Shown one piece after another: positions 1-64,000 of a stretch of DNA of 64,000 bases (its first letter is position 1; each line of letters opens with the position of its first letter). The notes beneath the pieces were generated by a model. It searched no databases, had not been told where the DNA came from, and saw nothing but the letters and a program-made list of their open reading frames with translations. Location: the NCBI RefSeq assembly GCF_003990975.1, contig NZ_RZJR01000012.1:62001-126000 (forward strand). Direction: 5' to 3'. This DNA is from Cohnella sp. AR92 (GTDB taxonomy: Bacteria; Bacillota; Bacilli; Paenibacillales; Paenibacillaceae). The position numbers and the translations under genes are program-made.

Positions 1-2
1 TC

Positions 3-383
3 CATGCGCCGGATTCCGGCGACGCCGTTGACGTATTGGCCAAGGTAGGCGGGCTTGAGCTTGCGGGCTTGGCGGGGCTCATTCTGGGCGCGGCGGCGAG
101 ACGGATTCCGGTCGTGATCGACGGTTTTATCTCCACGGTCGCCGCGCTGGCCGCATGCCGCATCGCTCCGGAAGCGAAGGGCTACCTGATTCCTTCCCAT
201 CTCTCGGAGGAGAGGGGGCATCGGTATGCGCTGAAGGAACTGGGACTTGAGCCGATGCTGAACCTCCGGATGAGGCTGGGGGAAGGCAGCGGGGCGGTTC
301 TTGCGTTCCCGCTGATCGAGGCGGCGAGCCGAATCGTGCACGAGATGGCGACATTCGACAGCGCGGGCGTTTCCCGCGGCTAA
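3..383 (+). CDS. cobT: Nicotinate-nucleotide--dimethylbenzimidazole phosphoribosyltransferase, C-terminal part
   Basis: The 5' end lies outside the window; the last 126 residues are present. The enzyme makes alpha-ribazole 5'-phosphate from nicotinate mononucleotide and a lower-ligand base for the cobalamin nucleotide loop. The visible block with [10 protein letters not shown], then VVIDGF and later GEGSGA is the conserved C-terminal half of the CobT family. The reading frame is open from base 3 to a TAA. It is followed after 21 bp by cobU and then cobS, the usual order of a cobalamin salvage and assembly operon, which makes the assignment secure although most of the protein is missing. Confidence 0.93.
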
Positions 384-404
384 GCTCCAAGACAGAGAGG
401 CGAA

Positions 405-977
405 GTGCGGATGGTTGTTTTGGTAACGGGCGGAGCCAGGAGCGGCAAAAGCTCCTTCGCCGAGAAATACGCCGCGAAGAAGGGAACGTACGGGGTCTAT
501 CTTGCGACGGCACAGGCTTTGGACGACGGGATGCGGCGGCGGATCGAGAAGCATCGGAGCCGACGGGAGGATGCGGGCTTCTTATGGGAGACGATGGAAG
601 AGCCTGTCGAATTGGCGGGCAGGCTGGAGAGCATGGCCGCGAATCCGGCTCCGATCCTGTTGATCGACTGCCTGACCTTGTGGTTGACGAACGTCTTGCT
701 GGAGGGGGACTGCGAAGACGGCGAGAAGGCGGAGGAGCGGGCGCTGGCACGAGTCGGCGAGCTGGAGCGGGCTTTGCTGGCCTATCCCGGCAAAGTCATT
801 CTGGTGACGAACGAGGTCGGCGACGGCATCGTGCCGGAATATCCGTTGGGCAGGCTTTACCGCGATCTGGCTGGAGTGCTCAATCAACGCATTGCGGCGA
901 TCAGCGACGAAGTGTTCTTGGTGACGGCAGGCATTCCGGTCGAGCTAAAGAAGCTTGCTTACCGATGGACGGAATAG
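405..977 (+). CDS. cobU: Adenosylcobinamide kinase / adenosylcobinamide-phosphate guanylyltransferase
   Basis: A 190-residue cytosolic bifunctional enzyme that phosphorylates adenosylcobinamide and transfers GMP to it, giving adenosylcobinamide-GDP, the substrate of CobS. The N-terminus carries a P-loop (TGGARSGKSS, about residues 8-17), and the later VTNEVGDGIVPEYPLGR block is typical of the family. Length fits the family (about 180-190). The start is GTG at 405 after a GAGAGG site; ATG at 411 is a possible alternative two codons later. It sits between cobT and cobS. Confidence 0.95.
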   Translation: MRMVVLVTGGARSGKSSFAEKYAAKKGTYGVYLATAQALDDGMRRRIEKHRSRREDAGFLWETMEEPVELAGRLESMAANPAPILLIDCLTLWLTNVLLEGDCEDGEKAEERALARVGELERALLAYPGKVILVTNEVGDGIVPEYPLGRLYRDLAGVLNQRIAAISDEVFLVTAGIPVELKKLAYRWTE

Positions 978-1018
978 GCGCCGGCGCCGAACGACGGAGA
1001 GGATGACATGAACGAACG

Positions 1019-1846
1019 ATGGCAGGTTCCGTAATCATACGCAATCTCAAAGCATTCGGAGCGGCAATGCAGTTTCTGACCAGGCTGCCCGTCCCTCGCT
1101 GGCTGGCGCCGGTGTCCCACGAAGAAGCGGATTTTCGGCGCAGCACGGCGTACTACCCGGCGGCCGGCTTCGCGATAGGATTCATCTTGGCAGGGTTAGG
1201 CTGGCTGCTCGACTGGGCGCTGCCTCCCTGGCCCGCGGCCGTCCTGCTTACTGTCGCGTGGGTCGGTCTGTCCGGCGGGCTGCACCTGGACGGCTTGATG
1301 GACACGGCCGACGGGCTGCTCAGCCACCGTACCCGAGAGCGGATGCTCGAGATCATGAAAGACAGCCGCGTAGGCGCGATGGGCGTCGCCGCCGGATCGT
1401 TGAGCCTGCTGCTGCGCGCGGCCCTGCTGGCTTCCCTCCTGGAAGCGCCAAGCGAGCTGACCGCGCTCGGCCTTCTGGCCATTCCGATCTGGAGCCGATC
1501 GTTCATGGCGACAGCCATCGCGGGCTGGCCTTACGCCCGCGCGGAAGGCGCAGGCCTTGGCGGCTTGTTCCGCACCGTCAAGGCGAAGCAAGCCCTTGCG
1601 GCCGCGCTTCTCTCGGCCGCGCTGACGAGCGCCGCGCTCGCCGCCTTCGGCGTCTGGGGCGTGGCGGGCTCGGCGCTCGCGCTGCTTGCGGCGGCCGCCA
1701 TCGCTTATGCGATCGGCGCGGCGCTTGCCGCCGCCGTATCGCGCAAGCTCGGCGGCCTGACCGGCGACATCTACGGCGCGCTCAACGAGACGATCGAGCT
1801 TGCGCTGCTTATCGCAGCGGTCGCCTATGCGTCCCATGCCGGATAA
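1019..1846 (+). CDS. cobS: Adenosylcobinamide-GDP ribazoletransferase (cobalamin synthase)
   Basis: A 275-residue integral membrane enzyme that joins adenosylcobinamide-GDP and alpha-ribazole (phosphate), the last step of cobalamin assembly. QFLTRLPVP near the N-terminus, GGLHLDGLMDTADGL with its metal-binding acidic residues (about residues 85-100) and the MKDSRVGAMG motif are diagnostic. Several Ala/Leu-rich membrane segments follow, and the C-terminal GGLTGDIYGALNE motif is intact. The GAGAGG site lies rather far (about 16 nt) from ATG 1019, and two tiny out-of-frame ATGs lie between, so ATG 1064 (before QFLTR) remains possible. It is the last gene of the cob operon. Confidence 0.94.
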   Translation: MAGSVIIRNLKAFGAAMQFLTRLPVPRWLAPVSHEEADFRRSTAYYPAAGFAIGFILAGLGWLLDWALPPWPAAVLLTVAWVGLSGGLHLDGLMDTADGLLSHRTRERMLEIMKDSRVGAMGVAAGSLSLLLRAALLASLLEAPSELTALGLLAIPIWSRSFMATAIAGWPYARAEGAGLGGLFRTVKAKQALAAALLSAALTSAALAAFGVWGVAGSALALLAAAAIAYAIGAALAAAVSRKLGGLTGDIYGALNETIELALLIAAVAYASHAG

Positions 1847-1942
1847 AAACGCCTCTCGCCCAAATAAAAAATATTTTTTCCTATCAAACCTCAACAATTT
1901 GTTACGAAATGTCTCTATGAAACCAATTGGAAATAAACGGAA

Positions 1943-1969
1943 GGCCTCTGCACGCAGGGGCTTTTTTTG
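1943..1969 (+). terminator. Rho-independent terminator after cobS
   Basis: Seven-base-pair stem GCCTCTG / CAGGGGC with a four-base CACG loop, followed by seven T residues. It lies about 100 bp after the cobS stop and closes the cob operon. Confidence 0.88.
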
Positions 1970-2083
1970 TTGCCTGTCCTAGTATTTTCGCGAAAAATGA
2001 GAGGTTTGAACAGGCGCAAAATGGAATTTGTCGACGAAACATTCTGTAACTGTTCTGCGTTTTATAAGCAGCAATTCACAATG

Positions 2084-2114
2084 GCGGGCTCTCAAGGCCC
2101 GCGGTTAAAGGAGG
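2084..2114 (+). promoter_or_regulatory. 5'-UTR hairpin and strong ribosome binding site of the SLH gene
   Basis: A GCGGGC / GCCCGC stem (2084-2102) sits four bases before an AAAGGAGG site (2107-2114), which itself is seven bases from ATG 2122. Hairpins just 5' of the ribosome site are common in stable mRNAs of abundant surface proteins; a stabilising role here is inference. I could not define a convincing promoter in 1985-2083. Confidence 0.5.
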
Positions 2115-2121
2115 TTAGGCA

Positions 2122-5100
2122 ATGAAAGTTGTTCGCAAGCTGCTGATCGCCATCCTGCTCTTGGCGCTGGCGATCCCGTCCCTGACGGCGGGAGCGGAGT
2201 CTCTCTCCACGGACCAGAAGTTCGAAGTGCTGAAGTCCAAAGGCATCTTTACCGGCCTTGGCGACGGAAGCTCCGGACTCAACCAATCGATGACCCGCGA
2301 GCAGTTCGCCGCGGTCATGTTCCGGCTATGGGGCCTGCCCGACAGCAACCCTTCCAAGGCAAGCTTCGACGATGTGCTGAAGTCCAGATGGTCCTTCCGC
2401 GAAGTCGAAGCGGTCAGCCGGGCAGGACTCATGCAGGGCACGGGAACTCGCTTGTTCGCTCCGACTGCCAAGGTGACGGTGGAGCAGCTGGCGGTCGTGC
2501 TGGTTAGAGCCTACGGTTATACGGGGTCCGGTTCGTGGGTAACCGGCAAGGTGTCGTATTGGGCGCGCGGAGCGGTAAGCCTGGCGATCGATCATCAGTT
2601 CATCTCCGCTCAGAGCGATTACACGGTAGCAGCCACCAGGGGGCAGCTCGTGGAAGCCGCTTACGCCGCTTACCAGCAGATGAATGCAGAGAAGCTGCAG
2701 GTGAGCACGGTACAACCGCTGTCTAACAATGTGATTCAAGTCAGTCTGAAGCAGGCCGTAAGCAAGGTCGATCTGTCGAGCTTCTCCCTGAAGGACGATC
2801 AAGGCACCGTTATCGCGATCGTGTCCGCAAGCCTCTCCTCGGACGGCAAGACCGTGACGGTAACGACCGGACCGCAGCAGGGCGACGTGATCTACACGCT
2901 GACGGTCGACGGAACCGGTTGGCGCTATTCCGCCCTCTGGGCAGGCAATAGCGGCGGCGGCACGACCAACCCGGGCGACTCCACTCGTCCGAAGGTGAAC
3001 AGCCTCGAGAACATCGGGGACCGCACGCTGAAGCTGACCTTCTCCGAGCAGGTGACCCGTTCGTCGGCGGAGGACCCGGATCATTACGAGATTCTGACCG
3101 GCAGCCTCGCGCTTTACGACTTCACGCTGTCCGACGATCGCCGTTCGGTTCTCATCACGACGAGCAACCAGGAGGACGGTTATCGCTATCGCCTCTCGGT
3201 CAGCGGAGTCAAAGATCTCTCCGGCAATTCGATGTCTTCCCGTACCGACTTGTACTTCTACGGGATCGATGACGACAACTCGAGACCTTCGGTTGTCTCC
3301 GTTACCGGCCAGAACGATTCGACCGTCAAGGTCGTCTTCAGCGAGAAGGTCGACTCGGACGACGCGAGGGACACGAGGAATTATTCGATCAACAACAACG
3401 TGAGAGTGAACCGGGCGACGCTTGCCAGCGACGGCAAGACCGTTACGCTGTACACAAGCGAACTGAAGAACGGGCAGGAATACAAGCTGACGGTTCGCGG
3501 CATCGCCGATCTGGCGGGCAACACGATGAACACGCAGAAGGATATCTCGTTCAGGGCGATCAACGATCACGACAAGCCTTATATCGTGAACGTCAACGTC
3601 CTCGGCAATTCGACTGTCGAGCTGCAGTTCAATGAGAAGATCAACGCGGACCAAGCGAAGAAAACGAGCAATTACAGCGTCAACAACGGGCTCCGAGTGA
3701 CGAACGCCGTTCTGAACGATAACGGAGACACGGTCATCCTCACGACCAGCAAGCAAACGGATGCGGTGCTGTACACCCTCACCGTGCAAGGAATCTCCGA
3801 CCTCGCGGGCAACGTGATGGATAAGGTGTCGAACCTGTACTTCGGCGGCCTCGTCGACCGCGATCCTCCGACGATCGTCGGCCTGCAAGCATCTGCGCGC
3901 CAGGTCGTGCTGACCTTCAGCGAGAGGCTGGATAACGCTTCGGCCGTCCGTGCGGGCAACTACAAGCTCGAAGGCGGCTTGGGCTCGGTGAAGAGCGCGG
4001 CTTACGACGACTCGAAGCGGACGGTCACTCTGGTGACCGACGCCCAGAATCCGGGCACCGTCTATGCGGTAGTCGTCAACCAGGTGAAGGATCTCAGCGG
4101 CAATCTCATCGAGGCGAATACCCGGGTCCAATTCGTCGGCAGCGATCGGGAGAGCGAGGGCTCGATCTCGCTTCAGAAGCTGGAAGTGGTCAACCAGAAC
4201 ACGGTTCTCGCCACCTTCAGCAGAGCGCTGTACGACTCCAACGTGAACTCTCTGGATCTGACGATCCTGAAGGACAACAACCGCGACGTCGATACTCGCG
4301 ATTGGAGCGAGTACGTGTCGCGCAAGCCGGGCGCGGACAATGCGGTGTATATCCAGCTGCGCACGAAATCCTCGGGCAATCCTTCGCTCTTCATTCCTGG
4401 CCACACCTATCTGGGCCGCATCACGGACCTGGAAGGACTGGTCACCAAAGACGGAGCGAACGAGAAGGTATTCCCGGGCACGGAGAAGAAGAATGACGCT
4501 CCTTCCGTCACCGGCGTGACCGTCGTGAACAACACGGCGATCAAGGTAACGTTCAGCGAGCCGGTTCGCAACGTTTCCCCGTCCGGCTTCATCCTCCTGC
4601 GGGACGATGGCTCCGAGATCGGCATCTGGGGAGACAGCGTGAACGACGGCAACCGGATCGTGACGGAGGCGACCCTCTATCTGAACGACGAACTGAAGTC
4701 CGGCAAGACCTACCGCCTGCGATTCCAAGGAAGCATCACGGACGCGGCGGGCTGGAACTATATCCGGACGCAAGACGGCTCCAACCCTTATCAAGTGGTG
4801 TTCGCGGGAACTTCCGCATCGAACGAAGCGCCGAGGGTAAGCAAGATCGTGTCCAAGGACCGCTATACGTTCGAGATCCAATTGAGCGAGCCGGTCCGTC
4901 TGGACGACGCGGGAGGCTTCCGGCTGTTCGCCGTATCCGGCGGCGGAGAGATCGACATTCGGCCGAACGACAACGCCAGGTACGCGCTGTCGGGAGACCG
5001 GAAGGCCATCACGGTTTACCTGAACGCAGACCGGGTTGATCCGTTGAAGTCCAATCAACGCTACCGGCTGGAGTACGATTCGAACGAAGGCCGGATCGTA

Positions 5101-5472
5101 GACGACCAAGGAACGCCCATGAAGAGCTCCGACAACGGCAGCCAGTTTATTTTCACCTCGAACGGTTCGGACCCCGCCATTCCTTCTATCTCGAGGGTGG
5201 ATGCGAGAGGGACGCAGATCTCGATCGTGTTCAGCGAGCCGATCATCGGCTATTCGAACCAAACGAACTTCTTCCGCATCGAAGTGGACGGTCAGCAGGT
5301 CAAGCCGACGGATGGCTGGCTGGATGGGCAGACGATCGTGCTGAAGGTGCCGAACCTGGCCTCGGGCAAGCTGGGCAAGATCTGGTTCACGGATCAGGGA
5401 GCGAACGCGATTCGAGATTACAACAACCTGTCTCCGGACCGGGATGCGCAGTATGTTTTCGGAGTACAGTAA
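2122..5472 (+). CDS. SLH-domain surface protein with nine Ig-like repeats (S-layer-like)
   Basis: A 1116-residue secreted protein. The N-terminus is a signal peptide (Lys/Arg, then a Leu/Ala core ending near AGAES). Residues about 33-195 contain three SLH-type units, including FEVLKSKGIFTG...MTREQFAAVMFRL and VEAVSRAGLMQG...VTVEQLAVVLVRAYGY, which in the family bind pyruvylated secondary cell-wall polymer. The rest is about nine SbsA/Big_5-like domains of 90-115 residues, recognisable by repeated VKVVFSEKV and YKLTVRGIADLAGN motifs. It is monocistronic, with a strong ribosome site before it and a terminator after. It probably coats the cell wall as an S-layer or S-layer-associated protein. 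Which ligand its Ig domains contact cannot be read from the sequence. Confidence 0.88.
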   Translation: MKVVRKLLIAILLLALAIPSLTAGAESLSTDQKFEVLKSKGIFTGLGDGSSGLNQSMTREQFAAVMFRLWGLPDSNPSKASFDDVLKSRWSFREVEAVSRAGLMQGTGTRLFAPTAKVTVEQLAVVLVRAYGYTGSGSWVTGKVSYWARGAVSLAIDHQFISAQSDYTVAATRGQLVEAAYAAYQQMNAEKLQVSTVQPLSNNVIQVSLKQAVSKVDLSSFSLKDDQGTVIAIVSASLSSDGKTVTVTTGPQQGDVIYTLTVDGTGWRYSALWAGNSGGGTTNPGDSTRPKVNSLENIGDRTLKLTFSEQVTRSSAEDPDHYEILTGSLALYDFTLSDDRRSVLITTSNQEDGYRYRLSVSGVKDLSGNSMSSRTDLYFYGIDDDNSRPSVVSVTGQNDSTVKVVFSEKVDSDDARDTRNYSINNNVRVNRATLASDGKTVTLYTSELKNGQEYKLTVRGIADLAGNTMNTQKDISFRAINDHDKPYIVNVNVLGNSTVELQFNEKINADQAKKTSNYSVNNGLRVTNAVLNDNGDTVILTTSKQTDAVLYTLTVQGISDLAGNVMDKVSNLYFGGLVDRDPPTIVGLQASARQVVLTFSERLDNASAVRAGNYKLEGGLGSVKSAAYDDSKRTVTLVTDAQNPGTVYAVVVNQVKDLSGNLIEANTRVQFVGSDRESEGSISLQKLEVVNQNTVLATFSRALYDSNVNSLDLTILKDNNRDVDTRDWSEYVSRKPGADNAVYIQLRTKSSGNPSLFIPGHTYLGRITDLEGLVTKDGANEKVFPGTEKKNDAPSVTGVTVVNNTAIKVTFSEPVRNVSPSGFILLRDDGSEIGIWGDSVNDGNRIVTEATLYLNDELKSGKTYRLRFQGSITDAAGWNYIRTQDGSNPYQVVFAGTSASNEAPRVSKIVSKDRYTFEIQLSEPVRLDDAGGFRLFAVSGGGEIDIRPNDNARYALSGDRKAITVYLNADRVDPLKSNQRYRLEYDSNEGRIVDDQGTPMKSSDNGSQFIFTSNGSDPAIPSISRVDARGTQISIVFSEPIIGYSNQTNFFRIEVDGQQVKPTDGWLDGQTIVLKVPNLASGKLGKIWFTDQGANAIRDYNNLSPDRDAQYVFGVQ

Positions 5473-5505
5473 CTCGCCATAACGCCGTTCGATAAGCAGA
5501 TGAAC

Positions 5506-5534
5506 AAAAGGAGAACCTTCGCGGTTCTCCTTTT
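5506..5534 (+). terminator. Terminator after the SLH protein gene
   Basis: Twelve-base-pair stem AAAAGGAGAACC / GGTTCTCCTTTT with a TTCGC loop, 33 bp after the stop. The A-rich left foot and T-rich right foot mean it could work from both sides. Confidence 0.85.
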
Positions 5535-5626
5535 GCTTTGCCCTATGGATTTTTGCACGTTCCTGCCCTATGCCTCATAATGAAGGCTAGCCGTCTATCA
5601 GACGGAGGAAAGGGGATTCGCAAGTT

Positions 5627-5887
5627 ATGATTCTCGTTATCTATCTGCTGCTCGTCAACGTCATAGCGTTCGGAATGATGGGCTACGACAAGCATCTGGC
5701 CCAGAAAAGGCAAAGAAGAGTCCCTGAAGCGAGACTCTTCCTCTATGCCATTCTTGGCGGAGCGCTGGGCGCCTGGCTCGGCATGCGGACCTACCGCCAC
5801 AAGACGAAGCATCCTTCGTTCGTCTTCGGCATGCCTGCCCTGCTCGTCGTGAACGCGATCTGCGTTTATTTGCTCTTGCGGCTGTAA
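5627..5887 (+). CDS. DUF1294 small membrane protein
   Basis: An 86-residue inner-membrane protein of the DUF1294 family, whose biochemical role is unknown. Visible hallmarks are the first membrane segment (LVIYLLLVNVIAFGMMGYDK), a basic loop KHLAQKRQRRVPEARLF, then GGALGAWLGM and a final hydrophobic segment ending LLLRL. Length is typical for the stand-alone family. ATG 5627 follows an AAAGGGG site. It converges with the LCP gene; only 11 bp separate the two stop codons and no terminator fits between them. Confidence 0.85.
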   Translation: MILVIYLLLVNVIAFGMMGYDKHLAQKRQRRVPEARLFLYAILGGALGAWLGMRTYRHKTKHPSFVFGMPALLVVNAICVYLLLRL

Positions 5888-5898
5888 CCGTTGAATTT

Positions 5899-6975
5899 CT
5901 AATCGTGCAGATGCTCGACTCCGACGACGTCGGCCAGGTTCAGGGTGACGCTCTCGGGAAGCCCGGCTTCGCCGCGAAGCTTGTTGATCGCATTCCTCAG
6001 ATCCGTCTCGTCCGCGTATATATAGGGGCTTCTCCAAGTGGTCGCGAGCGGGAGGAAGTCGGTTCGGTTCGGATTCATGTCTTTGAAGTCGGCGATCCAG
6101 GATCGAAGGGTGTCTTCCGGCACGTCCGTTCGCACGTTATCCCCAAGGATATCGATCGTTTTGCCCCATTGGGCAATGCCCTTGAACGAAGCCAGCTTGT
6201 CGAGGACCTGGGTCAGCACCTGCTGCTGGCGGGCGTTGCGGGCGATGTCCGAGGATTCCTGCGTGCCTTCGTTGGACTTCCGGTAACGGACGAAATCCAG
6301 CGCGTTCTTGCCGTCGAGGTGCTGGACCCCCTTTTTTAAATTGATATCCGTGCCGTCTATCGAGTCCCGGTACCTCATGTCCATATCGACGTTTACCGTG
6401 ATGCCGCCGACCGCATCCACGAGCTTGCGCAGCCCGTCAAAATTAATGATGGCCATGTAGTCGATCGGGAAATCGAACAGCTCGCTATAGAATCGCTTGG
6501 CGTTCGCCATTGCGGTCGGTTTGTCTTTCATATAATAATAGGCATAAAAGTAGTTCGCTTTGTGGGTCTCGATGTCCCTAGGCATCAGCTTTAGGTCTCG
6601 AGGCAAGGAGAGCAGATTGGCGGTCTGGGTATCCTTGTTGAGCGTTGCCAGCATCAGGACGTCCGTGTTGAGCGTGCCCCCGCTGCCTTCTCGGCTGTCC
6701 ACCCCCGCGAGCAGGAAGGTGATCGTCTTCTCGTTCCGGGAGGGCGTTGCCATCGCCTCCTCCGTCTCCTGAGCGGGAGCGTTAGACGGCTGGCCGCCGG
6801 GAAGCGCGCTCGGAGAAGGGAGACCGGGATCGGCCATGCGATGGATGGCGGAGCTTCCTTTGTAATAAAGATAGCCCGCGAAAGCCGCGACGCTTATAAA
6901 AGCCAAGGAGAAAATCGAACAAGCGACAAGAATCGCGATGCGCCATTTCTTGGGGAGCTTTGCGAATCGTTTCAC
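5899..6975 (-). CDS. LytR-CpsA-Psr (LCP) family cell-wall glycopolymer ligase
   Basis: A 358-residue membrane-anchored extracellular protein. LCP enzymes transfer undecaprenyl-linked glycopolymers such as teichoic acids or capsule to peptidoglycan. One N-terminal membrane helix (residues about 12-38) is followed by a Pro/Ser linker, then the LCP core: FLLAGVDSREG, RTDVLML-like NTDVLMLATL, LLSLPRDLKL, the GGITVNV strand and ALDFVRYRKS. The conserved Asp and Arg residues of the phosphate-binding core are present. Start is GTG 6975, eight bases after GGAGG; an ATG at 6982 is in another frame. It could finish the glycan made by the locus at 46-64 kb, but that link is only inference. Confidence 0.9.
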   Translation of the reverse strand: MKRFAKLPKKWRIAILVACSIFSLAFISVAAFAGYLYYKGSSAIHRMADPGLPSPSALPGGQPSNAPAQETEEAMATPSRNEKTITFLLAGVDSREGSGGTLNTDVLMLATLNKDTQTANLLSLPRDLKLMPRDIETHKANYFYAYYYMKDKPTAMANAKRFYSELFDFPIDYMAIINFDGLRKLVDAVGGITVNVDMDMRYRDSIDGTDINLKKGVQHLDGKNALDFVRYRKSNEGTQESSDIARNARQQQVLTQVLDKLASFKGIAQWGKTIDILGDNVRTDVPEDTLRSWIADFKDMNPNRTDFLPLATTWRSPYIYADETDLRNAINKLRGEAGLPESVTLNLADVVGVEHLHD

Positions 6976-7098
6976 GAGACATACCTCCGGTTATCGAACT
7001 ATCCCACAGAATAGACGAAGAAGGAAGAATTTAGTTGCGGATCCAATCGGGCAGCATTCGCGTCAAGCGACAATAAGATCATGAAGGAGTGTCGAACA

Positions 7099-7860
7099 AT
7101 GAAGATCGATCTGAGCGGAAAAACAGCCTTGGTGACGGGAGCGTCGGGAGAGCTGGGAAGAGTCATCGCAAGAACGCTGGCGGAATGCGGCGCGGATGTC
7201 GCCTTGCATTACCACAGCAACGAAGCCAAGGCGGCCGAAGTGAAGAGCGCCGTCGAGGCGCTGGGACGGCGCGCCGTCGCGGTCAAAGCCGACGTGGCTA
7301 AGCAGGATTCGGTCGAAGCGATGAAGCAAGCGGTCGAAGCGACGCTGGGCAAGGTGGACATCGTCGTCGCCAATGCCGTCGTCCAATATCAATGGACCTC
7401 GGTGCTGGAGCAGCCGCCGGAGGATTATGTCAGCCAATTCGAATCGTGCGTGCTTCAGAGCGTTTTCCTGGCGAAGGCGTTCATCCCGTCGATGATCGAG
7501 CAAAAAGGCGGTCGCTTCATCGGCATCAACACGGAATGCTCGATGCAGAATTTCCCGACCCAATCGGCCTATGTCGCGGGCAAACGAGGCATGGACGGCG
7601 TCTATCGGGTTCTGGCGAAGGAAGTCGGCGAGCACCAGATCACCGTGAACCAGGTCGCTCCGGGATGGACCATCAGCGAGCGCGAACGCACGGCAGGCCT
7701 GCAGAACAGCGAAGACTACATAAAGAACGTGCCGATGAAGCGGCGCGGAACCGATCAGGAGATCGCGAACATGGTCGCGTTCCTGGCGTCCGACCTGGCC
7801 AGCTTCACGACGGGCGCCTATATCCCGGTCAACGGCGGCAGCGTCATGCCGTCGATCTAA
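7099..7860 (+). CDS. SDR-family NAD(P)-dependent oxidoreductase
   Basis: A 253-residue classical short-chain dehydrogenase, FabG-like, substrate unknown. The dinucleotide motif is TGASGELGR (residues about 12-20). The catalytic residues are the Ser in NTECSMQ and the Tyr/Lys pair in AYVAGKRG. The usual NAG motif is altered to NAVV. The C-terminal VNGGS motif is intact. ATG 7099 is chosen over ATG 7081 because an AAGGAGT site lies between them, ten bases before 7099. It is transcribed divergently from the LCP gene. Directly after the stop is an array of 13-bp repeats that copies the last codons. Confidence 0.88.
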   Translation: MKIDLSGKTALVTGASGELGRVIARTLAECGADVALHYHSNEAKAAEVKSAVEALGRRAVAVKADVAKQDSVEAMKQAVEATLGKVDIVVANAVVQYQWTSVLEQPPEDYVSQFESCVLQSVFLAKAFIPSMIEQKGGRFIGINTECSMQNFPTQSAYVAGKRGMDGVYRVLAKEVGEHQITVNQVAPGWTISERERTAGLQNSEDYIKNVPMKRRGTDQEIANMVAFLASDLASFTTGAYIPVNGGSVMPSI

Positions 7861-7912
7861 GCCGATGATCTAAGTCGATGATCTAAGTCGATGATCTAAG
7901 TCGATGATCTAA
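7861..7912 (+). repeat. Tandem array of a 13-bp repeat after the SDR stop codon
   Basis: Four head-to-tail copies of GTCGATGATCTAA (the first copy reads GCC instead of GTC), followed by a partial GTCGA. The preceding gene ends GTCGATCTAA, so the unit looks like an expanded copy of the gene's own 3' end. As 13 is not a multiple of three and each copy carries TAA, expansion cannot extend the protein far. Confidence 0.9.
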
Positions 7913-7994
7913 GTCGAAAGATGGGCGGAAAGATTAAACGAACGGAGAATTTACTTTCTCCTTACAAGCGTTTTATTCCGGCTTAACACAAATC

Positions 7995-8034
7995 CCCGAG
8001 AATATAAATGACAAATGTCTTATATCTCGGGAGG
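7995..8034 (+). promoter_or_regulatory. Hairpin overlapping the ribosome binding site of the phosphatase gene
   Basis: CCCGAGA-a-TATAA (7995-8007) pairs with TTATA-TCTCGGG (8020-8031), twelve pairs with one bulged A. The GGG at the end of the 3' arm is the first half of the GGGAGG ribosome site (8029-8034), 11 bases before ATG 8046. The fold would partly hide the site. Confidence 0.55.
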
Positions 8035-8045
8035 CACATACGCAC

Positions 8046-9200
8046 ATGATGATCAGAAGGTCGGTTATGCTCGGCACAGCCCTATTCTTAGCGATTTCCC
8101 CTCTTGCGGGAGCGGCGACGACTAACGCGCAAGCCAGCGCGGTCAAGGCGGTTGCGAACGCTGCTATTAAGCAAGGCAGCTTCACGGAAGCTTCCGTCGT
8201 CCGTCAAGCGAACGGCAATCTTGTTATCAAGTGGAGAACCGACGCGAACCTGGGCGCGGCCAAGGTTTACTGGAGTAGCAAGCCGGACGGCGACTGGAAG
8301 CTGCTGGCCAGCACTTACGCGATGTTCAACGGCTTCGTAACGGCCGATCCGAACCCGGGCAGCCGCATCTACTTCAAGGTTAAGGGCGGCAACGGTGCGG
8401 CGATCACGACGGCCGAGCGCCTGCTTCCGCTGAAGGGAACGACGAACTTCCGCGATCTCGGCGGCTACAAGACGACGGACGGCAAGACCGTGAAGTGGGG
8501 CAAGCTGTTCCGCGCGGACGAGCTCGCCGGCCTGACGGCTGCCGACATCTCCTATCTGCAGAAGAGCGGCCTCAAGACGATCGTCGACTACCGCACGAAG
8601 AGCGAAGTCGCGGCGAAGCCGGACCCGACGATCGCCGGCGTCAACTATGTATACGATCCGGTCTTCGCGGAGACGGAAGGCTCCGGCGGCACGGATACCA
8701 GCACCCTCTTCGCGGCGCTTGCTTCCGGTAACTCGGACGCGCTCGGCGAGCCGGGAGAGATGCTGATCGAAGGCAACAAGGGCATGGTGGACAGCCCGGC
8801 TGCCTACGAGAAGCTGTTCGATCTGCTGCTCGATCCCGCCACGAACGCTCTCGTTCAGCATTGCACCGCAGGCAAGGACCGCACCGGACTCGGCTCCGCC
8901 CTGATCCTGCTGTCCCTCGGCGTTCCGAAGGAAACGGTCGTTCAGGACTTCCTGCTGAGCAACACTTACCGCGCGGCTTACAACAAGGCGTCGGTCGACG
9001 CGCTGGTAGCTCAGCTTCACTTAACGGATCCGAAGGCGATCGAGGTCGTTCAAGCGCTGATGGACGTTCATCCGGAATACATCAACGCGGCGTTCGACGA
9101 GATGGATGACAAGTACGGCTCCATCCAGGGCTTCTTGGAGAAGGGCATCGGCCTGAGCCAAGCCGACCAGAAGAAGCTGAAGAGCCTGTATCTGGAATAG
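8046..9200 (+). CDS. Secreted tyrosine/serine protein phosphatase (Y_phosphatase3 type)
   Basis: A 384-residue exported protein: signal peptide (residues about 1-23, ending near AGAATT), a fibronectin-like beta domain (about 45-115, VVRQANGNLVIKWRTD...), then the dual-specificity-like phosphatase domain. NFRDLGGYKTTDGKTVKWG and LFRADELAGLT are the N-terminal hallmark of this family, and the P-loop HCTAGKDRTG with catalytic Cys and Arg is intact, so it should be active. Homologues act on phosphotyrosine, phosphoserine or phosphoinositides; the substrate here is unknown. It stands alone, closed by a strong terminator, and its ribosome site overlaps a hairpin. Confidence 0.88.
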   Translation: MMIRRSVMLGTALFLAISPLAGAATTNAQASAVKAVANAAIKQGSFTEASVVRQANGNLVIKWRTDANLGAAKVYWSSKPDGDWKLLASTYAMFNGFVTADPNPGSRIYFKVKGGNGAAITTAERLLPLKGTTNFRDLGGYKTTDGKTVKWGKLFRADELAGLTAADISYLQKSGLKTIVDYRTKSEVAAKPDPTIAGVNYVYDPVFAETEGSGGTDTSTLFAALASGNSDALGEPGEMLIEGNKGMVDSPAAYEKLFDLLLDPATNALVQHCTAGKDRTGLGSALILLSLGVPKETVVQDFLLSNTYRAAYNKASVDALVAQLHLTDPKAIEVVQALMDVHPEYINAAFDEMDDKYGSIQGFLEKGIGLSQADQKKLKSLYLE

Positions 9201-9220
9201 GAATATCGAGGCATGCCAAG

Positions 9221-9252
9221 GCGGCGCGGGGAGAGATCCCTGCGCCGCTTTT
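9221..9252 (+). terminator. Terminator after the phosphatase gene
   Basis: Twelve-base-pair stem (9221-9232 with 9237-9248, GCGGCGCGGGGA / TCCCTGCGCCGC, one G-T pair), GAGA tetraloop and a TTTT tail, 20 bp after the stop. Confidence 0.9.
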
Positions 9253-9310
9253 GCTTCTGCCGCGAGGGGAACGGGGAACTGCCCGACTGCCCGCATTGGT
9301 ATATCTATGG

Positions 9311-9550
9311 CGGAGTTATTGAACTATGCTCGATAACGGTTGCGAATCGGCCTCTCTGGGGCGGAGTTATTGGATTTTGATTTTGTTCAATAACGGTCCG
9401 TTCGTTGGGGGGAGTGGAGAAGAGCTATTGAATTTTGTTCAATAACGGATCGTGCGTTGAGGGTAGCGGAGCGGAGTTATTGGACTTTGTTCAATAACAG
9501 CCCGCACGTTGGGGTTAGCGGAGTTGAGTTATTGAATTTTGTTCAATAAC
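9311..9550. repeat. Five-copy array of about 52-bp units, each with a GTTATTGAA / TTCAATAAC inverted repeat
   Basis: Inverted repeats begin at 9315, 9365, 9424, 9475 and 9528, a spacing of 50-59 bp. The cleanest copies, 9424-9446 and 9528-9550, have arms of nine bases (TTATTGAA-type and TTCAATAAC) around a short T-rich loop. The spacers share a GT-rich core such as CGTTGGGG followed by AGCGGAG, so whole units have been duplicated, not just the palindrome. No reading frame of note crosses the block. Confidence 0.85.
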
Positions 9551-9586
9551 GTAGGACGCCGGCCAACCATGCGGCTAAGATCAAAA

Positions 9587-9635
9587 ATGCACTTATTTCA
9601 AGCGTAAGTTGAATAATACGCCGAAATAAGTGCAT
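9587..9635. repeat. Long perfect hairpin with TGCACTTATTTC arms
   Basis: Arms ATGCACTTATTTC (9587-9599) and GAAATAAGTGCAT (9623-9635) are perfectly complementary over 13 bases around a 23-base loop. There is no coding potential. It lies directly after the five-unit array and directly before a sister hairpin with related arms. Confidence 0.8.
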
Positions 9636-9638
9636 ATC

Positions 9639-9685
9639 TGCACCTATCTCAAGAATTCTTGCGAGAATTCTTCGAAATAGGTGCA
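9639..9685. repeat. Sister hairpin with TGCACCTATCTC arms and two GAATTC cores
   Basis: Arms 9639-9650 and 9674-9685 pair over 12 bases with one mismatch. The arm sequence differs from the neighbouring hairpin in two or three positions. The loop contains AAGAATTCTT and GAGAATTCTT, themselves small palindromes. The region 9686-9794, up to the nagA stop, shows nothing I recognise. Confidence 0.78.
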
Positions 9686-9794
9686 CTATCGAGCTTAGTT
9701 GGTGGATGGATCGAATAAGCCCGGTAGACTGTCGGTGGATGGGATCGACTATTGGTCGGCTGCCGGTTCGTTTGCCGTTAGCGTGTGCGCCTGC

Positions 9795-11096
9795 TTACTC
9801 GGCCGAATGCGCCGCGCCGCCGACCCACACTTGCTTCAGCTCCAGCGACGAGTCTAGCAGGAGGACGTCGGCTCGCTTGCCGGCTGCGAGCGTTCCGGCG
9901 AAGGCGTCGATGCCGATCTGGCGCGCGGGATTGCCGCTGGCCATCTTGCTGGCGTCCTCGACGGAGACGCCGACGGCGCGCACCATGTGCTGGAAGGCGC
10001 CGATCATCGTCAGCGTGCTGCCGGCCAGGTTGCCCGATTCCTTCAAGCGGGCGACTCCGCACTTCATGACGACGGGCAAGCCGCCGAGGTCGTAGTCGTC
10101 GCCGTCCGGCATGCCCGCCGCCGCCATGGCGTCGGTCACGAGGATGACCTTGTCCGGGCCTTTGGCGCGGGTAATCAGCTTGATGGCGCCGGCATGGACA
10201 TGATGCCCGTCCGAGATGACCTCGGCCGCGATGCGGTCGTCGGTCAGGACGGCGCCGACCGTGCCGGGCTCGCGATGATGCAGCGGCTTCATCGCGTTGA
10301 ACGTATGGACCGCGTGACGGAGTCCGCGGTCGGCGGCGGCGATCACTTCGTCATAGGTCGCATCCGTGTGTCCGCAGGACGGCACGATGCCGTTCTCGAC
10401 GAGCAGCTCGATGTAGTCCAGCGCGCCTTCGGATTCCGGCGAGAGCGTCTGGAGCTTGATCAGTCCCGGGAATTCCCGGACCCATTCCAGCAGCCATTCC
10501 TTCTGAAGAGGCAGAATGTAATCCGGATTCTGCGCTCCTTTCCACTTCTCGCTGATGAACGGGCCTTCGAAGTGAACGCCGACGATCTGGGCGTACGGCA
10601 TCGGGCGGCTGCGATAGTCGCCGACCCGTCGAAGCACCTCGGTCAATTCCTCCCGCGAAGCGGTAAGAGAGGTCGCCAGGAGGCTGGTCGTTCCATGGCT
10701 GGCATGGAATCGGGCGATCGCGTCCAGGCCGGCCTGGTCCGCGTCCATAAAGTCGTGTCCGGCGCCGCCGTGCACATGGACATCCACGAAGCCGGGAATG
10801 ACCCAGCCCCCTTCGGCGTCGATCCGATTAAGCGCGTCCGCCGTATCCGGCAGCGCGTCTTCCGCAAGGCCGATCCGCTCGATGCGTCCTTCCCTCATCC
10901 AGATCCAGCCGTTCTCGATTACTTGGTTCGCCGTTACGATGGATGCGTGCACGATTAGGGTGCTGCCTACACGGGCTTCCTCAGCGGTGTTGCTCATAGG
11001 TGCATTTTCTACGGTGCTGTTCATGCGGACTTCCCCTTCGGCGCTGCTCATTCCGGCTTCCTGAACGGTGCCGTTCATTCTGGTGTCCTCGCTCAT
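9795..11096 (-). CDS. nagA: N-acetylglucosamine-6-phosphate deacetylase with repeated N-terminal extension
   Basis: A 433-residue cytosolic amidohydrolase that removes acetate from GlcNAc-6-P. Metal and substrate motifs are present: DVHVHGGAGHDF, VHFEGPFIS, SCGHTDA, HTFNAM and the catalytic-Asp block VTDAMAAAG. ATG 11096 overlaps the nagB stop as ATGA and has a GGGAG site 11 bases upstream, so this long start is favoured. It adds about 33 residues made of imperfect repeats (MSEDTRMNGTVQEAG, MSSAEGEVRMNSTVENAP) resembling the start of the canonical protein (MSNTAEEARVGSTL). A start at ATG 10997 would give a normal-length enzyme but has no good ribosome site. Last gene of the operon. Confidence 0.94.
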   Translation of the reverse strand: MSEDTRMNGTVQEAGMSSAEGEVRMNSTVENAPMSNTAEEARVGSTLIVHASIVTANQVIENGWIWMREGRIERIGLAEDALPDTADALNRIDAEGGWVIPGFVDVHVHGGAGHDFMDADQAGLDAIARFHASHGTTSLLATSLTASREELTEVLRRVGDYRSRPMPYAQIVGVHFEGPFISEKWKGAQNPDYILPLQKEWLLEWVREFPGLIKLQTLSPESEGALDYIELLVENGIVPSCGHTDATYDEVIAAADRGLRHAVHTFNAMKPLHHREPGTVGAVLTDDRIAAEVISDGHHVHAGAIKLITRAKGPDKVILVTDAMAAAGMPDGDDYDLGGLPVVMKCGVARLKESGNLAGSTLTMIGAFQHMVRAVGVSVEDASKMASGNPARQIGIDAFAGTLAAGKRADVLLLDSSLELKQVWVGGAAHSAE

Positions 11097-11821
11097 GCCA
11101 TCAATCTCCCGGCTTCTTGATCCAGAAGCACGACCAGATGCGGATGCGTCTGCAGCAGCGAAGCCGGGACGTCCGTCGTGATCGGACCGGTGAGGGCGCG
11201 ATGCACGATCTCCGCCTTGTCCGCGCCGCGGACGATCAGCACGATCATCTTCGCTTTGAGGATCGTGCCGACGCCCATGGTCAGCGCCTGCTTCGGAACG
11301 TCGTCGACGCTGTCGAAGAAGCGGGCGTTCGCCTTCAGCGTTTCTTCGGCGAGATCGACGATGTGGGTTCCGCGGATGAGGGCGTGAGCCGGTTCGTTAA
11401 AGCCGATATGCCCATTATGCCCGAGACCGAGCAATTGCAGATCGATCTGCCCGGCGTCCGCGATCTTCTCGTCGTAGCCGCGGCATTCGGCCTCGAGATC
11501 GGCCGCGTTGCCGTTCGGAATATGAATCTGGCCGGCCGGAACGTTGACATGGCGGAACAGATGATGGTTCATATAGGAATGATAGCTTTCCGGATGATCC
11601 TCAGGCAGTCCGACATATTCGTCCAGGTTAAACGTCGTAACCCCTTTGAAGCTGACCAGGCCTCGGTCGTAATCCTTCACGACCTGCTCGTACACGCCCA
11701 CGGGAGTGCCGCCGGTGGCTAGGCCGAGAACGGCTCGCGGGTTCGTCTGGATCAAGCTGGTCATGATATTCGCTCCGGCTTCGTTCAGTTTCTCGTTGGA
11801 GTCGAAGATGAGTACGTTCAT
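11093..11821 (-). CDS. nagB: Glucosamine-6-phosphate deaminase
   Basis: A 242-residue cytosolic enzyme that converts glucosamine-6-P to fructose-6-P and ammonia, feeding amino sugars into glycolysis. Motifs GLATGGTPVG, FNLDEYVGL and GLGHNGHIGFNEP, with the catalytic Asp, His and Glu residues, are all present. Length matches the short Gram-positive form (about 240), without the E. coli allosteric tail. Its ATG overlaps the regulator stop (ATGA) and its own stop overlaps nagA (ATGA), so the three genes are probably translationally coupled. Confidence 0.96.
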   Translation of the reverse strand: MNVLIFDSNEKLNEAGANIMTSLIQTNPRAVLGLATGGTPVGVYEQVVKDYDRGLVSFKGVTTFNLDEYVGLPEDHPESYHSYMNHHLFRHVNVPAGQIHIPNGNAADLEAECRGYDEKIADAGQIDLQLLGLGHNGHIGFNEPAHALIRGTHIVDLAEETLKANARFFDSVDDVPKQALTMGVGTILKAKMIVLIVRGADKAEIVHRALTGPITTDVPASLLQTHPHLVVLLDQEAGRLMA

Positions 11822-12690
11822 TCGAAATCCCTCTCCTCTTTGCCTGTATATCTGGTAACCATATGGAACGAACGCTCCAACCGAGGCACATACTCGTCGA
11901 AGTGCTCGCTGACCAACCCCGTGAACAGGATGTCGACCACGTGGAGCTGGGCCATTCTCGAAGCCATGTCTCCCCGGCGCATGCCGGCTTCGGCCGAAGA
12001 CGTAAACAAGCGAATGTTCGCCTGATTGGCGAGCGTGCTGTTGCCGAACTTCGTGATCGAGATGGCGGTGGCGCCTTGCTCGGCCGCGCAGCGAAGGGCG
12101 TTGATCGTCTCCAGCGTCTCTCCGGAATAGGAGATCCCCACGGCCACGTCTTGACTCGTGAGCGAAGCCGCAGAGGTAATCTGCAGATGCGGGTCCGAGA
12201 ACGCGTTGGCCGCTTTGCCGATCCGAATCAGCTTGTGGAAAAAATCGTCGGCGATCATGCCGGACGTTCCGGAGCCGTACAGGTCGATCCTCTTGGCGGA
12301 ATGCAGCGCGGAGATGGCGGCGCCGAGCTGCTGGATGTCCAGCAGGCGGGTGGTGTCCGTGATCGACCGCAGATGGTTCGCGGTAATCGCCGACACGATC
12401 TCGGATAACGGGTTGCCCGCCACGATATCCTGGTATTGCGTGGACGCCGGCTGCTGCGCCACTTCCGCGGCGAGCCTCATCTTGAAGTCCGCGAAGTTCT
12501 GGAAGTGGAAGGCGCGGCAGAATCGGGATACCGTCGCCGTGCTGCTTCCGGAGTGCTGCGCGATCTCGAGAATCGTCATCTGCACCGCGTCCTGCGGCTG
12601 AGCCAGCAGAAATTGCGCCAGCTCCCGTTCCTTGGGGTGCAAGCTGTCCATTCTTTCCTTGATGGCGTTCAGAATGCTCATCGTTCCCAC
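11818..12690 (-). CDS. MurR/RpiR-family transcriptional regulator (SIS domain)
   Basis: A 290-residue DNA-binding sensor. Residues about 1-80 form the HTH_6 domain (ILEIAQHSGSSTATVSRFCRAF), residues about 120-260 the SIS sugar-phosphate domain (YGSGTSGMIADDF, VGISYSGETLETI). Members of this family sense sugar phosphates; as first gene of the nagBA operon it probably responds to GlcNAc-6-P or GlcN-6-P. The start is either GTG 12690 or ATG 12681; AAAAGG before the former and GTGGG before the latter make both possible. A GAAAATAATTTTC palindrome lies 44 bp upstream and suggests autoregulation. Confidence 0.9.
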   Translation of the reverse strand: MGTMSILNAIKERMDSLHPKERELAQFLLAQPQDAVQMTILEIAQHSGSSTATVSRFCRAFHFQNFADFKMRLAAEVAQQPASTQYQDIVAGNPLSEIVSAITANHLRSITDTTRLLDIQQLGAAISALHSAKRIDLYGSGTSGMIADDFFHKLIRIGKAANAFSDPHLQITSAASLTSQDVAVGISYSGETLETINALRCAAEQGATAISITKFGNSTLANQANIRLFTSSAEAGMRRGDMASRMAQLHVVDILFTGLVSEHFDEYVPRLERSFHMVTRYTGKEERDFE

Positions 12691-12733
12691 AGCCTTTTGA
12701 GAAAATCTATTACATATAAACGATATAAAACAA

Positions 12734-12746
12734 GAAAATAATTTTC
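12734..12746. promoter_or_regulatory. Candidate RpiR-type operator
   Basis: Perfect 13-base palindrome GAAAATAATTTTC in the AT-rich gap (12691-12932) between the divergent nag operon and the phosphotransferase gene. RpiR-family regulators often bind A/T-centred palindromes with GAAA and TTTC ends, so control of the nag operon, and perhaps of the divergent gene, is plausible. No other element is clear in this gap. Confidence 0.5.
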
Positions 12747-12932
12747 ATACCATGCATCTTAAAGATAGCTCATCCTGGATCAAAAAACAATAATCGAATT
12801 CCTTATTCTTCAGGTTAAAAAAGCAGAAAAAGCGGGCAGGATTGGGTCTTGATGGAAACGAGGAATAAAGTAAGATGAAACAAAAGGAATAAAACGGTTT
12901 CAGAAGCCGTGGACAAGGGGAGGGGCAAAGCC

Positions 12933-13904
12933 GTGAAAGGAACTTACAAGGTAGAGATCGAGCTCGCCAAGCAGGAAAAGATCGTCAACCGGCTATTTGG
13001 CGTCTCGCTGGCAGAGTCGAGGGAACTGACGGACGGATGGGCGAACGCGGCTTACGAGATCAAGCTGACGGACGGAAGGAAGGTCGTTCTGAAAGCGGCG
13101 CCGCTGCCGGACGTGAAGATGATGAGGTACGAGAGGAATCTCATGAGGGCGGAGGTCGAAGTGATGCGAAGCGTGCGGGACCTTGGAACGGTTCCGGTGC
13201 CGGCCATCTACGGCCATGACGACTCGCGATCGCTCGTGCCCGTGGAGTACTTCGTCATGGAATTCATCGAAGGAGAGCCTTATTCCAAGCGGAAGAACGA
13301 GATGGAGCCCGAGCAGCGGGAAAAGGTGGAGCGGGAGCTGGGACGGTACAACCGGCGGATTAACGAGCTGAAGGGAAGCCGTTTCGGCCTATTCGCGGAC
13401 GAGGCTTCGCAGTCGGACAGCTGGAAGGAAGCGTTCGGCCGTATGATCGAGAGCGTGCTGCTGGACGGGGAAGACGAAGGAGTCGAGCTTCCGGCGGATT
13501 ACGACGAGATGCGAAGGCAGATCGCCAAAGCGCTCCCTGCCTTGGAGGATGTGAAGGAGCCGCGGCTCGCGCATTGGGATCTATGGGATGGCAACGTGTT
13601 CGTGAAGGACGGTCGGATCACGGGGATCATCGACTTCGAGAGGGCGATGTGGGCGGATCCGCTCATCGAGCATTATTTCAGCCATTTTAACGGCACGCAG
13701 GCTTTCAATGTAGGCTATGGCCAAGCCTCCCTTACGAGAGAAGAGAAGCTAAGAAGAAGCCTATACGACCTCCATCTGGATCTTATTCTCCGGATCGAAT
13801 GCGCCTATCGCCAATATGAAGATCCGGTTCATATCGAGTGGACGAAGAAGAACTTGGCGGAAGGCTGGGAGCGGTTCCTAGCTGCCTTAAGCCCCGCCGA
13901 GTAA
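12933..13904 (+). CDS. Aminoglycoside phosphotransferase (APH)-fold kinase
   Basis: A 323-residue cytosolic kinase-like protein. The catalytic loop HWDLWDGNV (HxDxxxxN, around residue 220) and the metal-binding IIDFERA are complete, and VVLKAAP near residue 50 fits the ATP-binding Lys strand. The family includes antibiotic kinases, choline and fructosamine kinases; nothing here tells which small molecule is used. GTG 12933 is preferred over GTG 12909 because AAGGGGAGGGG lies eight bases before it. It is divergent from the nag operon and 52 bp upstream of the heparinase gene, possibly cotranscribed with it. Confidence 0.83.
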   Translation: MKGTYKVEIELAKQEKIVNRLFGVSLAESRELTDGWANAAYEIKLTDGRKVVLKAAPLPDVKMMRYERNLMRAEVEVMRSVRDLGTVPVPAIYGHDDSRSLVPVEYFVMEFIEGEPYSKRKNEMEPEQREKVERELGRYNRRINELKGSRFGLFADEASQSDSWKEAFGRMIESVLLDGEDEGVELPADYDEMRRQIAKALPALEDVKEPRLAHWDLWDGNVFVKDGRITGIIDFERAMWADPLIEHYFSHFNGTQAFNVGYGQASLTREEKLRRSLYDLHLDLILRIECAYRQYEDPVHIEWTKKNLAEGWERFLAALSPAE

Positions 13905-13956
13905 CGGCCGCTGAGCAGCCGGAGAAAAGAGGATCGGGGCGAAGGGAGGCGCGTCA

Positions 13957-15846
13957 ATGGGAGAGGCGAGGATGCGAGAAGGGACGGAGGCAGGCTCGCT
14001 TGGATTGTTTGCGGAACGCTCGCTCGCGGGAGAACGGCTGCGAGAGGCGCTTCTGGATTCGAATGTAAGCGGTCTCGCGCTGTACGGAATTCCGGAGGGC
14101 GAACGGGAAGCCTATTGGCGGAAAATCGCGGAATCGCCCGCCCATCAAGAGACGATAGCCGAAGTCCGCGAGGAGTTCGAGCGACTCAAGCATGAGAAGG
14201 CACCCGAGCTGCCGTATTCGCTGTTCATACTCTTCCGGAAGGAGGGAAGCCGGCGCGAATACGAGATCGCCTACTTCGAACGGAGAAGGAGGCTGAATAC
14301 GTTCGCCCTGCTCGCTCTTCTGGAGCCGGAGCGGGAGGAATACGGCGAGCTGCTCGCCGATGCCGCTTGGGCGATCTGCGACGAATACACCTGGTGCCTG
14401 CCCGCCCATGCGCCGGAGTCGAACGCCCGCTTCCACGTCGACCTGTTCGCGGCGGAGACGGCTTTCACGCTCAGCGAGCTCGCCGTGCTGTTCGGCGAGA
14501 AGCTGCCTCCGCTCATCCGCGAGCGGATCGGCCAAGAGGTCGAGGAGCGCGTCTTCCGGCCCTATCTCCAAGGGCGGGGCTTCCCCTGGGAGACGGCCGA
14601 GCACAATTGGTCGGCCGTGTGCGCAGGCTCGATCGCCGGCGCGGCGCTGCTGACGATGCGAAGCGGCGACCCTCGGCTGGCGACGATCGTCGAGAAGACG
14701 GTCGGAAGCATGGAATGCTACCTCCGGGGCTTCGGGGAAGACGGCGTTTGCCTGGAGGGGATGAACTACTGGATCTATGGCTTCGGGTATTATTGCAGCT
14801 TCGCCGATCTCCTGTACCGCCGCACGGGAGGCCGAGCGGACCTGATGGCCCCGGAGAAGGTTCGCCGCATCGCGCTGTTCCCGCAGAAGGGCTATCTGGC
14901 GGGCGACGCGGCGGTCAACTTCTCCGATTCGGCTCCGCGCGTGAAGCTGCCGCCGGGGCTTATGCATTACCTTGCGGAGAGATACCCGGACGCGGAGCTG
15001 CCCCCCGCCGAGCTGCGCGCGGCGTATGCGGACGACCCATGCAGCCGCTGGGCGCCTATCCTGCGCGGCTTCCTCTGGGCCGATCCGGCGAAGCGCGGAT
15101 CGGAATGGTCCGCGGCGGACTACTACCTGCCCGACGCGGAATGGCTCGTGTCCCGGCAGCGAACGGGAGCCGGGACGTTCGGCTTCGCCGCGAAAGGGGG
15201 CCATAACGACGAGCCCCACAACCACAACGACATCGGCCAGTTCATCCTGCACGCCGGGCGGGAGACGTTCGTCTCCGACCTCGGCAGCGGGGAATACACG
15301 GCCGATTACTTCGGCTCTCGTCGCTACGCCTACGACTGCAACGGCTCGCAAGGGCACGCGGTTCCGATCGTGAACGGAACCGGCCAAGCGGAAGGGCGAG
15401 AGAGCGCTGCGAAGGTGCTGGAATCCGTCTGCGGCGACGAGGAGGCCCGCTTCGCGATCGAGCTGAGCTCCGCCTACCGGCAGGAGGCGCTGATCTCTCT
15501 CGTCCGGAGCTTCGTCTGGCGGAAAGCGGAGCTTCCGTCGCTTGTGTTGACGGACGAGTATGCCTTCTCGCGCGCGCCGGACAGCGTCGAGGAGCGGATC
15601 ATCACGCGACTCGTTCCGCGTCTGGATAGCGGCGGAAGCGTGTTGCTGCATGGCGATGCGGGCATCTCGCTGCGGATCCGCTACGACCCGGGCGAGCTGG
15701 AGGCGAGCGCGGAGCAGCGTAGTTTCCGCGGCCATTCGGGCGATGAGGAGACCTACTACGCGCTCGACTTCGCCAAGAAGAGCTGCGGGTTAAGCTTCCG
15801 GATCGAACTCAGATTCGAATTCGAGAGAACGGAGGGGACGAATTGA
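13957..15846 (+). CDS. Heparinase II/III-family polysaccharide lyase
   Basis: A 629-residue protein with an alpha-toroid N-terminal half (helical, with AEHNWSAVCAGSIAGAAL and GMNYWIYGFGYY) and a beta-sandwich heparinase II/III C-terminal half (GGHNDEPHNHNDIGQFILHAGRE, about residues 410-435, where the His/Asn residues fit the catalytic and metal site). Such enzymes cut uronate-containing polysaccharides by beta-elimination. No signal peptide is visible, so it probably acts on imported oligosaccharides. It overlaps the next gene by 4 bp, and that gene's GH88 product removes the unsaturated uronate this lyase generates. GAAGGGAGG precedes ATG 13957. Confidence 0.85.
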   Translation: MGEARMREGTEAGSLGLFAERSLAGERLREALLDSNVSGLALYGIPEGEREAYWRKIAESPAHQETIAEVREEFERLKHEKAPELPYSLFILFRKEGSRREYEIAYFERRRRLNTFALLALLEPEREEYGELLADAAWAICDEYTWCLPAHAPESNARFHVDLFAAETAFTLSELAVLFGEKLPPLIRERIGQEVEERVFRPYLQGRGFPWETAEHNWSAVCAGSIAGAALLTMRSGDPRLATIVEKTVGSMECYLRGFGEDGVCLEGMNYWIYGFGYYCSFADLLYRRTGGRADLMAPEKVRRIALFPQKGYLAGDAAVNFSDSAPRVKLPPGLMHYLAERYPDAELPPAELRAAYADDPCSRWAPILRGFLWADPAKRGSEWSAADYYLPDAEWLVSRQRTGAGTFGFAAKGGHNDEPHNHNDIGQFILHAGRETFVSDLGSGEYTADYFGSRRYAYDCNGSQGHAVPIVNGTGQAEGRESAAKVLESVCGDEEARFAIELSSAYRQEALISLVRSFVWRKAELPSLVLTDEYAFSRAPDSVEERIITRLVPRLDSGGSVLLHGDAGISLRIRYDPGELEASAEQRSFRGHSGDEETYYALDFAKKSCGLSFRIELRFEFERTEGTN

Positions 15847-16988
15847 CCGACGAACAGGACGTAAGGAAAGCCGGCTGGGTGAACGAAGCGTGGCAGGCGG
15901 CCGCGGATAAGGCGGCCCGAATCGGCGAGAGGATCGGCACCGGGTTCCCGCACGCCAGCGTGAACGGCGAGTACGCGCTGGAGGATCCGCACTGGTGGAC
16001 CGCCGGCTTCTGGCCCGGCATGCTGTGGCAATTGTACGAAGGAACGGGAGAAGAGCGGTTCCGGACGCTGGCGGAAGGCTGCGAGGAGCGGCTGGACCAG
16101 GTGCTGCACCAATACGAGCGGCTGGACCACGACTTGGGGTTCATGTGGACGCTGACGAGCGTCGCTTCCCACCGGTTAACGGGAAGCGAGAACTCCCGCC
16201 GACGCGCGCTGCAAGCGGCGAATTATCTCGCGGGCCGCTTCAACTTGTCCGGCCGCTTCATTCGCGCCTGGAACCCGTGGTCGGAAGGGGAGGATAATTC
16301 CGGCATCGCCATCATCGACTGCTGCATGAACATGCCGCTGCTCTACTGGGCAAGCCGGGAGAGCGGAGACCCCAGGTACCGCCAGATCGCCGTCGCCCAC
16401 ATGGAGACGGTTCTGGAGCATTTTGTCCGGCCGGACGGCTCCGTCTATCATATCGTTCAATTCGATTCCGCCACGGGAGAGAGAATACGAGGCCTCGGCG
16501 GGCAAGGCTTCGCGGCGGAGTCCGCATGGTCGCGCGGAACCGCGTGGGCGATCTACGGGCTGGCGCTCTCCTATCACCATACCGGTCAGCCGCGCTTCCG
16601 GGATGCGGCCAAGCGCGTCGCCCATTACTTCCTCTCGCAGCTGCCGGAAGATTCGGTGCCGCATTGGGACTTCCGCCTTCCCGAGGGCGTCGCGAAGCAC
16701 CGCGATTCCTCCGCCGCCTCCTGCGCCGCATGCGGCCTGCTGCTGATCGCCGATCTGGTCGGCGAGCGGGAAGCGGGCAGCTACCGCCGGGCGGCCGAAC
16801 GGATTCTCGAATCTCTCTACCGCAATTACGGGGATTGGGACAATCCGAAGCAGGAAGGGCTTATCCTGCATGGCACCGACCACTTCCCGGAAGGCCGCAA
16901 CATCGATGTGCCGCTCATCTACGGAGACTATTTCTTCGTCGAAGGACTGGCGCGGCTTCGGGGGACGGAAGCGATTTTCTGGCAATAA
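15843..16988 (+). CDS. Unsaturated glucuronyl hydrolase (GH88)
   Basis: A 381-residue cytosolic glycosidase that hydrates the C4-C5 double bond of unsaturated uronates at the non-reducing end, releasing a keto-uronate. The double-toroid family motifs are present: DPHWWTAGFWPGMLW, LDHDLGFMW with the first conserved Asp, and SGIAIIDCCMNMPLLYW with the second. The start is TTG 15843, overlapping the lyase stop as TTGA, with GGAGGGG six bases upstream. The protein ends at a normal point for the family (IYGDYFFVEGLARL), immediately before a relic of another gene. Confidence 0.9.
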   Translation: MTDEQDVRKAGWVNEAWQAAADKAARIGERIGTGFPHASVNGEYALEDPHWWTAGFWPGMLWQLYEGTGEERFRTLAEGCEERLDQVLHQYERLDHDLGFMWTLTSVASHRLTGSENSRRRALQAANYLAGRFNLSGRFIRAWNPWSEGEDNSGIAIIDCCMNMPLLYWASRESGDPRYRQIAVAHMETVLEHFVRPDGSVYHIVQFDSATGERIRGLGGQGFAAESAWSRGTAWAIYGLALSYHHTGQPRFRDAAKRVAHYFLSQLPEDSVPHWDFRLPEGVAKHRDSSAASCAACGLLLIADLVGEREAGSYRRAAERILESLYRNYGDWDNPKQEGLILHGTDHFPEGRNIDVPLIYGDYFFVEGLARLRGTEAIFWQ

Positions 16989-17239
16989 ACTTCGAGAAGT
17001 TCGCGTATTCGACGGCCTTCGGCTTCAGCGTGCCGAAGGCCGAATGGGGAGTCTCCCAAGGCGCATTCGACTCGACCCTCGCCCTATGCGAGCAGGACAA
17101 TCTCTACCGGGTGCGGAGACGGAACGAAGAGACCCGAATCGACGGAAGGGCGCTCTACTCGAGGTGGAAGCCGTGGGCGAACATGGAGGTACGGACGTGG
17201 ATCGTTGCCGGCCTGCCCCGGCACCTGCGCTCGAGATAA
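16988..17239 (+). pseudogene. C-terminal relic of a DUF2264 gene
   Basis: An open frame without a start encodes about 83 residues: NFEKFAYSTAFGFSVPKAEWG, then LYRVRRRNEETRIDG and WIVAGLPRHLR. I recognise this as the C-terminal part of DUF2264 proteins, which commonly sit beside GH88 and lyase genes in polysaccharide-use clusters. The match begins right at the GH88 stop codon, so a deletion probably removed the front of the gene up to that point. There is no ribosome site or start codon. The following 17240-17284 has nothing recognisable. Confidence 0.75.
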
Positions 17240-17284
17240 GCTCCGACGAACGCGCCTGGAACGGATCTGACGGTTGAACGGCCC

Positions 17285-18391
17285 CTACGGCGAATGGATA
17301 ACGACTTCTTGAGTTAGCGTCTCCGCCGCGGCGAATCGAAGCAGCCGAGAGCCTTCACGATGCAAAGCCTCCTTCTCCTCCGGGGATAGTTTAACGAAAG
17401 CTGCTACGTCCAGGACGGTTCTCCCCCGTTCTCGCTTCAAGCTCCACGTTCCTGCCACGTATCCGTCGATAAGAATCGTAGGGCGAATAATCCCGTTAAC
17501 GGTAAATACCCGACTGCGGCAGTTGGCATCCATGACTCGGCTGCGGTCCGCGTAGGACAACAAGATATTGTCGAATTCGCCAAGCAATCGCGGCTCTGCC
17601 GGGGTATCCGCATCGGGTCTCGGAGCATCGGGGAGATCGAACAATTCCGTACCGGCTTCATCCCGGAAAGCAACCAGCTCGGGACGAAGCTTGTCGATGA
17701 TCGAACGCAGCCCGGTAAGTCCCGACCATGCTTGAATATCTCGGACCGAAGCCGGACCGAAAGCCGCCAAATATCTTCTGATCAGGTTCTCCCCATTCGG
17801 CATGGGATCAAGAGGCCGGCCAAGCCAAATGTCCGCCGAAGTATGCGTCGCCTGGCCGCTCTCCCCCCATATTCCCCGAGGCGGAACTTGGACGAGCGGC
17901 ACCAGGTTCCGCACGGCCGCCGCAACGGCTTCCGGATGGCAGTCGGGCCAGTGCTCCTGTAGACGCAGGCCTAATTCGCTGGACGTCATCGGCTTTTCCG
18001 CGAGTAACTTCCGTCCGAGAGCGACCAGTTGCATGCGATCCACCCCGTTAAGCTGCTTGCCGAAAGAGCCGTTTAAGCTCCTCTCCAGAACGCTCTGCAG
18101 CCATGGGCGAAGCTGCAAGGCGTCTGAGGAGGAGACCAAGTGAAGGGTGGAGCGCATCAGCGCCATGCGCACTGCTTTGCGATCAAGGATGAGCTGCGAC
18201 AGTTGTTCCTGTTTGAAGTCTTCCATCCGCGACCAAAGAGCGAAGTAAGGCGCATTCGGGGACTGCGCTTGCAGGCCGATGACTTTCTCGAGAACGTCAA
18301 GGACAGGGAGCTTGACGCGGCAGAGCAGCATCTGCCTTGCCAGCATGGCACGATTCAACGCGCGGGATTTCAAGGTTCCGGTCGGTTGCAT
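17285..18391 (-). CDS. Winged-helix AlkZ/YcaQ-type DNA glycosylase-like protein
   Basis: A 368-residue protein of the HTH_42 (AlkZ/YcaQ) family, members of which unhook DNA crosslinks or excise bulky alkylated bases. The catalytic QxQ motif appears as GLQAQSPN near residue 40; other family landmarks are RSTLHLVSSSD and the C-terminal FDNILLSYADRSRV and ILIDGYVAGTW. Start at ATG 18391 (MQPTGTLKSRALN) is preferred because upstream codons would run into the epoxide hydrolase gene; its ribosome site is weak. It lies 14 bp after the epoxide hydrolase stop, so both are probably one transcript, consistent with a role against electrophilic toxins. Confidence 0.8.
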   Translation of the reverse strand: MQPTGTLKSRALNRAMLARQMLLCRVKLPVLDVLEKVIGLQAQSPNAPYFALWSRMEDFKQEQLSQLILDRKAVRMALMRSTLHLVSSSDALQLRPWLQSVLERSLNGSFGKQLNGVDRMQLVALGRKLLAEKPMTSSELGLRLQEHWPDCHPEAVAAAVRNLVPLVQVPPRGIWGESGQATHTSADIWLGRPLDPMPNGENLIRRYLAAFGPASVRDIQAWSGLTGLRSIIDKLRPELVAFRDEAGTELFDLPDAPRPDADTPAEPRLLGEFDNILLSYADRSRVMDANCRSRVFTVNGIIRPTILIDGYVAGTWSLKRERGRTVLDVAAFVKLSPEEKEALHREGSRLLRFAAAETLTQEVVIHSP

Positions 18392-18405
18392 TCTATGCCC
18401 GACGA

Positions 18406-19587
18406 TTAGGCAAGAAGCCCGCGGAAAAAATGACGGATATCGCCGATCATTAAATCGGGCGCGTCGATCGAAGCGAAATGAGTTCCCCTGTCGAACTCGC
18501 TCCAATGCACGATACGGTTGCTCTGTTCGGCGAACGCGCGAATCGCCACATCCGACCGCCGGAACACCGCTACGCCAACCGGCGTTGACGACATGGCTTT
18601 AGGCGCCCAGGCGGATGGGTCGTGAGCTCCTTCATAATACATTCGAGCCGAAGAGTTGGCCGTTCCCGTTAGCCAATACAGCATAAGATTGGTCAGGAAC
18701 CGGTCGCGGTCGACGGCTTCTACCGCATCTCCGAAGCCGTAGAACAATTCGGAGGTCCAGGCGAGCAGGCCGACCGGAGAATCATGCAAACCGTAAGCCA
18801 ATGTCTGAGGACGAGTCGATTGGATCATGTTGAATCCGAATCGCTCCTTCATGAATTGGTCGAGCCTGCCGAGCCGAATCTTCTCCGCATCCGAGAGGGA
18901 GTCGAATACGTCCTCTTCCACCCGGCCCATCGAAATGAACCCCATGGTGGCAGCGTTCACATGCACGCCGATAACCTTCTCGGGCGCTATGCGCCCAAGC
19001 TCCGGAGCAATCATCGCTCCCATATCCCCGCCTTGCACTCCATAGCGCTCATAGCCGAGTCGGTTCATCAGTTCGGCGAAAGCAAGGGCTGCGCGGCCGG
19101 AAGTCCACCCCGCCTCCGTCGTCGGACCGGACAGGCCGAAGCCCGGAATCGAAGGGATGACCAGATGGAAAGCATCGGCCGCATCTCCGCCGTAAGAGGA
19201 AGGATCGGTCAGAGGCCCGATCAGGTCGAGGAATTCGACGGGAGACCCCGGCCAGCCATGGATGAGCAGAAGCGGCGTCGCGTTCGGTTCCGGAGATTGG
19301 ACATGGAAAAAGTGAACATGGGCTCCGTCAATCGTCGTTGTATACTGCGGAATCTCGTTCAGGCGCTGCTCGTGCTTGCGCCAGTCGAATGTGTTTTTCC
19401 AATACTCGGCCATCTCTTTTACGAAGTTCAGTGGAACGCCGTAGCTCCATCCCGATCCGGGGAGCTCATCGGGCCAACGAGTGAGCGCCAGCCGGTGTTG
19501 GAGATCGTCTAAACTCGCTTGGGAAGTCTCGATCCGATAGGGATAGATCGCATTCGGGCTTGCTGCTGCGGAAGTCGATGTTCTCAT
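18406..19587 (-). CDS. Epoxide hydrolase (alpha/beta hydrolase with EHN domain)
   Basis: A 393-residue enzyme that opens epoxides to diols. The N-terminal EHN region (YRIETSQASLDDLQHRLALTRWPDE) is followed by the alpha/beta hydrolase core: oxyanion HGWPGSP, nucleophile Asp in VQGGDMGA, and the catalytic His in GTHFASIDAPDLM near the C-terminus. Length is typical of the microsomal-like bacterial type. It is divergent from a WYL-domain regulator gene; the gap contains a palindrome, suggesting that the regulator controls this gene. Confidence 0.9.
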   Translation of the reverse strand: MRTSTSAAASPNAIYPYRIETSQASLDDLQHRLALTRWPDELPGSGWSYGVPLNFVKEMAEYWKNTFDWRKHEQRLNEIPQYTTTIDGAHVHFFHVQSPEPNATPLLLIHGWPGSPVEFLDLIGPLTDPSSYGGDAADAFHLVIPSIPGFGLSGPTTEAGWTSGRAALAFAELMNRLGYERYGVQGGDMGAMIAPELGRIAPEKVIGVHVNAATMGFISMGRVEEDVFDSLSDAEKIRLGRLDQFMKERFGFNMIQSTRPQTLAYGLHDSPVGLLAWTSELFYGFGDAVEAVDRDRFLTNLMLYWLTGTANSSARMYYEGAHDPSAWAPKAMSSTPVGVAVFRRSDVAIRAFAEQSNRIVHWSEFDRGTHFASIDAPDLMIGDIRHFFRGLLA

Positions 19588-19643
19588 AAGAGGGTTCCTC
19601 CTAATATCGATTATCGTTTACGTTCTTATTGTAGCCGTCCCTT

Positions 19644-19663
19644 CCTGACAACAGTCTGTCAGG
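19644..19663. promoter_or_regulatory. CCTGACA-N6-TGTCAGG palindrome, candidate operator
   Basis: Perfect seven-base arms separated by six bases, in the 127-bp gap between the divergent epoxide hydrolase and WYL-regulator genes. Position and symmetry fit an operator for the adjacent HTH/WYL regulator; this is inference. Confidence 0.55.
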
Positions 19664-19714
19664 GAGAATTCGGAGAAAAACAGTTCGACTTCTTCTTTGT
19701 GGGAATGTAAATTA

Positions 19715-20689
19715 GTGGTAGGGGCGAACGGGGGGATCCATCTGAAAATACAGCGCCTGCTAGGCATTACGATGGTGCTATTGAGCCGGAGACGGGTCAA
19801 CGCCCAGACGCTTGCCGATCAATTCGAGGTCTCTCTGCGGACCATCTATCGCGATCTGGAGACCATCAATGCGGCGGGCATCCCTATCGTTTCCTATACC
19901 GGAACGGACGGCGGCTACGAGATCATGGAGCAATTCCGCATCGACCGGCAGATCGTGACGTTCGAAGACCTGCAGTCGATTCTAATTGCGTTAAAAGGCG
20001 TTCAAGCTTCGCTGGACGATAAGGAAATGGACAGCTTGCTTACCAAGATTAAAGCGCTTGCGGCCAGATCGGAACAGAACCGCATGGAAGAGCTCGGCGA
20101 AACCTTGATGTTCGATACGAATCTGTGGCATAGCGGCGGATTAAAGGACAAGTCCATCCTGGCTTCGCTTCGTCAGGCAGCCCGCAATCAGTCCGTTGTC
20201 TCCTTCCTTTATACGAACACGGAAGGAGTCGGAGAGCTGAGGGAAGCGGAACCGATCGGATTGGCTTGGAAAGGCTACGCCTGGTATTTATATTCGTATT
20301 GCAGGCTTCGCAGCGACTTTCGAACCTTCCGGCTCTCCAGGATAAGCGAGTTGCGCGTGTTATCGGAGCGTTTCGCCAGCCGCGGGGTTCGTATGGAGGA
20401 GCTGGATGCAAGGTGGGGGAATCGGGAGACGGGACCGGCGATTCCTCTCTTGCTTCGGTTCCATTCGCGAATGAGGGTACGGGTAGAGGAGGCTTTCGGG
20501 TTGGACAAGATCGAAGTCCAAACGGATGGATCCCTGCTGGTCAAGGCCGGCTATCCGGATAACCATTGGATGTACGGAATGCTGCTGAGCTACGGGCCGG
20601 ACGTTCAGGTATTGGAGCCTTCGTTCGTGGCGGAGAAGATAAAACGCATGGGGTTTCAAATCTACCGTAACTATCCGGATACGGTATGA
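19715..20689 (+). CDS. YafY-type transcriptional regulator (HTH_11 + WYL)
   Basis: About 315-324 residues. An HTH_11 domain (VNAQTLADQFEVSLRTIYRDLETI, with the usual GIPI and GGYE signature after it) is followed by a WYL ligand-sensing domain (IGLAWKGYAWYLYSYCRLRSDFRTFRLSRI) and a WCX-like C-terminus. The start is uncertain: TTG 19697 and GTG 19715 lack good ribosome sites, while homologues begin MKIQRLL, which aligns with CTG 19742, six bases after GGGGGG. A CTG start is therefore possible. It is divergent from the epoxide hydrolase gene, its likely target. Confidence 0.85.
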   Translation: MVGANGGIHLKIQRLLGITMVLLSRRRVNAQTLADQFEVSLRTIYRDLETINAAGIPIVSYTGTDGGYEIMEQFRIDRQIVTFEDLQSILIALKGVQASLDDKEMDSLLTKIKALAARSEQNRMEELGETLMFDTNLWHSGGLKDKSILASLRQAARNQSVVSFLYTNTEGVGELREAEPIGLAWKGYAWYLYSYCRLRSDFRTFRLSRISELRVLSERFASRGVRMEELDARWGNRETGPAIPLLLRFHSRMRVRVEEAFGLDKIEVQTDGSLLVKAGYPDNHWMYGMLLSYGPDVQVLEPSFVAEKIKRMGFQIYRNYPDTV

Positions 20690-20699
20690 TAGATAGACA

Positions 20700-20747
20700 A
20701 GCAGCGGCAGTTGAGGACATCGTTGTCCCTTCTTGGCTGCCGCTGCT
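20700..20747 (+). terminator. Hairpin after the WYL regulator, possible terminator
   Basis: Eleven-base arms AGCAGCGGCAG / CTGCCGCTGCT enclose a second small stem (AGGACA / TGTCCCT-type). It is 11 bp from the stop. The T-run is poor (TACTTTTC), so it may be weak. Confidence 0.5.
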
Positions 20748-20784
20748 CCGTACTTTTCGCTAATATCGCTGCTCACGTATCCAA

Positions 20785-21528
20785 CTAAAGTTTTCTTGCT
20801 TTAATCACAAAAGTTACAGGATACATCTTTGCTCTTTTGGCCAAATCGCTGTTATCGTCTCTCGATTGCATGATCTCATCATCCGTTTGCTCGATCATTC
20901 GCTCAACTGCGAATCCCGCTTTCGCCAACGCGTTCACATAGGTTGACAGCTTACGGTCCGCTAATAATAGCTCGCCTTCAGCAGCTATCGGATACCAAGC
21001 TTCATCGAAATAACTCTTTCTAAAAACAAACCTATCATTCTCTTCCGTTACGCATCTGTGTATGGGGTGAGACCAACTGAAGATGAATATACCGTCTTTT
21101 TTTAGGTATGAAGCGACGCGGCCAAAAGTAACCTCAAGATCGGTGGTCCAGCCTATGGCATAAATCGAATAAACAAAATCAAAATATTCCCTCGGTATGC
21201 CGCATTCTTCTTCCATGGGAGAACAAATCAATCTTGCTGAAAGACCGCATGACGTTAAGTGTTGTGCTGCCCTTTCGATTTGTTTTTCCGATAAATCGAT
21301 GCCCCATAGTTCAGATGCTTCCCGGTCTCCGTGATACTGCAAGGACTTCCCGTTTCCGCAGCCTATCTCCAACATCTTTTTTCCTGAGACGTCGCCAAAA
21401 AGCCGGCATTTCTCTTCCGAGACGAATGCTCCGTAAAAAGGAAGCACAATGGCTCCTAAAAAGTCGTTTCCTTTTGTATCCCAATAGAAGCTATTCGTTT
21501 TATAAATAAGATCCTTGTTCATCTTCAT
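20785..21528 (-). CDS. Class I SAM-dependent methyltransferase
   Basis: A 247-residue protein with the Methyltransf_11/25 fold. Motif I is MLEIGCGNGKSL (about residues 52-63), the acidic end of strand 2 is LWGIDLSE, and motif IV is YFDFVYSIYAIGW. The substrate is not evident. It begins MKMNKDLIYKTNSFYWDTKG; ATG 21528 or ATG 21522 both fit the GGAGGG site. It is flanked by a convergent regulator gene and by a short relic on the same strand, so there is no functional context. Confidence 0.82.
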   Translation of the reverse strand: MKMNKDLIYKTNSFYWDTKGNDFLGAIVLPFYGAFVSEEKCRLFGDVSGKKMLEIGCGNGKSLQYHGDREASELWGIDLSEKQIERAAQHLTSCGLSARLICSPMEEECGIPREYFDFVYSIYAIGWTTDLEVTFGRVASYLKKDGIFIFSWSHPIHRCVTEENDRFVFRKSYFDEAWYPIAAEGELLLADRKLSTYVNALAKAGFAVERMIEQTDDEIMQSRDDNSDLAKRAKMYPVTFVIKARKL

Positions 21529-21627
21529 AGACTTCCCTCCGATGGTATTCAGCCGAATACAAAAACCATATCATTTTCTGGAAGAAATGAAAAAGACGAA
21601 AAACAAGCGTTCGTATTTTGTTAGAAA

Positions 21628-21759
21628 TTAAGGAATATAGGCACGGAATGCTTTCAAGACGTTTTCACAAATAAGGTTCTCTTTAATTCTCGCAATTACG
21701 TCAATATTCACCCATTCACAAGATTCGCCAATCGGCATTACTTTAAAGGGGAACGATAG
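21628..21759 (-). pseudogene. Short relic of an unidentified gene
   Basis: An open stretch with protein-like composition on the minus strand encodes about 43 residues, including FPFKVMPIGESCEW and VNIDVIARIKENLICENV, ending LKAFRAYIP and a stop. It has no ribosome site and is cut off upstream by a terminator hairpin. I cannot name the family. It may be a gene tail left by a deletion, or chance. Confidence 0.35.
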
Positions 21760-21762
21760 ATC

Positions 21763-21822
21763 AAAAATCGAAAAACAGCCATGGACGATGAACGCTCATC
21801 CATGGCTGTTTTTCGATTTTTT
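21763..21822. terminator. Long bidirectional terminator after the hydroxyacid dehydrogenase
   Basis: Arms of about 22 bases (21763-21785 and 21799-21821) containing CAGCCATGGA / TCCATGGCTG, with A-rich and T-rich feet. It serves the minus-strand dehydrogenase gene and could stop transcription from the other side. Confidence 0.88.
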
Positions 21823-21823
21823 C

Positions 21824-22780
21824 CTAGTAACGCTGCTCGTAATCCACTCGATTCTTGGCAGGCGCGCCCTGGTGGAGATAGGCCCGCAGATTCTCCACGA
21901 ACAAGTCCGCCATTCGTTCCTTGTACTTGTCCGTCATGCCTCCGATATGCGGCGTGACGATGACGTTATCGAGCGACCAGAGCGGGTGCCCCTCCGGGAG
22001 CGGTTCGGGATCGAAGACGTCGAGCCCGGCTCCGGCGATCCGGCCCTGCTGCAGCGCGGCGGTCAGGGCATCGGTATCGACGGATGTCCCTCTGCCGATG
22101 TTGATGAAGATCGCTTGGCTCTTCATCCGTTCGAACGCGCGGGCATCGAATAGGAGGTACGTCTCGTCCGTACCCGGCAGGATATTGACGACGACGTCGC
22201 TCTCGGCGAGCACCTCGTCCAGCTTGTCCATCGTCTTCATATGATCGAAGAACGGCGCCGCCTGCCCGGTACGGCGAATGCCGACGGTGTTCATGCCGAA
22301 GGCTTGGGCGATTCGCGCGATCTCGGCTCCGATCTGCCCGGCGCCGACGATCCCGATCGTCCGCCCCCGAAGCTCGGTGTAAGTCTCGGCCCGTTCCCAC
22401 TTGCCGGCGGCTTGGTTCCTCACGGCATGATGAAGGTTGCGAGTGAACGACAGCATCATCGCGAAAGCCGTCTCCGCCATCTGGACCGGGTGCACCCCGC
22501 TGGCGGTCGTGAGCACGATTCCTCTATCGGCGAACCGATCCAAGGGGAGGTTGTCCACTCCGGCCGATCCGGCCTGCACCCACTTGAGCTTCGCCCCGTC
22601 CTCCAGCGCTCCGCCTTGAACGACGGCCGGATGCCAGCCGCAGACGATCTCCGCCTCGAGGAACCGTTCCTTCGGAATGTCCCGAGGCTTGCCGAATAAG
22701 ACCTCCCAACCCGGCGCAGCCTCTTGAATCCTTCTCTCCTGATCTTCCGTGAACCCGAACATGCTGACGATCAGACCCAT
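21824..22780 (-). CDS. D-2-hydroxyacid dehydrogenase (NAD-dependent)
   Basis: A 318-residue dehydrogenase of the formate/glycerate family, interconverting 2-hydroxy and 2-keto acids. The nucleotide site is GIVGAGQIGAEIA (about residues 141-153). The catalytic triad is complete: Arg in INIGRGTSVD, Glu in DVFDPEPLPEGHPLW, His in VTPHIGG. The exact substrate is not predictable. ATG 22780 is used. The gene is divergent from the TolB-like protein gene and closed by a long terminator. Confidence 0.9.
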   Translation of the reverse strand: MGLIVSMFGFTEDQERRIQEAAPGWEVLFGKPRDIPKERFLEAEIVCGWHPAVVQGGALEDGAKLKWVQAGSAGVDNLPLDRFADRGIVLTTASGVHPVQMAETAFAMMLSFTRNLHHAVRNQAAGKWERAETYTELRGRTIGIVGAGQIGAEIARIAQAFGMNTVGIRRTGQAAPFFDHMKTMDKLDEVLAESDVVVNILPGTDETYLLFDARAFERMKSQAIFINIGRGTSVDTDALTAALQQGRIAGAGLDVFDPEPLPEGHPLWSLDNVIVTPHIGGMTDKYKERMADLFVENLRAYLHQGAPAKNRVDYEQRY

Positions 22781-22924
22781 GCGAACAGCCTCCTTTTCCC
22801 GCTATCTTTCTATTGTAAGGGCAAAGAGGCTTTTTCCCAACCCGGCTTGGGCATTAGGCTTGCATGCTCCTTCCGACTTCTGGCAACCGTAACAGGGAAT
22901 AGATCCCTGGAAGAGGTGAGTGCC

Positions 22925-24196
22925 GTGAGGAAGTCTATGATGGTTAGAATCCCGCTGCTGGCCGGCGTCCTCGTTCTCCTGCTTGGAAGCTTGACGGCAG
23001 GCGGCGTTCGGGCGGAGCCGAAGAAAGCGGCGCCTAAGAGCGAGCTGCAAGCGGCTTTCGTCCGGGACGGAGATTTATGGGTCGCGGCAGCGGAGAAGGA
23101 ATCGAAGCTGGCGCAAGGACCGGACGTGCGTAATCCGAGGTGGTCGGCGGACGGACGCTGGATCGCCTATAGCAAGGGGGAGCAGGAGAAGGAGCTGTGG
23201 CTGCGGGAGGCAAAAAACGGGAGAGAGAGGAAGGTGTCCGACCAGGGCGGAATCAACTTTCAATGGTCGCCGACGGGCAGCAAGCTGGCTTACCTGGAGG
23301 ATCGGGCGCTTCGCTGGGAGGAAGCGGAGGGGGGAAGGCCGGCGGGAACCGTGGAGGAAATCGGCAACTACGGCTGGCTGCCGGACGGAAGCGGGTTTAT
23401 CGTCTCCTCGGTGCCGCACCGAATCAAGGATAATTGGGCGCCGATTCGGATCAGCACGGTTCGGTTGGACCAACCGAGCCGATTCCAACCGTTGCACACG
23501 ATCCCCTCCACGATGGACAAGAACTTCGCGGTCGGCACGGGGCGGTTCAAGTGGTCGGCGGACGGGCGGTGGGTCGCGTTCCTGGCGGTGCCTACCGCTT
23601 CTTGGTCGGCGGATTCGAACTCTCTCTGCGTCCTGTCCGCCGACGGCGAACGCTTCCTGCGCCTCGGATTCATGGTTCATGACGAAGACTGGTTTCAGTG
23701 GTCTCCAGGCGAGGCGAAGCTGGCGTTTATCGAGGGAGAGGGGCGCGAGGGAACGGCGAACAAGCGGTTGACGGTCGTGAGGATCCCGGCTGTCAAGCCC
23801 GTCGTCTATACGCCGGCCGGCTATGTGGACCGCGACTTCGCTTGGGACGGGGATGATCGAATCGTCGTCTCCCGCGCCAAAGAGTCCGAATGGACGGCCG
23901 ATCCGGCGAAGCGCCCTTTCCCGTTCCTGGTCGGAGTCGAGCTGAAAAAGCGGCGCCAGACCGAGCTGACCGAACGGTCTTCCGCTTATGGCGATTACGA
24001 TCCCGTGATCGCGTCTCCAGGCAAGCTTGCTTGGGTGCGCTCGAACCGGACGGATCGCAATTCGGTTCTCTTGGGGAATTCGCGGGCCGAGCGGGCATCC
24101 GTATGGATCGACAAGCTGGATCCTCCCGCCGCCTACTACGAGCAGTTCTACTGGAGCACGGCGTTGGATGTTGATGGCCGGCCGATGGGGCGATAA
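22925..24196 (+). CDS. Secreted TolB-like beta-propeller protein
   Basis: A 423-residue exported protein of unknown role. A signal peptide (MMVRIPLLAGVLVLLLGSLTAGG...) precedes repeated WD40-like/TolB blades: NPRWSADGRWIAYSKG, NFQWSPTGSKLAYLE, KWSADGRWVAFLAV and FQWSPGEAKLAFIEG. GTG 22925 has GGAAGAGG eight bases upstream; ATG 22937 is possible. A CAGGGA / TCCCTG hairpin (22893-22909) touches the ribosome site. No lipobox Cys is seen, so it is probably released or wall-associated. No pathway can be inferred from its neighbours. Confidence 0.72.
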   Translation: MRKSMMVRIPLLAGVLVLLLGSLTAGGVRAEPKKAAPKSELQAAFVRDGDLWVAAAEKESKLAQGPDVRNPRWSADGRWIAYSKGEQEKELWLREAKNGRERKVSDQGGINFQWSPTGSKLAYLEDRALRWEEAEGGRPAGTVEEIGNYGWLPDGSGFIVSSVPHRIKDNWAPIRISTVRLDQPSRFQPLHTIPSTMDKNFAVGTGRFKWSADGRWVAFLAVPTASWSADSNSLCVLSADGERFLRLGFMVHDEDWFQWSPGEAKLAFIEGEGREGTANKRLTVVRIPAVKPVVYTPAGYVDRDFAWDGDDRIVVSRAKESEWTADPAKRPFPFLVGVELKKRRQTELTERSSAYGDYDPVIASPGKLAWVRSNRTDRNSVLLGNSRAERASVWIDKLDPPAAYYEQFYWSTALDVDGRPMGR

Positions 24197-24222
24197 TGGC
24201 AACATATCTGTTAGGCAGAACG

Positions 24223-24274
24223 AAGGGGGCAGTCGTTAACGTCAAAATGACGATTGACTTGCCCCTTATTTTTT
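24223..24274 (+). terminator. Terminator after the TolB-like gene
   Basis: AAGGGG...CCCCTT outer stem with inner TCGT / ACGA pairing, followed by TATTTTTT. The remaining gap to hrpB (24275-24632) is AT-rich; apart from a diverged copy of the GTTATTGG-type repeat near 24457-24480 I see nothing in it. Confidence 0.75.
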
Positions 24275-24632
24275 GGTTGCGTTATGCTCTCAGGCGATTA
24301 TATATGAATAATCATACTTATTTTTCGCGGAACTGCCGATTTCGGCGATTGTATTCGAAATATCATACACAAATTGACCAGTAGGACGAGAAGTGATCGA
24401 ATAGATATGATTTTTCATATACATTTTCTGTATTTGGGTTATCCTCGCAAAATATATTCGAAAAATCGAATCCAATAACGGATCGGACGGATTCAATGGA
24501 GCGAACCGATCGGACAATCCTATAACGGCTCGCAGCAACCGCAACATCCCTGGTGCCATCGCCGAAGCTTGATCGTTCCTCCAAACTATAATATGGTGAA
24601 GGTTGCAGGAAGTAAGATCGGAGGGACGGACC

Positions 24633-27200
24633 ATGGCGGCACAGATGCCGATAGAGCAGGCGATACCGCGGCTTCGGGAGGCGCTTGGAGCGCGCAAGAG
24701 CGCGGTGCTGGTGGCGGAGCCGGGAGCGGGCAAGACGACGAGGGTGCCGATCGCGCTGCTGGACGAGCCTTGGCTCAATGGGAGAAAGATCGTGATGCTG
24801 GAGCCGAGGAAGCTCGCGGCCCGCAACGCGGCTCGATATATGGCATCAACCTTGGGGGAAAAGGTAGGGGAGACGGTCGGCTATCGGGTCCGGATGGATA
24901 CGAGAGTCGGCCCGAAGACGCGGATCGAGGTCGTGACGGAGGGCGTGCTGACGAGAATGCTGCAGAGCGATCCGTCGCTGGAGGAAGCGGGGCTCGTCAT
25001 CTTCGACGAGTACCACGAGCGAAGCCTGCAGGCGGATCTCGGGCTTGCCCTGGCGCTCCAGTGCCGAGCTCTGTTCCGCGAGGACCTGCGGATCGCGGTC
25101 ATGTCCGCGACGCTGGAGGCGGAGCCGGTCGCGGACCTTCTGGACGGAGCTCCGATCGTGCGAAGCGAAGGCCGGATGTTCCCCGTCGAGACGAGGTACG
25201 CGTCGAGCAAGCGGGAAGGGACGATCGAGGCGGAGGCCGCCGCGGTCGTCGCGAGAGCCCTCGCGGAGCAGGCCGAGGGCGACGTGCTCGTGTTCTTGCC
25301 CGGAGCGGGGGAGATCCGCCGCACCGAGGCGAGGCTTCGCGCGGCGCTGGCGGGCCGCGCGGTGGACGTGGCGCCGCTGCACGGGAGCTTGCCGCAGGAG
25401 GCGCAGGACCGCGCGCTCGCTCCGAGCGAGCCGGGAAGGCGCAAGGTCGTGCTGAGCACGGCGGTGGCGGAATCGAGCCTGACCGTGGAAGGGATTCGGA
25501 TCGTCGTCGACGGAGGGCTGATGCGCGTTCCGCGGTTCTCGCCGCGGACGGGAATGGCCCGCCTGGAGACGGTGCCCGTATCGCTCGCCTCGGCCGACCA
25601 GAGGCGGGGACGCGCCGGACGCTTGGCGCCGGGCGTCTGCTATCGGCTATGGACGGAAGAGGAGCATCGGCGCCTGGCGCCGGTCGGGACGCCGGAGATT
25701 CTCGCGGCCGATCTGGCGGGGCTTGCTTTGGATTTGGCGGTGTGGGGAGTCAACGATCCGCAGGAGCTGGCTTGGCTCGATCCGCCTTCGCCCGCGGCCT
25801 ACGGCCAGGCGAGGGAATTGCTGACGGAGCTCGGCGCGCTGACGGATGGCGGCAAGCTGTCCGCGCACGGCGAGCGGATGGCTCGCTTCGGGGTACATCC
25901 GCGTCTTGCGCATATGCTGCTTCAATCGAGCGCGCTCGGGCTGGCCGAGGAAGCAAGCCGGCTGGCCGCGCTGCTCGGCGAGCGCGATCTGCTGCGCGGG
26001 GACGCCTACCGCAGCGTGGACGTGGCGCTTCGCGTGAAGGCGCTGCGGGAGGGAGGAGCGCACGTCGACGAGCGAGTCCGCGAGCGGCTTCTGTCCGAAG
26101 CCGCGGAGCTGCGGCGATCGCTCGCTCAATTGGGCGGAAGCGCGGAGAAGGGGTCGGCCGCGGGGACGAACTCGGGTGCGGTCACGGCCTCGGCTACGGG
26201 CGCGGGCTTGGGAGCGATAACCTCCGCGCCGGTGGCGGACGCCTTGGGCGTCCTGCTCGGCTTCGCCTACCCGGACCGCATCGGCCGCCGCCGCGGGCCC
26301 GGCCGCTACACGCTCAGCATCGGGCGCGGAGCCGAGCTGCCCGAGGGGCAGCTCCTCGCCCAAGCGGAATACCTGGTCGCCGCGGAGCTCGACGACCAAG
26401 GGCAGGAGGGCCGCGTGCAGCTCGCCGCGTCCCTGGCGGAGGCGGATCTCGAGCGGCATTTCTCCTCTCTGATCCGCCTGGAGGAGATCGTCCGCTGGGA
26501 CGCCGAAGCCCAGGCGGTCCGGGCGCGGGAGACCCGGCGGCTCGGAGCGATCGTGCTCTCCGAGCGCCCCCTGGCGAAGCCGTCCCCCGAGAAGGTAACG
26601 GAGGCGCTCCTTCAGGGGCTTCGCCAGGAAGGCCTCGCTATGCTCCCTTGGAGCCGCGCCGCGAGACAGCTTCAGGAGCGCGGCATCTTCCTCGCGGGGA
26701 GCGATCCCGCTTGGCCGGATTGGTCCGACGCCGCGCTGCTGGACACCCTCGAGGAATGGCTCGCCCCTTACCTGGGAGGCATGAAGAGCCGAGGCGACCT
26801 GCAGCGCCTGAATCTCGTCCAGGCGTTGGAATCGTCGCTCAGCTGGGAGCAGCGTTCCGCTCTGGACCGGGAAGCTCCGACGCACATCGCGGTGCCGAGC
26901 GGCTCGCGCATCGCGGTCGACTATTCGAACCCGGAGGCGCCATTCATCGCGGTGCGCCTGCAGGAGATGTTCGGGCTGCCCGATACTCCGCGAATCGCGA
27001 GAGGCCGGGTGCCGCTGACGATCCATCTGCTGTCGCCGGCCCAGCGTCCGGTTCAGGTGACCCGCGATCTTGCCAGCTTCTGGTCGAATGCGTACTTCGA
27101 GGTTCGCAAGGACCTCAAGGGGCGGTACCCCAAGCATTATTGGCCGGACGATCCGATGGAGGCGTCCGCCACGCGCCGGGTCAGGCCGCCGGGCTCCTGA
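24633..27200 (+). CDS. hrpB: ATP-dependent helicase HrpB
   Basis: An 855-residue DEAH-type RNA helicase of the HrpB family. Walker A is AEPGAGKTTR (residues about 29-38), motif II is DEYHERS, motif III SAT, motif VI QRRGRAGR; the HrpB-specific C-terminal domain with WPDDPMEA is intact. Its physiological substrate is unknown. An Ala/Gly/Ser/Thr-rich insert around residues 508-535 looks like a flexible linker. ATG 24633 is chosen since GGAGGGA lies eight bases before it; a TTG at 24603 is less likely. A 2.7-kb overlapping frame is a GC-driven shadow. Confidence 0.93.
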   Translation: MAAQMPIEQAIPRLREALGARKSAVLVAEPGAGKTTRVPIALLDEPWLNGRKIVMLEPRKLAARNAARYMASTLGEKVGETVGYRVRMDTRVGPKTRIEVVTEGVLTRMLQSDPSLEEAGLVIFDEYHERSLQADLGLALALQCRALFREDLRIAVMSATLEAEPVADLLDGAPIVRSEGRMFPVETRYASSKREGTIEAEAAAVVARALAEQAEGDVLVFLPGAGEIRRTEARLRAALAGRAVDVAPLHGSLPQEAQDRALAPSEPGRRKVVLSTAVAESSLTVEGIRIVVDGGLMRVPRFSPRTGMARLETVPVSLASADQRRGRAGRLAPGVCYRLWTEEEHRRLAPVGTPEILAADLAGLALDLAVWGVNDPQELAWLDPPSPAAYGQARELLTELGALTDGGKLSAHGERMARFGVHPRLAHMLLQSSALGLAEEASRLAALLGERDLLRGDAYRSVDVALRVKALREGGAHVDERVRERLLSEAAELRRSLAQLGGSAEKGSAAGTNSGAVTASATGAGLGAITSAPVADALGVLLGFAYPDRIGRRRGPGRYTLSIGRGAELPEGQLLAQAEYLVAAELDDQGQEGRVQLAASLAEADLERHFSSLIRLEEIVRWDAEAQAVRARETRRLGAIVLSERPLAKPSPEKVTEALLQGLRQEGLAMLPWSRAARQLQERGIFLAGSDPAWPDWSDAALLDTLEEWLAPYLGGMKSRGDLQRLNLVQALESSLSWEQRSALDREAPTHIAVPSGSRIAVDYSNPEAPFIAVRLQEMFGLPDTPRIARGRVPLTIHLLSPAQRPVQVTRDLASFWSNAYFEVRKDLKGRYPKHYWPDDPMEASATRRVRPPGS

Positions 27201-27298
27201 TTCGATACGACTCAAGAGAGCGCAAATATGCTATCATGAGAAAAAAAGGGAGTTAAGGGATAAAGATCCTTTTGCTGCTCGTTGAAGGGGGAGGAGAG

Positions 27299-27964
27299 TT
27301 GAAGCTATTTTTCCTATTCGGATTGCTCTGGTGGCTGTTAGGCAACCCGTTCCTGGCGTTCCTCGTTCTCGTTATCATCCTCTATTTCCTGGAGAGACGG
27401 TTTATCGGCCTGACTCCGAGCTTGTTCCGGCCTTTTAAGAGAAGGAGCTCCATCAACAAGCAGAGAAGGCAGATCCAGCTCAATCCGCATGACGTGTCGG
27501 CGAAGTCGGAACTGGCGAGGCTTTACCTCGAAGGGAGAAAATACAAGGAAGCCAGAGAGGTGCTGACCGGAATCGAATCGCGGATGGAGCACTCGGCGGA
27601 ATATTGGAGCGACCTTGGGCTCAGCGAGCTGGGGCTGGGACGACTGCCGGAAGGGGAACGGGCGCTTAAGCGGGCGCTGGAGATCAGCCCTCGCGTCAAG
27701 TACGGCATTCCCTATCTGCGCTTGGGGGAAGCATTCGCCCAGAGCGAGCCGCAGAAGGCGCTGGAATATCTCGAGGAGTTCAAGTCCATTCATTCCTCCT
27801 CGTGCGAGGCCTATTATCGGCTGGGGCTCGTCTATGAGAAGATGGACCGCAAGGAGGAAGCGAAGAGCGCTTACGGCGAGTGCCGGACGATCTATCGCTC
27901 GCTGCCGAAGTATATGAAGAGAAAAGAGCGCAAGTGGATGCTGAAGAGCCTCCTCAAGCGTTGA
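27299..27964 (+). CDS. Membrane-anchored tetratricopeptide-repeat protein
   Basis: A 221-residue protein with two closely spaced N-terminal membrane segments (LFFLFGLLWWLLG and FLAFLVLVIILYFLE) followed by a basic linker and three to four TPR units (NPHDVSAKSELARLYLEGRKYKEAREVL, EYWSDLGLSELGLGRLPEGERALKRAL, CEAYYRLGLVYEKMDRKEEAKSAY). TPR domains bind other proteins, so a scaffold on the cytosolic membrane face is likely. TTG 27299 directly follows GGGGGAGGAGAG. It lies 98 bp after hrpB. Confidence 0.8.
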   Translation: MKLFFLFGLLWWLLGNPFLAFLVLVIILYFLERRFIGLTPSLFRPFKRRSSINKQRRQIQLNPHDVSAKSELARLYLEGRKYKEAREVLTGIESRMEHSAEYWSDLGLSELGLGRLPEGERALKRALEISPRVKYGIPYLRLGEAFAQSEPQKALEYLEEFKSIHSSSCEAYYRLGLVYEKMDRKEEAKSAYGECRTIYRSLPKYMKRKERKWMLKSLLKR

Positions 27965-27980
27965 TTCGAACATGGAAAAA

Positions 27981-28000
27981 GGGAGCCGCCGCAGGCTCCC
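27981..28000 (-). terminator. Terminator for the acidic-protein gene
   Basis: GGGAGCC / GGCTCCC stem with a six-base loop. Read on the minus strand it is followed by TTTTT, so it fits the minus-strand gene best; it also sits just after the TPR gene and may serve both. Confidence 0.75.
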
Positions 28001-28019
28001 TTCGGTATGATAAGAAGAA

Positions 28020-28316
28020 TTAGTCCAGGGCAGCTTCGACTTCCGAATCGGACTCTTCGGCTTGCTCGTCCGACGCTTCGGCTGCTGGTTCTTCCGCTTG
28101 GTCTTCAAGAGCGGCTTCCTCGGAGCTCTCTTCCAAGCTCTCTTGGGCCTCAGCTTCCGCTTCTTCCGCTTGCGCTTCGGCAACGGGTTCGTCAGCTGCC
28201 TCTTCTACCGCTTGAGCGGCTTCTTCTTGCTCAATGGATGCTTCTTCCGACTCGGACTCGGATTGTGCATCCGCTTCCAAAACTTCTTCGACGACTACTT
28301 CTTCGTTCGTGTCCAT
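28020..28316 (-). CDS. Small, extremely acidic low-complexity protein
   Basis: A 98-residue protein made almost only of Glu, Ala, Ser, Gln, Val and Asp: I count 34 Glu and 7 Asp, no Lys, Arg, His, Cys or aromatic residue. There is no signal peptide or membrane segment. ATG 28316 (MDTNEEVVV) follows an AGGAGG site, and a terminator closes the gene, so it is probably real and expressed. It should be intrinsically disordered and strongly negative. Function unknown; binding of cations or of basic proteins is only a guess. An upstream ATG at 28334 would swallow the ribosome site. Confidence 0.7.
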   Translation of the reverse strand: MDTNEEVVVEEVLEADAQSESESEEASIEQEEAAQAVEEAADEPVAEAQAEEAEAEAQESLEESSEEAALEDQAEEPAAEASDEQAEESDSEVEAALD

Positions 28317-28537
28317 CGTCCATCCTCCTGTCATTTTATATAGAAGGAATTTCCCTCTGTCATCAAATTACCATGTTATTCTTAAAGTGGAAACGGTGTT
28401 AATTTAGGGGAAAATGTAAGCTTTCCTCGAAAACCCCATTTGTAAAGAAACCGTAATATGTAAGGGCTTATCCGACATTTCACGCAGCTGACAACAACCC
28501 CGTTCGGCTGTCGATATCGAGGGATTGCCGCAGAGAT

Positions 28538-28566
28538 TTGACATCGTCGGCCCGATCCCTTATATT
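28538..28566 (+). promoter_or_regulatory. Consensus sigma-A promoter of the pseudouridine synthase gene
   Basis: TTGACA (28538-28543), 17-bp spacer, TATATT (28561-28566). The implied transcript starts near 28573 and reaches ATG 28600 with a short leader, which supports the long form of the protein. Confidence 0.85.
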
Positions 28567-28599
28567 GTGGGGCGAAGATGGAGAACGGAGTGGATCGAC

Positions 28600-29850
28600 A
28601 TGAGAGGAGCCGGACGGAATCGGCAGGATCACGGCGGAGCGCGCGGAAGCAGAAGCGGAGGCGGAGGCGCGCAAGGCGGCTCGCGGGGGAACGGCGGCGC
28701 GCAGCGCGGCGGCCAACGGAACGATGACAGACGGCGCGGAGACGGACGCGGGGAAGGACGCCGCGGCGAGGACAGAAGACCGGGCTCGTTCGGACGTCCG
28801 AGCGCCAAGGGCTCGCCGCGTTCGGGAGGCTTCGCGACGGGAAGAACGGAACGCGCATCGTCCCGGCCGCACGGGGCGAATGCGGCCGGCGGCCAGCGAA
28901 GAGGCGAGCCGGCGGCCAGAGGCACGAGCACGCAAGGCATGAGCGACCGCGACCTGGTGCGCTCTTACGCGGAGCCGCTAAAGCTCGGGCGCCGCAAGGG
29001 AGAATGGCTCGACGTCCGCCTGCCGGAGACGCTCGTCGGCGCGCCTGTCCAGAAGGTCATGCAGCAGACGCCGCTGGCGCCGAAGTTGGCGAACAAGCTG
29101 GCGCAATCCAAAGGAGTCATCCTCCAGGGCTCGATTCTGCGTTTGCAGCTATTCCCTTCGGAGGCCATCGATTTTCCCGCGGATTGGATGGAACTGAACG
29201 TGCTGTACGAGGACGACTTCACGCTCGTGGTTAACAAGCCGTCGGGCATCGAGGTTCATCCGAGCGAGCACGGGCAGCGGCGCACGCTGGCGCACGGGGT
29301 CGCCTCTTATTACGAGATGACGAACCAGCAGGTCCGTATCCGCCACATCCACCGCATCGATAAGGAAACGACAGGCCCCGTTCTTTATGCGAAGAACGAA
29401 TTCGCCCACTATCAGTACGACAAGGCGATGCGGGAGAAGAAGATCGAGAGAATCTATCTTGCGCTGGCCGAAGGCGTTCTGGAGAAGGACAGAGGAACGA
29501 TCAACAAGCCGATCGGACAGGACCGCCACCACTCGACGAAGCGGAGAGTCAGCGAGACCGGGGATCCGGCGGTGACGCATTACGAGGTCGTCGAGCGGTT
29601 CGCCGACCATACGCTTGTCCGCCTCCGCCTGGAGACCGGCCGAACGCACCAGATTCGCGTTCACCTGTCCGCCATCGGGCACCCGCTCGCCGGCGACGGC
29701 ATGTACGGAGGCAAAAGGGGGCTGATCGCCAGGCAGGCGCTCCACGGGGAGAAGCTGATCTGGCATCATCCTTGGACGAACGAGCCGCTGTCGGCGAGGG
29801 CTCCTCTTCCGGACGACTTCGCGGAGGCTCTTGAGAAGCTGCGGGGATAG
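28600..29850 (+). CDS. RluA/RluD-family pseudouridine synthase with Arg/Gly-rich N-terminal tail
   Basis: A 416-residue RNA-modifying enzyme. Residues about 2-112 are a disordered RGG-type tail (repeated RGGQR, GRGEGRRG and similar). The rest is a complete synthase: an S4-like start (RLPETLVGAPVQKVM), VVNKPSGIEVHP, the catalytic HRIDKETTG with its Asp, and LETGRTHQIRVHLS. It isomerises uridine in rRNA or tRNA; the target cannot be told. ATG 28600 follows a GGAG site and a nearby consensus promoter. ATG 28939 would give a tail-less form and could be an internal start. The tail could raise RNA affinity. Confidence 0.87.
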   Translation: MRGAGRNRQDHGGARGSRSGGGGAQGGSRGNGGAQRGGQRNDDRRRGDGRGEGRRGEDRRPGSFGRPSAKGSPRSGGFATGRTERASSRPHGANAAGGQRRGEPAARGTSTQGMSDRDLVRSYAEPLKLGRRKGEWLDVRLPETLVGAPVQKVMQQTPLAPKLANKLAQSKGVILQGSILRLQLFPSEAIDFPADWMELNVLYEDDFTLVVNKPSGIEVHPSEHGQRRTLAHGVASYYEMTNQQVRIRHIHRIDKETTGPVLYAKNEFAHYQYDKAMREKKIERIYLALAEGVLEKDRGTINKPIGQDRHHSTKRRVSETGDPAVTHYEVVERFADHTLVRLRLETGRTHQIRVHLSAIGHPLAGDGMYGGKRGLIARQALHGEKLIWHHPWTNEPLSARAPLPDDFAEALEKLRG

Positions 29851-29866
29851 GATATAAATATAGGTA

Positions 29867-29898
29867 AGAGGCCGTCCTATAGGACGGCCTTATTCTTA
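29867..29898. terminator. Bidirectional terminator between the synthase and MFS genes
   Basis: AGGCCGTCC / GGACGGCCT stem with a TATA loop between two convergent genes, with TTATTCTT after it on the plus strand and CTTACC on the other side. Confidence 0.8.
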
Positions 29899-29904
29899 TC
29901 GCAC

Positions 29905-31296
29905 TCACCGGCTTTCGCTTATCGCTTCGGGTTGCTTGGAATACCGAAGGTTCATCGCAAGCAAGAGCAATGCAATGGCGGCGAGAACGATCCCGAGAAT
30001 TCGAAATCCCGCAAAGTCGAACTCCCCTCCCATAATGATGCCGGTCAATAAGGAAGACATCATGGTGCCGAAGTATCTCGACGTATTAAACAGACCGGAT
30101 GCTACCCCCGCCATTTCTCTCGGAGAGCTTGCGAACAATGCCGCTTGCATTCCGACGGTATTCAGCCCGTTGCTAAACCCGAACGCAACCAACGCCAAGC
30201 CTATGCTGACGATCGGCGAAGACGGAGTCCATGTTACGATCCATACCGAACCCGCTGTCATCAGCAAGGCGGATACGATCAAGGCGGGTCTTGGTCCCGA
30301 TCGGTCGACCCATTTGCCGGCAATCGGCGAAGCGGCGATTGAACTGAGCCCCAAAGCGAGCATAAGAATCCCCGTATGGAACTCGCTGAGATGGCGCACC
30401 ATTTGCAGATAGGACGGGACCCCGAAGAAGAGCGCGTAATAAAGGAGATTCACAAGCAAGTATTGAACGTTGACCCGGGTCAGCTCGGGGTGATCGCCGA
30501 AAGTGCGCAACGGAATAAAGGGCGACGGCGAGCGTAACTCGTGCCGGGCGAAGATTCCTATCGCCGCGAGTCCAAACAACCCGACCGTCATATCCCATGC
30601 GGAGAGATGACCGGAAGCTTTCGCCGACAGCACGCCGACGAGCAGAGCGACCAGCCCCGCCGCGAAGAGCAGAATCCCCGCAATGTCCATAGCTCCCAGC
30701 CATCCTCTCAAGGACAGGCGGCGCGCAACCGAAGCAGACGGACCATCCATAGGGATCATCTTCCATGCAAGCAGGAAGCTTGCCGCCACGAACGGAATAT
30801 TGACGATAAAGATAGCGGGCCAATCCCACCACTCAATCAAGGCTCCTCCCGCAAAAGGTCCTATAGCCGCCGCGCCGGATAAGAGGATGGATAAGCCTGC
30901 AAGCGCGGACGCTTGCTTTTCCGTTATATAGATGCGGATAATCGCCGTCCCGACCGCAATGAGCATGCTTGTTCCGATCGCTTGCACGATACGGAATACG
31001 ATAAGCCATCCCAAACTCGGAGAAAAGGGAGCCAGCAAAGCAGCTGCCAAAGAGACGGCAAGACCGGCCAGAAATATTTTCCTCCGGCCTAATAGATCGC
31101 TTACCCTCCCCATAACGGGCTGTGCTATCGCGCTCGCGATGTAAAAAGAAAAAACAACCCAGGAAACGGAAGTGAAATCAACCCGATAGACTTCTTGTAA
31201 TTTGGAGATAGCCACGGCAATCATCGAGGAGTTCAGCGGGTTTAATAGTATTCCTAAACCAACGGAGATCATCAGCCATCTGTCGCGAGTTTTCAT
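29905..31296 (-). CDS. MFS drug/solute exporter (DHA family)
   Basis: A 463-residue membrane transporter with about 14 hydrophobic segments. Motif A is GRVSDLLGRRK in the loop after helix 2; a second copy-like motif (GKWVDRSGPRP) lies in the middle of the C-terminal half. The N-terminus NPLNSSMIAVAISKL and the overall pattern resemble the DHA2 (EmrB-like) drug exporters driven by protons. The substrate is unknown. ATG 31296 follows GGAGGTTAGGG. The divergent LysR gene, 120 bp away, is the likely regulator. Confidence 0.87.
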   Translation of the reverse strand: MKTRDRWLMISVGLGILLNPLNSSMIAVAISKLQEVYRVDFTSVSWVVFSFYIASAIAQPVMGRVSDLLGRRKIFLAGLAVSLAAALLAPFSPSLGWLIVFRIVQAIGTSMLIAVGTAIIRIYITEKQASALAGLSILLSGAAAIGPFAGGALIEWWDWPAIFIVNIPFVAASFLLAWKMIPMDGPSASVARRLSLRGWLGAMDIAGILLFAAGLVALLVGVLSAKASGHLSAWDMTVGLFGLAAIGIFARHELRSPSPFIPLRTFGDHPELTRVNVQYLLVNLLYYALFFGVPSYLQMVRHLSEFHTGILMLALGLSSIAASPIAGKWVDRSGPRPALIVSALLMTAGSVWIVTWTPSSPIVSIGLALVAFGFSNGLNTVGMQAALFASSPREMAGVASGLFNTSRYFGTMMSSLLTGIIMGGEFDFAGFRILGIVLAAIALLLLAMNLRYSKQPEAISESR

Positions 31297-31416
31297 CCCT
31301 AACCTCCATCATCGTAATTGCTTTTTATCATAATCAAAGACGTTCATTCGCTCCAACGCATTTTAAGTCATGTTATTATGGCTTTAAAGGAATGAGGACG
31401 TGGAGGAGGGCGGAAA

Positions 31417-32304
31417 ATGGAGCTTCTGCAGTTGCGCTATTTTGTGGCGGTGGCCCGATTGGAGCATGTCACCGAAGCCGCAAGGAGTTTGCACGTCACG
31501 CAATCGTCGCTCAGCAAAACGATTCAACGCCTGGAAGAAGATTTGGGAGTTCCTCTCTTCGATAGATACGGGAGGAAGCTTCGGCTGAATGAGTTCGGAA
31601 GCCGCTTTCTTCGCAGGGCGGAGAGGGCTTTGTTCGAATTGGAGCAAGGGAGGGAGGAGCTTAGCGATCTATCCGGCGCGGAGAGCGGCACGTTAGAGCT
31701 AGCGGTATCCGCCGCCAGCATGCTGCCGCAAATTCTCCGGGAATTTCGCAAGAAGCGTCCGAATATCCAGTTCCATGTGCAAATGTTGACCACCGAGGAG
31801 ATGTCCGCGCGCATGAACCGAGGCGAAGTCGACTTTTGCTTATCTTCGCCGCCTATCGCGGGAGAGGATATTGAAAGCCAGGTTGTCTTCATTGATCCCA
31901 TTGTCGTAGCGGTTCCGACTGGACATCGCTTAGCGGAACGAAGCAGCGTATCCCTGGCGGATCTGAGAGGGGAAAGCTTTGTCGGCATGAAGAAAGGCTA
32001 TGGCACTCGGGATCGATTGGATTCCCTGTGCCGTTCGGCTGGATTCGAATTTTATTACGTGTATGAGGGGGATGAGCCTACGCGGCTGAAAAGCCTCGTG
32101 GAAGCTGAGATTGGCATCGCCTTCCTTCCAAGCTCGGCAAGGATGCCCGGGGAGAAGATTAACTATCTGAAGGTGGAAAGTCATGACCTGTCGCGCGAAA
32201 TCGCTTTGTCCCGGAACAAGAATCGTTACCTTTCGCAGGCGGCATTGGATTTCCGCGAGGTCGTTCTGAGTTACTTCGCAACGTTAGCGAAAGAGTCCAT
32301 ATAA
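31417..32304 (+). CDS. LysR-family transcriptional regulator
   Basis: A 295-residue DNA-binding activator or repressor. The winged helix is at residues 1-60 (LRYFVAVARLEHVTEAARSLHVTQSSLSKTIQRLEEDLGVPLFDR), followed by a LysR substrate-binding domain of two lobes (LELAVSAASMLPQIL, VEAEIGIAFLPSSA). By the usual rule for LysR genes it controls the divergently transcribed MFS exporter through the 31297-31416 gap; no clear T-N11-A box can be singled out there. GGAGGAGGG precedes ATG 31417. Confidence 0.88.
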   Translation: MELLQLRYFVAVARLEHVTEAARSLHVTQSSLSKTIQRLEEDLGVPLFDRYGRKLRLNEFGSRFLRRAERALFELEQGREELSDLSGAESGTLELAVSAASMLPQILREFRKKRPNIQFHVQMLTTEEMSARMNRGEVDFCLSSPPIAGEDIESQVVFIDPIVVAVPTGHRLAERSSVSLADLRGESFVGMKKGYGTRDRLDSLCRSAGFEFYYVYEGDEPTRLKSLVEAEIGIAFLPSSARMPGEKINYLKVESHDLSREIALSRNKNRYLSQAALDFREVVLSYFATLAKESI

Positions 32305-32345
32305 ACGTATGGCAACGTGGGTGTCAACCCGCGGTTGGAACGCCA

Positions 32346-32388
32346 AAAAGGCCGGCCTCTCCGTCATCAAGACTTCCGGGACGGCCCC
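32346..32388 (-). terminator. Possible terminator between convergent LysR and PilZ genes
   Basis: On the minus strand a GC-rich imperfect stem (GGCCG ... CGGCC with inner TCC / GGA) is followed by TTTTT. Pairing is interrupted, so the call is tentative. Confidence 0.4.
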
Positions 32389-32403
32389 GTATTTTTGCAA
32401 CGA

Positions 32404-32790
32404 TCAATGCTCCTGGAAGAACATTTCCTCGCGCTGCTTCTTGGCGTATTTCTTGAGCTCGTCCGTAATGATCTGCTGAAGCTCCTCTTCCTCTTCGAAT
32501 TGAATGCCGTAATGCAAGGAGTGAGCTTTCTGCTCCTGCCATAGGATAGAGCCGCGAACGGTCATCGGCTGCGTCAGTTCGAAGGAGAGGATCAGCTTGC
32601 AGGAATGCTGGTTGGTTCTGAAGTTCAGCGGGGTATCCAGCTTGCAGCCCTTCGGGCTAAGATCGAGAAGCTCGGCTTGCCCCTGCTTGCTCTCCAGCTT
32701 GCTGCTGTCGATCTCGCAGAGTTGGATGAGGCAAGGGACGGCGGGGATAAAATCGTAACGGAACGGTTCGTTTCTTCTAGAGATGGTCAT
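32404..32790 (-). CDS. PilZ-domain protein (putative c-di-GMP receptor)
   Basis: A 128-residue single-domain protein. The PilZ signature (D/N)xSxxG is seen as LLDLSPKGCKLD, preceded by an Arg-bearing N-terminus (ISRRNEPFRY) that could supply the c-di-GMP-binding arginines, and followed by beta strands ending GIQFEEEE. Upstream residues in the open frame are not translated, since GGAGG lies about ten bases before ATG 32790. The output partner is unknown; neither a cyclase nor a phosphodiesterase lies in the window. Confidence 0.8.
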   Translation of the reverse strand: MTISRRNEPFRYDFIPAVPCLIQLCEIDSSKLESKQGQAELLDLSPKGCKLDTPLNFRTNQHSCKLILSFELTQPMTVRGSILWQEQKAHSLHYGIQFEEEEELQQIITDELKKYAKKQREEMFFQEH

Positions 32791-32957
32791 TGGGCCGGAA
32801 CCTCCAGATCCTTTCGTATTCCCAAGCATGTAAGGAGTATTATAGATTCGGTTTCTGAACAATTACTGAAAACAATCTTGAAAATAGAAACGGCTTTTGC
32901 CGCTCTCCCGCTTGCGAAGTAAACTCCGTTGTGTTATTTTATTGTTCGAGAACGAAA

Positions 32958-32980
32958 TGACCGGATTGTTATTTTGGTCA
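32958..32980. promoter_or_regulatory. TetR operator upstream of its own gene
   Basis: TGACC-N13-GGTCA, 17 bp before the TetR start. The same 23-bp architecture occurs before the YhgE gene. Confidence 0.7.
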
Positions 32981-32997
32981 GTTTCTGAAGAGGGGAG

Positions 32998-33594
32998 TTG
33001 GAAGAGATCGCGGAGAGAAAGCAGACGGACCGCCGCAAGCTGATCGTGGAAGCCGCCGCCCGTTCTTTCGAGACGTTCGGCTACAAGGGCACGACGATGG
33101 ATCAGGTCGCTAAGCTCGCCAAAGTAGGCAAAGGGACGATCTACACCTTTTACGCGAATAAAGAAGAGCTCTTCGAGGAGATCATGACCGGCCTCATTCA
33201 GGAGCTGAAGGTCGTCGCGGACGGAATTCTGGACGAGAATCTGCCCTTCGCGGACAATCTGATGAACGTTCTTCATAAGGTGTCCGATTACCGGGATCGT
33301 CATGCGCTGGCGGTGAAGCTCTCGCAGGAGGTTCGAGATATCGGAACTCCGATGGCGAAGGAAGGGCTCGAGAAAGTGGAGAAGGCGATCATCGCCTATA
33401 TTGCCCGCCATGTGAAGGAAGCATCGGACAAGGGAGAGATCAGGCCCTGCAATCCGGAGCTGACCGCCTACATGATGCTTAAGATGTACTTGGCGCTCAC
33501 CGCGCAGGGGCATCATCTGCACGAACCGCTGAGCAAAGAAGAGATCTTAAAGAGCTTCCGGTTCTATTGCTATGAAGGGTTGGCTACTCGCTGA
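32998..33594 (+). CDS. TetR-family transcriptional repressor
   Basis: A 198-residue regulator. The N-terminal HTH (RKLIVEAAARSFETFGYKGTTMDQVAKLAKVGKGTIYTFYANKEELF, split here only for reference) is standard; the C-terminal half is the variable ligand domain. The start is TTG 32998 after GAGGGGAG. It lies 64 bp upstream of the YhgE gene, and identical operator frames precede both, so it probably represses itself and YhgE. The ligand is unknown; membrane-active compounds are a reasonable guess given the target. Confidence 0.9.
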   Translation: MEEIAERKQTDRRKLIVEAAARSFETFGYKGTTMDQVAKLAKVGKGTIYTFYANKEELFEEIMTGLIQELKVVADGILDENLPFADNLMNVLHKVSDYRDRHALAVKLSQEVRDIGTPMAKEGLEKVEKAIIAYIARHVKEASDKGEIRPCNPELTAYMMLKMYLALTAQGHHLHEPLSKEEILKSFRFYCYEGLATR

Positions 33595-33615
33595 ACCTTC
33601 TTTTTTGTTCCGGAT

Positions 33616-33638
33616 TGACCAAATGATTGAATTGGTCA
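33616..33638. promoter_or_regulatory. TetR operator within the YhgE promoter
   Basis: TGACCAA-N9-TTGGTCA, a fuller palindrome of the TGACC-N13-GGTCA type. It overlaps a TTGACC -35-like box at 33615-33620 and fills the spacer before a weak -10 (around 33637-33643), a position fit for repression. Confidence 0.72.
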
Positions 33639-33658
33639 TTTAGTTTTACGGGGAGAGG

Positions 33659-35791
33659 ATGTTGGAGATGGCAAGGAAAAAAGACCAGGAGATCGGGGTC
33701 GTAAGAGGAGAATTCAAGCGGCTTAAGAGCAGCAAGATGGCTATGTTGTCCATCGCGGGCCTTGCCGTAATCCCGCTGCTTTACAGCGGCATGCTGATCG
33801 GATCGTTCTGGGATCCTTACGGACGCCTTGGCGACATGCCGGTCGCCGTCGTCAACGAAGACAAGGGAGCCGTCATGGACGGCAAGAAGCTGCAGATCGG
33901 GGAGGATCTGGTTCGAGAGCTTCGGGACAACGACGATTTCGATTGGAAGACGGCGGACCGGGAGAAGGCGATGGACGGGCTGAAGGATCATAAGTACTCG
34001 CTCGTCTTCGTGATTCCGGAGGATTTCTCGGAGAAGGCGACGACGCTTAAGAATGAGTCGCCCCAGCCGGCCGAGCTCAGCTATTATGTCGATGACGGCT
34101 ACAATTACCTGACCTCGACGATCGGCTCGAAGGCGGCGGAGAGCCTCAAGGAGCAAGTGTCCCGCGAGGTCACCAAAGCCTATGCCGAGACGGTGTTCGC
34201 CTCCATCGGCGACGCGGCGAGCGGCTTCGGAGATGCGGCGGACGGCGCGGCCCAATTGGCCGACGGCGCGAAGTCCGCCGAGGAAGGCGCGCAGCGGCTT
34301 CGCGACAACCTCGCCAAGCTGACCGGCGGAGCGACCGATCTGAAGACCGGAGTCGCGAAGCTGGCGAACGGCTCGGATCAACTGCTAAGCGGAGTGAAGA
34401 AAGCGGACAACGGAAGCGCCTCGCTCTCGCAAGGCCTGGCGCAGCTGCAAGCGGGCGGCGGCCAGCTGGCGGCGGGAGCCGCCCAAGCGGCGACGGGTGC
34501 CGACAGCGTCGCGTCGGGAGCGAAGCAGCTGGCGGAGAGCGGCAAGGCGCTGGCCGACGGAGCGAGCGGCGCGAAGCAGGGCAGCGAGACGCTGGCCGGC
34601 GGCGCGAGCGAGCTGGCGGCGGGGCTGAAGCAATACGCGGCGGCGCATAGCGAGCTGGCGAACGACGAAGGGCTGCAGAAGCTGATCGCGGCGGCGGAAG
34701 CGGTCTCCGCGGGAGCCGATCAGCTCAAGCAAGGCGTGAGCGGCGTGGCTTCCGGCGCGGCCCAGTTGAATGCCGGCCAACAGAGCTTAGCGGAAGGCGC
34801 GGGCAAGCTGCAGTCGGGTATCGGAACGCTGGATTCGGGGCTTGCTAAGTTCAACGAGAAGCTATCGGAGGCCGCTTCCGGAGCTTCGGAGCTGTCCGGA
34901 GGCTTGAAGCAGGTGCTCTCCGGTACGGAATCGCTTAGGAACGGACTTCATCAAGCGGGCAGCGGCCTGATCACGGTAAGCGACGGCTCGTTCTCTCTGG
35001 CGGAGGGCTCCAAAGAGCTCGAGGCCGGAATCTCCAAGCTGGAGAACGGTTCGGCGGAATTGTCCGGCAAGCTCGGCGACGCATCGAAGGAAGCGTCCTC
35101 GATCGACGGGAACGAGAACCAGGCGGAGATGTTCGCAAGTCCGGTATCGCTCTCCGAGAACAAGCTGGCCGGCATCCCGAACTACGGAACGGGAATGGCG
35201 CCGTACTTCCTGTCTCTCGGCTTGTACGTGGGCGTTCTCATGTCCACCGTCATCCTCCCGTTGCGGGACGCGGCCGGGCGGGTCAGAAGCGGCTGGAGAT
35301 GGTATCTCTCCAAGCTCCTGCTATTCGCGCCTGTCGTCCTGCTCCAAGCGGCGCTGGTCGATACGGTCCTGATCCTCGGCGTCGGGCTCGACGTGCCGAA
35401 CGTGCCGCTCTTCTACGCGATAAGCGCGGTGATCGGACTGACCTTTATGGCGATCGTGCAGTTCTTCGTCACGCTGGCGGATACGGTCGGCCGGTTTATC
35501 GCCGTCGTTCTGCTGACGCTTCAGCTCGCGTCCAGCGAAGGTACGTATCCGGGCGTTCTGCTGCCGCACTGGCTGCAGAAGATCAGCGACTGGATGCCGA
35601 TGACCCACGCGATCAAGGCTCTGCGCCTCGCGTTGGCCGGAGGGAATGCATCGGCGATCGGAGAGCAGCTCCTGCTGCTGGCCGTTTACGCGGCGGTCTT
35701 CGTCGTTCTTGTGCTGCTTCTCTTCAAGTGGCGAAGCGGCAAAGCGGAGTCGTATCGGGCGGATTCCATCGACGCCCCCGCGCATGCCTGA
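33659..35791 (+). CDS. yhgE: YhgE/Pip-domain membrane protein
   Basis: A 710-residue membrane protein. One helix near residues 27-48 (IAGLAVIPLLYSGMLIGSFWDPYGR) is the conserved start of the YhgE/Pip family. A long extracellular stretch (about 170-490) holds repeated GA/L-rich units such as GAKQLAESGKALADGASGAK, typical of the family's YhgE helical repeats. The C-terminal part has five membrane segments of the ABC-2-like type. Relatives include phage-infection protein (Pip) and the ESX-linked EsaA. Its role here is unknown. It lies directly behind the TetR gene and shares its operator. ATG 33659 or 33668 may be the start. Confidence 0.88.
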   Translation: MLEMARKKDQEIGVVRGEFKRLKSSKMAMLSIAGLAVIPLLYSGMLIGSFWDPYGRLGDMPVAVVNEDKGAVMDGKKLQIGEDLVRELRDNDDFDWKTADREKAMDGLKDHKYSLVFVIPEDFSEKATTLKNESPQPAELSYYVDDGYNYLTSTIGSKAAESLKEQVSREVTKAYAETVFASIGDAASGFGDAADGAAQLADGAKSAEEGAQRLRDNLAKLTGGATDLKTGVAKLANGSDQLLSGVKKADNGSASLSQGLAQLQAGGGQLAAGAAQAATGADSVASGAKQLAESGKALADGASGAKQGSETLAGGASELAAGLKQYAAAHSELANDEGLQKLIAAAEAVSAGADQLKQGVSGVASGAAQLNAGQQSLAEGAGKLQSGIGTLDSGLAKFNEKLSEAASGASELSGGLKQVLSGTESLRNGLHQAGSGLITVSDGSFSLAEGSKELEAGISKLENGSAELSGKLGDASKEASSIDGNENQAEMFASPVSLSENKLAGIPNYGTGMAPYFLSLGLYVGVLMSTVILPLRDAAGRVRSGWRWYLSKLLLFAPVVLLQAALVDTVLILGVGLDVPNVPLFYAISAVIGLTFMAIVQFFVTLADTVGRFIAVVLLTLQLASSEGTYPGVLLPHWLQKISDWMPMTHAIKALRLALAGGNASAIGEQLLLLAVYAAVFVVLVLLLFKWRSGKAESYRADSIDAPAHA

Positions 35792-35811
35792 TCGGCTATA
35801 TGGAACAAGCG

Positions 35812-35848
35812 GCAACCCCCATGAGGCATTGGGCCTTATGGGGGTTGC
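35812..35848 (+). terminator. Hairpin after yhgE, possible terminator
   Basis: Eleven-base perfect arms GCAACCCCCAT / ATGGGGGTTGC with inner AGGC / GCCT pairing, 20 bp after the stop. There is no T-run, so termination is uncertain. The rest of the gap to 35982 has no feature I recognise other than the AGGAGG site of the next gene. Confidence 0.5.
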
Positions 35849-35982
35849 TGGCGTTAAATGAACATTTGTGTGACATTGGTCCTAATTCTGTTCATATTTC
35901 GCGGTTTTCCTTCATTTTCCGGGCTATTTTGCCGTTAAGAAGAGGTAGAGGTCTAAATACAGGACGATACCAGGAGGATTCA

Positions 35983-38900
35983 ATGAAGTTGAAGAGAAGA
36001 TCGAACCAATGGATATCGCTGATGTTGGCCGTGGTGCTGAGCGTAGTGTTCTCTGCGTCGGCCTATGGCGCATCTACCGCCACTTTGTCCAAGATTATCC
36101 TTTCCAACAACGAGATGACCCTGTCGGTTGGGGATTCCTACTCGCTAACCGCGACGGGACTCTACAGCGACAACTCGACGGCAAACCTGACGGTTTATTC
36201 CACTTGGAGCAGCTCGGATACGGCAGTCGCCTCCATATATAACGGCACGATTACGGCGAAGGCGGTCGGCACCGCTACGGTGTCCGCCACCTTCGACGGA
36301 GTGACGCAGACCGCTCAAGTGAAGGTCACGAAGAAGGTCAAGGCGCTGACGAAGGATACGCAGAGCCTCGATCTGCGCAAGGACGCGACCGCCACGATCA
36401 AGCTGACGGCGACCTACAGCGACAATACGACGGCCGACGTGACCGCGGAAGCCGACTGGACGTCGACGAACGATAACGTCGCGACCGTCGTGAACGGCAA
36501 AGTCACGGCGATCGGCGCCGGAACGGCGACGATTACCGCCGTTTACGGCGGCAAGACGGTGACCGTCGGCACGAAGGTCGAGGTTATCAGCCGCCTGGAA
36601 GCCAGCCAGAGCAAAGTGTCCATGCTGCTCGACGGAACCGCTCCGGAGATTACGCTGACGGCGACTTACGCCGATGGAACGACTTCCGACGTTACCTCCA
36701 AGGCAGTATGGTCGTCCAGCGACGAAGACATCGCTGCGGTGGTGAATGGTACGATCCGAGCTTACGGCGCCGGCACGGCCGTCCTGACGGCAACCTACGG
36801 CACGAAGAGCGCGAACATTACGGTGGACGTCGACAAGACCTCCATCCTGACGGTTGACGACGACAGCTTGTACCTGAGCGTCAAGGGAACGAAGCAGTTG
36901 AAGCTGACGGCAACGCTGGCGGCGGGCGGCAGCTCGGATGTCACGGGCAGCGCGGCCTGGAGCTCGAGCGATTCCTCGATCGTCTCCGTTGACGAAGGCT
37001 TGGTAACCGCCAATAAATCCGGCTCCGCCGTGATAACGGCAACCTACAACGACAAGTCGATCGCGATTGCGGTCGACGTCGATGTCGCCAAGTACCTGGA
37101 CGTAACGCCTTCGAAGCTTTCCCTGTCGGCTGGCGCCACCTCCAACCTGACGGTCAAAGCGACTTACGCGGACGGAACGATGGATAACGTCGAAGCTTCG
37201 GCGTCGTACGCTTCGAGCAACGAGAACGCGGCATTCGCCACCAAAGGCAAGGTAACGGCAACGAAGTCGGGCACCGCCGTCATCACCGTCTCCTACGGCG
37301 GCAAGACGGCCGACGTGACGGTCTACGTCGACGTTCCGAGCAGCCTGTCGACTTCCAAGAGCGAAGTCTACCTAGAGCCGAAGGAAACCTTCGCCGCGGA
37401 TGCGAAAGCCGTTTACGGGGATAACGCGCCGGAGAAGATCATTACCGGTTCGGCGACGTGGACGACAAGCGATTCTGCGGTTGCCACGGTTGACGCAGGC
37501 GTCATTACGGCGGTTGCGGCAGGCAACGCTACGATCACGGCGACTTATAACGGCAAGAGCGTATCGGTGACGGTCTACGTCTCTACCGCCAAGCGCATCG
37601 AGCTGGACAAGACGCAAGTGTCCGTCCTGCTGAAGGGTACCGATACGGTTACGCTGACCGCGACCTACGCGAACGGAGACCAGAAGCCGATCACGAACCT
37701 TGCGACTTGGACCTCCAGCAATGAGGACGTTGCCGACATTCAGAACGGCGTCATTACCGGATACAAGGCCGGAACGGCTACTTTGACGGCAACCTACGGT
37801 TCCAAGACCGCCAAGGTAACGGTCGATGTCGACGCGACTTCTATCCTGAAGGCAAACAGCACGAACGTGTTCTTGAAGAATGTCGGCGATACGTTCCCGG
37901 TAACGCTTAAAGCCGTTCTTGCGGTCGGCGGGGAATCCGACGTGACGGGCACGGCGGATTGGACGACGAGCAATTCGTCCGTCGTATCCGTTTCCGGCGG
38001 CGTTATCACCGCGCTGTCCACGGGGACGGCTACGGTAACCGGAACTTACAACGGCAAGTCGGTCAAGATCTCGGTCGATGTCGCTACCGCGAAGTACCTG
38101 GAGATCAGCGGCGACGAAGAGCTGGCGATGAGCGCCGGCGACGTCGATAGGCCGCTCACCCTGAAGGCGACCTTCGCGGACGGAACGGTCGGCGACGTAA
38201 CGGACCTGGCGACCTGGTCGTCCAGCAACGAAGATGTAGCCACGGTAACGAACGGCGTGATCTCCACTTACAAGATGGGCAAGGCAGTTATTAGCGGATC
38301 CTACGGCGGGAAGACGGCGAAGGTTACGGTGTATGTCGATATCCCTTCGAAGCTGACGACCGCCTCGAAGACGATTCGGGTAGACGTCGACAAAGAAGTA
38401 ACGGTAGATTTGACGGCTGTTCTCTCGACGGGGCCGAAGGACGTCCGCAAGGATGCGAAGTGGACCTCGTCCAATACGAAGATCGCGACCGTCGATAACG
38501 GCGTGATCACCGGGGTGGCGGAAGGCTCCGCGACGGTGAAGGCGGAATACGCCGATCTCTCCGTTACCTATACGGTCAAAGTCGGATTGATGGACGTCGT
38601 CGAAGTCGATACCCGCGTGCTCAGCCTCTCGGTCGGCGACGCGCAGCAGATCAGGCTGACGGCGGCAATTGACGATAGCAGCACCTCGAAAGATTACACG
38701 AACGAAGCAACCTGGAAGTCGAGCAAGCCTTCCGTCGCCGACGTCAAGAAAGGCCTCGTAACCGCCTATGCGAAGGGCAAAGCGACGATCACGGCAACCT
38801 ATGGCGGACAATCGGTGACGATCTCGGTTGACGTCGATCAGGTAACCCGCATCGAGATCTCGGAAGCAAGCCTGTCGCTGAAGTCCGGAGATAGCTCGGA

Positions 38901-39345
38901 GCTGAAGGCCGTCGCGGTGTTCAGCAACGGAAGCACGAAGGATATCACGGATCTGGACACCACGGAATGGAAGTCGAGCAACGTGAAGATCGCAACCGTG
39001 AAGAAGGGCAAGGTTACGGCCGTCGGCTACGGCAAGACTTCGATTAGCGTCAAGTATGCAGGCAAGACGGCGAAGGTAGCCATCGATGTCGATACGCTTA
39101 AATACCTTGAGACGGACTACGTGAACGTCACGATCGCCCAAGGAGCGACCTTCCAGCTGACGGCTACGGCGACTTATGCCGACCAGTCGGAACAGAACGT
39201 CAGCAAGCAGGCTCTCTGGACAACCTCCAAAGCAGCGGTCGCTACCGCCAAGGACGGCTTGATCAAGGCGAACGGCAAAGGCAAAGCCACGCTGACCGTC
39301 TCGTATGCTGGCAAGAAAGTAAAAGTGTACGTTACGGTCAAATAA
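35983..39345 (+). CDS. Secreted protein of 13 tandem Ig-like (Big_2) domains
   Basis: A 1120-residue exported protein. After a signal peptide (residues about 1-30, ending SASAYGA) it consists of 13 back-to-back Big_2 domains of about 83 residues, each with the pattern ATYADGT...DVT...ATWSSSNEDVATV.NGVITA...GTATITATYGGKT (shown in pieces, it varies). Domains 3-6 and 7-10 form a duplicated four-domain block. There is no SLH domain, LPXTG or lipobox, so how it stays on the cell is unclear. AGGAGG lies eight bases before ATG 35983; a longer frame starting in yhgE is spurious. An adhesin or matrix fibre is a reasonable inference. Confidence 0.88.
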   Translation: MKLKRRSNQWISLMLAVVLSVVFSASAYGASTATLSKIILSNNEMTLSVGDSYSLTATGLYSDNSTANLTVYSTWSSSDTAVASIYNGTITAKAVGTATVSATFDGVTQTAQVKVTKKVKALTKDTQSLDLRKDATATIKLTATYSDNTTADVTAEADWTSTNDNVATVVNGKVTAIGAGTATITAVYGGKTVTVGTKVEVISRLEASQSKVSMLLDGTAPEITLTATYADGTTSDVTSKAVWSSSDEDIAAVVNGTIRAYGAGTAVLTATYGTKSANITVDVDKTSILTVDDDSLYLSVKGTKQLKLTATLAAGGSSDVTGSAAWSSSDSSIVSVDEGLVTANKSGSAVITATYNDKSIAIAVDVDVAKYLDVTPSKLSLSAGATSNLTVKATYADGTMDNVEASASYASSNENAAFATKGKVTATKSGTAVITVSYGGKTADVTVYVDVPSSLSTSKSEVYLEPKETFAADAKAVYGDNAPEKIITGSATWTTSDSAVATVDAGVITAVAAGNATITATYNGKSVSVTVYVSTAKRIELDKTQVSVLLKGTDTVTLTATYANGDQKPITNLATWTSSNEDVADIQNGVITGYKAGTATLTATYGSKTAKVTVDVDATSILKANSTNVFLKNVGDTFPVTLKAVLAVGGESDVTGTADWTTSNSSVVSVSGGVITALSTGTATVTGTYNGKSVKISVDVATAKYLEISGDEELAMSAGDVDRPLTLKATFADGTVGDVTDLATWSSSNEDVATVTNGVISTYKMGKAVISGSYGGKTAKVTVYVDIPSKLTTASKTIRVDVDKEVTVDLTAVLSTGPKDVRKDAKWTSSNTKIATVDNGVITGVAEGSATVKAEYADLSVTYTVKVGLMDVVEVDTRVLSLSVGDAQQIRLTAAIDDSSTSKDYTNEATWKSSKPSVADVKKGLVTAYAKGKATITATYGGQSVTISVDVDQVTRIEISEASLSLKSGDSSELKAVAVFSNGSTKDITDLDTTEWKSSNVKIATVKKGKVTAVGYGKTSISVKYAGKTAKVAIDVDTLKYLETDYVNVTIAQGATFQLTATATYADQSEQNVSKQALWTTSKAAVATAKDGLIKANGKGKATLTVSYAGKKVKVYVTVK

Positions 39346-39363
39346 AGAAGGCAATACCGCAAA

Positions 39364-39413
39364 AACCAAGGGCTGCTTCGAAGGTCGGATGACCTGCGAA
39401 GCAGCCCTTGGTT
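39364..39413. terminator. Strong bidirectional terminator between Ig-protein and SGNH genes
   Basis: Seventeen-base arms (39364-39380 with 39397-39413), containing AAGGGCTGCTTCG / CGAAGCAGCCCTT, between two convergent genes. The A-run before it gives a T-tail for the minus-strand gene. Confidence 0.88.
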
Positions 39414-39455
39414 CATTCTGGGAGGATCGGATATTTCCGCCGGTAACAGGCGATA

Positions 39456-40793
39456 TTACGAATTAATAAAAGCGGTATTCAGATGAGAGCGATAGACCAC
39501 TTGATATTGCAGCCCCGTCGCGATGGCGGCCAGCGGAACATACGTCTTGCTGACGCTCCCGACTTGCTGGGCATAGGCGGGAACCGCCAACGCTTTGGCG
39601 GCGCCGTTGACCTTCATCGTCTTCGAGCCCAGCGTGATGGAGACGGTATTGGCTCCCTTGACGAATGTAGCGGTCTTCGTCTTGTTGTCCCATTTGACTT
39701 GCGCGCCGGTTGCGTCGGCCACGTCGGTCAGAGCGAGGAACGTCGTGCTGCTGCGAAGCATCGGCTGATTTGGCGTTGTCAGCGCTTGGCCATTGATATA
39801 GATGGCCGGCGCAACCGGTTGTCCGTTCTTCAGCTTATCCTTGGCAGGAATGCGGGTGTACGATTGCCAGATGGCGTCCGAGAATTGCTCGGCAATGGCC
39901 GCATACCCCTGTTGATTCGGATGAACGTCCTTATCGTAGAAAATATGGGTCAGCGACATCTCCTTGCCGGCAAACAAAGAGCGGATAGGTACGACATCGA
40001 CGGCGATGCCCTCGTCGTCAAGCTCCTTCGCCAGTTGGTCCAATCGATCCGCCAAGTTGTCCGTCACCTTGATGAATTGGTCATAGAGCGCGGCGTCATA
40101 CTGAACGGGCATCGGCAGGTATTGATCGGTCAGCTTGATCGTCGCTTGAGGTGCCAATTCATGGATGAGCTGGATCGCTTTTTTAACCTGGTCTGTATAA
40201 TTATTCAGTTTGCCGTCAATTTCTGCATTCAATTTAACAGCGGCGTCCTTGGGGTCGAGGTCAAGAAGGCTGCGTATGTAATCGAGGAAGTCGTTGCCGC
40301 CAATCGTCATGGCTACCAGATTCGAATCGGCGAGCGCGCTGTTCAGAGCGACGGTCTTGGCCCCGATCTCGTCCGCGAGGCCGATGATTCGATCGTCCGG
40401 GAATTTGGTGAAATCCTGGATTTGGCTGTGCGTTAGCTTCTTCTTATCCTTGGCGCCTTGCAGCAGATTCGTCAGTCCCTCGGAAGTCAGTCCGACGACC
40501 GCATAGTTGCTGAGCTCGGCCGGTCCATGAAGCAGCGCCTGCTCGTAGAGGCGATCCCCGTATCCATAGATGTCTGACCAGTCCTTTACGCCGGGCTCGT
40601 AGCCGACGCTGACGGAGTCGCCTAGAACGACGATTCGATAGGGTGAAGAGACGGACGTTTGAGTCTGGGTAGTTGTGGATTGTACGGTTCCAGCCGCATT
40701 TGCGGCAGGGATCCCGGCAGCTCCAACGGCGAAGGAAGAGATGGCGATTGCGCCCGCGAGCGCAGTAACGGATAGGGCTTTCAGCTTTTTCAA
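39456..40793 (-). CDS. Secreted SGNH/GDSL hydrolase with C-terminal copper-amine-oxidase-N-like domain
   Basis: A 445-residue exported esterase-type enzyme. The signal peptide is KKLKALSVTALAGAIAISSF... GDSL block I is VVLGDSVSVGYEPG with the catalytic Ser, block III TIGGNDF gives the oxyanion Gly/Asn, and block V DVHPNQQGY gives Asp and His. Residues about 345-445 form a copper-amine-oxidase N-terminal-like (stalk) domain (YINGQALTTPNQPML, VKWDNKTKTATFVKG), widely used by Paenibacillaceae as a wall or carbohydrate attachment module. The start is TTG 40793, eight bases after GGGAGGA; ATGs further upstream lack such a site and would spoil the signal peptide. An O-deacetylase of a surface glycan is possible. 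Confidence 0.82.
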   Translation of the reverse strand: MKKLKALSVTALAGAIAISSFAVGAAGIPAANAAGTVQSTTTQTQTSVSSPYRIVVLGDSVSVGYEPGVKDWSDIYGYGDRLYEQALLHGPAELSNYAVVGLTSEGLTNLLQGAKDKKKLTHSQIQDFTKFPDDRIIGLADEIGAKTVALNSALADSNLVAMTIGGNDFLDYIRSLLDLDPKDAAVKLNAEIDGKLNNYTDQVKKAIQLIHELAPQATIKLTDQYLPMPVQYDAALYDQFIKVTDNLADRLDQLAKELDDEGIAVDVVPIRSLFAGKEMSLTHIFYDKDVHPNQQGYAAIAEQFSDAIWQSYTRIPAKDKLKNGQPVAPAIYINGQALTTPNQPMLRSSTTFLALTDVADATGAQVKWDNKTKTATFVKGANTVSITLGSKTMKVNGAAKALAVPAYAQQVGSVSKTYVPLAAIATGLQYQVVYRSHLNTAFINS

Positions 40794-41028
40794 AGAATGA
40801 TTCCTCCCAATCGTTTGTCGAAAGTTCATGAACAATACCGCTTATCGGCTGCATAAAAATATTAAATTGCCATTCTTGACAGGGTGATGTTAAAATAATA
40901 TAACTACAAAATGAATAATTATAAGAAATAACGGGTTGTACGGCGAAATCGAACGCGGACGACAACGAATACGCCGCGTATCTGCGCCCGCTAAGCCGTT
41001 ATGTTTATTATAATTGACACGGGTTATC

Positions 41029-41072
41029 ATCGCCACAAGCGATTATTGAGGAGCCGCCTATCGCCACAAGCG
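41029..41072 (+). repeat. Direct repeat ATCGCCACAAGCG upstream of gltB
   Basis: Two identical 13-base copies at 41029-41041 and 41060-41072, starts 31 bp apart, about three helical turns. They lie in the 445-bp gap between the SGNH gene and gltB, which otherwise shows no gene and no promoter I can assign with confidence. Confidence 0.6.
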
Positions 41073-41238
41073 CTGGAGGTTGAATCAAGATCCTTTCTTC
41101 CGTCTACAAGCCCCCGGAGTGCCACTCCGTTTCATGCATTCGTTTTTGGTTACATGCAGGCTTGAAATGTCGACGACCAGTTACACTCTCGCTTCTAGAA
41201 GTTCCCTCCACACTTCCTTACAGAAAGGTTGCGTTTAG

Positions 41239-44200
41239 ATGAACCAATTCGTGAACGGGTTGCCTCCAAAGCAGGGACTCTATGATCCGCAATACGAGAA
41301 AGACGCCTGCGGCATGGGCTTCGTCGCCCATATCAAAGGGAACAAGTCCCATGAGATCGTCGAACAGGCGCTGTCGCTTCTTATTAATATGGAGCACCGC
41401 GGAGGTCAGGGAAGCGAACCGAACTCCGGGGACGGAGCCGGCATCCTGCTGCAGATTCCGCATGACTTTCTCGCGGAAGAAACCTCGAAGCTAGGGTTCA
41501 CCCTTCCGGAAGCCGGGAAGTATGCGGTCGGCCTGGTCTTCTTCACGCAGAATGAAGCTCAGCGCGCGAAGCATGAAGAGATGTTCGCCTCCATCGTGGA
41601 GGAAGAAGGACTTTCGCTGATCGGCTGGCGCACCGTGCCGACTCGCGACGACATGCTCGGCATCTCCGCGAAGCGCGTGAAGCCGTTCGTTCGCCAAGCT
41701 TTCATCTCTCGCTCGGAAGGGCTGCAAGACGACCTGGCATACGAGCGCAAGCTCTACGTCATCCGCAAGAGAGCGGAGAAGGCGATCCGCTATTCCGGCA
41801 TCGAAGGCGGAGAGTCGTTCTACTTCACCAGCTTGTCGAGCAAGAAGATCATTTACAAAGGGATGCTCACGACCGAGCAGGTCGGCCAGTTCTACCTGGA
41901 GCTGCACGATCCGCGCGTCGTAACGGCGATGGCGCTCGTTCACTCGCGCTTCTCGACCAACACGTTCCCGAGCTGGGAGCGCGCGCATCCGTTCCACTAT
42001 ATGATTCACAACGGCGAGATCAACACGCTGCGCGGCAACGAGAACTGGATGCATGCCCGCCAGACGCTGTTCGAAACCGAACTGTTCGGCGCGGACCTGG
42101 AGAAGGTAAAGCCGATCATCAACCATGACCTCTCCGACACCGGCAAGTTCGACAACACGTTCGAATTCCTGTATCTGGCCGGCCGTCCGCTCGCTCAAGT
42201 CGCCATGATGATGGTTCCTGAGCCTTGGCAGAACGACACCGAGATGGACGACGACAAGAAGGCGTTCTACGAATACCACAGCACGTTGATGGAGCCTTGG
42301 GACGGTCCCGCCGCTATGGGCTTCACCGACGGCGTTCAGATCGGCGCGATCCTGGACCGCAACGGCTTGCGTCCGGCGCGTTACTACGTGACGAAGGACG
42401 ATCTGATCATCATGGCTTCCGAGGCGGGCGTCATCGAGCTTCCTCCGGAGGACATCGTGCTGAAGGATCGCCTGCGCCCGGGCCGCATGCTTCTCGTCGA
42501 TACCAAGCAAGGCCGCATCGTCTCCGACGAAGAGCTGAAGAAAGCGATCGTTTCCGAGCATCCGTACCGCGAATGGCTGAACGATCATCTGATCGATCTG
42601 GAAGAGCTTCCGGAAGCTTCCGAGCTGCCGGTTCTGGATCACGATACGATCCAGCAGCGCCAGCAAGCGTTCGGCTACTCGTTCGAAGACGTTCGCAAGA
42701 TCATCGAGCCGATGGGCAAGAGCGGCGCCGAGCCGCTTGCATCGATGGGCTACGACGCTCCGCTCGCGGTGCTCTCCGAGCGTCCGCAGCGCTTGTTCAA
42801 CTACTTCAAGCAGCTGTTCGCGCAAGTAACGAACCCGCCGATCGACGCGATCCGCGAGGAGATCGTCACCTCGACCTATACGTCGATCGGTCCGGAGCGC
42901 AACCTGCTGAATCCGGAGCCGGAGAGCTGCCGCCACATCCGCCTGGCATCGCCGATCGTCTCCAACGAAGACTTCGCGAAGCTGCGCCACGTGCATCGTC
43001 CGGGCTTCAAGTCGATCACGCTGCCGATCTTCTTCGTCGCCAAGGATGGCGAGAATGGGCTCCGCGAAGCGATTCAGACCCTCTGCGAGGCGGCGGACCG
43101 CGTTATCTCGAAGGGACATAACATCCTGATCCTGTCGGACCGCGGCGTCGACGAAGAGAATGCGGCTATTCCTTCGCTGCTTGCCGTCTCGGCGCTGCAT
43201 CACCACCTGATCCGCCAAGGCACCCGGACGAAGGTCAGCCTTCTGCTGGAATCCGGCGAACCGCGCGAAGTGCATCACTTCGCCCTGCTGCTCGGCTACG
43301 GAGTCAGCGCGGTGAACCCGTACCTGGCGTTCGAGACGCTCGACGATCTGATTCGCCAAGGCCTGCTGAACAACGTCTCTCACGAGAAGGCCGTCAAGAA
43401 CTACCTGAAGGCCGCCAACAAGGGCGTCGTCAAGGTACTGTCGAAGATGGGGATCTCGACGATCCAATCGTATCGCGGCGCGCAGATCTTCGAAGCGATC
43501 GGCCTGAAGACGGACGTCATCGACCAGTACTTCACCTGGACGCCTTCGAGAATCGGCGGCATCGGCCTCGACGTGATCGCGGACGAGACGCTTAAGGCTC
43601 ACTATCGCGCATTCTCCATCCAAGAAGGCGCCGAGCGCGAGCTGGATTCCGGCGGCGATTACCAATGGCGCAAGGACGGGGAAGACCATCTGTTCAATCC
43701 GAAGACGATTCATACGCTTCAGATGGCGACCCGCAAGAACGATTACGATCTTTACAAGAAGTATTCGGCGCTCGTTCAAGGCGAATACGAAGAGATTCGC
43801 ACGCTGCGTTCCCTGTTCGACTTCAAGCTCGATCAGCCTCCGGTGCCGATCGAAGAGGTCGAGCCGGTCGAATCGATCTTCAAGCGCTTCAAGAGCGGCG
43901 CGATGTCGTTCGGTTCGATCAGCAAGGAAGCCCACGAATCGCTGGCAATCGCGATGAACCGCATCGGCGGCAAGTCGAACTCCGGCGAGGGCGGAGAAGA
44001 CCCGGCGCGCTTCGTTCCGGACGCCAACGGCGATTCCCGCCGCAGCGCGATCAAGCAAGTCGCTTCCGGCCGATTCGGCGTCACGAGCCACTACCTGGCG
44101 AACGCGGAAGAGATCCAGATCAAGATGGCGCAAGGCGCGAAGCCGGGCGAAGGCGGACAGCTGATGGGCCGCAAGGTGTATCCTTGGGTCGCCGAAGTTC

Positions 44201-45843
44201 GCGGCACGACGCCGGGCGTCGGCCTCATCTCGCCGCCTCCTCACCACGATATTTATTCGATCGAGGATCTGGCCGAGCTGATTCACGACCTGAAGAACGC
44301 GAACCGCCATGCGCGCATCAACGTTAAGCTCGTCTCCGAGGTGGGCGTCGGCACGATCGCGGCAGGCGTCGCGAAGGCGCGCGCGGACGTTATCCTCGTC
44401 AGCGGCTACGACGGCGGAACCGGCGCATCTCCGATCGGCTCGATCCGCCATGCGGGCTTGCCGTGGGAGCTCGGCCTCGCCGAGACGCACCAGACGCTTA
44501 TCCTGAACAACCTGCGCGACCGCGTTGTCGTCGAGACCGACGGCAAGATGATGACCGGACGCGATATCGCGATCGCCGCCTTCCTCGGCGCGGAAGAATA
44601 CGGCTTCTCGACGGCTCCGCTTGTCGTGCTCGGCTGTATCATGATGCGCGTCTGCCAGCTGGATACTTGCCCGGTCGGCGTCGCTACGCAGAACCCTGAG
44701 CTGCGCAAGAAGTTCATGGGCGACCCGGAATACGTCGTCAACTACATGCGCTTCCTGGCGCAAGAGCTTCGCGAGATCATGGCTCAGCTTGGCTTCCGTA
44801 CCATCGAAGAGATGGTCGGACGCACGGACCGCCTGGACATGAAGAAGGCGATCGGCCACTTCAAGGCGCAAGGCGTCGATCTGACCGATCTGCTCTATAT
44901 GCCGGAGCTTCCGGAAGGCTCGTTCCGCACGAACCGCAAGACGCAGAACCACCTTCTCGACGAGTCCCTCGACATTCAAGAGCTGCTCGCGGCAGCCGCT
45001 CCTGCCCTCGAGAACAAGGCTCGCGTCGAAGGAACGTTCAAGATCAAGAACACGAACCGCGTCGTCGGCACGATCGTCGGCCACGAGGTCACGAAGCGTT
45101 ACGGCAAGGAAGGCTTGCCGCAGGATACGATCAACTTCAGCTTCGTCGGAACGTCCGGCCTTAGCTTCGGCGCCTTCATCCCGAACGGGATGACGCTGAC
45201 GCTGGAAGGCGACGCGAACGACTACGTCGGCAAGGGATTGTCCGGGGGCAAGATCATCGTTCATCCTTCGAAGAAGGCAACGTTCAAAGCCGAAGAGAAC
45301 ATCGTTGCGGGCAACACCGCGTTCTACGGAGCGACGAGCGGAGAAGCTTACGTCAACGGCGTCGCGGGCGAACGGTTCGCGGTGCGCAACAGCGGCGCGA
45401 ACATCGTCGTCGAAGGCGTCGGCGACCATGGCTGCGAATACATGACGGGCGGTCACGTCGTCATCCTCGGCAAGACCGGACGCAACTTCGCGGCGGGCAT
45501 GTCGGGCGGCGTCGCGTACGTCATCGATTGGGAACGCGACTTCCACAAGCGCTGCAACTTCGAGATGGTCGGGCTGGAGACGCTGGAGGATGAGCAAGAG
45601 ATTGCACTTGTACGCGGAATGATCGAGAAGCACGTCGGCCATACGGGCAGCCAGCTCGGCAGACAGGTGCTGGATGAGTGGGAGGAGTTCCTGCCTCGCT
45701 TCATCAAGGTTATTCCGAAGGACTACAAGCGCATGCTTGAGCAGATTGCCAAGGTTCAGGAACAAGGCCTGAGTGGCGAGAAAGCCATGCTGGCCGCCTT
45801 CGAAGCGAACATGCGCGAGCTGGCGAGAGCCGGCGGGAACTAA
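41239..45843 (+). CDS. gltB: Glutamate synthase large subunit
   Basis: A 1534-residue amidotransferase that makes two glutamates from glutamine and 2-oxoglutarate. The order is class-II glutaminase domain with nucleophile Cys24 (DACGMGF), which implies removal of a 23-residue propeptide; the central domain; the FMN domain ([24 protein letters not shown]); the 3Fe-4S cysteines in [12 protein letters not shown]; and the C-terminal GXGXG domain. The small subunit gene gltD, often next door, is absent from the window. The ribosome site is AAAGG before ATG 41239. A strong terminator follows. Confidence 0.97.
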
Positions 45844-45858
45844 ATCGTAAAATACGCG

Positions 45859-45897
45859 AACGGCGTTCGGGAGACTATCCCGAACGCCGTTTTTTTG
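45859..45897 (+). terminator. Terminator after gltB
   Basis: Fourteen-base stem AACGGCGTTCGGGA / TCCCGAACGCCGTT with a GACTA-type loop and a run of T's, 15 bp after the stop. Confidence 0.95.
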
Positions 45898-45974
45898 TGT
45901 TGTCAACAATGCTGGGAGTCAGGAATCGATAAGAAAGAGGGGGGTATATTGGAATTTGCTGTTTTTTTTAAGAA

Positions 45975-46003
45975 TTGACAATCGCAAACAACAGAGCTAC
46001 AAT
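45975..46003 (+). promoter_or_regulatory. Consensus sigma-A promoter of the acyltransferase gene
   Basis: TTGACA (45975-45980), 17-bp spacer, TACAAT (45998-46003). Transcription should start near 46010, inside or just before the adjacent palindrome. Confidence 0.88.
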
Positions 46004-46014
46004 GACAAAAAAAG

Positions 46015-46033
46015 ATGATACAAAATGTATCAT
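46015..46033. promoter_or_regulatory. Palindrome at the start of the acyltransferase transcript, candidate operator
   Basis: ATGATACAAAATGTATCAT has perfect eight-base arms around AAA and begins 11 bases after the -10 box. A closely similar 19-mer stands at the same place after the gmd-operon promoter (48387-48405). Confidence 0.7.
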
Positions 46034-46052
46034 AATGTTTGGAGGCTACTAG

Positions 46053-47264
46053 ATGAGAAAACAGATTCCGAAAAGGTGGGTGATCGAGGGAAAGCTCTCT
46101 ATCGTGCTTGATCTCATCCGCTGGACTGCTGCTGCTATCGTCGTGTTGTCTCATATTAAAGGCTTGTATTTTGTCAGCTACTCGGAGATCGATAATCCTT
46201 CCTGGTATTTAAAGATTGTCTATGCGATATCGAGCTTAGGGCATCAGGCGGTAATGGTCTTCTTCGTCTTAAGCGGCATGTTGATCTCGGCCAATGTAAT
46301 GAAGGCAGTTGAGAAGGGGAGCTGGAGTTGGAGAACCTACCTGCTTCATCGTTTAACGCGTTTATACGTCGTGCTCGTTCCCGCTCTGCTTCTCGGCCTT
46401 CTGTGGGACTATGCGGGGAATTCCGCTTTCGGGGCAACGGGCATATATGATGGTTTGCCTGAGGATCAGTTTATCCTGAATTACTCAAGCGCAAGTTTGC
46501 TGACATCAAAGGAATTCATAGGTAATTTATTTTTTCTGCAAGGGGTATTTGTAAATCACTTCGGCTCGAACGGTCCTTTATGGAGCTTATCCTTTGAATT
46601 CTGGTACTATATTCTGTTCCCCTGCATGGTTCTCTCCATCAGTTCCAAAGCAAATAGCCTTAAGATTCTGTACACGCTAGTCGTGATAGCCTTAGCATTC
46701 ATGTTAGGAGAACATATATTGCTATATTACCTCGTCTGGCTGCTAGGATTCGTGCTTCATTTGCTTCCGTCATCTCTGACAAGAAAAGGGGTTGTCTTTG
46801 CCCTACTATGGCCATTACTCGCCATTGCCGCCTTAGGAGGAGCCCGGTTTTTCCCGCTTCCGCTTAATGATTACTTACAGGATCTCCTGCTCGCCCTCGC
46901 TTTCTCCGGCTTTTTATATGGCATTAAGCTAGCCTATTACCGGAAGCCACACGTTTCTCCTTGGCTCCGGAGAACCTCTTCCCTCCTCGCCGGCTATTCC
47001 TATTCCTTGTATCTTGCCCATTTTCCAGTTCTCGTGTTCCTGCATGCTTTGACTTACGACCGCGAGCCTAGGAAGTGGCAGCCGGACACCCAAACTCTAG
47101 CGTACGGAGCCTTCTTGTTTATCGTCATAAGCGTTTATGCATGGATGCTAGCCCAACTGACAGAGAAGCAGACAACGAAGGCCAGACGACTAATCGAGCG
47201 TCTGTTCCTTCGCATTCCGTCTTCACGGAAAGAAACCTATTCTTCCTTTAGCAGATCAAAATGA
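46053..47264 (+). CDS. Membrane acyltransferase (Acyltransferase_3/OafA-like)
   Basis: A 403-residue inner-membrane protein with about ten hydrophobic segments. The family His lies in IVVLSHIKG, the R in LLHRLTRLYVVL, and the WSLSFEFWYYILFP motif is the characteristic serine/glutamate block. Members O-acetylate exported polysaccharides or lipids. It is the first gene of the polysaccharide region, transcribed from its own consensus promoter with a palindrome at +1, and is AT-richer than the genes before it. GGAGG precedes ATG 46053. The likely substrate is the glycan made by the genes downstream. Confidence 0.87.
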   Translation: MRKQIPKRWVIEGKLSIVLDLIRWTAAAIVVLSHIKGLYFVSYSEIDNPSWYLKIVYAISSLGHQAVMVFFVLSGMLISANVMKAVEKGSWSWRTYLLHRLTRLYVVLVPALLLGLLWDYAGNSAFGATGIYDGLPEDQFILNYSSASLLTSKEFIGNLFFLQGVFVNHFGSNGPLWSLSFEFWYYILFPCMVLSISSKANSLKILYTLVVIALAFMLGEHILLYYLVWLLGFVLHLLPSSLTRKGVVFALLWPLLAIAALGGARFFPLPLNDYLQDLLLALAFSGFLYGIKLAYYRKPHVSPWLRRTSSLLAGYSYSLYLAHFPVLVFLHALTYDREPRKWQPDTQTLAYGAFLFIVISVYAWMLAQLTEKQTTKARRLIERLFLRIPSSRKETYSSFSRSK

Positions 47265-47280
47265 TAAGCGAGGTTATTCA

Positions 47281-48243
47281 ATGTTAATTTCCTTCCTTCA
47301 AGAACTTTATAAACCACAACCAGAATTAAACATGAACGAAGATGATTTCATTGGCATTCAGGCAGAGATCGACTTATTCGGCATATCGGCTCAGGTGTAC
47401 ATGCTCCTTAAGGAGGAGGGGGAAGCGTATAAGCATCTCCCTATAGCGTTCTGGCAGCACCTCGTGAGCGGGTTCACCAGTACGTTACAATTCAATCTCT
47501 ATATGAAGGTTCAAGAGGAAGCTATCTTTCGTGCCTTCGAACGCAATCGTATTCATAGTATGCCGCTCAAAGGTATTCAGTTCGCCTCCCGTTATTTCGG
47601 TCACTACGGAGCGAGATATACGTCCGATATTGATATTTATGTTCCCGAACCCGAGCTTAAGCGGGCTATCCGCTGCTTAGAGGAGGAGGGGTTCGAGTTC
47701 GAGGTTATCAAGGATCACCACGCGCGTCTGCATAAAGGGGATCTTACGGTCGAATTGCACATGACTTTTGATAAGCAATACTGGTCAAGGCTGGACCCAG
47801 CTCCGTTCTGGGAGGAATCGGAGCGATTTCAGGAATACCATTATATCCGGCAAATGTCCACGCAGCAGGCATTCTACTTTATCTGCTTGCACGGAGCTAG
47901 ACACCACATGGATAACATGAGGTTCATACTGGACATTGTTCAGATGCTGTACCGAAGCGGGGCGGAGATCGACTTTGAGGCTCTATTCAGGCAAGCTAAA
48001 CGGGATTTGACTTCGCGGAGAATCCGGACGGTTCTGACGATTGTTTATAGCCAATTTCCGCATCTTCAGGAGTGGAAGCCGCTTGATATGACATATATCG
48101 ACTCGGGCTGGAGATACGATACGATTCGCAGTGCGATTCTTGGGAGGAAAGGAGTCCCTTATTACCGGTATAAGCTGCATTTTAAACATTTAATATTCGA
48201 TTCGTGGAAATACGTCCTGCAATCTATCTCCAAGCCTTATTGA
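47281..48243 (+). CDS. Nucleotidyltransferase-fold protein of a polysaccharide locus
   Basis: A 320-residue cytosolic protein of the NTP_transf_5 (nucleotidyltransferase family) type. The key strand is ARYTSDIDIYVPEPEL, where the Asp pair would bind metal, preceded by SMPLKGIQFASRYF. Such genes are frequent in lasso-peptide, capsule and lipopolysaccharide clusters, but their reaction is not established. It lies 16 bp after the acyltransferase gene, surely on the same transcript, and shares its lower GC. No terminator follows before the next promoter. Confidence 0.75.
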   Translation: MLISFLQELYKPQPELNMNEDDFIGIQAEIDLFGISAQVYMLLKEEGEAYKHLPIAFWQHLVSGFTSTLQFNLYMKVQEEAIFRAFERNRIHSMPLKGIQFASRYFGHYGARYTSDIDIYVPEPELKRAIRCLEEEGFEFEVIKDHHARLHKGDLTVELHMTFDKQYWSRLDPAPFWEESERFQEYHYIRQMSTQQAFYFICLHGARHHMDNMRFILDIVQMLYRSGAEIDFEALFRQAKRDLTSRRIRTVLTIVYSQFPHLQEWKPLDMTYIDSGWRYDTIRSAILGRKGVPYYRYKLHFKHLIFDSWKYVLQSISKPY

Positions 48244-48347
48244 TTCCCCAATATGTCCATTAACAATCTATTCCTTCCAGGTAAACGCTTTATTCAGACA
48301 GATCTCTATTTATGGCGATTATAGGACGAAAGTTTCAAAAATAGGCA

Positions 48348-48376
48348 TTGACAAGTTACATACTGTATCTTATTAT
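48348..48376 (+). promoter_or_regulatory. Consensus sigma-A promoter of the gmd operon
   Basis: TTGACA (48348-48353), 17-bp spacer, TATTAT (48371-48376). The spacer itself contains TACTGTATCT, a half-site-like sequence of the adjacent operator. Confidence 0.87.
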
Positions 48377-48382
48377 GAAAAT

Positions 48383-49626
<1,244 letters not shown>

Positions 49627-49638
49627 GGCTGCGAGGCG

Positions 49639-50583
49639 ATGCGAGTTCTATTGACAGGAGCGGGAGGATTCGTCGGGCGGCATCTTGCCGAATACTTGGC
49701 GAAGCAGGGGCATGAGGTCACGGCAGGGTTAAGAAGCTCCAAATCCGGAGATTCATGCTTCATCCGGCATGTAAGGTTGGATATTCGAAGCCCAGAGGCG
49801 ATACGCCATGCTTTACTCCTTGCTCAGCCGGAAACGGTCATTCACTTGGCGGCTCAGAGCAACGTCGCAGACTCCTGGCGAGACCCCTTGCATACGATGC
49901 AGCTCAATGCGATAGCTTCTCTTCATCTACTTGAAGCGATAAGAGAGATTTGCCCCGCTGCGAAGTTGATCTCCATCGGTTCCAGCGAAGAATATGGAGC
50001 GACTCCCGATCATGGCGAGCCTATCACGGAGTTGTCTCCTTGCATTCCTCAGAATCCTTACGCCGTCAGCAAGTTCGCAGCGGGTCAGCTGCTGATGCAG
50101 ACAGCCCGAAGGGACGGATTGAACGTCATTCATGTTCGTCCTTTTAACCATTTCGGTCCAGGGCAGTCACCGGGTTTTGTCGTCGCGGATTTCGCCTCCC
50201 AGATCGCGATGATAGAGACAGGACGGATGGACCCGGTCATTCGAGTCGGCAATTTATCCGCCAAGAGAGACTTCACCGATGTTCGGGATGTTGTTCGCGC
50301 ATACGCCAGCTTATCGGAGAACGAAGTCGAGCCGGGAATCTATAACGTGAGCTCAATGATTCCAAGAGAGATCGTCGGTATCTTACATACCTTGGTCCAA
50401 TTCTCCCGCGTTCCGATCGAGATCGAGGTCGATACGGGCAAGTTCAGGCCGGTGGACATTCCCGTCTATGTTGGTTCCTCGGACAAGCTGAGGAAAGCAG
50501 TAGGCTGGTCTCCTCGATGGAGCTTTGAACAAAGCTTGCTCGAGACGCTTAATTGGTGGAGAGGACAGGTTCAAGATTCGTGA
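49639..50583 (+). CDS. rmd: GDP-4-keto-6-deoxy-D-mannose reductase (RMD-like)
   Basis: A 314-residue extended SDR. NADPH motif LLTGAGGFVGRHL, catalytic SIGSSEEYG and NPYAVSKFAA (Tyr, Lys), and FNHFGPGQ fit the Rmd group, which reduces the 4-keto sugar to GDP-D-rhamnose. This sugar occurs in S-layer glycans and polysaccharides of the Bacillales. GDP-6-deoxytalose is an alternative product, as reductases of the two types look alike. GDP-fucose is unlikely because no GMER-type signature is seen. It directly follows gmd. Confidence 0.83.
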   Translation: MRVLLTGAGGFVGRHLAEYLAKQGHEVTAGLRSSKSGDSCFIRHVRLDIRSPEAIRHALLLAQPETVIHLAAQSNVADSWRDPLHTMQLNAIASLHLLEAIREICPAAKLISIGSSEEYGATPDHGEPITELSPCIPQNPYAVSKFAAGQLLMQTARRDGLNVIHVRPFNHFGPGQSPGFVVADFASQIAMIETGRMDPVIRVGNLSAKRDFTDVRDVVRAYASLSENEVEPGIYNVSSMIPREIVGILHTLVQFSRVPIEIEVDTGKFRPVDIPVYVGSSDKLRKAVGWSPRWSFEQSLLETLNWWRGQVQDS

Positions 50584-50652
50584 GAACAAGGCGGAGGTAA
50601 TCGTCGATTCCGATGGGCGTTTCTGACATTGAGCGATCTCAGGAGGTCTCTA

Positions 50653-51399
50653 ATGGAAATTAAACAGTATTTGAAGCTGCTAAAAAAGCGGCTGTGGCTC
50701 ATCATTTTATGCGTAACGATCTCGATGGCGGTGACGGCTTATTTCAGCTACGAGAACTATCAGCCGGTCTATCAGGCATCGACCAAGTTGATAGTGAATA
50801 AGACCGATCAGGATCAGCAAGGATCGGAGACAATGGATTTCGGTGCGATTAACGTCAATATCGGCCTGGTAGAGACATACAAGGAGATTATCACGACCCC
50901 CGCCATTATGGACGTTGTGATCGAACGTTATCCCGAATTAAATCTCTCCGAGGAAGAGTTGGCATCTAAACTCCAAATATTCAACTACAACGGAACCCAA
51001 GTCATGACACTGCAGATTACGGACAACACCTATGAGAGGGCTGCAGACATCGTTAACGCTGTCGCGCAGGTAGTGAAGACTGAAATTCCTCGAATTATGA
51101 AGGTGAACAACGTTGAGTTGTTGAACACGGCGGATCCGAACGAGAACCCGGCCCCTATCAATCAAGATATCAGCCAGAAGATTGTGATCAGCTTCGCGGT
51201 CTCGCTTCTTTTTGCGGTGGGGATTACATTCTTGCTTGAATTCCTGGACGACAGCCTCAAAACCAAGAAGGATATCCGCACCGTCATGAACCTGCCTACA
51301 TTAACGACGATTCCGACAATCAAGCGCAAGGCTACAAAGACGAAGAAGACATCTCATAAACAGGTGGGGGAAACGAAGTATGCCTCGATCCAACAATAG
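50653..51399 (+). CDS. Wzz/YveK-type chain-length regulator and kinase activator
   Basis: A 248-residue membrane protein with two membrane helices (residues about 14-36 and 175-200) and an extracellular Wzz domain between them. The C-terminal cytosolic tail after LLEFLDDSLKTKKDI activates the tyrosine kinase encoded next, as in the YveK/CapA families. The ribosome site AGGAGG lies 8-9 bases before ATG 50653; upstream in-frame codons are not translated. It overlaps the kinase gene by 20 bp, as expected for partners made in equal amounts. Confidence 0.9.
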   Translation: MEIKQYLKLLKKRLWLIILCVTISMAVTAYFSYENYQPVYQASTKLIVNKTDQDQQGSETMDFGAINVNIGLVETYKEIITTPAIMDVVIERYPELNLSEEELASKLQIFNYNGTQVMTLQITDNTYERAADIVNAVAQVVKTEIPRIMKVNNVELLNTADPNENPAPINQDISQKIVISFAVSLLFAVGITFLLEFLDDSLKTKKDIRTVMNLPTLTTIPTIKRKATKTKKTSHKQVGETKYASIQQ

Positions 51400-52045
51400 A
51401 GTGTACATCGCCCTGCATTCCAATCCGACTTCCGCCTTGGCTGAAGCTTACCGCAATTTAAGGATCAATATCGAATTCAACGCCGGACGCAAAGAGATGA
51501 AGACCATCGCTCTTCTCTCGGCCAATCCGGGGGAGGGAAAATCGACCACGGCGCTTAACCTGGCGGCAGCTTACGCCCAGATCGGGACGCGAACGCTGCT
51601 GATCGACGCCGATATGCGCAAGCCGTCGATTCATACGGCGTTTGGCATCTCGAATAATCAAGGTTTAACTCACATTCTCGCAATGGATCGCGAGTTCAGC
51701 GAAGTCATCCAAGATTCCGGCATTCCGTGTTTATCGGTTCTACCGTCGGGGCCGATCCCGGTCAATGCCTCGGAGCTATTAGCATCCAAGAGATTCGATC
51801 AACTGCTGCAAGACCTCAAGAAGGAGTACGATGTCGTGTTGATCGATACTCCGCCCGCGCTCAAGGTGATGGACGCATCGATCGTAGCATCCAAGACGGA
51901 TGGCGTGGTTATCGTCGTCGAATATCACAAGGTGAAGAGCGACGATGCTAGAAGGCTTGTCGAGGAGATGGCGAGCGTGAACGCGCACGTGCTCGGCGTC
52001 GCCTTAAACAAGATAAACAATAGGGATGTGGCCGTGTATCCATAA
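51380..52045 (+). CDS. Polysaccharide co-polymerase tyrosine kinase (CpsD/CapB/YwqD-type)
   Basis: A 221-residue cytosolic BY-kinase. Walker A is [10 protein letters not shown], Walker A' [10 protein letters not shown] and Walker [11 protein letters not shown], all intact; the N-terminal [12 protein letters not shown] helix matches the oligomerisation motif. It is activated by the Wzz-like partner and controls polymer length and export. Unlike typical members it ends NRDVAVYP and has no C-terminal cluster of tyrosines, so the usual autophosphorylation tail is missing or very short. No matching phosphatase is seen in this part of the locus. Confidence 0.9.
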
Positions 52046-52065
52046 AGAGAAGGAGTGGGAGATGG

Positions 52066-52956
52066 ATGAAAAAGGTTAGAAAGGCGATTATCCCGGCAGC
52101 GGGCTTAGGAACGAGGTTTCTTCCGGCGACGAAGGTCATGCCCAAGGAGATGCTTCCCATCATCGACAAGCCTACTATTCAGTACATCGTGGAAGAGGCC
52201 ATCGAGTCCGGCATTGAGGACATTCTTATCGTCACAGGCAAAGGCAAGCGCGCGATCGAGGATCACTTCGATCATGCCTTTGAGCTTGAGAATAATCTGG
52301 TAGAGAAAGGGAAGCTCAAGCTGCTAGAGGAAGTACGTCGCTCATCAAAGGTTGAGATCCATTACATCCGGCAGAAAGAACCCAAAGGACTTGGGCATGC
52401 CGTATGGTGTGCTCGAAAGTTCATCGGGGACGAGCCCTTTGCCGTTCTGCTCGGGGATGATATCGTCCAAGCGGAGGTTCCATGCCTGAAGCAAATGATT
52501 AATCAATATGAGTCAACAGGTTCGTCCATCATCGGAGTAAAACCGGTACCGGAAGAGGAGACCCATAGATATGGGATCATCGATCCGGTGAATAGGGAGG
52601 GGCGCCTCTATCATGTGCGTAAATTTGTCGAGAAGCCTCCTGAAGGGAAATCGCCTTCCAATCTTGCGATCATCGGTCGGTATATCCTGACTCCGGAAAT
52701 TTTCTCCTTCTTGGAGCGAGAGGAGATCGGAGCTGGCGGCGAGATTCAATTGACGGACGCGATCGAGAAGCTGAACGAGATTCAGAGTGTATATGGCTAT
52801 CAATTCAATGGAATCCGATACGATGTCGGCGAGAAGCTAGGCTTTATTCTGACGACCTTGGATTTCGCGTTGCGCAATGAAGAGCTGAGAGCGCCGCTTA
52901 TGTATGAGATGGAGAAGCTGCTCGAGCTACAAAGGGAGCTTCGTGTAATCGGTTGA
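52066..52956 (+). CDS. galU: UTP--glucose-1-phosphate uridylyltransferase
   Basis: A 296-residue cytosolic enzyme making UDP-glucose from UTP and glucose-1-phosphate. N-terminal [17 protein letters not shown], then [25 protein letters not shown] and KFVEKP are the classical GalU motifs. It supplies UDP-glucose (and through it UDP-galactose or UDP-glucuronate) to the glycosyltransferases downstream. ATG 52066 follows GGAGTGGGAG; an ATG at 52062 is out of frame. It is followed by a hairpin that may attenuate transcription. Confidence 0.96.
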
Positions 52957-52997
52957 CGCACGGATCTAGGACTAACGGAACGGATGTGAGCGAAGAG

Positions 52998-53035
52998 AAT
53001 CAAGAAAGCCTTAGGCAAGGCGATCTTGATTTCTT
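52998..53035 (+). terminator. Hairpin after galU, possible attenuator
   Basis: AATCAAGA / TCTTGATT arms enclose GCCTT / AAGGC, followed by TCTTT. It stands inside the operon 41 bp after galU and would lower expression of the genes that follow, if it works as a terminator. Confidence 0.6.
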
Positions 53036-53075
53036 TGTCGTTTGGCACCGTCCATGAAACAGAGGGAGATTCCTT

Positions 53076-54308
53076 ATGAGATGGAGAATTCGCAAGACCA
53101 CGAGCTGGCTTAAGCTTGCGGGGATCGTTACGCTGAGCGCGACGTTGCTGGTTGGCTGCTCTCTGAGAACGCCTGGAGAGAAGCAAACCGATAAGAGTTC
53201 GCCGTCAACGACTCTTCCTACGGTGAATGTGGCGAAAGTCGCAAAGCAGAGCATCGGAGATCCGGTTGAGATTCTGTCGGAGGTCCTCCCCTCGGTGGAG
53301 ATGGAAGTGCAAGCTTCCAAGAGCGGTATCGTAAGCAAGCTATTCAAGAGCCGAGGAGACCTCGTGAATGAAGGAGACACTATCGTTCATATTGATTCGC
53401 AAGAGCTTCAGATGCAGCTGGACAATGCCAACATCGAGCTAAGCAAGGCCAAGGCAGAGTTGGCTAGGGTCAACCGTAACCATACGGCCTCCCTCTCGCA
53501 ATTCAAGCAATCGGTTCAGCTTGCGACGAACAATTACAATCAGGTTCGCAATGCTTATGACGCGGGAACGGCGACCGATGCGGAGCTGGACGCGGCAAGC
53601 AAGCAGTTGACTTCCGCCAAGACTTCGCTGGAGGTGCTCAAGCAACAGCAGCTGTCCGAATCGAATGCGATGCAAAGCGGAATCGACTCGGCTGAGCTTC
53701 AAGTGACATCGGCGATGCAGGCGCTTAAAGAGATGGACGTTAAGGCACCAATCACCGGAATACTAACCGACCTGAGCTTGGAGCCTGGCGCCGTCGTCCA
53801 GTCAGGCGTCGCAATCGGCATCGTTCAGAAGCTGGATGCGGTTAAGCTGTCGGTCTCTCTCCCGCCTGCATACCTTGGATTCGTAAATGGGAAAAAGGAA
53901 TTGGGCTATTTGCCGCAAGACGGGAGCCAGCCAAAGCCAGCCCCGATTACCTACCTTTCCCCGAATCCGGACGCGAAGACGGGGAATTACGTTCTGGAGC
54001 TTACGGCGCCCAACCCGGACAATAATCTTAAACCGGGCAACAAGCTGAAGGTAAGGTTGACGACGGAAGAGGAGCAGATCGTTCTCGCGATTCCTACGAA
54101 GAGCATCGTAAAGGATGGAGACCAATCCTATGTTTACGTTCTTTCGGGCGATACGGTCTCGAAGCGTCGGATCGAGCCGGGAAGAGTGAATGAACCGATT
54201 CAAGAGGTGCTATCCGGCATCGAAGTGGGGGAATCGATCGTCATCTCCGGAGTAAGCCAACTGCACGACAACGAGAAGGTTCAGCTGCCTTCCGCCAAGC
54301 CTTTTTAG
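53076..54308 (+). CDS. HlyD/RND-adaptor-like lipoprotein
   Basis: A 410-residue extracellular lipoprotein. The lipobox is LLVGC (Cys about residue 28). Then come a barrel-sandwich lipoyl half (VQASKSGIVSKLFKSRGDLVNEGD), a coiled-coil hairpin (about 110-220, rich in Gln/Ala/Lys heptads), the second lipoyl half (APITGILTDLSLEPGAVV), a beta-barrel and a membrane-proximal domain ending VISGVSQLHDNEKV. This is the MacA/RND adaptor fold, yet no ABC or RND transporter is encoded nearby. Its place between galU and glycosyltransferases suggests a role in polysaccharide export or assembly. Confidence 0.87.
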   Translation: MRWRIRKTTSWLKLAGIVTLSATLLVGCSLRTPGEKQTDKSSPSTTLPTVNVAKVAKQSIGDPVEILSEVLPSVEMEVQASKSGIVSKLFKSRGDLVNEGDTIVHIDSQELQMQLDNANIELSKAKAELARVNRNHTASLSQFKQSVQLATNNYNQVRNAYDAGTATDAELDAASKQLTSAKTSLEVLKQQQLSESNAMQSGIDSAELQVTSAMQALKEMDVKAPITGILTDLSLEPGAVVQSGVAIGIVQKLDAVKLSVSLPPAYLGFVNGKKELGYLPQDGSQPKPAPITYLSPNPDAKTGNYVLELTAPNPDNNLKPGNKLKVRLTTEEEQIVLAIPTKSIVKDGDQSYVYVLSGDTVSKRRIEPGRVNEPIQEVLSGIEVGESIVISGVSQLHDNEKVQLPSAKPF

Positions 54309-54332
54309 AACAAATACGAAGGGGTAAAAGAC

Positions 54333-56024
54333 ATGAGAGCATTCTGGACAAAGCTACTTGCCGTATTCGCTTTAGTCGCCTTGCTTGTTACGACCGTATC
54401 TCCACCAGCCTCGAAGGTGAGTGCGGCGAATTCGGCGGCCGCGCTTCCCTCATACAAGCTGAACAGCCTAATCTCCGTGGAGGTCAAGAGCGTGTTGAAC
54501 GAAAGAGTTGCCGCGGGAACTCGAATCGGGGTCGTTGTCCGATTGACGAACCAGTCTACTAAGGTTACTAGGGTACCGAGTTATGAGCTCAGGGTTAGGA
54601 CCTCGGATGGGATCGAGTACACGCTTAAGCCTAGTTCAACGAATGCAGGGTCCATCCAACCGAAGGAGAAGGTCGTGTTAAGCTACATGATCATCGTCTC
54701 TCGCGAAGAAGCCTTCTCGCTTGCGAAACTTGTCTGGGTAGAAGTTAACAATAACGTCTACCCGAAGGTAGAGGCGGCGCGGCTTACGCTTTCTATCGCG
54801 GGCTTGGAATGGAGGGGAAGCAACTCCTCGTTCAGCAATCCGAATTCGGTGAAGGAATGGGGGCAATCCTTTACGTTGTCGACCCTATCGCCAACCCTTA
54901 GATTTACTCCAATCAGCGCGGTGAAGCAGAATACGCTGAAAGGGCCGGCGGTATTGGTTGTTTTTCAAGTAGAGAACACGGCGTTTCGCAAGACCTTCCT
55001 TCCGGAACTACTGATCGAAGGCAAGGCGTCGAATAAATCATTCGCCGGTCAATGGGTAGGTACGGGGGACAAAGCGATCGAACCCGGAGAGAAGCAGAGA
55101 CTGTACTTCACGATTATAACGGATAGTTTCTCGAGCCTGAACAGCGTGAATCTGCTTACGACGGAATCCTTCTCCAGTCTGCAGGGAACCACGAATTCAG
55201 CTATTGCCTACAACGTAGGGCTCTTAAACGTGAAGCTTCCAAACAGCTTGAACGCCAATATGGCGGCAACCCCTTATACGCTAGACAACCCGATCTCGTT
55301 CAATCAACTGAACCAGATGATCACCCCGGATTTATCGGTATCGCTCGTCGAATTAAATCGCTTCAAGAGCGTCAATGGAGGCTTCGACACGATCGTGGCC
55401 AAGTTCAAATTGATGAATAAGAGCTTAACCCCGGTACTTCTGCCGCCATTCGGTACTCAGTTAAAGAGCGAGGACGGCAGTCAATATGAGGGAGTTTCTA
55501 AATCGACCTCGGACAAGCTCCTCCCTCCGAATTTAGGCTACGTCGTCAGTTACGCATTCACCGTGCCCCAGGAAGGGAGCGACAAGGAATGGATGCTTAC
55601 CCTCTTCGACAATCAGACGGCTGCTCCATTGCAAATTCCGATCGCGGCACTTCAGGTGAAGACGACCGAAGCGGATCCGAACACGACATCCAAGCTCGCC
55701 TATCCGTACTCGTTAAGCTTCTCCAAGTGGAAGGTTGCAATGACGCCGGATCCCGTACTCGAGGTGAACTCGGAAATCTCTCACCTGGACAACGTGATCG
55801 TCGATTCGGAATTCAGCAGGCTCAAGTTCGAGTTGTTGGACGGAGACAATAACGTGGTTGCGGCTGAGTATCTTCCTTATTCGAGTACGATCCCTCTGAA
55901 GACGGGAACCCTGTCTCTTATGCTTCCTAGCTTAAAGAGCTCTGTTTATATTCAGCACGTACGAATTCTCGAAGCGATCGACACGGCGTATGGGGAAGCT
56001 ACTCGTCTTCTTGTCGAGTTATGA
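54333..56024 (+). CDS. Secreted beta-rich protein of unknown function
   Basis: A 563-residue protein with a signal peptide (to about residue 31, VSAANS). No named family is recognised. Three similar beta-sandwich-like segments can be seen at about residues 45-165, 195-300 and 335-450; each has a pattern such as VVVRLTNQS...VPSYELRVRTSDG...IQPKEKVVLSYMI, recurring as VAKFKLMNKS...LLPPFGTQLKSEDG...LPPNLGYVVSYAF, similar to DUF4352-type folds. It lies 24 bp after the adaptor-like lipoprotein gene and overlaps the next glycosyltransferase by 4 bp, so it is tied to polysaccharide production. Confidence 0.7.
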   Translation: MRAFWTKLLAVFALVALLVTTVSPPASKVSAANSAAALPSYKLNSLISVEVKSVLNERVAAGTRIGVVVRLTNQSTKVTRVPSYELRVRTSDGIEYTLKPSSTNAGSIQPKEKVVLSYMIIVSREEAFSLAKLVWVEVNNNVYPKVEAARLTLSIAGLEWRGSNSSFSNPNSVKEWGQSFTLSTLSPTLRFTPISAVKQNTLKGPAVLVVFQVENTAFRKTFLPELLIEGKASNKSFAGQWVGTGDKAIEPGEKQRLYFTIITDSFSSLNSVNLLTTESFSSLQGTTNSAIAYNVGLLNVKLPNSLNANMAATPYTLDNPISFNQLNQMITPDLSVSLVELNRFKSVNGGFDTIVAKFKLMNKSLTPVLLPPFGTQLKSEDGSQYEGVSKSTSDKLLPPNLGYVVSYAFTVPQEGSDKEWMLTLFDNQTAAPLQIPIAALQVKTTEADPNTTSKLAYPYSLSFSKWKVAMTPDPVLEVNSEISHLDNVIVDSEFSRLKFELLDGDNNVVAAEYLPYSSTIPLKTGTLSLMLPSLKSSVYIQHVRILEAIDTAYGEATRLLVEL

Positions 56025-57175
56025 CCTTGAAGAGGAGACAGACGATCGTTCTTGTCGCGAACGACGTCGGAGGCAAGGGCGGGATGGAATCGCATCTCGA
56101 GGAAGTGATTACGAGGCTTAAGAGGGATTACAACGTGGTCGTGGTGGCAACCACAATGAATCTTCGAGATCCCGAGGGCGTCCGATTCGTCCGGGTGCCC
56201 GTCATTTCTCGGCCTGTCCCGATCATGCTCATCCTGTTCGCGATCGTCGCTTCTTTCCGCCTGTTGTTCATTAAACGGGATTTGCTGCATACGACAGGGG
56301 CTATTGTCTTCAATCGTGCGGACTTCTCGACCGTTCACTTCTGTATCGCGGGTTACCGGCAAGCGCTTGGAGGCAGAGAAGCAACGCAAGGAAGGCCTTG
56401 GCCGTATCGTCTCAATCAGAAGCTTACGACGGGGATCGCGCTTGCTATGGAGAAGCTTATCTACCGCCCCAGCCGGACAAAACGTCTTATCGCGGTCTCG
56501 AACCGGGTCAAATCGGAGATCATCAGCTTCTTCCCGTATGACTCCTCGATGGTAGAAGTCATTCCTAATGGCGTCGATGTCCAGACATTTCGGCCATATG
56601 ACGAGCTTCGGAAGCGGGAGACGAGAATGCGTCTCGGACTTCCGGAGAAGGCCCTCCTTCTGCTCTTCATGGGCGGGGATTGGCAACGGAAAGGGCTCGA
56701 TTACGTCATTGCGGCGTTCAATCAAGTGGCGGAGCAATTCCCGACTCTCGAGCTGCTCATCGTTGGTAGCGGAGACAGCGAAAGCAATAGGAAGCAGGTC
56801 GCAGCTGCCTATCGGCATCGAGTTCGCTTTGTAGGCAAGCAGTTGAATCCGGAGGAATGGCTTGGCTCGAGCGATCTCTTTATATGTCCGACTCTATACG
56901 AGACGTTCTCGCTAGCCGTGCATGAGGCTGCTGCAGCAGGGTTGACGATTATGGCGACGATGGTAGGCGGAGTGGAGGATTTGATCGACCACAAGGTGGA
57001 CGGTTATTTCATCGAACGGGATGCGGACCAGATCGCAGATTCGCTTCGCGAGCTTCTCTTGCTTGAAGGCCGAAGTGAACTCGGTATAAAGGCTCATAAC
57101 AAGGTGCAAGCACTGACATGGGATCATACTTATCGGTTGTTCTCCGAGCTGTACGATCGGGAGCTTGTCCCATAG
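56021..57175 (+). CDS. Glycosyltransferase family 4
   Basis: A 384-residue cytosolic, membrane-associated GT-B enzyme that adds a sugar to the lipid-linked repeat unit. The N-terminal domain starts IVLVANDVGGKGGMESHLEE; the donor-binding C-terminal half has MGGDWQRKGLDYVIAAF, and the acidic motif ETFSLAVHEAAAAGLTI (E-x7-E) is intact. Its donor sugar cannot be told. It overlaps the preceding gene as ATGA. Confidence 0.9.
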   Translation: MTLKRRQTIVLVANDVGGKGGMESHLEEVITRLKRDYNVVVVATTMNLRDPEGVRFVRVPVISRPVPIMLILFAIVASFRLLFIKRDLLHTTGAIVFNRADFSTVHFCIAGYRQALGGREATQGRPWPYRLNQKLTTGIALAMEKLIYRPSRTKRLIAVSNRVKSEIISFFPYDSSMVEVIPNGVDVQTFRPYDELRKRETRMRLGLPEKALLLLFMGGDWQRKGLDYVIAAFNQVAEQFPTLELLIVGSGDSESNRKQVAAAYRHRVRFVGKQLNPEEWLGSSDLFICPTLYETFSLAVHEAAAAGLTIMATMVGGVEDLIDHKVDGYFIERDADQIADSLRELLLLEGRSELGIKAHNKVQALTWDHTYRLFSELYDRELVP

Positions 57176-57207
57176 CTATCCCTGATTATTGAATGATAGG
57201 TGATGCC

Positions 57208-58173
57208 ATGTCCGAAATCTCCGTTATTATTCCGACGTACCGGAGGACGAGCGATCTTCGCAGATGCTTGCTTGCCCTGATGAATCAGATCCGTGGTCCG
57301 GACGAAATTCTCATCGTCGTTCGCGATACGGACGATGAGACTCGCCTGTTCCTTGAGCAAGAAGCGGCCCTTTGCGAACCGCTCCGAATCATAACGGTAA
57401 TGGAACCGGGCCAAGTTGCGGCATTGAATGCCGGCCTCCGGTTCGCAAGAGGCGAGATCGTCTCTATCACGGATGACGATGCGGCTCCTAGGAATGATTG
57501 GTTGCTGCGGATCGAGAATCACTTCGCGCGTGATCCCTTGCTCGGAGGAATCGGCGGCCGCGACTGGATCCCGGGGGAGAGTTATTGTAACGACGGCCGA
57601 GTGTACACCGTCGGCAAGGTTCAATGGTTCGGGAGAGTCGTGGGCAATCATCATCTGGGAGAAGGCGAACCCCGAACCGTCGATTTTCTCAAGGGAGCCA
57701 ATATGAGCTACCGAAGAGGTGCGATCGAGAATATATGGTTCCATTCGAGGTTGAGGGGGGCGGGCGCCCAAGTCAATAACGACATGGAATTCAGCATGGC
57801 GGTGAAGCGGGCCGGCTGGAAGCTGCTCTATGATCCGGCGGTGGCAATCGATCATTATCCGGCGTCGAGATTCGATGAGGATCAACGCAACACCTTCAAC
57901 AAGAACGCGATGCATAACCGGGTTCATAACGAGACGTTTGTTCTTCTTTCCAACTTCGATAAGTTTCGGCGGATCGTATTCATGATTTGGATGCTGGCGA
58001 TCGGAACGATATCATCGCCGGGGCTGCTTCAATGGATGAGGTTGCTCTTTATTGAGCCGAAGCTGGCGAATTGGAAGTGGATGGCCGCTCTAAGCGGAAC
58101 TATGGACGGGTATCGTACTTGGAGAGCGTACGCAGAAGAACAACCGGTCAAGAAGAGAGGGGTAATCTCGTGA
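57208..58173 (+). CDS. Glycosyltransferase family 2
   Basis: A 321-residue GT-A enzyme. The start of the fold is SVIIPTYRRTSDLRRCL; the metal-binding acidic run is SITDDDAAPRNDW; the acceptor part includes LKGANMSYRR. ATG 57208 is preferred to ATG 57193 because AGGTGAT lies between them. Overlaps the next gene by 4 bp (GTGA). Two weakly hydrophobic stretches at the C-terminus (VFMIWMLAIGTISS) may dock it on the membrane. Confidence 0.87.
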   Translation: MSEISVIIPTYRRTSDLRRCLLALMNQIRGPDEILIVVRDTDDETRLFLEQEAALCEPLRIITVMEPGQVAALNAGLRFARGEIVSITDDDAAPRNDWLLRIENHFARDPLLGGIGGRDWIPGESYCNDGRVYTVGKVQWFGRVVGNHHLGEGEPRTVDFLKGANMSYRRGAIENIWFHSRLRGAGAQVNNDMEFSMAVKRAGWKLLYDPAVAIDHYPASRFDEDQRNTFNKNAMHNRVHNETFVLLSNFDKFRRIVFMIWMLAIGTISSPGLLQWMRLLFIEPKLANWKWMAALSGTMDGYRTWRAYAEEQPVKKRGVIS

Positions 58174-59459
58174 GAATTGCTTGGATCGGGCCGATGCCGA
58201 ATGACGGAGGCGGGGCTACGGGAGTTGGACGTTCCATTCTGCTGGAGTTATCGAGAAAAGGAATTGAAGTAGATTGCTATTTCTCGGGCGACAGGAGAAA
58301 CATACCGGAAGTTCTCCTTAAAGAGAAGAATCTGAATTATTTCTGCGAGGCGACCTCGTGGAGCTGGAACCGTTGGTACAGCCGCAACAACTATATGGCG
58401 TTCGTAACGGGACAATACGCGAACCTGCGCTGCGAGATGAAGCTCGCCAAGATCATGGCGGAGCAGCATCGGATCAAGCCATACGACCTTGTGTTCCAAT
58501 TCTCGCATATCGAGCTGCATGCGCTCAAGAAATACAAGAAGCAGCTTCCACCTATTGTTCTCTACCCGACCGTTCATCATGCTGCCGAGCTCAGATGGCA
58601 TCGGCGGGAGAAGCATTTGGCGAAGGGTTCGGAGAGCTGGGCGACCCGGATGCTGGTCCGGCTCATGCTGAACGTTCGAGCCAGCACGCAGAAGCGTCAC
58701 GTGAAGTCAGTCGATTATATCGTCAGCTTAAGCCGCAACTTCGCGAAGGAACTGTGCGAGGATTACAAGTTGAGCCCGGATAAGGTCAATTTTTTTGTCC
58801 CCAACCCTATCGATGTGGATAAGTTCAGGCCGATGCCGGAGCTTCGGCAGAACCGCACGGACAATCGGGTTACCTTTCTATTTGTCTCCCGGATCTCGGT
58901 GCGCAAGGGTACCGAGATGATGGTAGAACTGTCTCGCCGTCTCTCCGACCTGGCGGGCCAAGCGAAAATCATCCTGGTTGGCAATCACTCCTTGTGGTCC
59001 GATTACCGGGGGCTGCTGAAGGGATTGAATCCGGAGGTCGCCACTTATATCAGCGAGATCTCGGGCAAGCAGCTGCAAGGCCTGTACCATGAAGTGGATT
59101 CGCTTGTCATTCCCAGCCATTACGAGCCTTTCGGCTTGGTGGTCGGAGAGGCGTTAGCCAGCGGTTTGCCTGTCGTTGCCAGCGACAAGATCGGCGCCGC
59201 CGAGGAAGTGAAAGAGCGGGTCTGCCGCATTTTCGCCGCCGGCGACATGGACGCGCTGGAGGCAGCCGTGCGCAAGCTTTACGAAGAGATTCGATCCGGA
59301 CGCGGCAGCGAGCTGTCCGAGGTGGCCCGACATGAAGCGGTTCGATTGTTCTCGCGAGAGAAGGTCGGAGACGACATGGCGGAAATCTTCGAACGTCTGG
59401 TGCATAAAAAGCAAAGCGTTTCGGCTGGCAGAGGTGCGGTGTATGGGGTCTCGAACTAG
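58170..59459 (+). CDS. Glycosyltransferase family 4
   Basis: A 429-residue GT-B glycosyltransferase. RIAWIGPMPNDGGGATGVGRSI is the glycine-rich acceptor-side start (quoted in part), FLFVSRISVRKGTEMMVEL the interdomain strand, and YEPFGLVVGEALASGLPVV the conserved donor site. The start is GTG 58170, overlapping the previous stop. It is part of the operon that builds the lipid-linked repeat unit. It overlaps wzx by 17 bp. Confidence 0.89.
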   Translation: MRIAWIGPMPNDGGGATGVGRSILLELSRKGIEVDCYFSGDRRNIPEVLLKEKNLNYFCEATSWSWNRWYSRNNYMAFVTGQYANLRCEMKLAKIMAEQHRIKPYDLVFQFSHIELHALKKYKKQLPPIVLYPTVHHAAELRWHRREKHLAKGSESWATRMLVRLMLNVRASTQKRHVKSVDYIVSLSRNFAKELCEDYKLSPDKVNFFVPNPIDVDKFRPMPELRQNRTDNRVTFLFVSRISVRKGTEMMVELSRRLSDLAGQAKIILVGNHSLWSDYRGLLKGLNPEVATYISEISGKQLQGLYHEVDSLVIPSHYEPFGLVVGEALASGLPVVASDKIGAAEEVKERVCRIFAAGDMDALEAAVRKLYEEIRSGRGSELSEVARHEAVRLFSREKVGDDMAEIFERLVHKKQSVSAGRGAVYGVSN

Positions 59460-60825
59460 GCCGGGCGGAGGAGCGTCCACTCTCTTTCGCCATACGCTGC
59501 AGACCTTCATGAGCATGTCCGGATTCATGTTCATCAACGTCTTCTCCGCTATCCTTCTGTCCAGAGGCTTATCGCCGGACGACCGCGGAATGTACCTTGG
59601 CATTACGATGTGGAACGGACTGATTCTGGGCTTCTGCGATGTCGGCATCTACATCACGACCGTCTATCTATGGAGCCGAAGCCGGGACAAGGACCGCAAG
59701 GACGTGTTCGCGACGCTGCTGGTCTGGGCAATCGGAACCGGTGCGGTCTGCGTGGGGGTGGTGGCGATCTTCGCCGACTGGATGCTGAAGCGTCATCTCA
59801 GCGCGGACGAGAAGCTGATGGCTTACCTGTACTTCGCTTCCTCCATCACGGGTCCGCTCTCCAGCCTCTTCTCGGGGATTCTCGCGGCGGAGCAGCGCTT
59901 CTCCACGATTAACCTTCTGAGGGTTGGCGTTCCTGCGGTGCTGACGGCCTGTTGGCTTGTCTACTTCACGGCGGACTCTCTCTCCATCGCCATGTGTCTC
60001 GCGACGAACAGCGCCATCTCCTTCCTCGGCCTGCTGCCCTATCTTTATCAACTGAGATCTAACCTAAGGTCGGGCGGAAGCTTCCGATGGAGGATCTTCA
60101 AGCAAGGCTTCTGGTATGGACTCAGGGGCCACGGCAGCAGCGTCGTGAACGTCGTCGGCAACAGCAGCTCCCAACTTTTGATCTTCGCTCTCACGCCGGC
60201 AGCGCTCGCCTATTACCAGACAGCGAGCAGCGCGCTTGGAATCCTTTGGGCACTGCCGGCGGCTATCGGAGTGACGAGCTTTCCGGATCTGGTGAAGGAG
60301 AACCCTAAGATGCTGCATGAGAGAACGAGCCGCTTCATTCGGCTTACGGCGCTAAGTACCTTCTTAGGAGGCATTCTGCTCGGTTTAGCCGAGCCCGTGC
60401 TCATTCCGTTATTGTTCGGCAAAGCTTATCTAGCCTCCGTTCTGCCGGGAATCATTCTGCTTCCGAGCGTTCTCTTTAGCGGATTGTCGAGCATTCTGGG
60501 CGGTGCGCTAAACAGCACGGGACGAACTTTGCATAATACGGTCGCCGACGCCGCGAATGTGGGAGCAACCCTGCTAAGCATGGTTCTCGTGCTAAGCGCA
60601 TGGAGCATCAGCGGAGCGGCCTTCTCCGTCCTCATGGGCGCGGTAATGAGCTTTGCCGTTCGGTTCATTTGGTATGGAAGATGCATTAGGAGACTGAAGC
60701 CGATCGATTTCGTGCCGAATCTCGACGACCTGCGGGAGCTCGCCAGATCGACGATGGTCATACTGCGGAAGCTTAAGCCATTGAGGAAAAGCGATCTGTC
60801 CGCCAAGGGAGGAATCCTGCCATGA
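59443..60825 (+). CDS. wzx: Wzx-type polysaccharide flippase
   Basis: A 460-residue membrane protein with about 12-14 hydrophobic segments in the MATE/polysaccharide-transport fold. It flips undecaprenyl-linked repeat units to the outer face. The N-terminus TLFRHTLQTFMSMSGFMF leads into the first helix, and LLSRGLSPDDRGMYLG after it is typical of the family. The start is ATG 59443, nine bases after AGAGGTG; a longer upstream frame lies within the preceding gene. Together with a Wzy-like product it makes this a Wzx/Wzy-type pathway. Confidence 0.87.
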   Translation: MGSRTRPGGGASTLFRHTLQTFMSMSGFMFINVFSAILLSRGLSPDDRGMYLGITMWNGLILGFCDVGIYITTVYLWSRSRDKDRKDVFATLLVWAIGTGAVCVGVVAIFADWMLKRHLSADEKLMAYLYFASSITGPLSSLFSGILAAEQRFSTINLLRVGVPAVLTACWLVYFTADSLSIAMCLATNSAISFLGLLPYLYQLRSNLRSGGSFRWRIFKQGFWYGLRGHGSSVVNVVGNSSSQLLIFALTPAALAYYQTASSALGILWALPAAIGVTSFPDLVKENPKMLHERTSRFIRLTALSTFLGGILLGLAEPVLIPLLFGKAYLASVLPGIILLPSVLFSGLSSILGGALNSTGRTLHNTVADAANVGATLLSMVLVLSAWSISGAAFSVLMGAVMSFAVRFIWYGRCIRRLKPIDFVPNLDDLRELARSTMVILRKLKPLRKSDLSAKGGILP

Positions 60826-61652
60826 GAGTTTCGGTTTGCATCTGTACGAGGAATCGGCCACAAGAGTTGAAGCAAGCCCTTCTTTCTTTGAAGGAATCCA
60901 GCTACCCGATTCATGAAGTCATCGTATCGGATGACAGCACGGACTCCCTTACAGGCAAGCTGATCCGCCGTGAATTTTCGGAGGTGCGTTATTTACGCGG
61001 GCCTAAGCAAGGACTAGCTGCGAACCGGAATCATTGCCTCTCCGAGGTAACCGGTTCTCACGTTCTCTTTATGGATGACGACGTCGTGCTCTCAAAAACT
61101 TTCTTATGGGACATTCTCAAGGCGAGACAACAGGCGGGACGAACGGAGAAACCGGTAATCGTCACCGGACTGGAGAATAACAGAGGTAAGCTCGTCCATC
61201 CGAACGAGCAATCGTTCTTAGGCTTTCAGAGCCGGGCATATCGACAAGGAGAACCGCTAAGGACCATTGTCATCAATAGCACGGTGTTTCCGATCCAATT
61301 GTTCGGCGATCTGAAGTTCGACGAGAAGTTGATCTACGGGTATGAAGAGGTGGATATCGCGACTAGAGCGGCGAGTTGGGGATACCCCATTCTCCTAGCC
61401 CCCGGAGCGGTTAACGATCATTATCCGTCGATCGTTAACCGAGATTACTACGAACCATATGTCGAAGCCTCCAGGCTATACGCGACCTTCAAGAGATATC
61501 GGTTCACGGAGCGCAGAAGGATGAAGGCGATCTCCTTCTTAGCCGCGGCCTCGCTCCATGTCCTGCTTCATGGAATCAAGGAGAAGAAGCTTGAGCAGGC
61601 ATGGCGCACGATCAACCATTCTTACTCGATGATCTCGAGATCGCAGAGCTAG
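60822..61652 (+). CDS. Glycosyltransferase family 2
   Basis: A 276-residue GT-A enzyme. RVSVCICTRNRPQELKQAL is the nucleotide-site strand; LFMDDDVVLSKTFL holds the DxD-type metal site; YGYEEVDIATRAASWGYPI is the acceptor-site ED motif. It overlaps wzx by 4 bp (ATGA). The end is normal for the family, and the next gene begins within its last codons. Confidence 0.88.
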   Translation: MRVSVCICTRNRPQELKQALLSLKESSYPIHEVIVSDDSTDSLTGKLIRREFSEVRYLRGPKQGLAANRNHCLSEVTGSHVLFMDDDVVLSKTFLWDILKARQQAGRTEKPVIVTGLENNRGKLVHPNEQSFLGFQSRAYRQGEPLRTIVINSTVFPIQLFGDLKFDEKLIYGYEEVDIATRAASWGYPILLAPGAVNDHYPSIVNRDYYEPYVEASRLYATFKRYRFTERRRMKAISFLAAASLHVLLHGIKEKKLEQAWRTINHSYSMISRSQS

Positions 61653-62850
61653 TCGCTATCTTATCCAGTCATGGAGATGAAGAACTTTGGAACGTTACCC
61701 GAGCCTAGCGGCTGAAACAAAGATTGAAATAGTAGGCTTCGCCACTCAAGGGAGCGGCGGAGACGACGAGAATCGGCTAAAAGAGCTGCTCTCCGGCGTT
61801 GCCGCACAAATCTACCCCTTCGATCGGGGAAGAAAGCTGCGCAACATCTGGCGAATCGCCCGGTTGATGCGGAGGGAACGTCCGAGTGCTGTCGTTATGG
61901 AAGGGACGGGGATTGCCGGAGGGCTCGGCCTTCTGCTCGGTAACCTGTTATCCCAAGTGCCTTACATCGTGAGCAGCGGGGATGCCGTCGGGCCGTTTAT
62001 CTCCAGCCATTATCGGTTCCTGGGGGTGCTGTTCCAGTTCTACGAGAAGCTGCTTTATCGAAGAGCAATCGGGTTTATCGGCTGGTCCCCTTATTTAACG
62101 GGACGAGCGTTGACTTATGGTACACGATTCGGCATGACGGCCGCCGGCTGGTCCCCTTACCCATTGAACGAACACGAGCGGCGGCAAGCAAGGCAGCGAA
62201 TGAGGGAGCACCTTGGAATTCCGAAGGAGCAGATTGTCGTAGGCATTGTCGGCTCCTTGAATTGGAACAGCAAGGCTGGGTACTGTTACGGTTATGAATT
62301 AGTGATGGCGCTCCGCGAGCTTGAGCGCAAGGACATTACGGCGCTTATCGTCGGGGATGGAAGCGGCAAAGATAGACTTGCGAAGCTGGCCGAGGGCCAT
62401 GACAACATCATGCTTGTCGGACGGGTACCGAGAGAGGAAGTATCGGCTTATTTATCGGCTATGGATCTGGCTAGTTTGCCGCAGAGCGTCGATCAAGTGG
62501 GGAGCTTCCGGTATACGACGAAAATCAGCGAATACATGGCAATGGGGTTGCCGATCGTGACGGGTAAGCTCCCGATGGCCTACGATCTTGGAGACGGGAT
62601 GATTAGGCTGGATGGGCTTAAGCCGTGGGAGCGGCGTTACATCGAATCCATGCGTGGGCTGCTGCGGCGTTTGGAGCCGGAAGATCTTATTCGGTGGCAA
62701 GACGAAGTGCCCCGGGAGCTGCCTGCATTCAATAGAGGCAGGCAAGTCCAGATGACCTCGGAATTTATTCACGACATTCTGTCCGAGCAAAGACGAAGCG
62801 AGAGAGAAAGGGGGAGTGCCTATGCTTCAGAACCTTCCATCGGAGGGTAG
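61601..62850 (+). pseudogene. Glycosyltransferase family 4, probably frameshifted near its N-terminus
   Basis: The long frame (TTG 61687-62850, 387 codons) encodes a GT-B protein with GIVGSLNWNSKAGYCYGYE, LIVGDGSGKDRL and a donor site SFRYTTKISEYMAMGLPIV. It lacks the first strand of the fold. That strand is found in another frame from ATG 61601: ELVAILSSHGDEELWNVTRA then a stop at about 61709. Joining the frames there gives ...DEELWNVTRA-LAAETKIEIVGFATQG, a complete GT-B start. One missing base around 61706-61711 explains this. TTG 61687 might still allow a shortened product. The enzyme may thus be inactive, or the base lost in sequencing. Confidence 0.65.
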
Positions 62851-63787
62851 GCAATCGCAAGACTCGATTCCCTTGGTCAGCGTCATTATTCCGACCTATA
62901 ACGTCGAGCCATACATCGGACAAGCGATCGCTAGCGTTCTGGAGCAGACGATACAGAGCTTCGAGATTATCGTCGTGGACGATGGATCCACGGACGACAC
63001 AGTCAAGATCGTCTGCGGGATTGACGACCCAAGAGTCCGGCTCTTCCGGAACGCCCAGAATCAAGGCGTAGCCCAAGCGAGGAACATCGCTATCCGGCAA
63101 AGCAAAGGGACTTGGATTGCCATTCTAGACTCCGACGACTGGTGGGCTCCTAATCGTCTTGAACGTCTTCTGGCGGCAGCCCAGCGTTATGACGCGGCGG
63201 TTATATGCGACGATTTGCAGCTCGTGAACGATGGAGAACGGCAGCCGTTCGCTACGTTCCTGACTTCACGAGTGAAGGTGTTCGGAGCCATAACGAAGGC
63301 GACAATCGTAACTCCGGAGGCGATGATCAAGAACGACTTCGGTTACCTTAAGCCGATTGTCAGAAGAGACGTGTTCTCAGGCGAAGCGCTTCTGTACGAC
63401 CGGAATGCGAGAATCTCCGAAGATTTCAAGTGGTTGGTCGAGTGCCTCTGCGTTGGCCATCGGCTTGTCCTTTTGCCGGAGCCTTATTATTACTATCGCA
63501 GAAGAAGCGACTCTTTAAGCTCGCCCGACAACCTGGAGAAGGAGATCAGGGGAATCGGGGATCATATTCGGCTTTGCGAAGAGCTTATGACCAGATACGG
63601 GGACCGGCGACCTATCAAACAGGCGCTTAAGCTTCATATCTACGCCAAGAAGATAGACTTGGTTGAGCGAGTGGTCAAACGGAACTGGGGCAGCCAACGG
63701 TACATGAAGGCTATTTTTGTCATCGCCATTAAGCCAGGGGTGCTTCGCCCCCTGTTGCGGAATGTAAAGAACAGGCTATTCGCCTGA
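62822..63787 (+). CDS. Glycosyltransferase family 2
   Basis: A 321-residue GT-A enzyme. SVIIPTYNVEPYIGQAIASV and IIVVDDGSTDDT form the nucleotide site, IAILDSDDWWAPNRL the metal site, and RNARISEDFKWLVECL the acceptor region with ED. ATG 62822 follows GGGGGAG six bases upstream and overlaps the end of the preceding gene by 29 bp. A Tyr-rich stretch (PEPYYYYRRRSDS) follows, as is common in this family. Confidence 0.9.
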   Translation: MLQNLPSEGRQSQDSIPLVSVIIPTYNVEPYIGQAIASVLEQTIQSFEIIVVDDGSTDDTVKIVCGIDDPRVRLFRNAQNQGVAQARNIAIRQSKGTWIAILDSDDWWAPNRLERLLAAAQRYDAAVICDDLQLVNDGERQPFATFLTSRVKVFGAITKATIVTPEAMIKNDFGYLKPIVRRDVFSGEALLYDRNARISEDFKWLVECLCVGHRLVLLPEPYYYYRRRSDSLSSPDNLEKEIRGIGDHIRLCEELMTRYGDRRPIKQALKLHIYAKKIDLVERVVKRNWGSQRYMKAIFVIAIKPGVLRPLLRNVKNRLFA

Positions 63788-63815
63788 TCCCTAACCAGCG
63801 CAAGGAGTAATCGCC

Positions 63816-64000
63816 ATGAATATTGCCGCAAGACGCTTTAATAAGCACGTCCTCCAAAGGGGAATGGTCATCGGCGGGCTTCTTGCCGCTAGCGCGTTGT
63901 TGGGATGGGCAGTCCTGAATCCCGGAAGCGTACGATTGTTGATTACTGTCACGCTCGTCATCATGTTTGCAGCGATTCAGATCAAGAGCCCGAGGGCCGC
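63816..64000 (+). CDS. Probable O-antigen/polysaccharide polymerase (Wzy-like), N-terminal part
   Basis: The frame starts at ATG 63816 after AAGGAG and runs off the window after 61 codons. It begins with a basic segment (MNIAARRFNKHVLQRG) and two hydrophobic stretches (VIGGLLAASALLGWAVL and LLITVTLVIMFAAIQI). Place in the operon after Wzx and the glycosyltransferases and its membrane character suggest a Wzy polymerase or O-antigen ligase; the fragment is too short for proof. Confidence 0.5.
   Translation, partial: MNIAARRFNKHVLQRGMVIGGLLAASALLGWAVLNPGSVRLLITVTLVIMFAAIQIKSPRA

Follow-up and report, generated by a model that had tools for sequence, protein, structure and literature searches.

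Two neighbouring polysaccharide transcripts of Cohnella sp. AR92 are preceded by promoters that share a 19-bp element, raising the question of which regulator reads this element and what else it controls. The window analysed was a stretch of 64,000 nucleotides (C5:62001-126000 of the 6.02-Mb genome); sites in the rest of the genome were gathered by pattern searches and from sequence stretches. As originally predicted, the promoters of the acyltransferase gene and of gmd both had TTGACA and a 17-bp spacer, and the 19-bp elements began 11 and 10 bases after their -10 boxes (Table 1). The acyltransferase element was a perfect palindrome except for its odd centre and fell in the predicted initially transcribed region, with its start 40 bp beyond that of the -35 box. 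Elements whose palindrome begins at this distance (about 40 bp) are referred to as O2. In the other class, O1, the 19-bp palindrome comprised the 17-bp spacer and one base of each hexamer, TTGAC[ATGATACNNNNNGTATCAT]. Both were present at gmd (34 bp apart) and at the PilZ/EPS promoter (35 bp apart); the acyltransferase of the window had O2 only, and two LPP promoters had O1 only. The TACTGTATC sequence in the gmd spacer, earlier taken for a half-site, turned out to be one arm of a full, imperfect operator at 48353-48371 (AAGTTAC-ATACT-GTATCTT). In that operator the left arm reads GTTAC, a variant that recurs among relatives (22 of 54 spacer operators), and the half-site reading was rejected. 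A logo of 54 O1 sites from relatives revealed that G-W-TAC and GTATC were kept and that the loop bases were variable.

Table 1. Promoters, operators, genes and RNA element of the locus, and candidate regulator genes (window positions unless a contig or locus is named)
Feature	Position	Strand	Details
Acyltransferase operon promoter	45975..46003	+	-35 TTGACA 45975-45980; 17-bp spacer; -10 TACAAT 45998-46003; from sequence
Acyltransferase operator ATGATACAAAATGTATCAT	46015..46033		starts 11 bases past -10
Membrane acyltransferase	46053..47264	+	PF01757 Acyl_transf_3, E 1.1e-25
Nucleotidyltransferase	47281..48243	+	PF14907 NTP_transf_5, E 9.1e-32
gmd promoter	48348..48376	+	-35 TTGACA 48348-48353; 17-bp spacer; -10 TATTAT 48371-48376; from sequence
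gmd operator O1 AAGTTACATACTGTATCTT	48353..48371		fills -35/-10 spacer
gmd operator O2 ATGATACAATTCGTATCTA	48387..48405		starts 10 bases past -10; 34 bp downstream of O1
epsC/EAR RNA in gmd leader	48475..48584	+	RF01735, 88.7 bits (gathering score 42)
gmd, GDP-mannose 4,6-dehydratase	48634..49626	+	PF16363, E 5.7e-129
xreA, 139-aa XRE protein	C5:142175-142594	minus	PF01381, E 1.1e-17
xreB, XRE protein	C18:118.4 kb		PF01381, E 1.9e-16; operator in own promoter spacer
Third XRE type, genus g2	L107 1710-2027; L109 5992-6249; L392; L401; L403

The acyltransferase putatively acylates EPS, and the nucleotidyltransferase gene, separated from it by a gap of 16 bp, is probably co-transcribed. Passages of PMC13381572 describe NTP transferases as typical RiPP-modification genes of LPP/paeninodin clusters, by which the nucleotidyltransferase of the window may serve RiPP modification. 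The gmd gene would be the first gene of the proposed regulated EPS operon. Within its leader, the Rfam RF01735 covariance model exceeded the gathering score; EAR RNAs are processive antitermination elements of eps operons (PMC2864571, PMC5540618). The sister EPS operon had a further EAR RNA at C5:145644. Besides these two on C5, three other epsC/EAR RNAs were found (C19:56230, C6:11349 and C3:32712), which suggests that the genome holds more long polysaccharide operons. Elsewhere in the window, an ORF judged by eye to be a secreted SGNH-type lipase/esterase-like gene lay on the minus strand at 39456-40835, upstream of a glutamate synthase gene.

The two-mismatch pattern gave 5 matches in the window compared with a mean of 0.51 in shuffles, and none of 100 shuffles reached 5; these matches were three places, because palindromic sites are counted on both strands. 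Genome-wide, the exact core GATACN5GTATC occurred 14 times, as against twice for the reversed control. Eight of the 14 exact cores were in one 67-kb EPS/RiPP stretch (C5 108-175 kb), about 1.1% of the genome. Cores on C5 preceded the acyltransferase gene, gmd, a small LPP-precursor gene, an LPP cluster, a second acyltransferase gene and the PilZ/cpsB/wzz EPS operon; a glycosyltransferase operon had two, one of them 177 bp upstream of the promoter copy. The exact core at C18:118285 filled the space between the promoter hexamers of xreB, which encodes an XRE protein. Four further exact cores, with loops that are G+C-rich or unlike the others, look like chance occurrences. Another exact core, at C33:107677, belonged to an operator (ATGATACGAAACGTATCAC, C33:107675-107693) that precedes a minus-strand gene and lies away from the EPS cluster. 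The pattern TTGACNNGATACN5GTATC (<=1 mismatch) was found in all 37 congeners, with one match in all for the reversed control. Occurrence at random genomic positions had been named beforehand as evidence against an operator; with 8 of 14 cores in 67 kb and 37 of 37 congeners positive, the positions were far from random. A chance origin was rejected on the shuffles, the reversed-pattern controls and the clustering in the genome.

No regulator gene lies near the two promoters within the window, from which an unlinked repressor had been proposed. This proved wrong past the window edge, where a linked XRE gene (xreA), encoding the expected recognition helix, belongs to the same EPS/RiPP cluster as gmd, 32 kb farther downstream. 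It is divergent from the PilZ/cpsB/wzz EPS operon and adjoins two more operator copies, arranged in tandem in the EPS promoter as at gmd. A 10-bp inverted repeat, TTTTGTTTCA-N12-TGAAACAAAA, was also observed between xreA and the EPS promoter (L016 18640-18671; C5:142639-142670); it does not resemble the Xre operator and may be where a different regulator acts on xreA. Positions 46017-46031 of the acyltransferase operator are the exact reverse complement of the 15-bp PBSX Xre consensus GATACATTTTGTATC, quoted in a passage of PMC4243335 that cites McDonnell and McConnell 1994. PBSX Xre of B. subtilis thus shares this core with Cohnella, and shares with both Cohnella candidates an XRE HTH and the S/T-R-x-x-x-S-H-Y-E recognition helix (SRAALSHYE in XreA, TRSAYSHYE in XreB and SRARYSHYE in PBSX-type Xre). 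Several operators near its own gene are likewise a feature of PBSX-type Xre (L121). In IMG/VR, 24 of 80 contig stretches with GATACATTTTGTATC had an SH[YFIL]E-helix XRE gene within 400 bp; for comparison, 8% of random positions had such a gene within 1 kb. However, PBSX Xre controls a prophage lysis switch, and the Cohnella sites precede chromosomal EPS and RiPP operons with two candidate repressors; the Cohnella operators also sit exactly in the 17-bp spacer plus about 35 bp downstream, and XreA, XreB and PBSX Xre do not resemble one another in their C-terminal parts. The best XRE matches were in C. fermenti (87%) and in C. lubricantis and C. thailandensis (85%). Among proteins of solved structure, those most closely related to XreA were repressors: phi106, ImmR and SinR.

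An orthologue of the acyltransferase occurred in only one of the 37 congeners (G008, 72% identity), so that conservation of its operator rests on two genomes. In G008 its promoter retained TTGACA, the 17-bp spacer length and TACAAT, the spacer sequence had diverged, and the operator core was kept (GATACAATTTGTATC read along the gene). The gmd promoter of G008 kept O1 and O2; the element was therefore present before both orthologous genes in two genomes, where its absence had been named as telling against a shared operator. Across the family, the exact spacer operator was found in 63 of 120 genomes (control 0). None of the 38 genomes with a best XreB-protein match weaker than about 2e-14 had the operator, and the other 82 include all 63 carriers; the XRE cut-off (E about 2e-14) was picked after seeing the data, and these co-occurrence counts are confounded by shared ancestry. 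An operator was present within 600 bp upstream of 79 of 80 named xreA loci (63 exact), compared with 0 of 80 for the control pattern. The spacer-type operator was found at 54-55 of these loci and a second operator at 53, with a spacing mode of 35 bp (24 of 53). Since the 35-bp mode (3.3 turns) does not clearly place O1 and O2 on the same face, we claim neither helical phasing nor looping between them. Among 60 sampled exact sites of other genera, where genes were named from sequence motifs read by eye, the targets were xreB, another XRE gene, LPP precursors and lasso clusters, and further Wzz, CpsB, PilZ, epimerase or LytR genes; few sites were unexplained (e.g., L373, L409 and L410). A third XRE type (HLGN-IAELRE, SRSTLSHYEKNRR) was observed in genus g2, its own promoter carrying the same operators. 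In genus g7 (L098, L357, L359, L360, L363, L412 and L413), an operator-bearing promoter preceded a sulfotransferase-like gene; in L098 an asparagine-synthetase-like gene then follows, probably as part of a lasso cluster. Comparative genomics thus strongly supported the repressor that the original prediction had proposed for glycan synthesis and the acyltransferase together, with a regulon larger than two transcripts.

On these sequence comparisons, the elements are very probably operators of a PBSX-Xre-type (XRE/Cro-CI) repressor, with XreA and XreB as candidates, through which EPS, acylation and LPP would be co-regulated. We infer binding by XreA/XreB, and repression rather than activation. 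XreA and/or XreB would repress the EPS, glycan-acylation and LPP/lasso RiPP operons together, a dimer on O1 covering the spacer between -35 and -10 and a dimer on O2 covering the first ~20 transcribed bases; occupancy of either should block RNA polymerase. Upon loss of repression by a presumed inducing signal, the operons for GDP-sugar/EPS synthesis, glycan acylation and phosphopeptide (LPP) would be switched on together, and the gmd transcript would then traverse the EAR RNA, keeping the polymerase processive.

It is extremely improbable that the palindrome at 46015-46033 is a 5' mRNA hairpin for stability or translation control instead of a DNA operator. At the O2 position the palindrome is part of the transcript, and its sequence would allow an 8-bp stem closed by a 3-nt loop, but the same element lies in the untranscribed spacer of gmd, two LPP operons, the EPS operon, xreB and dozens of relatives' promoters, for which the hairpin was rejected. 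Further, the loop bases vary and the GATAC/GTATC arms are kept. An XRE protein acting mainly as an activator at some promoters, or with opposite effects from O1 and O2, is very unlikely as well: tandem operators at a preferred spacing and two XRE paralogues do resemble phage switches, but the good -35/-10 hexamers with 17-bp spacers need no activator, and a protein bound to O1 (overlapping both hexamers) or O2 (in the initial transcribed region) normally represses.

A further alternative is that XreB, or another unlinked XRE protein, is the only true repressor and that XreA, at the EPS locus, is a bystander. In most genera it is XreB whose own promoter carries an operator, which matches the earlier reading of an unlinked repressor. 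However, genus g7 is without a close XreB (its best match, E about 1e-16, is the XreA match) and still keeps operators in the xreA-EPS intergenic region and before the lasso cluster, and 79 of 80 xreA genes have an upstream operator. A role for XreB or another unlinked protein alone is therefore unlikely, though not far-fetched, and XreA is retained beside XreB as a candidate. Literature searches found no XRE regulator of EPS or of LPP/paeninodin in Paenibacillus.

Matrix regulation in Paenibacillaceae is discussed by analogy with SinR of B. subtilis, whose operator differs from that of Cohnella. Like SinR/SinI, which controls eps and tapA, the Cohnella system combines an XRE-family protein, presumably acting as a repressor, with an EPS operon and an EAR RNA (PMC5540618, PMC2864571), and a small protein, in Cohnella a putative ORF, is encoded next to the repressor. 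SinR-type control was rejected because the genome is without a SinI domain: PF08671 gave 0 matches in the Cohnella genome, with the B. subtilis positive control detected. A SinI-domain protein was found in only 5 of 37 congeners. The small ORF was noted outside the window as an unannotated 51-aa frame convergent with xreA (C5:141893-142048; L016 17894-18049) with the motif DIxxILxQLGIxxxxW. An ORF of 40-60 aa with the motif DIxxILxQ[LC]GIxxxxW was the best profile match at 77 of 80 xreA loci, a count that is partly circular since the profile was trained on 19 of the 80 loci and the Cohnella copy. It was mostly convergent with xreA, lying on the other side in six loci. It was detected in 75 of 120 genomes of the family, nearly always in single copy, and within 0.8 kb of an XRE match in 54 of the 66 genomes with a listed XRE match. 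Searches of Pfam, NCBIfam and PDB gave no relative of the ORF; no similarity to SinI, AimX or any solved chain was found, and in Pfam it showed no relation to SinI.

The XreA model (mean pLDDT 78, pTM 0.50) had among its nearest solved structures 9iaq, 9sf2 (with AimX) and SinR/SinI, which are repressors held by small antirepressors. The 9sf2 entry aligned with XreA over the C-terminal region, and SinR chains matched XreA at E 3e-6 and by fold at TMt 0.57-0.88. The phi106 repressor with AimX and the related arbitrium repressor are thus among the closest structures to the model (9iaq, 9sf2), and their entry titles name a small antirepressor; however, they serve a phage lysogeny decision, unlike the Cohnella system, and the ORF near xreA matches no solved chain. 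The conserved ORF of about 50 aa beside xreA is a candidate antirepressor, a lead and not a result. Tentatively, and short of being our favoured reading, a phage-type lysogeny switch, made up of XreA with its tandem operators and a small antirepressor of its own, might serve as the master matrix switch of Cohnella/Paenibacillus, replacing SinR/SinI. If true, a lysogeny-type switch would turn on EPS, linear phosphopeptides and lasso peptides at the same time, along with glycan acylation.

The RiPP genes under these operators resemble LPP/paeninodin-type clusters of capsule loci. The motif YxxPxVLxHQxIxFE of LPP precursors was present in MKTYEKPEVLVHQAVVFE (C5:165.3 kb) and MKKYDAPQIIVHQAVVFE (C5:141.5 kb); passages of PMC13381572 give YxxPxVLxHQ as the motif of linear polyphosphorylated peptides. 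The LPP cluster at C5:165.2-169.3 kb gave a PqqD (RRE) match (E 8.8e-18) and HprK-like ScmC and MsbA-like ABC matches below curated cut-offs; a putative SpI-like peptidase was judged by eye and had no family match. As in the capsule loci described in PMC13381572, Cohnella has LPP precursors and candidate lppK/B/S/D-like genes, which follow operator-bearing promoters. In P. alginolyticus, according to passages of the same paper (Popov et al. 2026, PMC13381572), lpp, lasso and EPS genes were synchronously up-regulated in stationary phase; the passages and a term search of that paper gave no named regulator or operator. The common operator is a candidate mechanism for this synchrony.

The regulon as read from sequence comprises EPS, LPP/lasso RiPPs and regulator genes; with its sites found at EPS and peptide gene promoters of 37 Cohnella and many Paenibacillus genomes, it points to a family-wide biofilm-matrix switch. 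The operator type was known; the target set and arrangement of what would be a family-wide XRE regulon are new. With the regulon defined, an operator named and two repressors proposed, EPS control becomes directly testable in Paenibacillus of biotechnology and agriculture; the regulon also links matrix production with RiPPs of unknown role.
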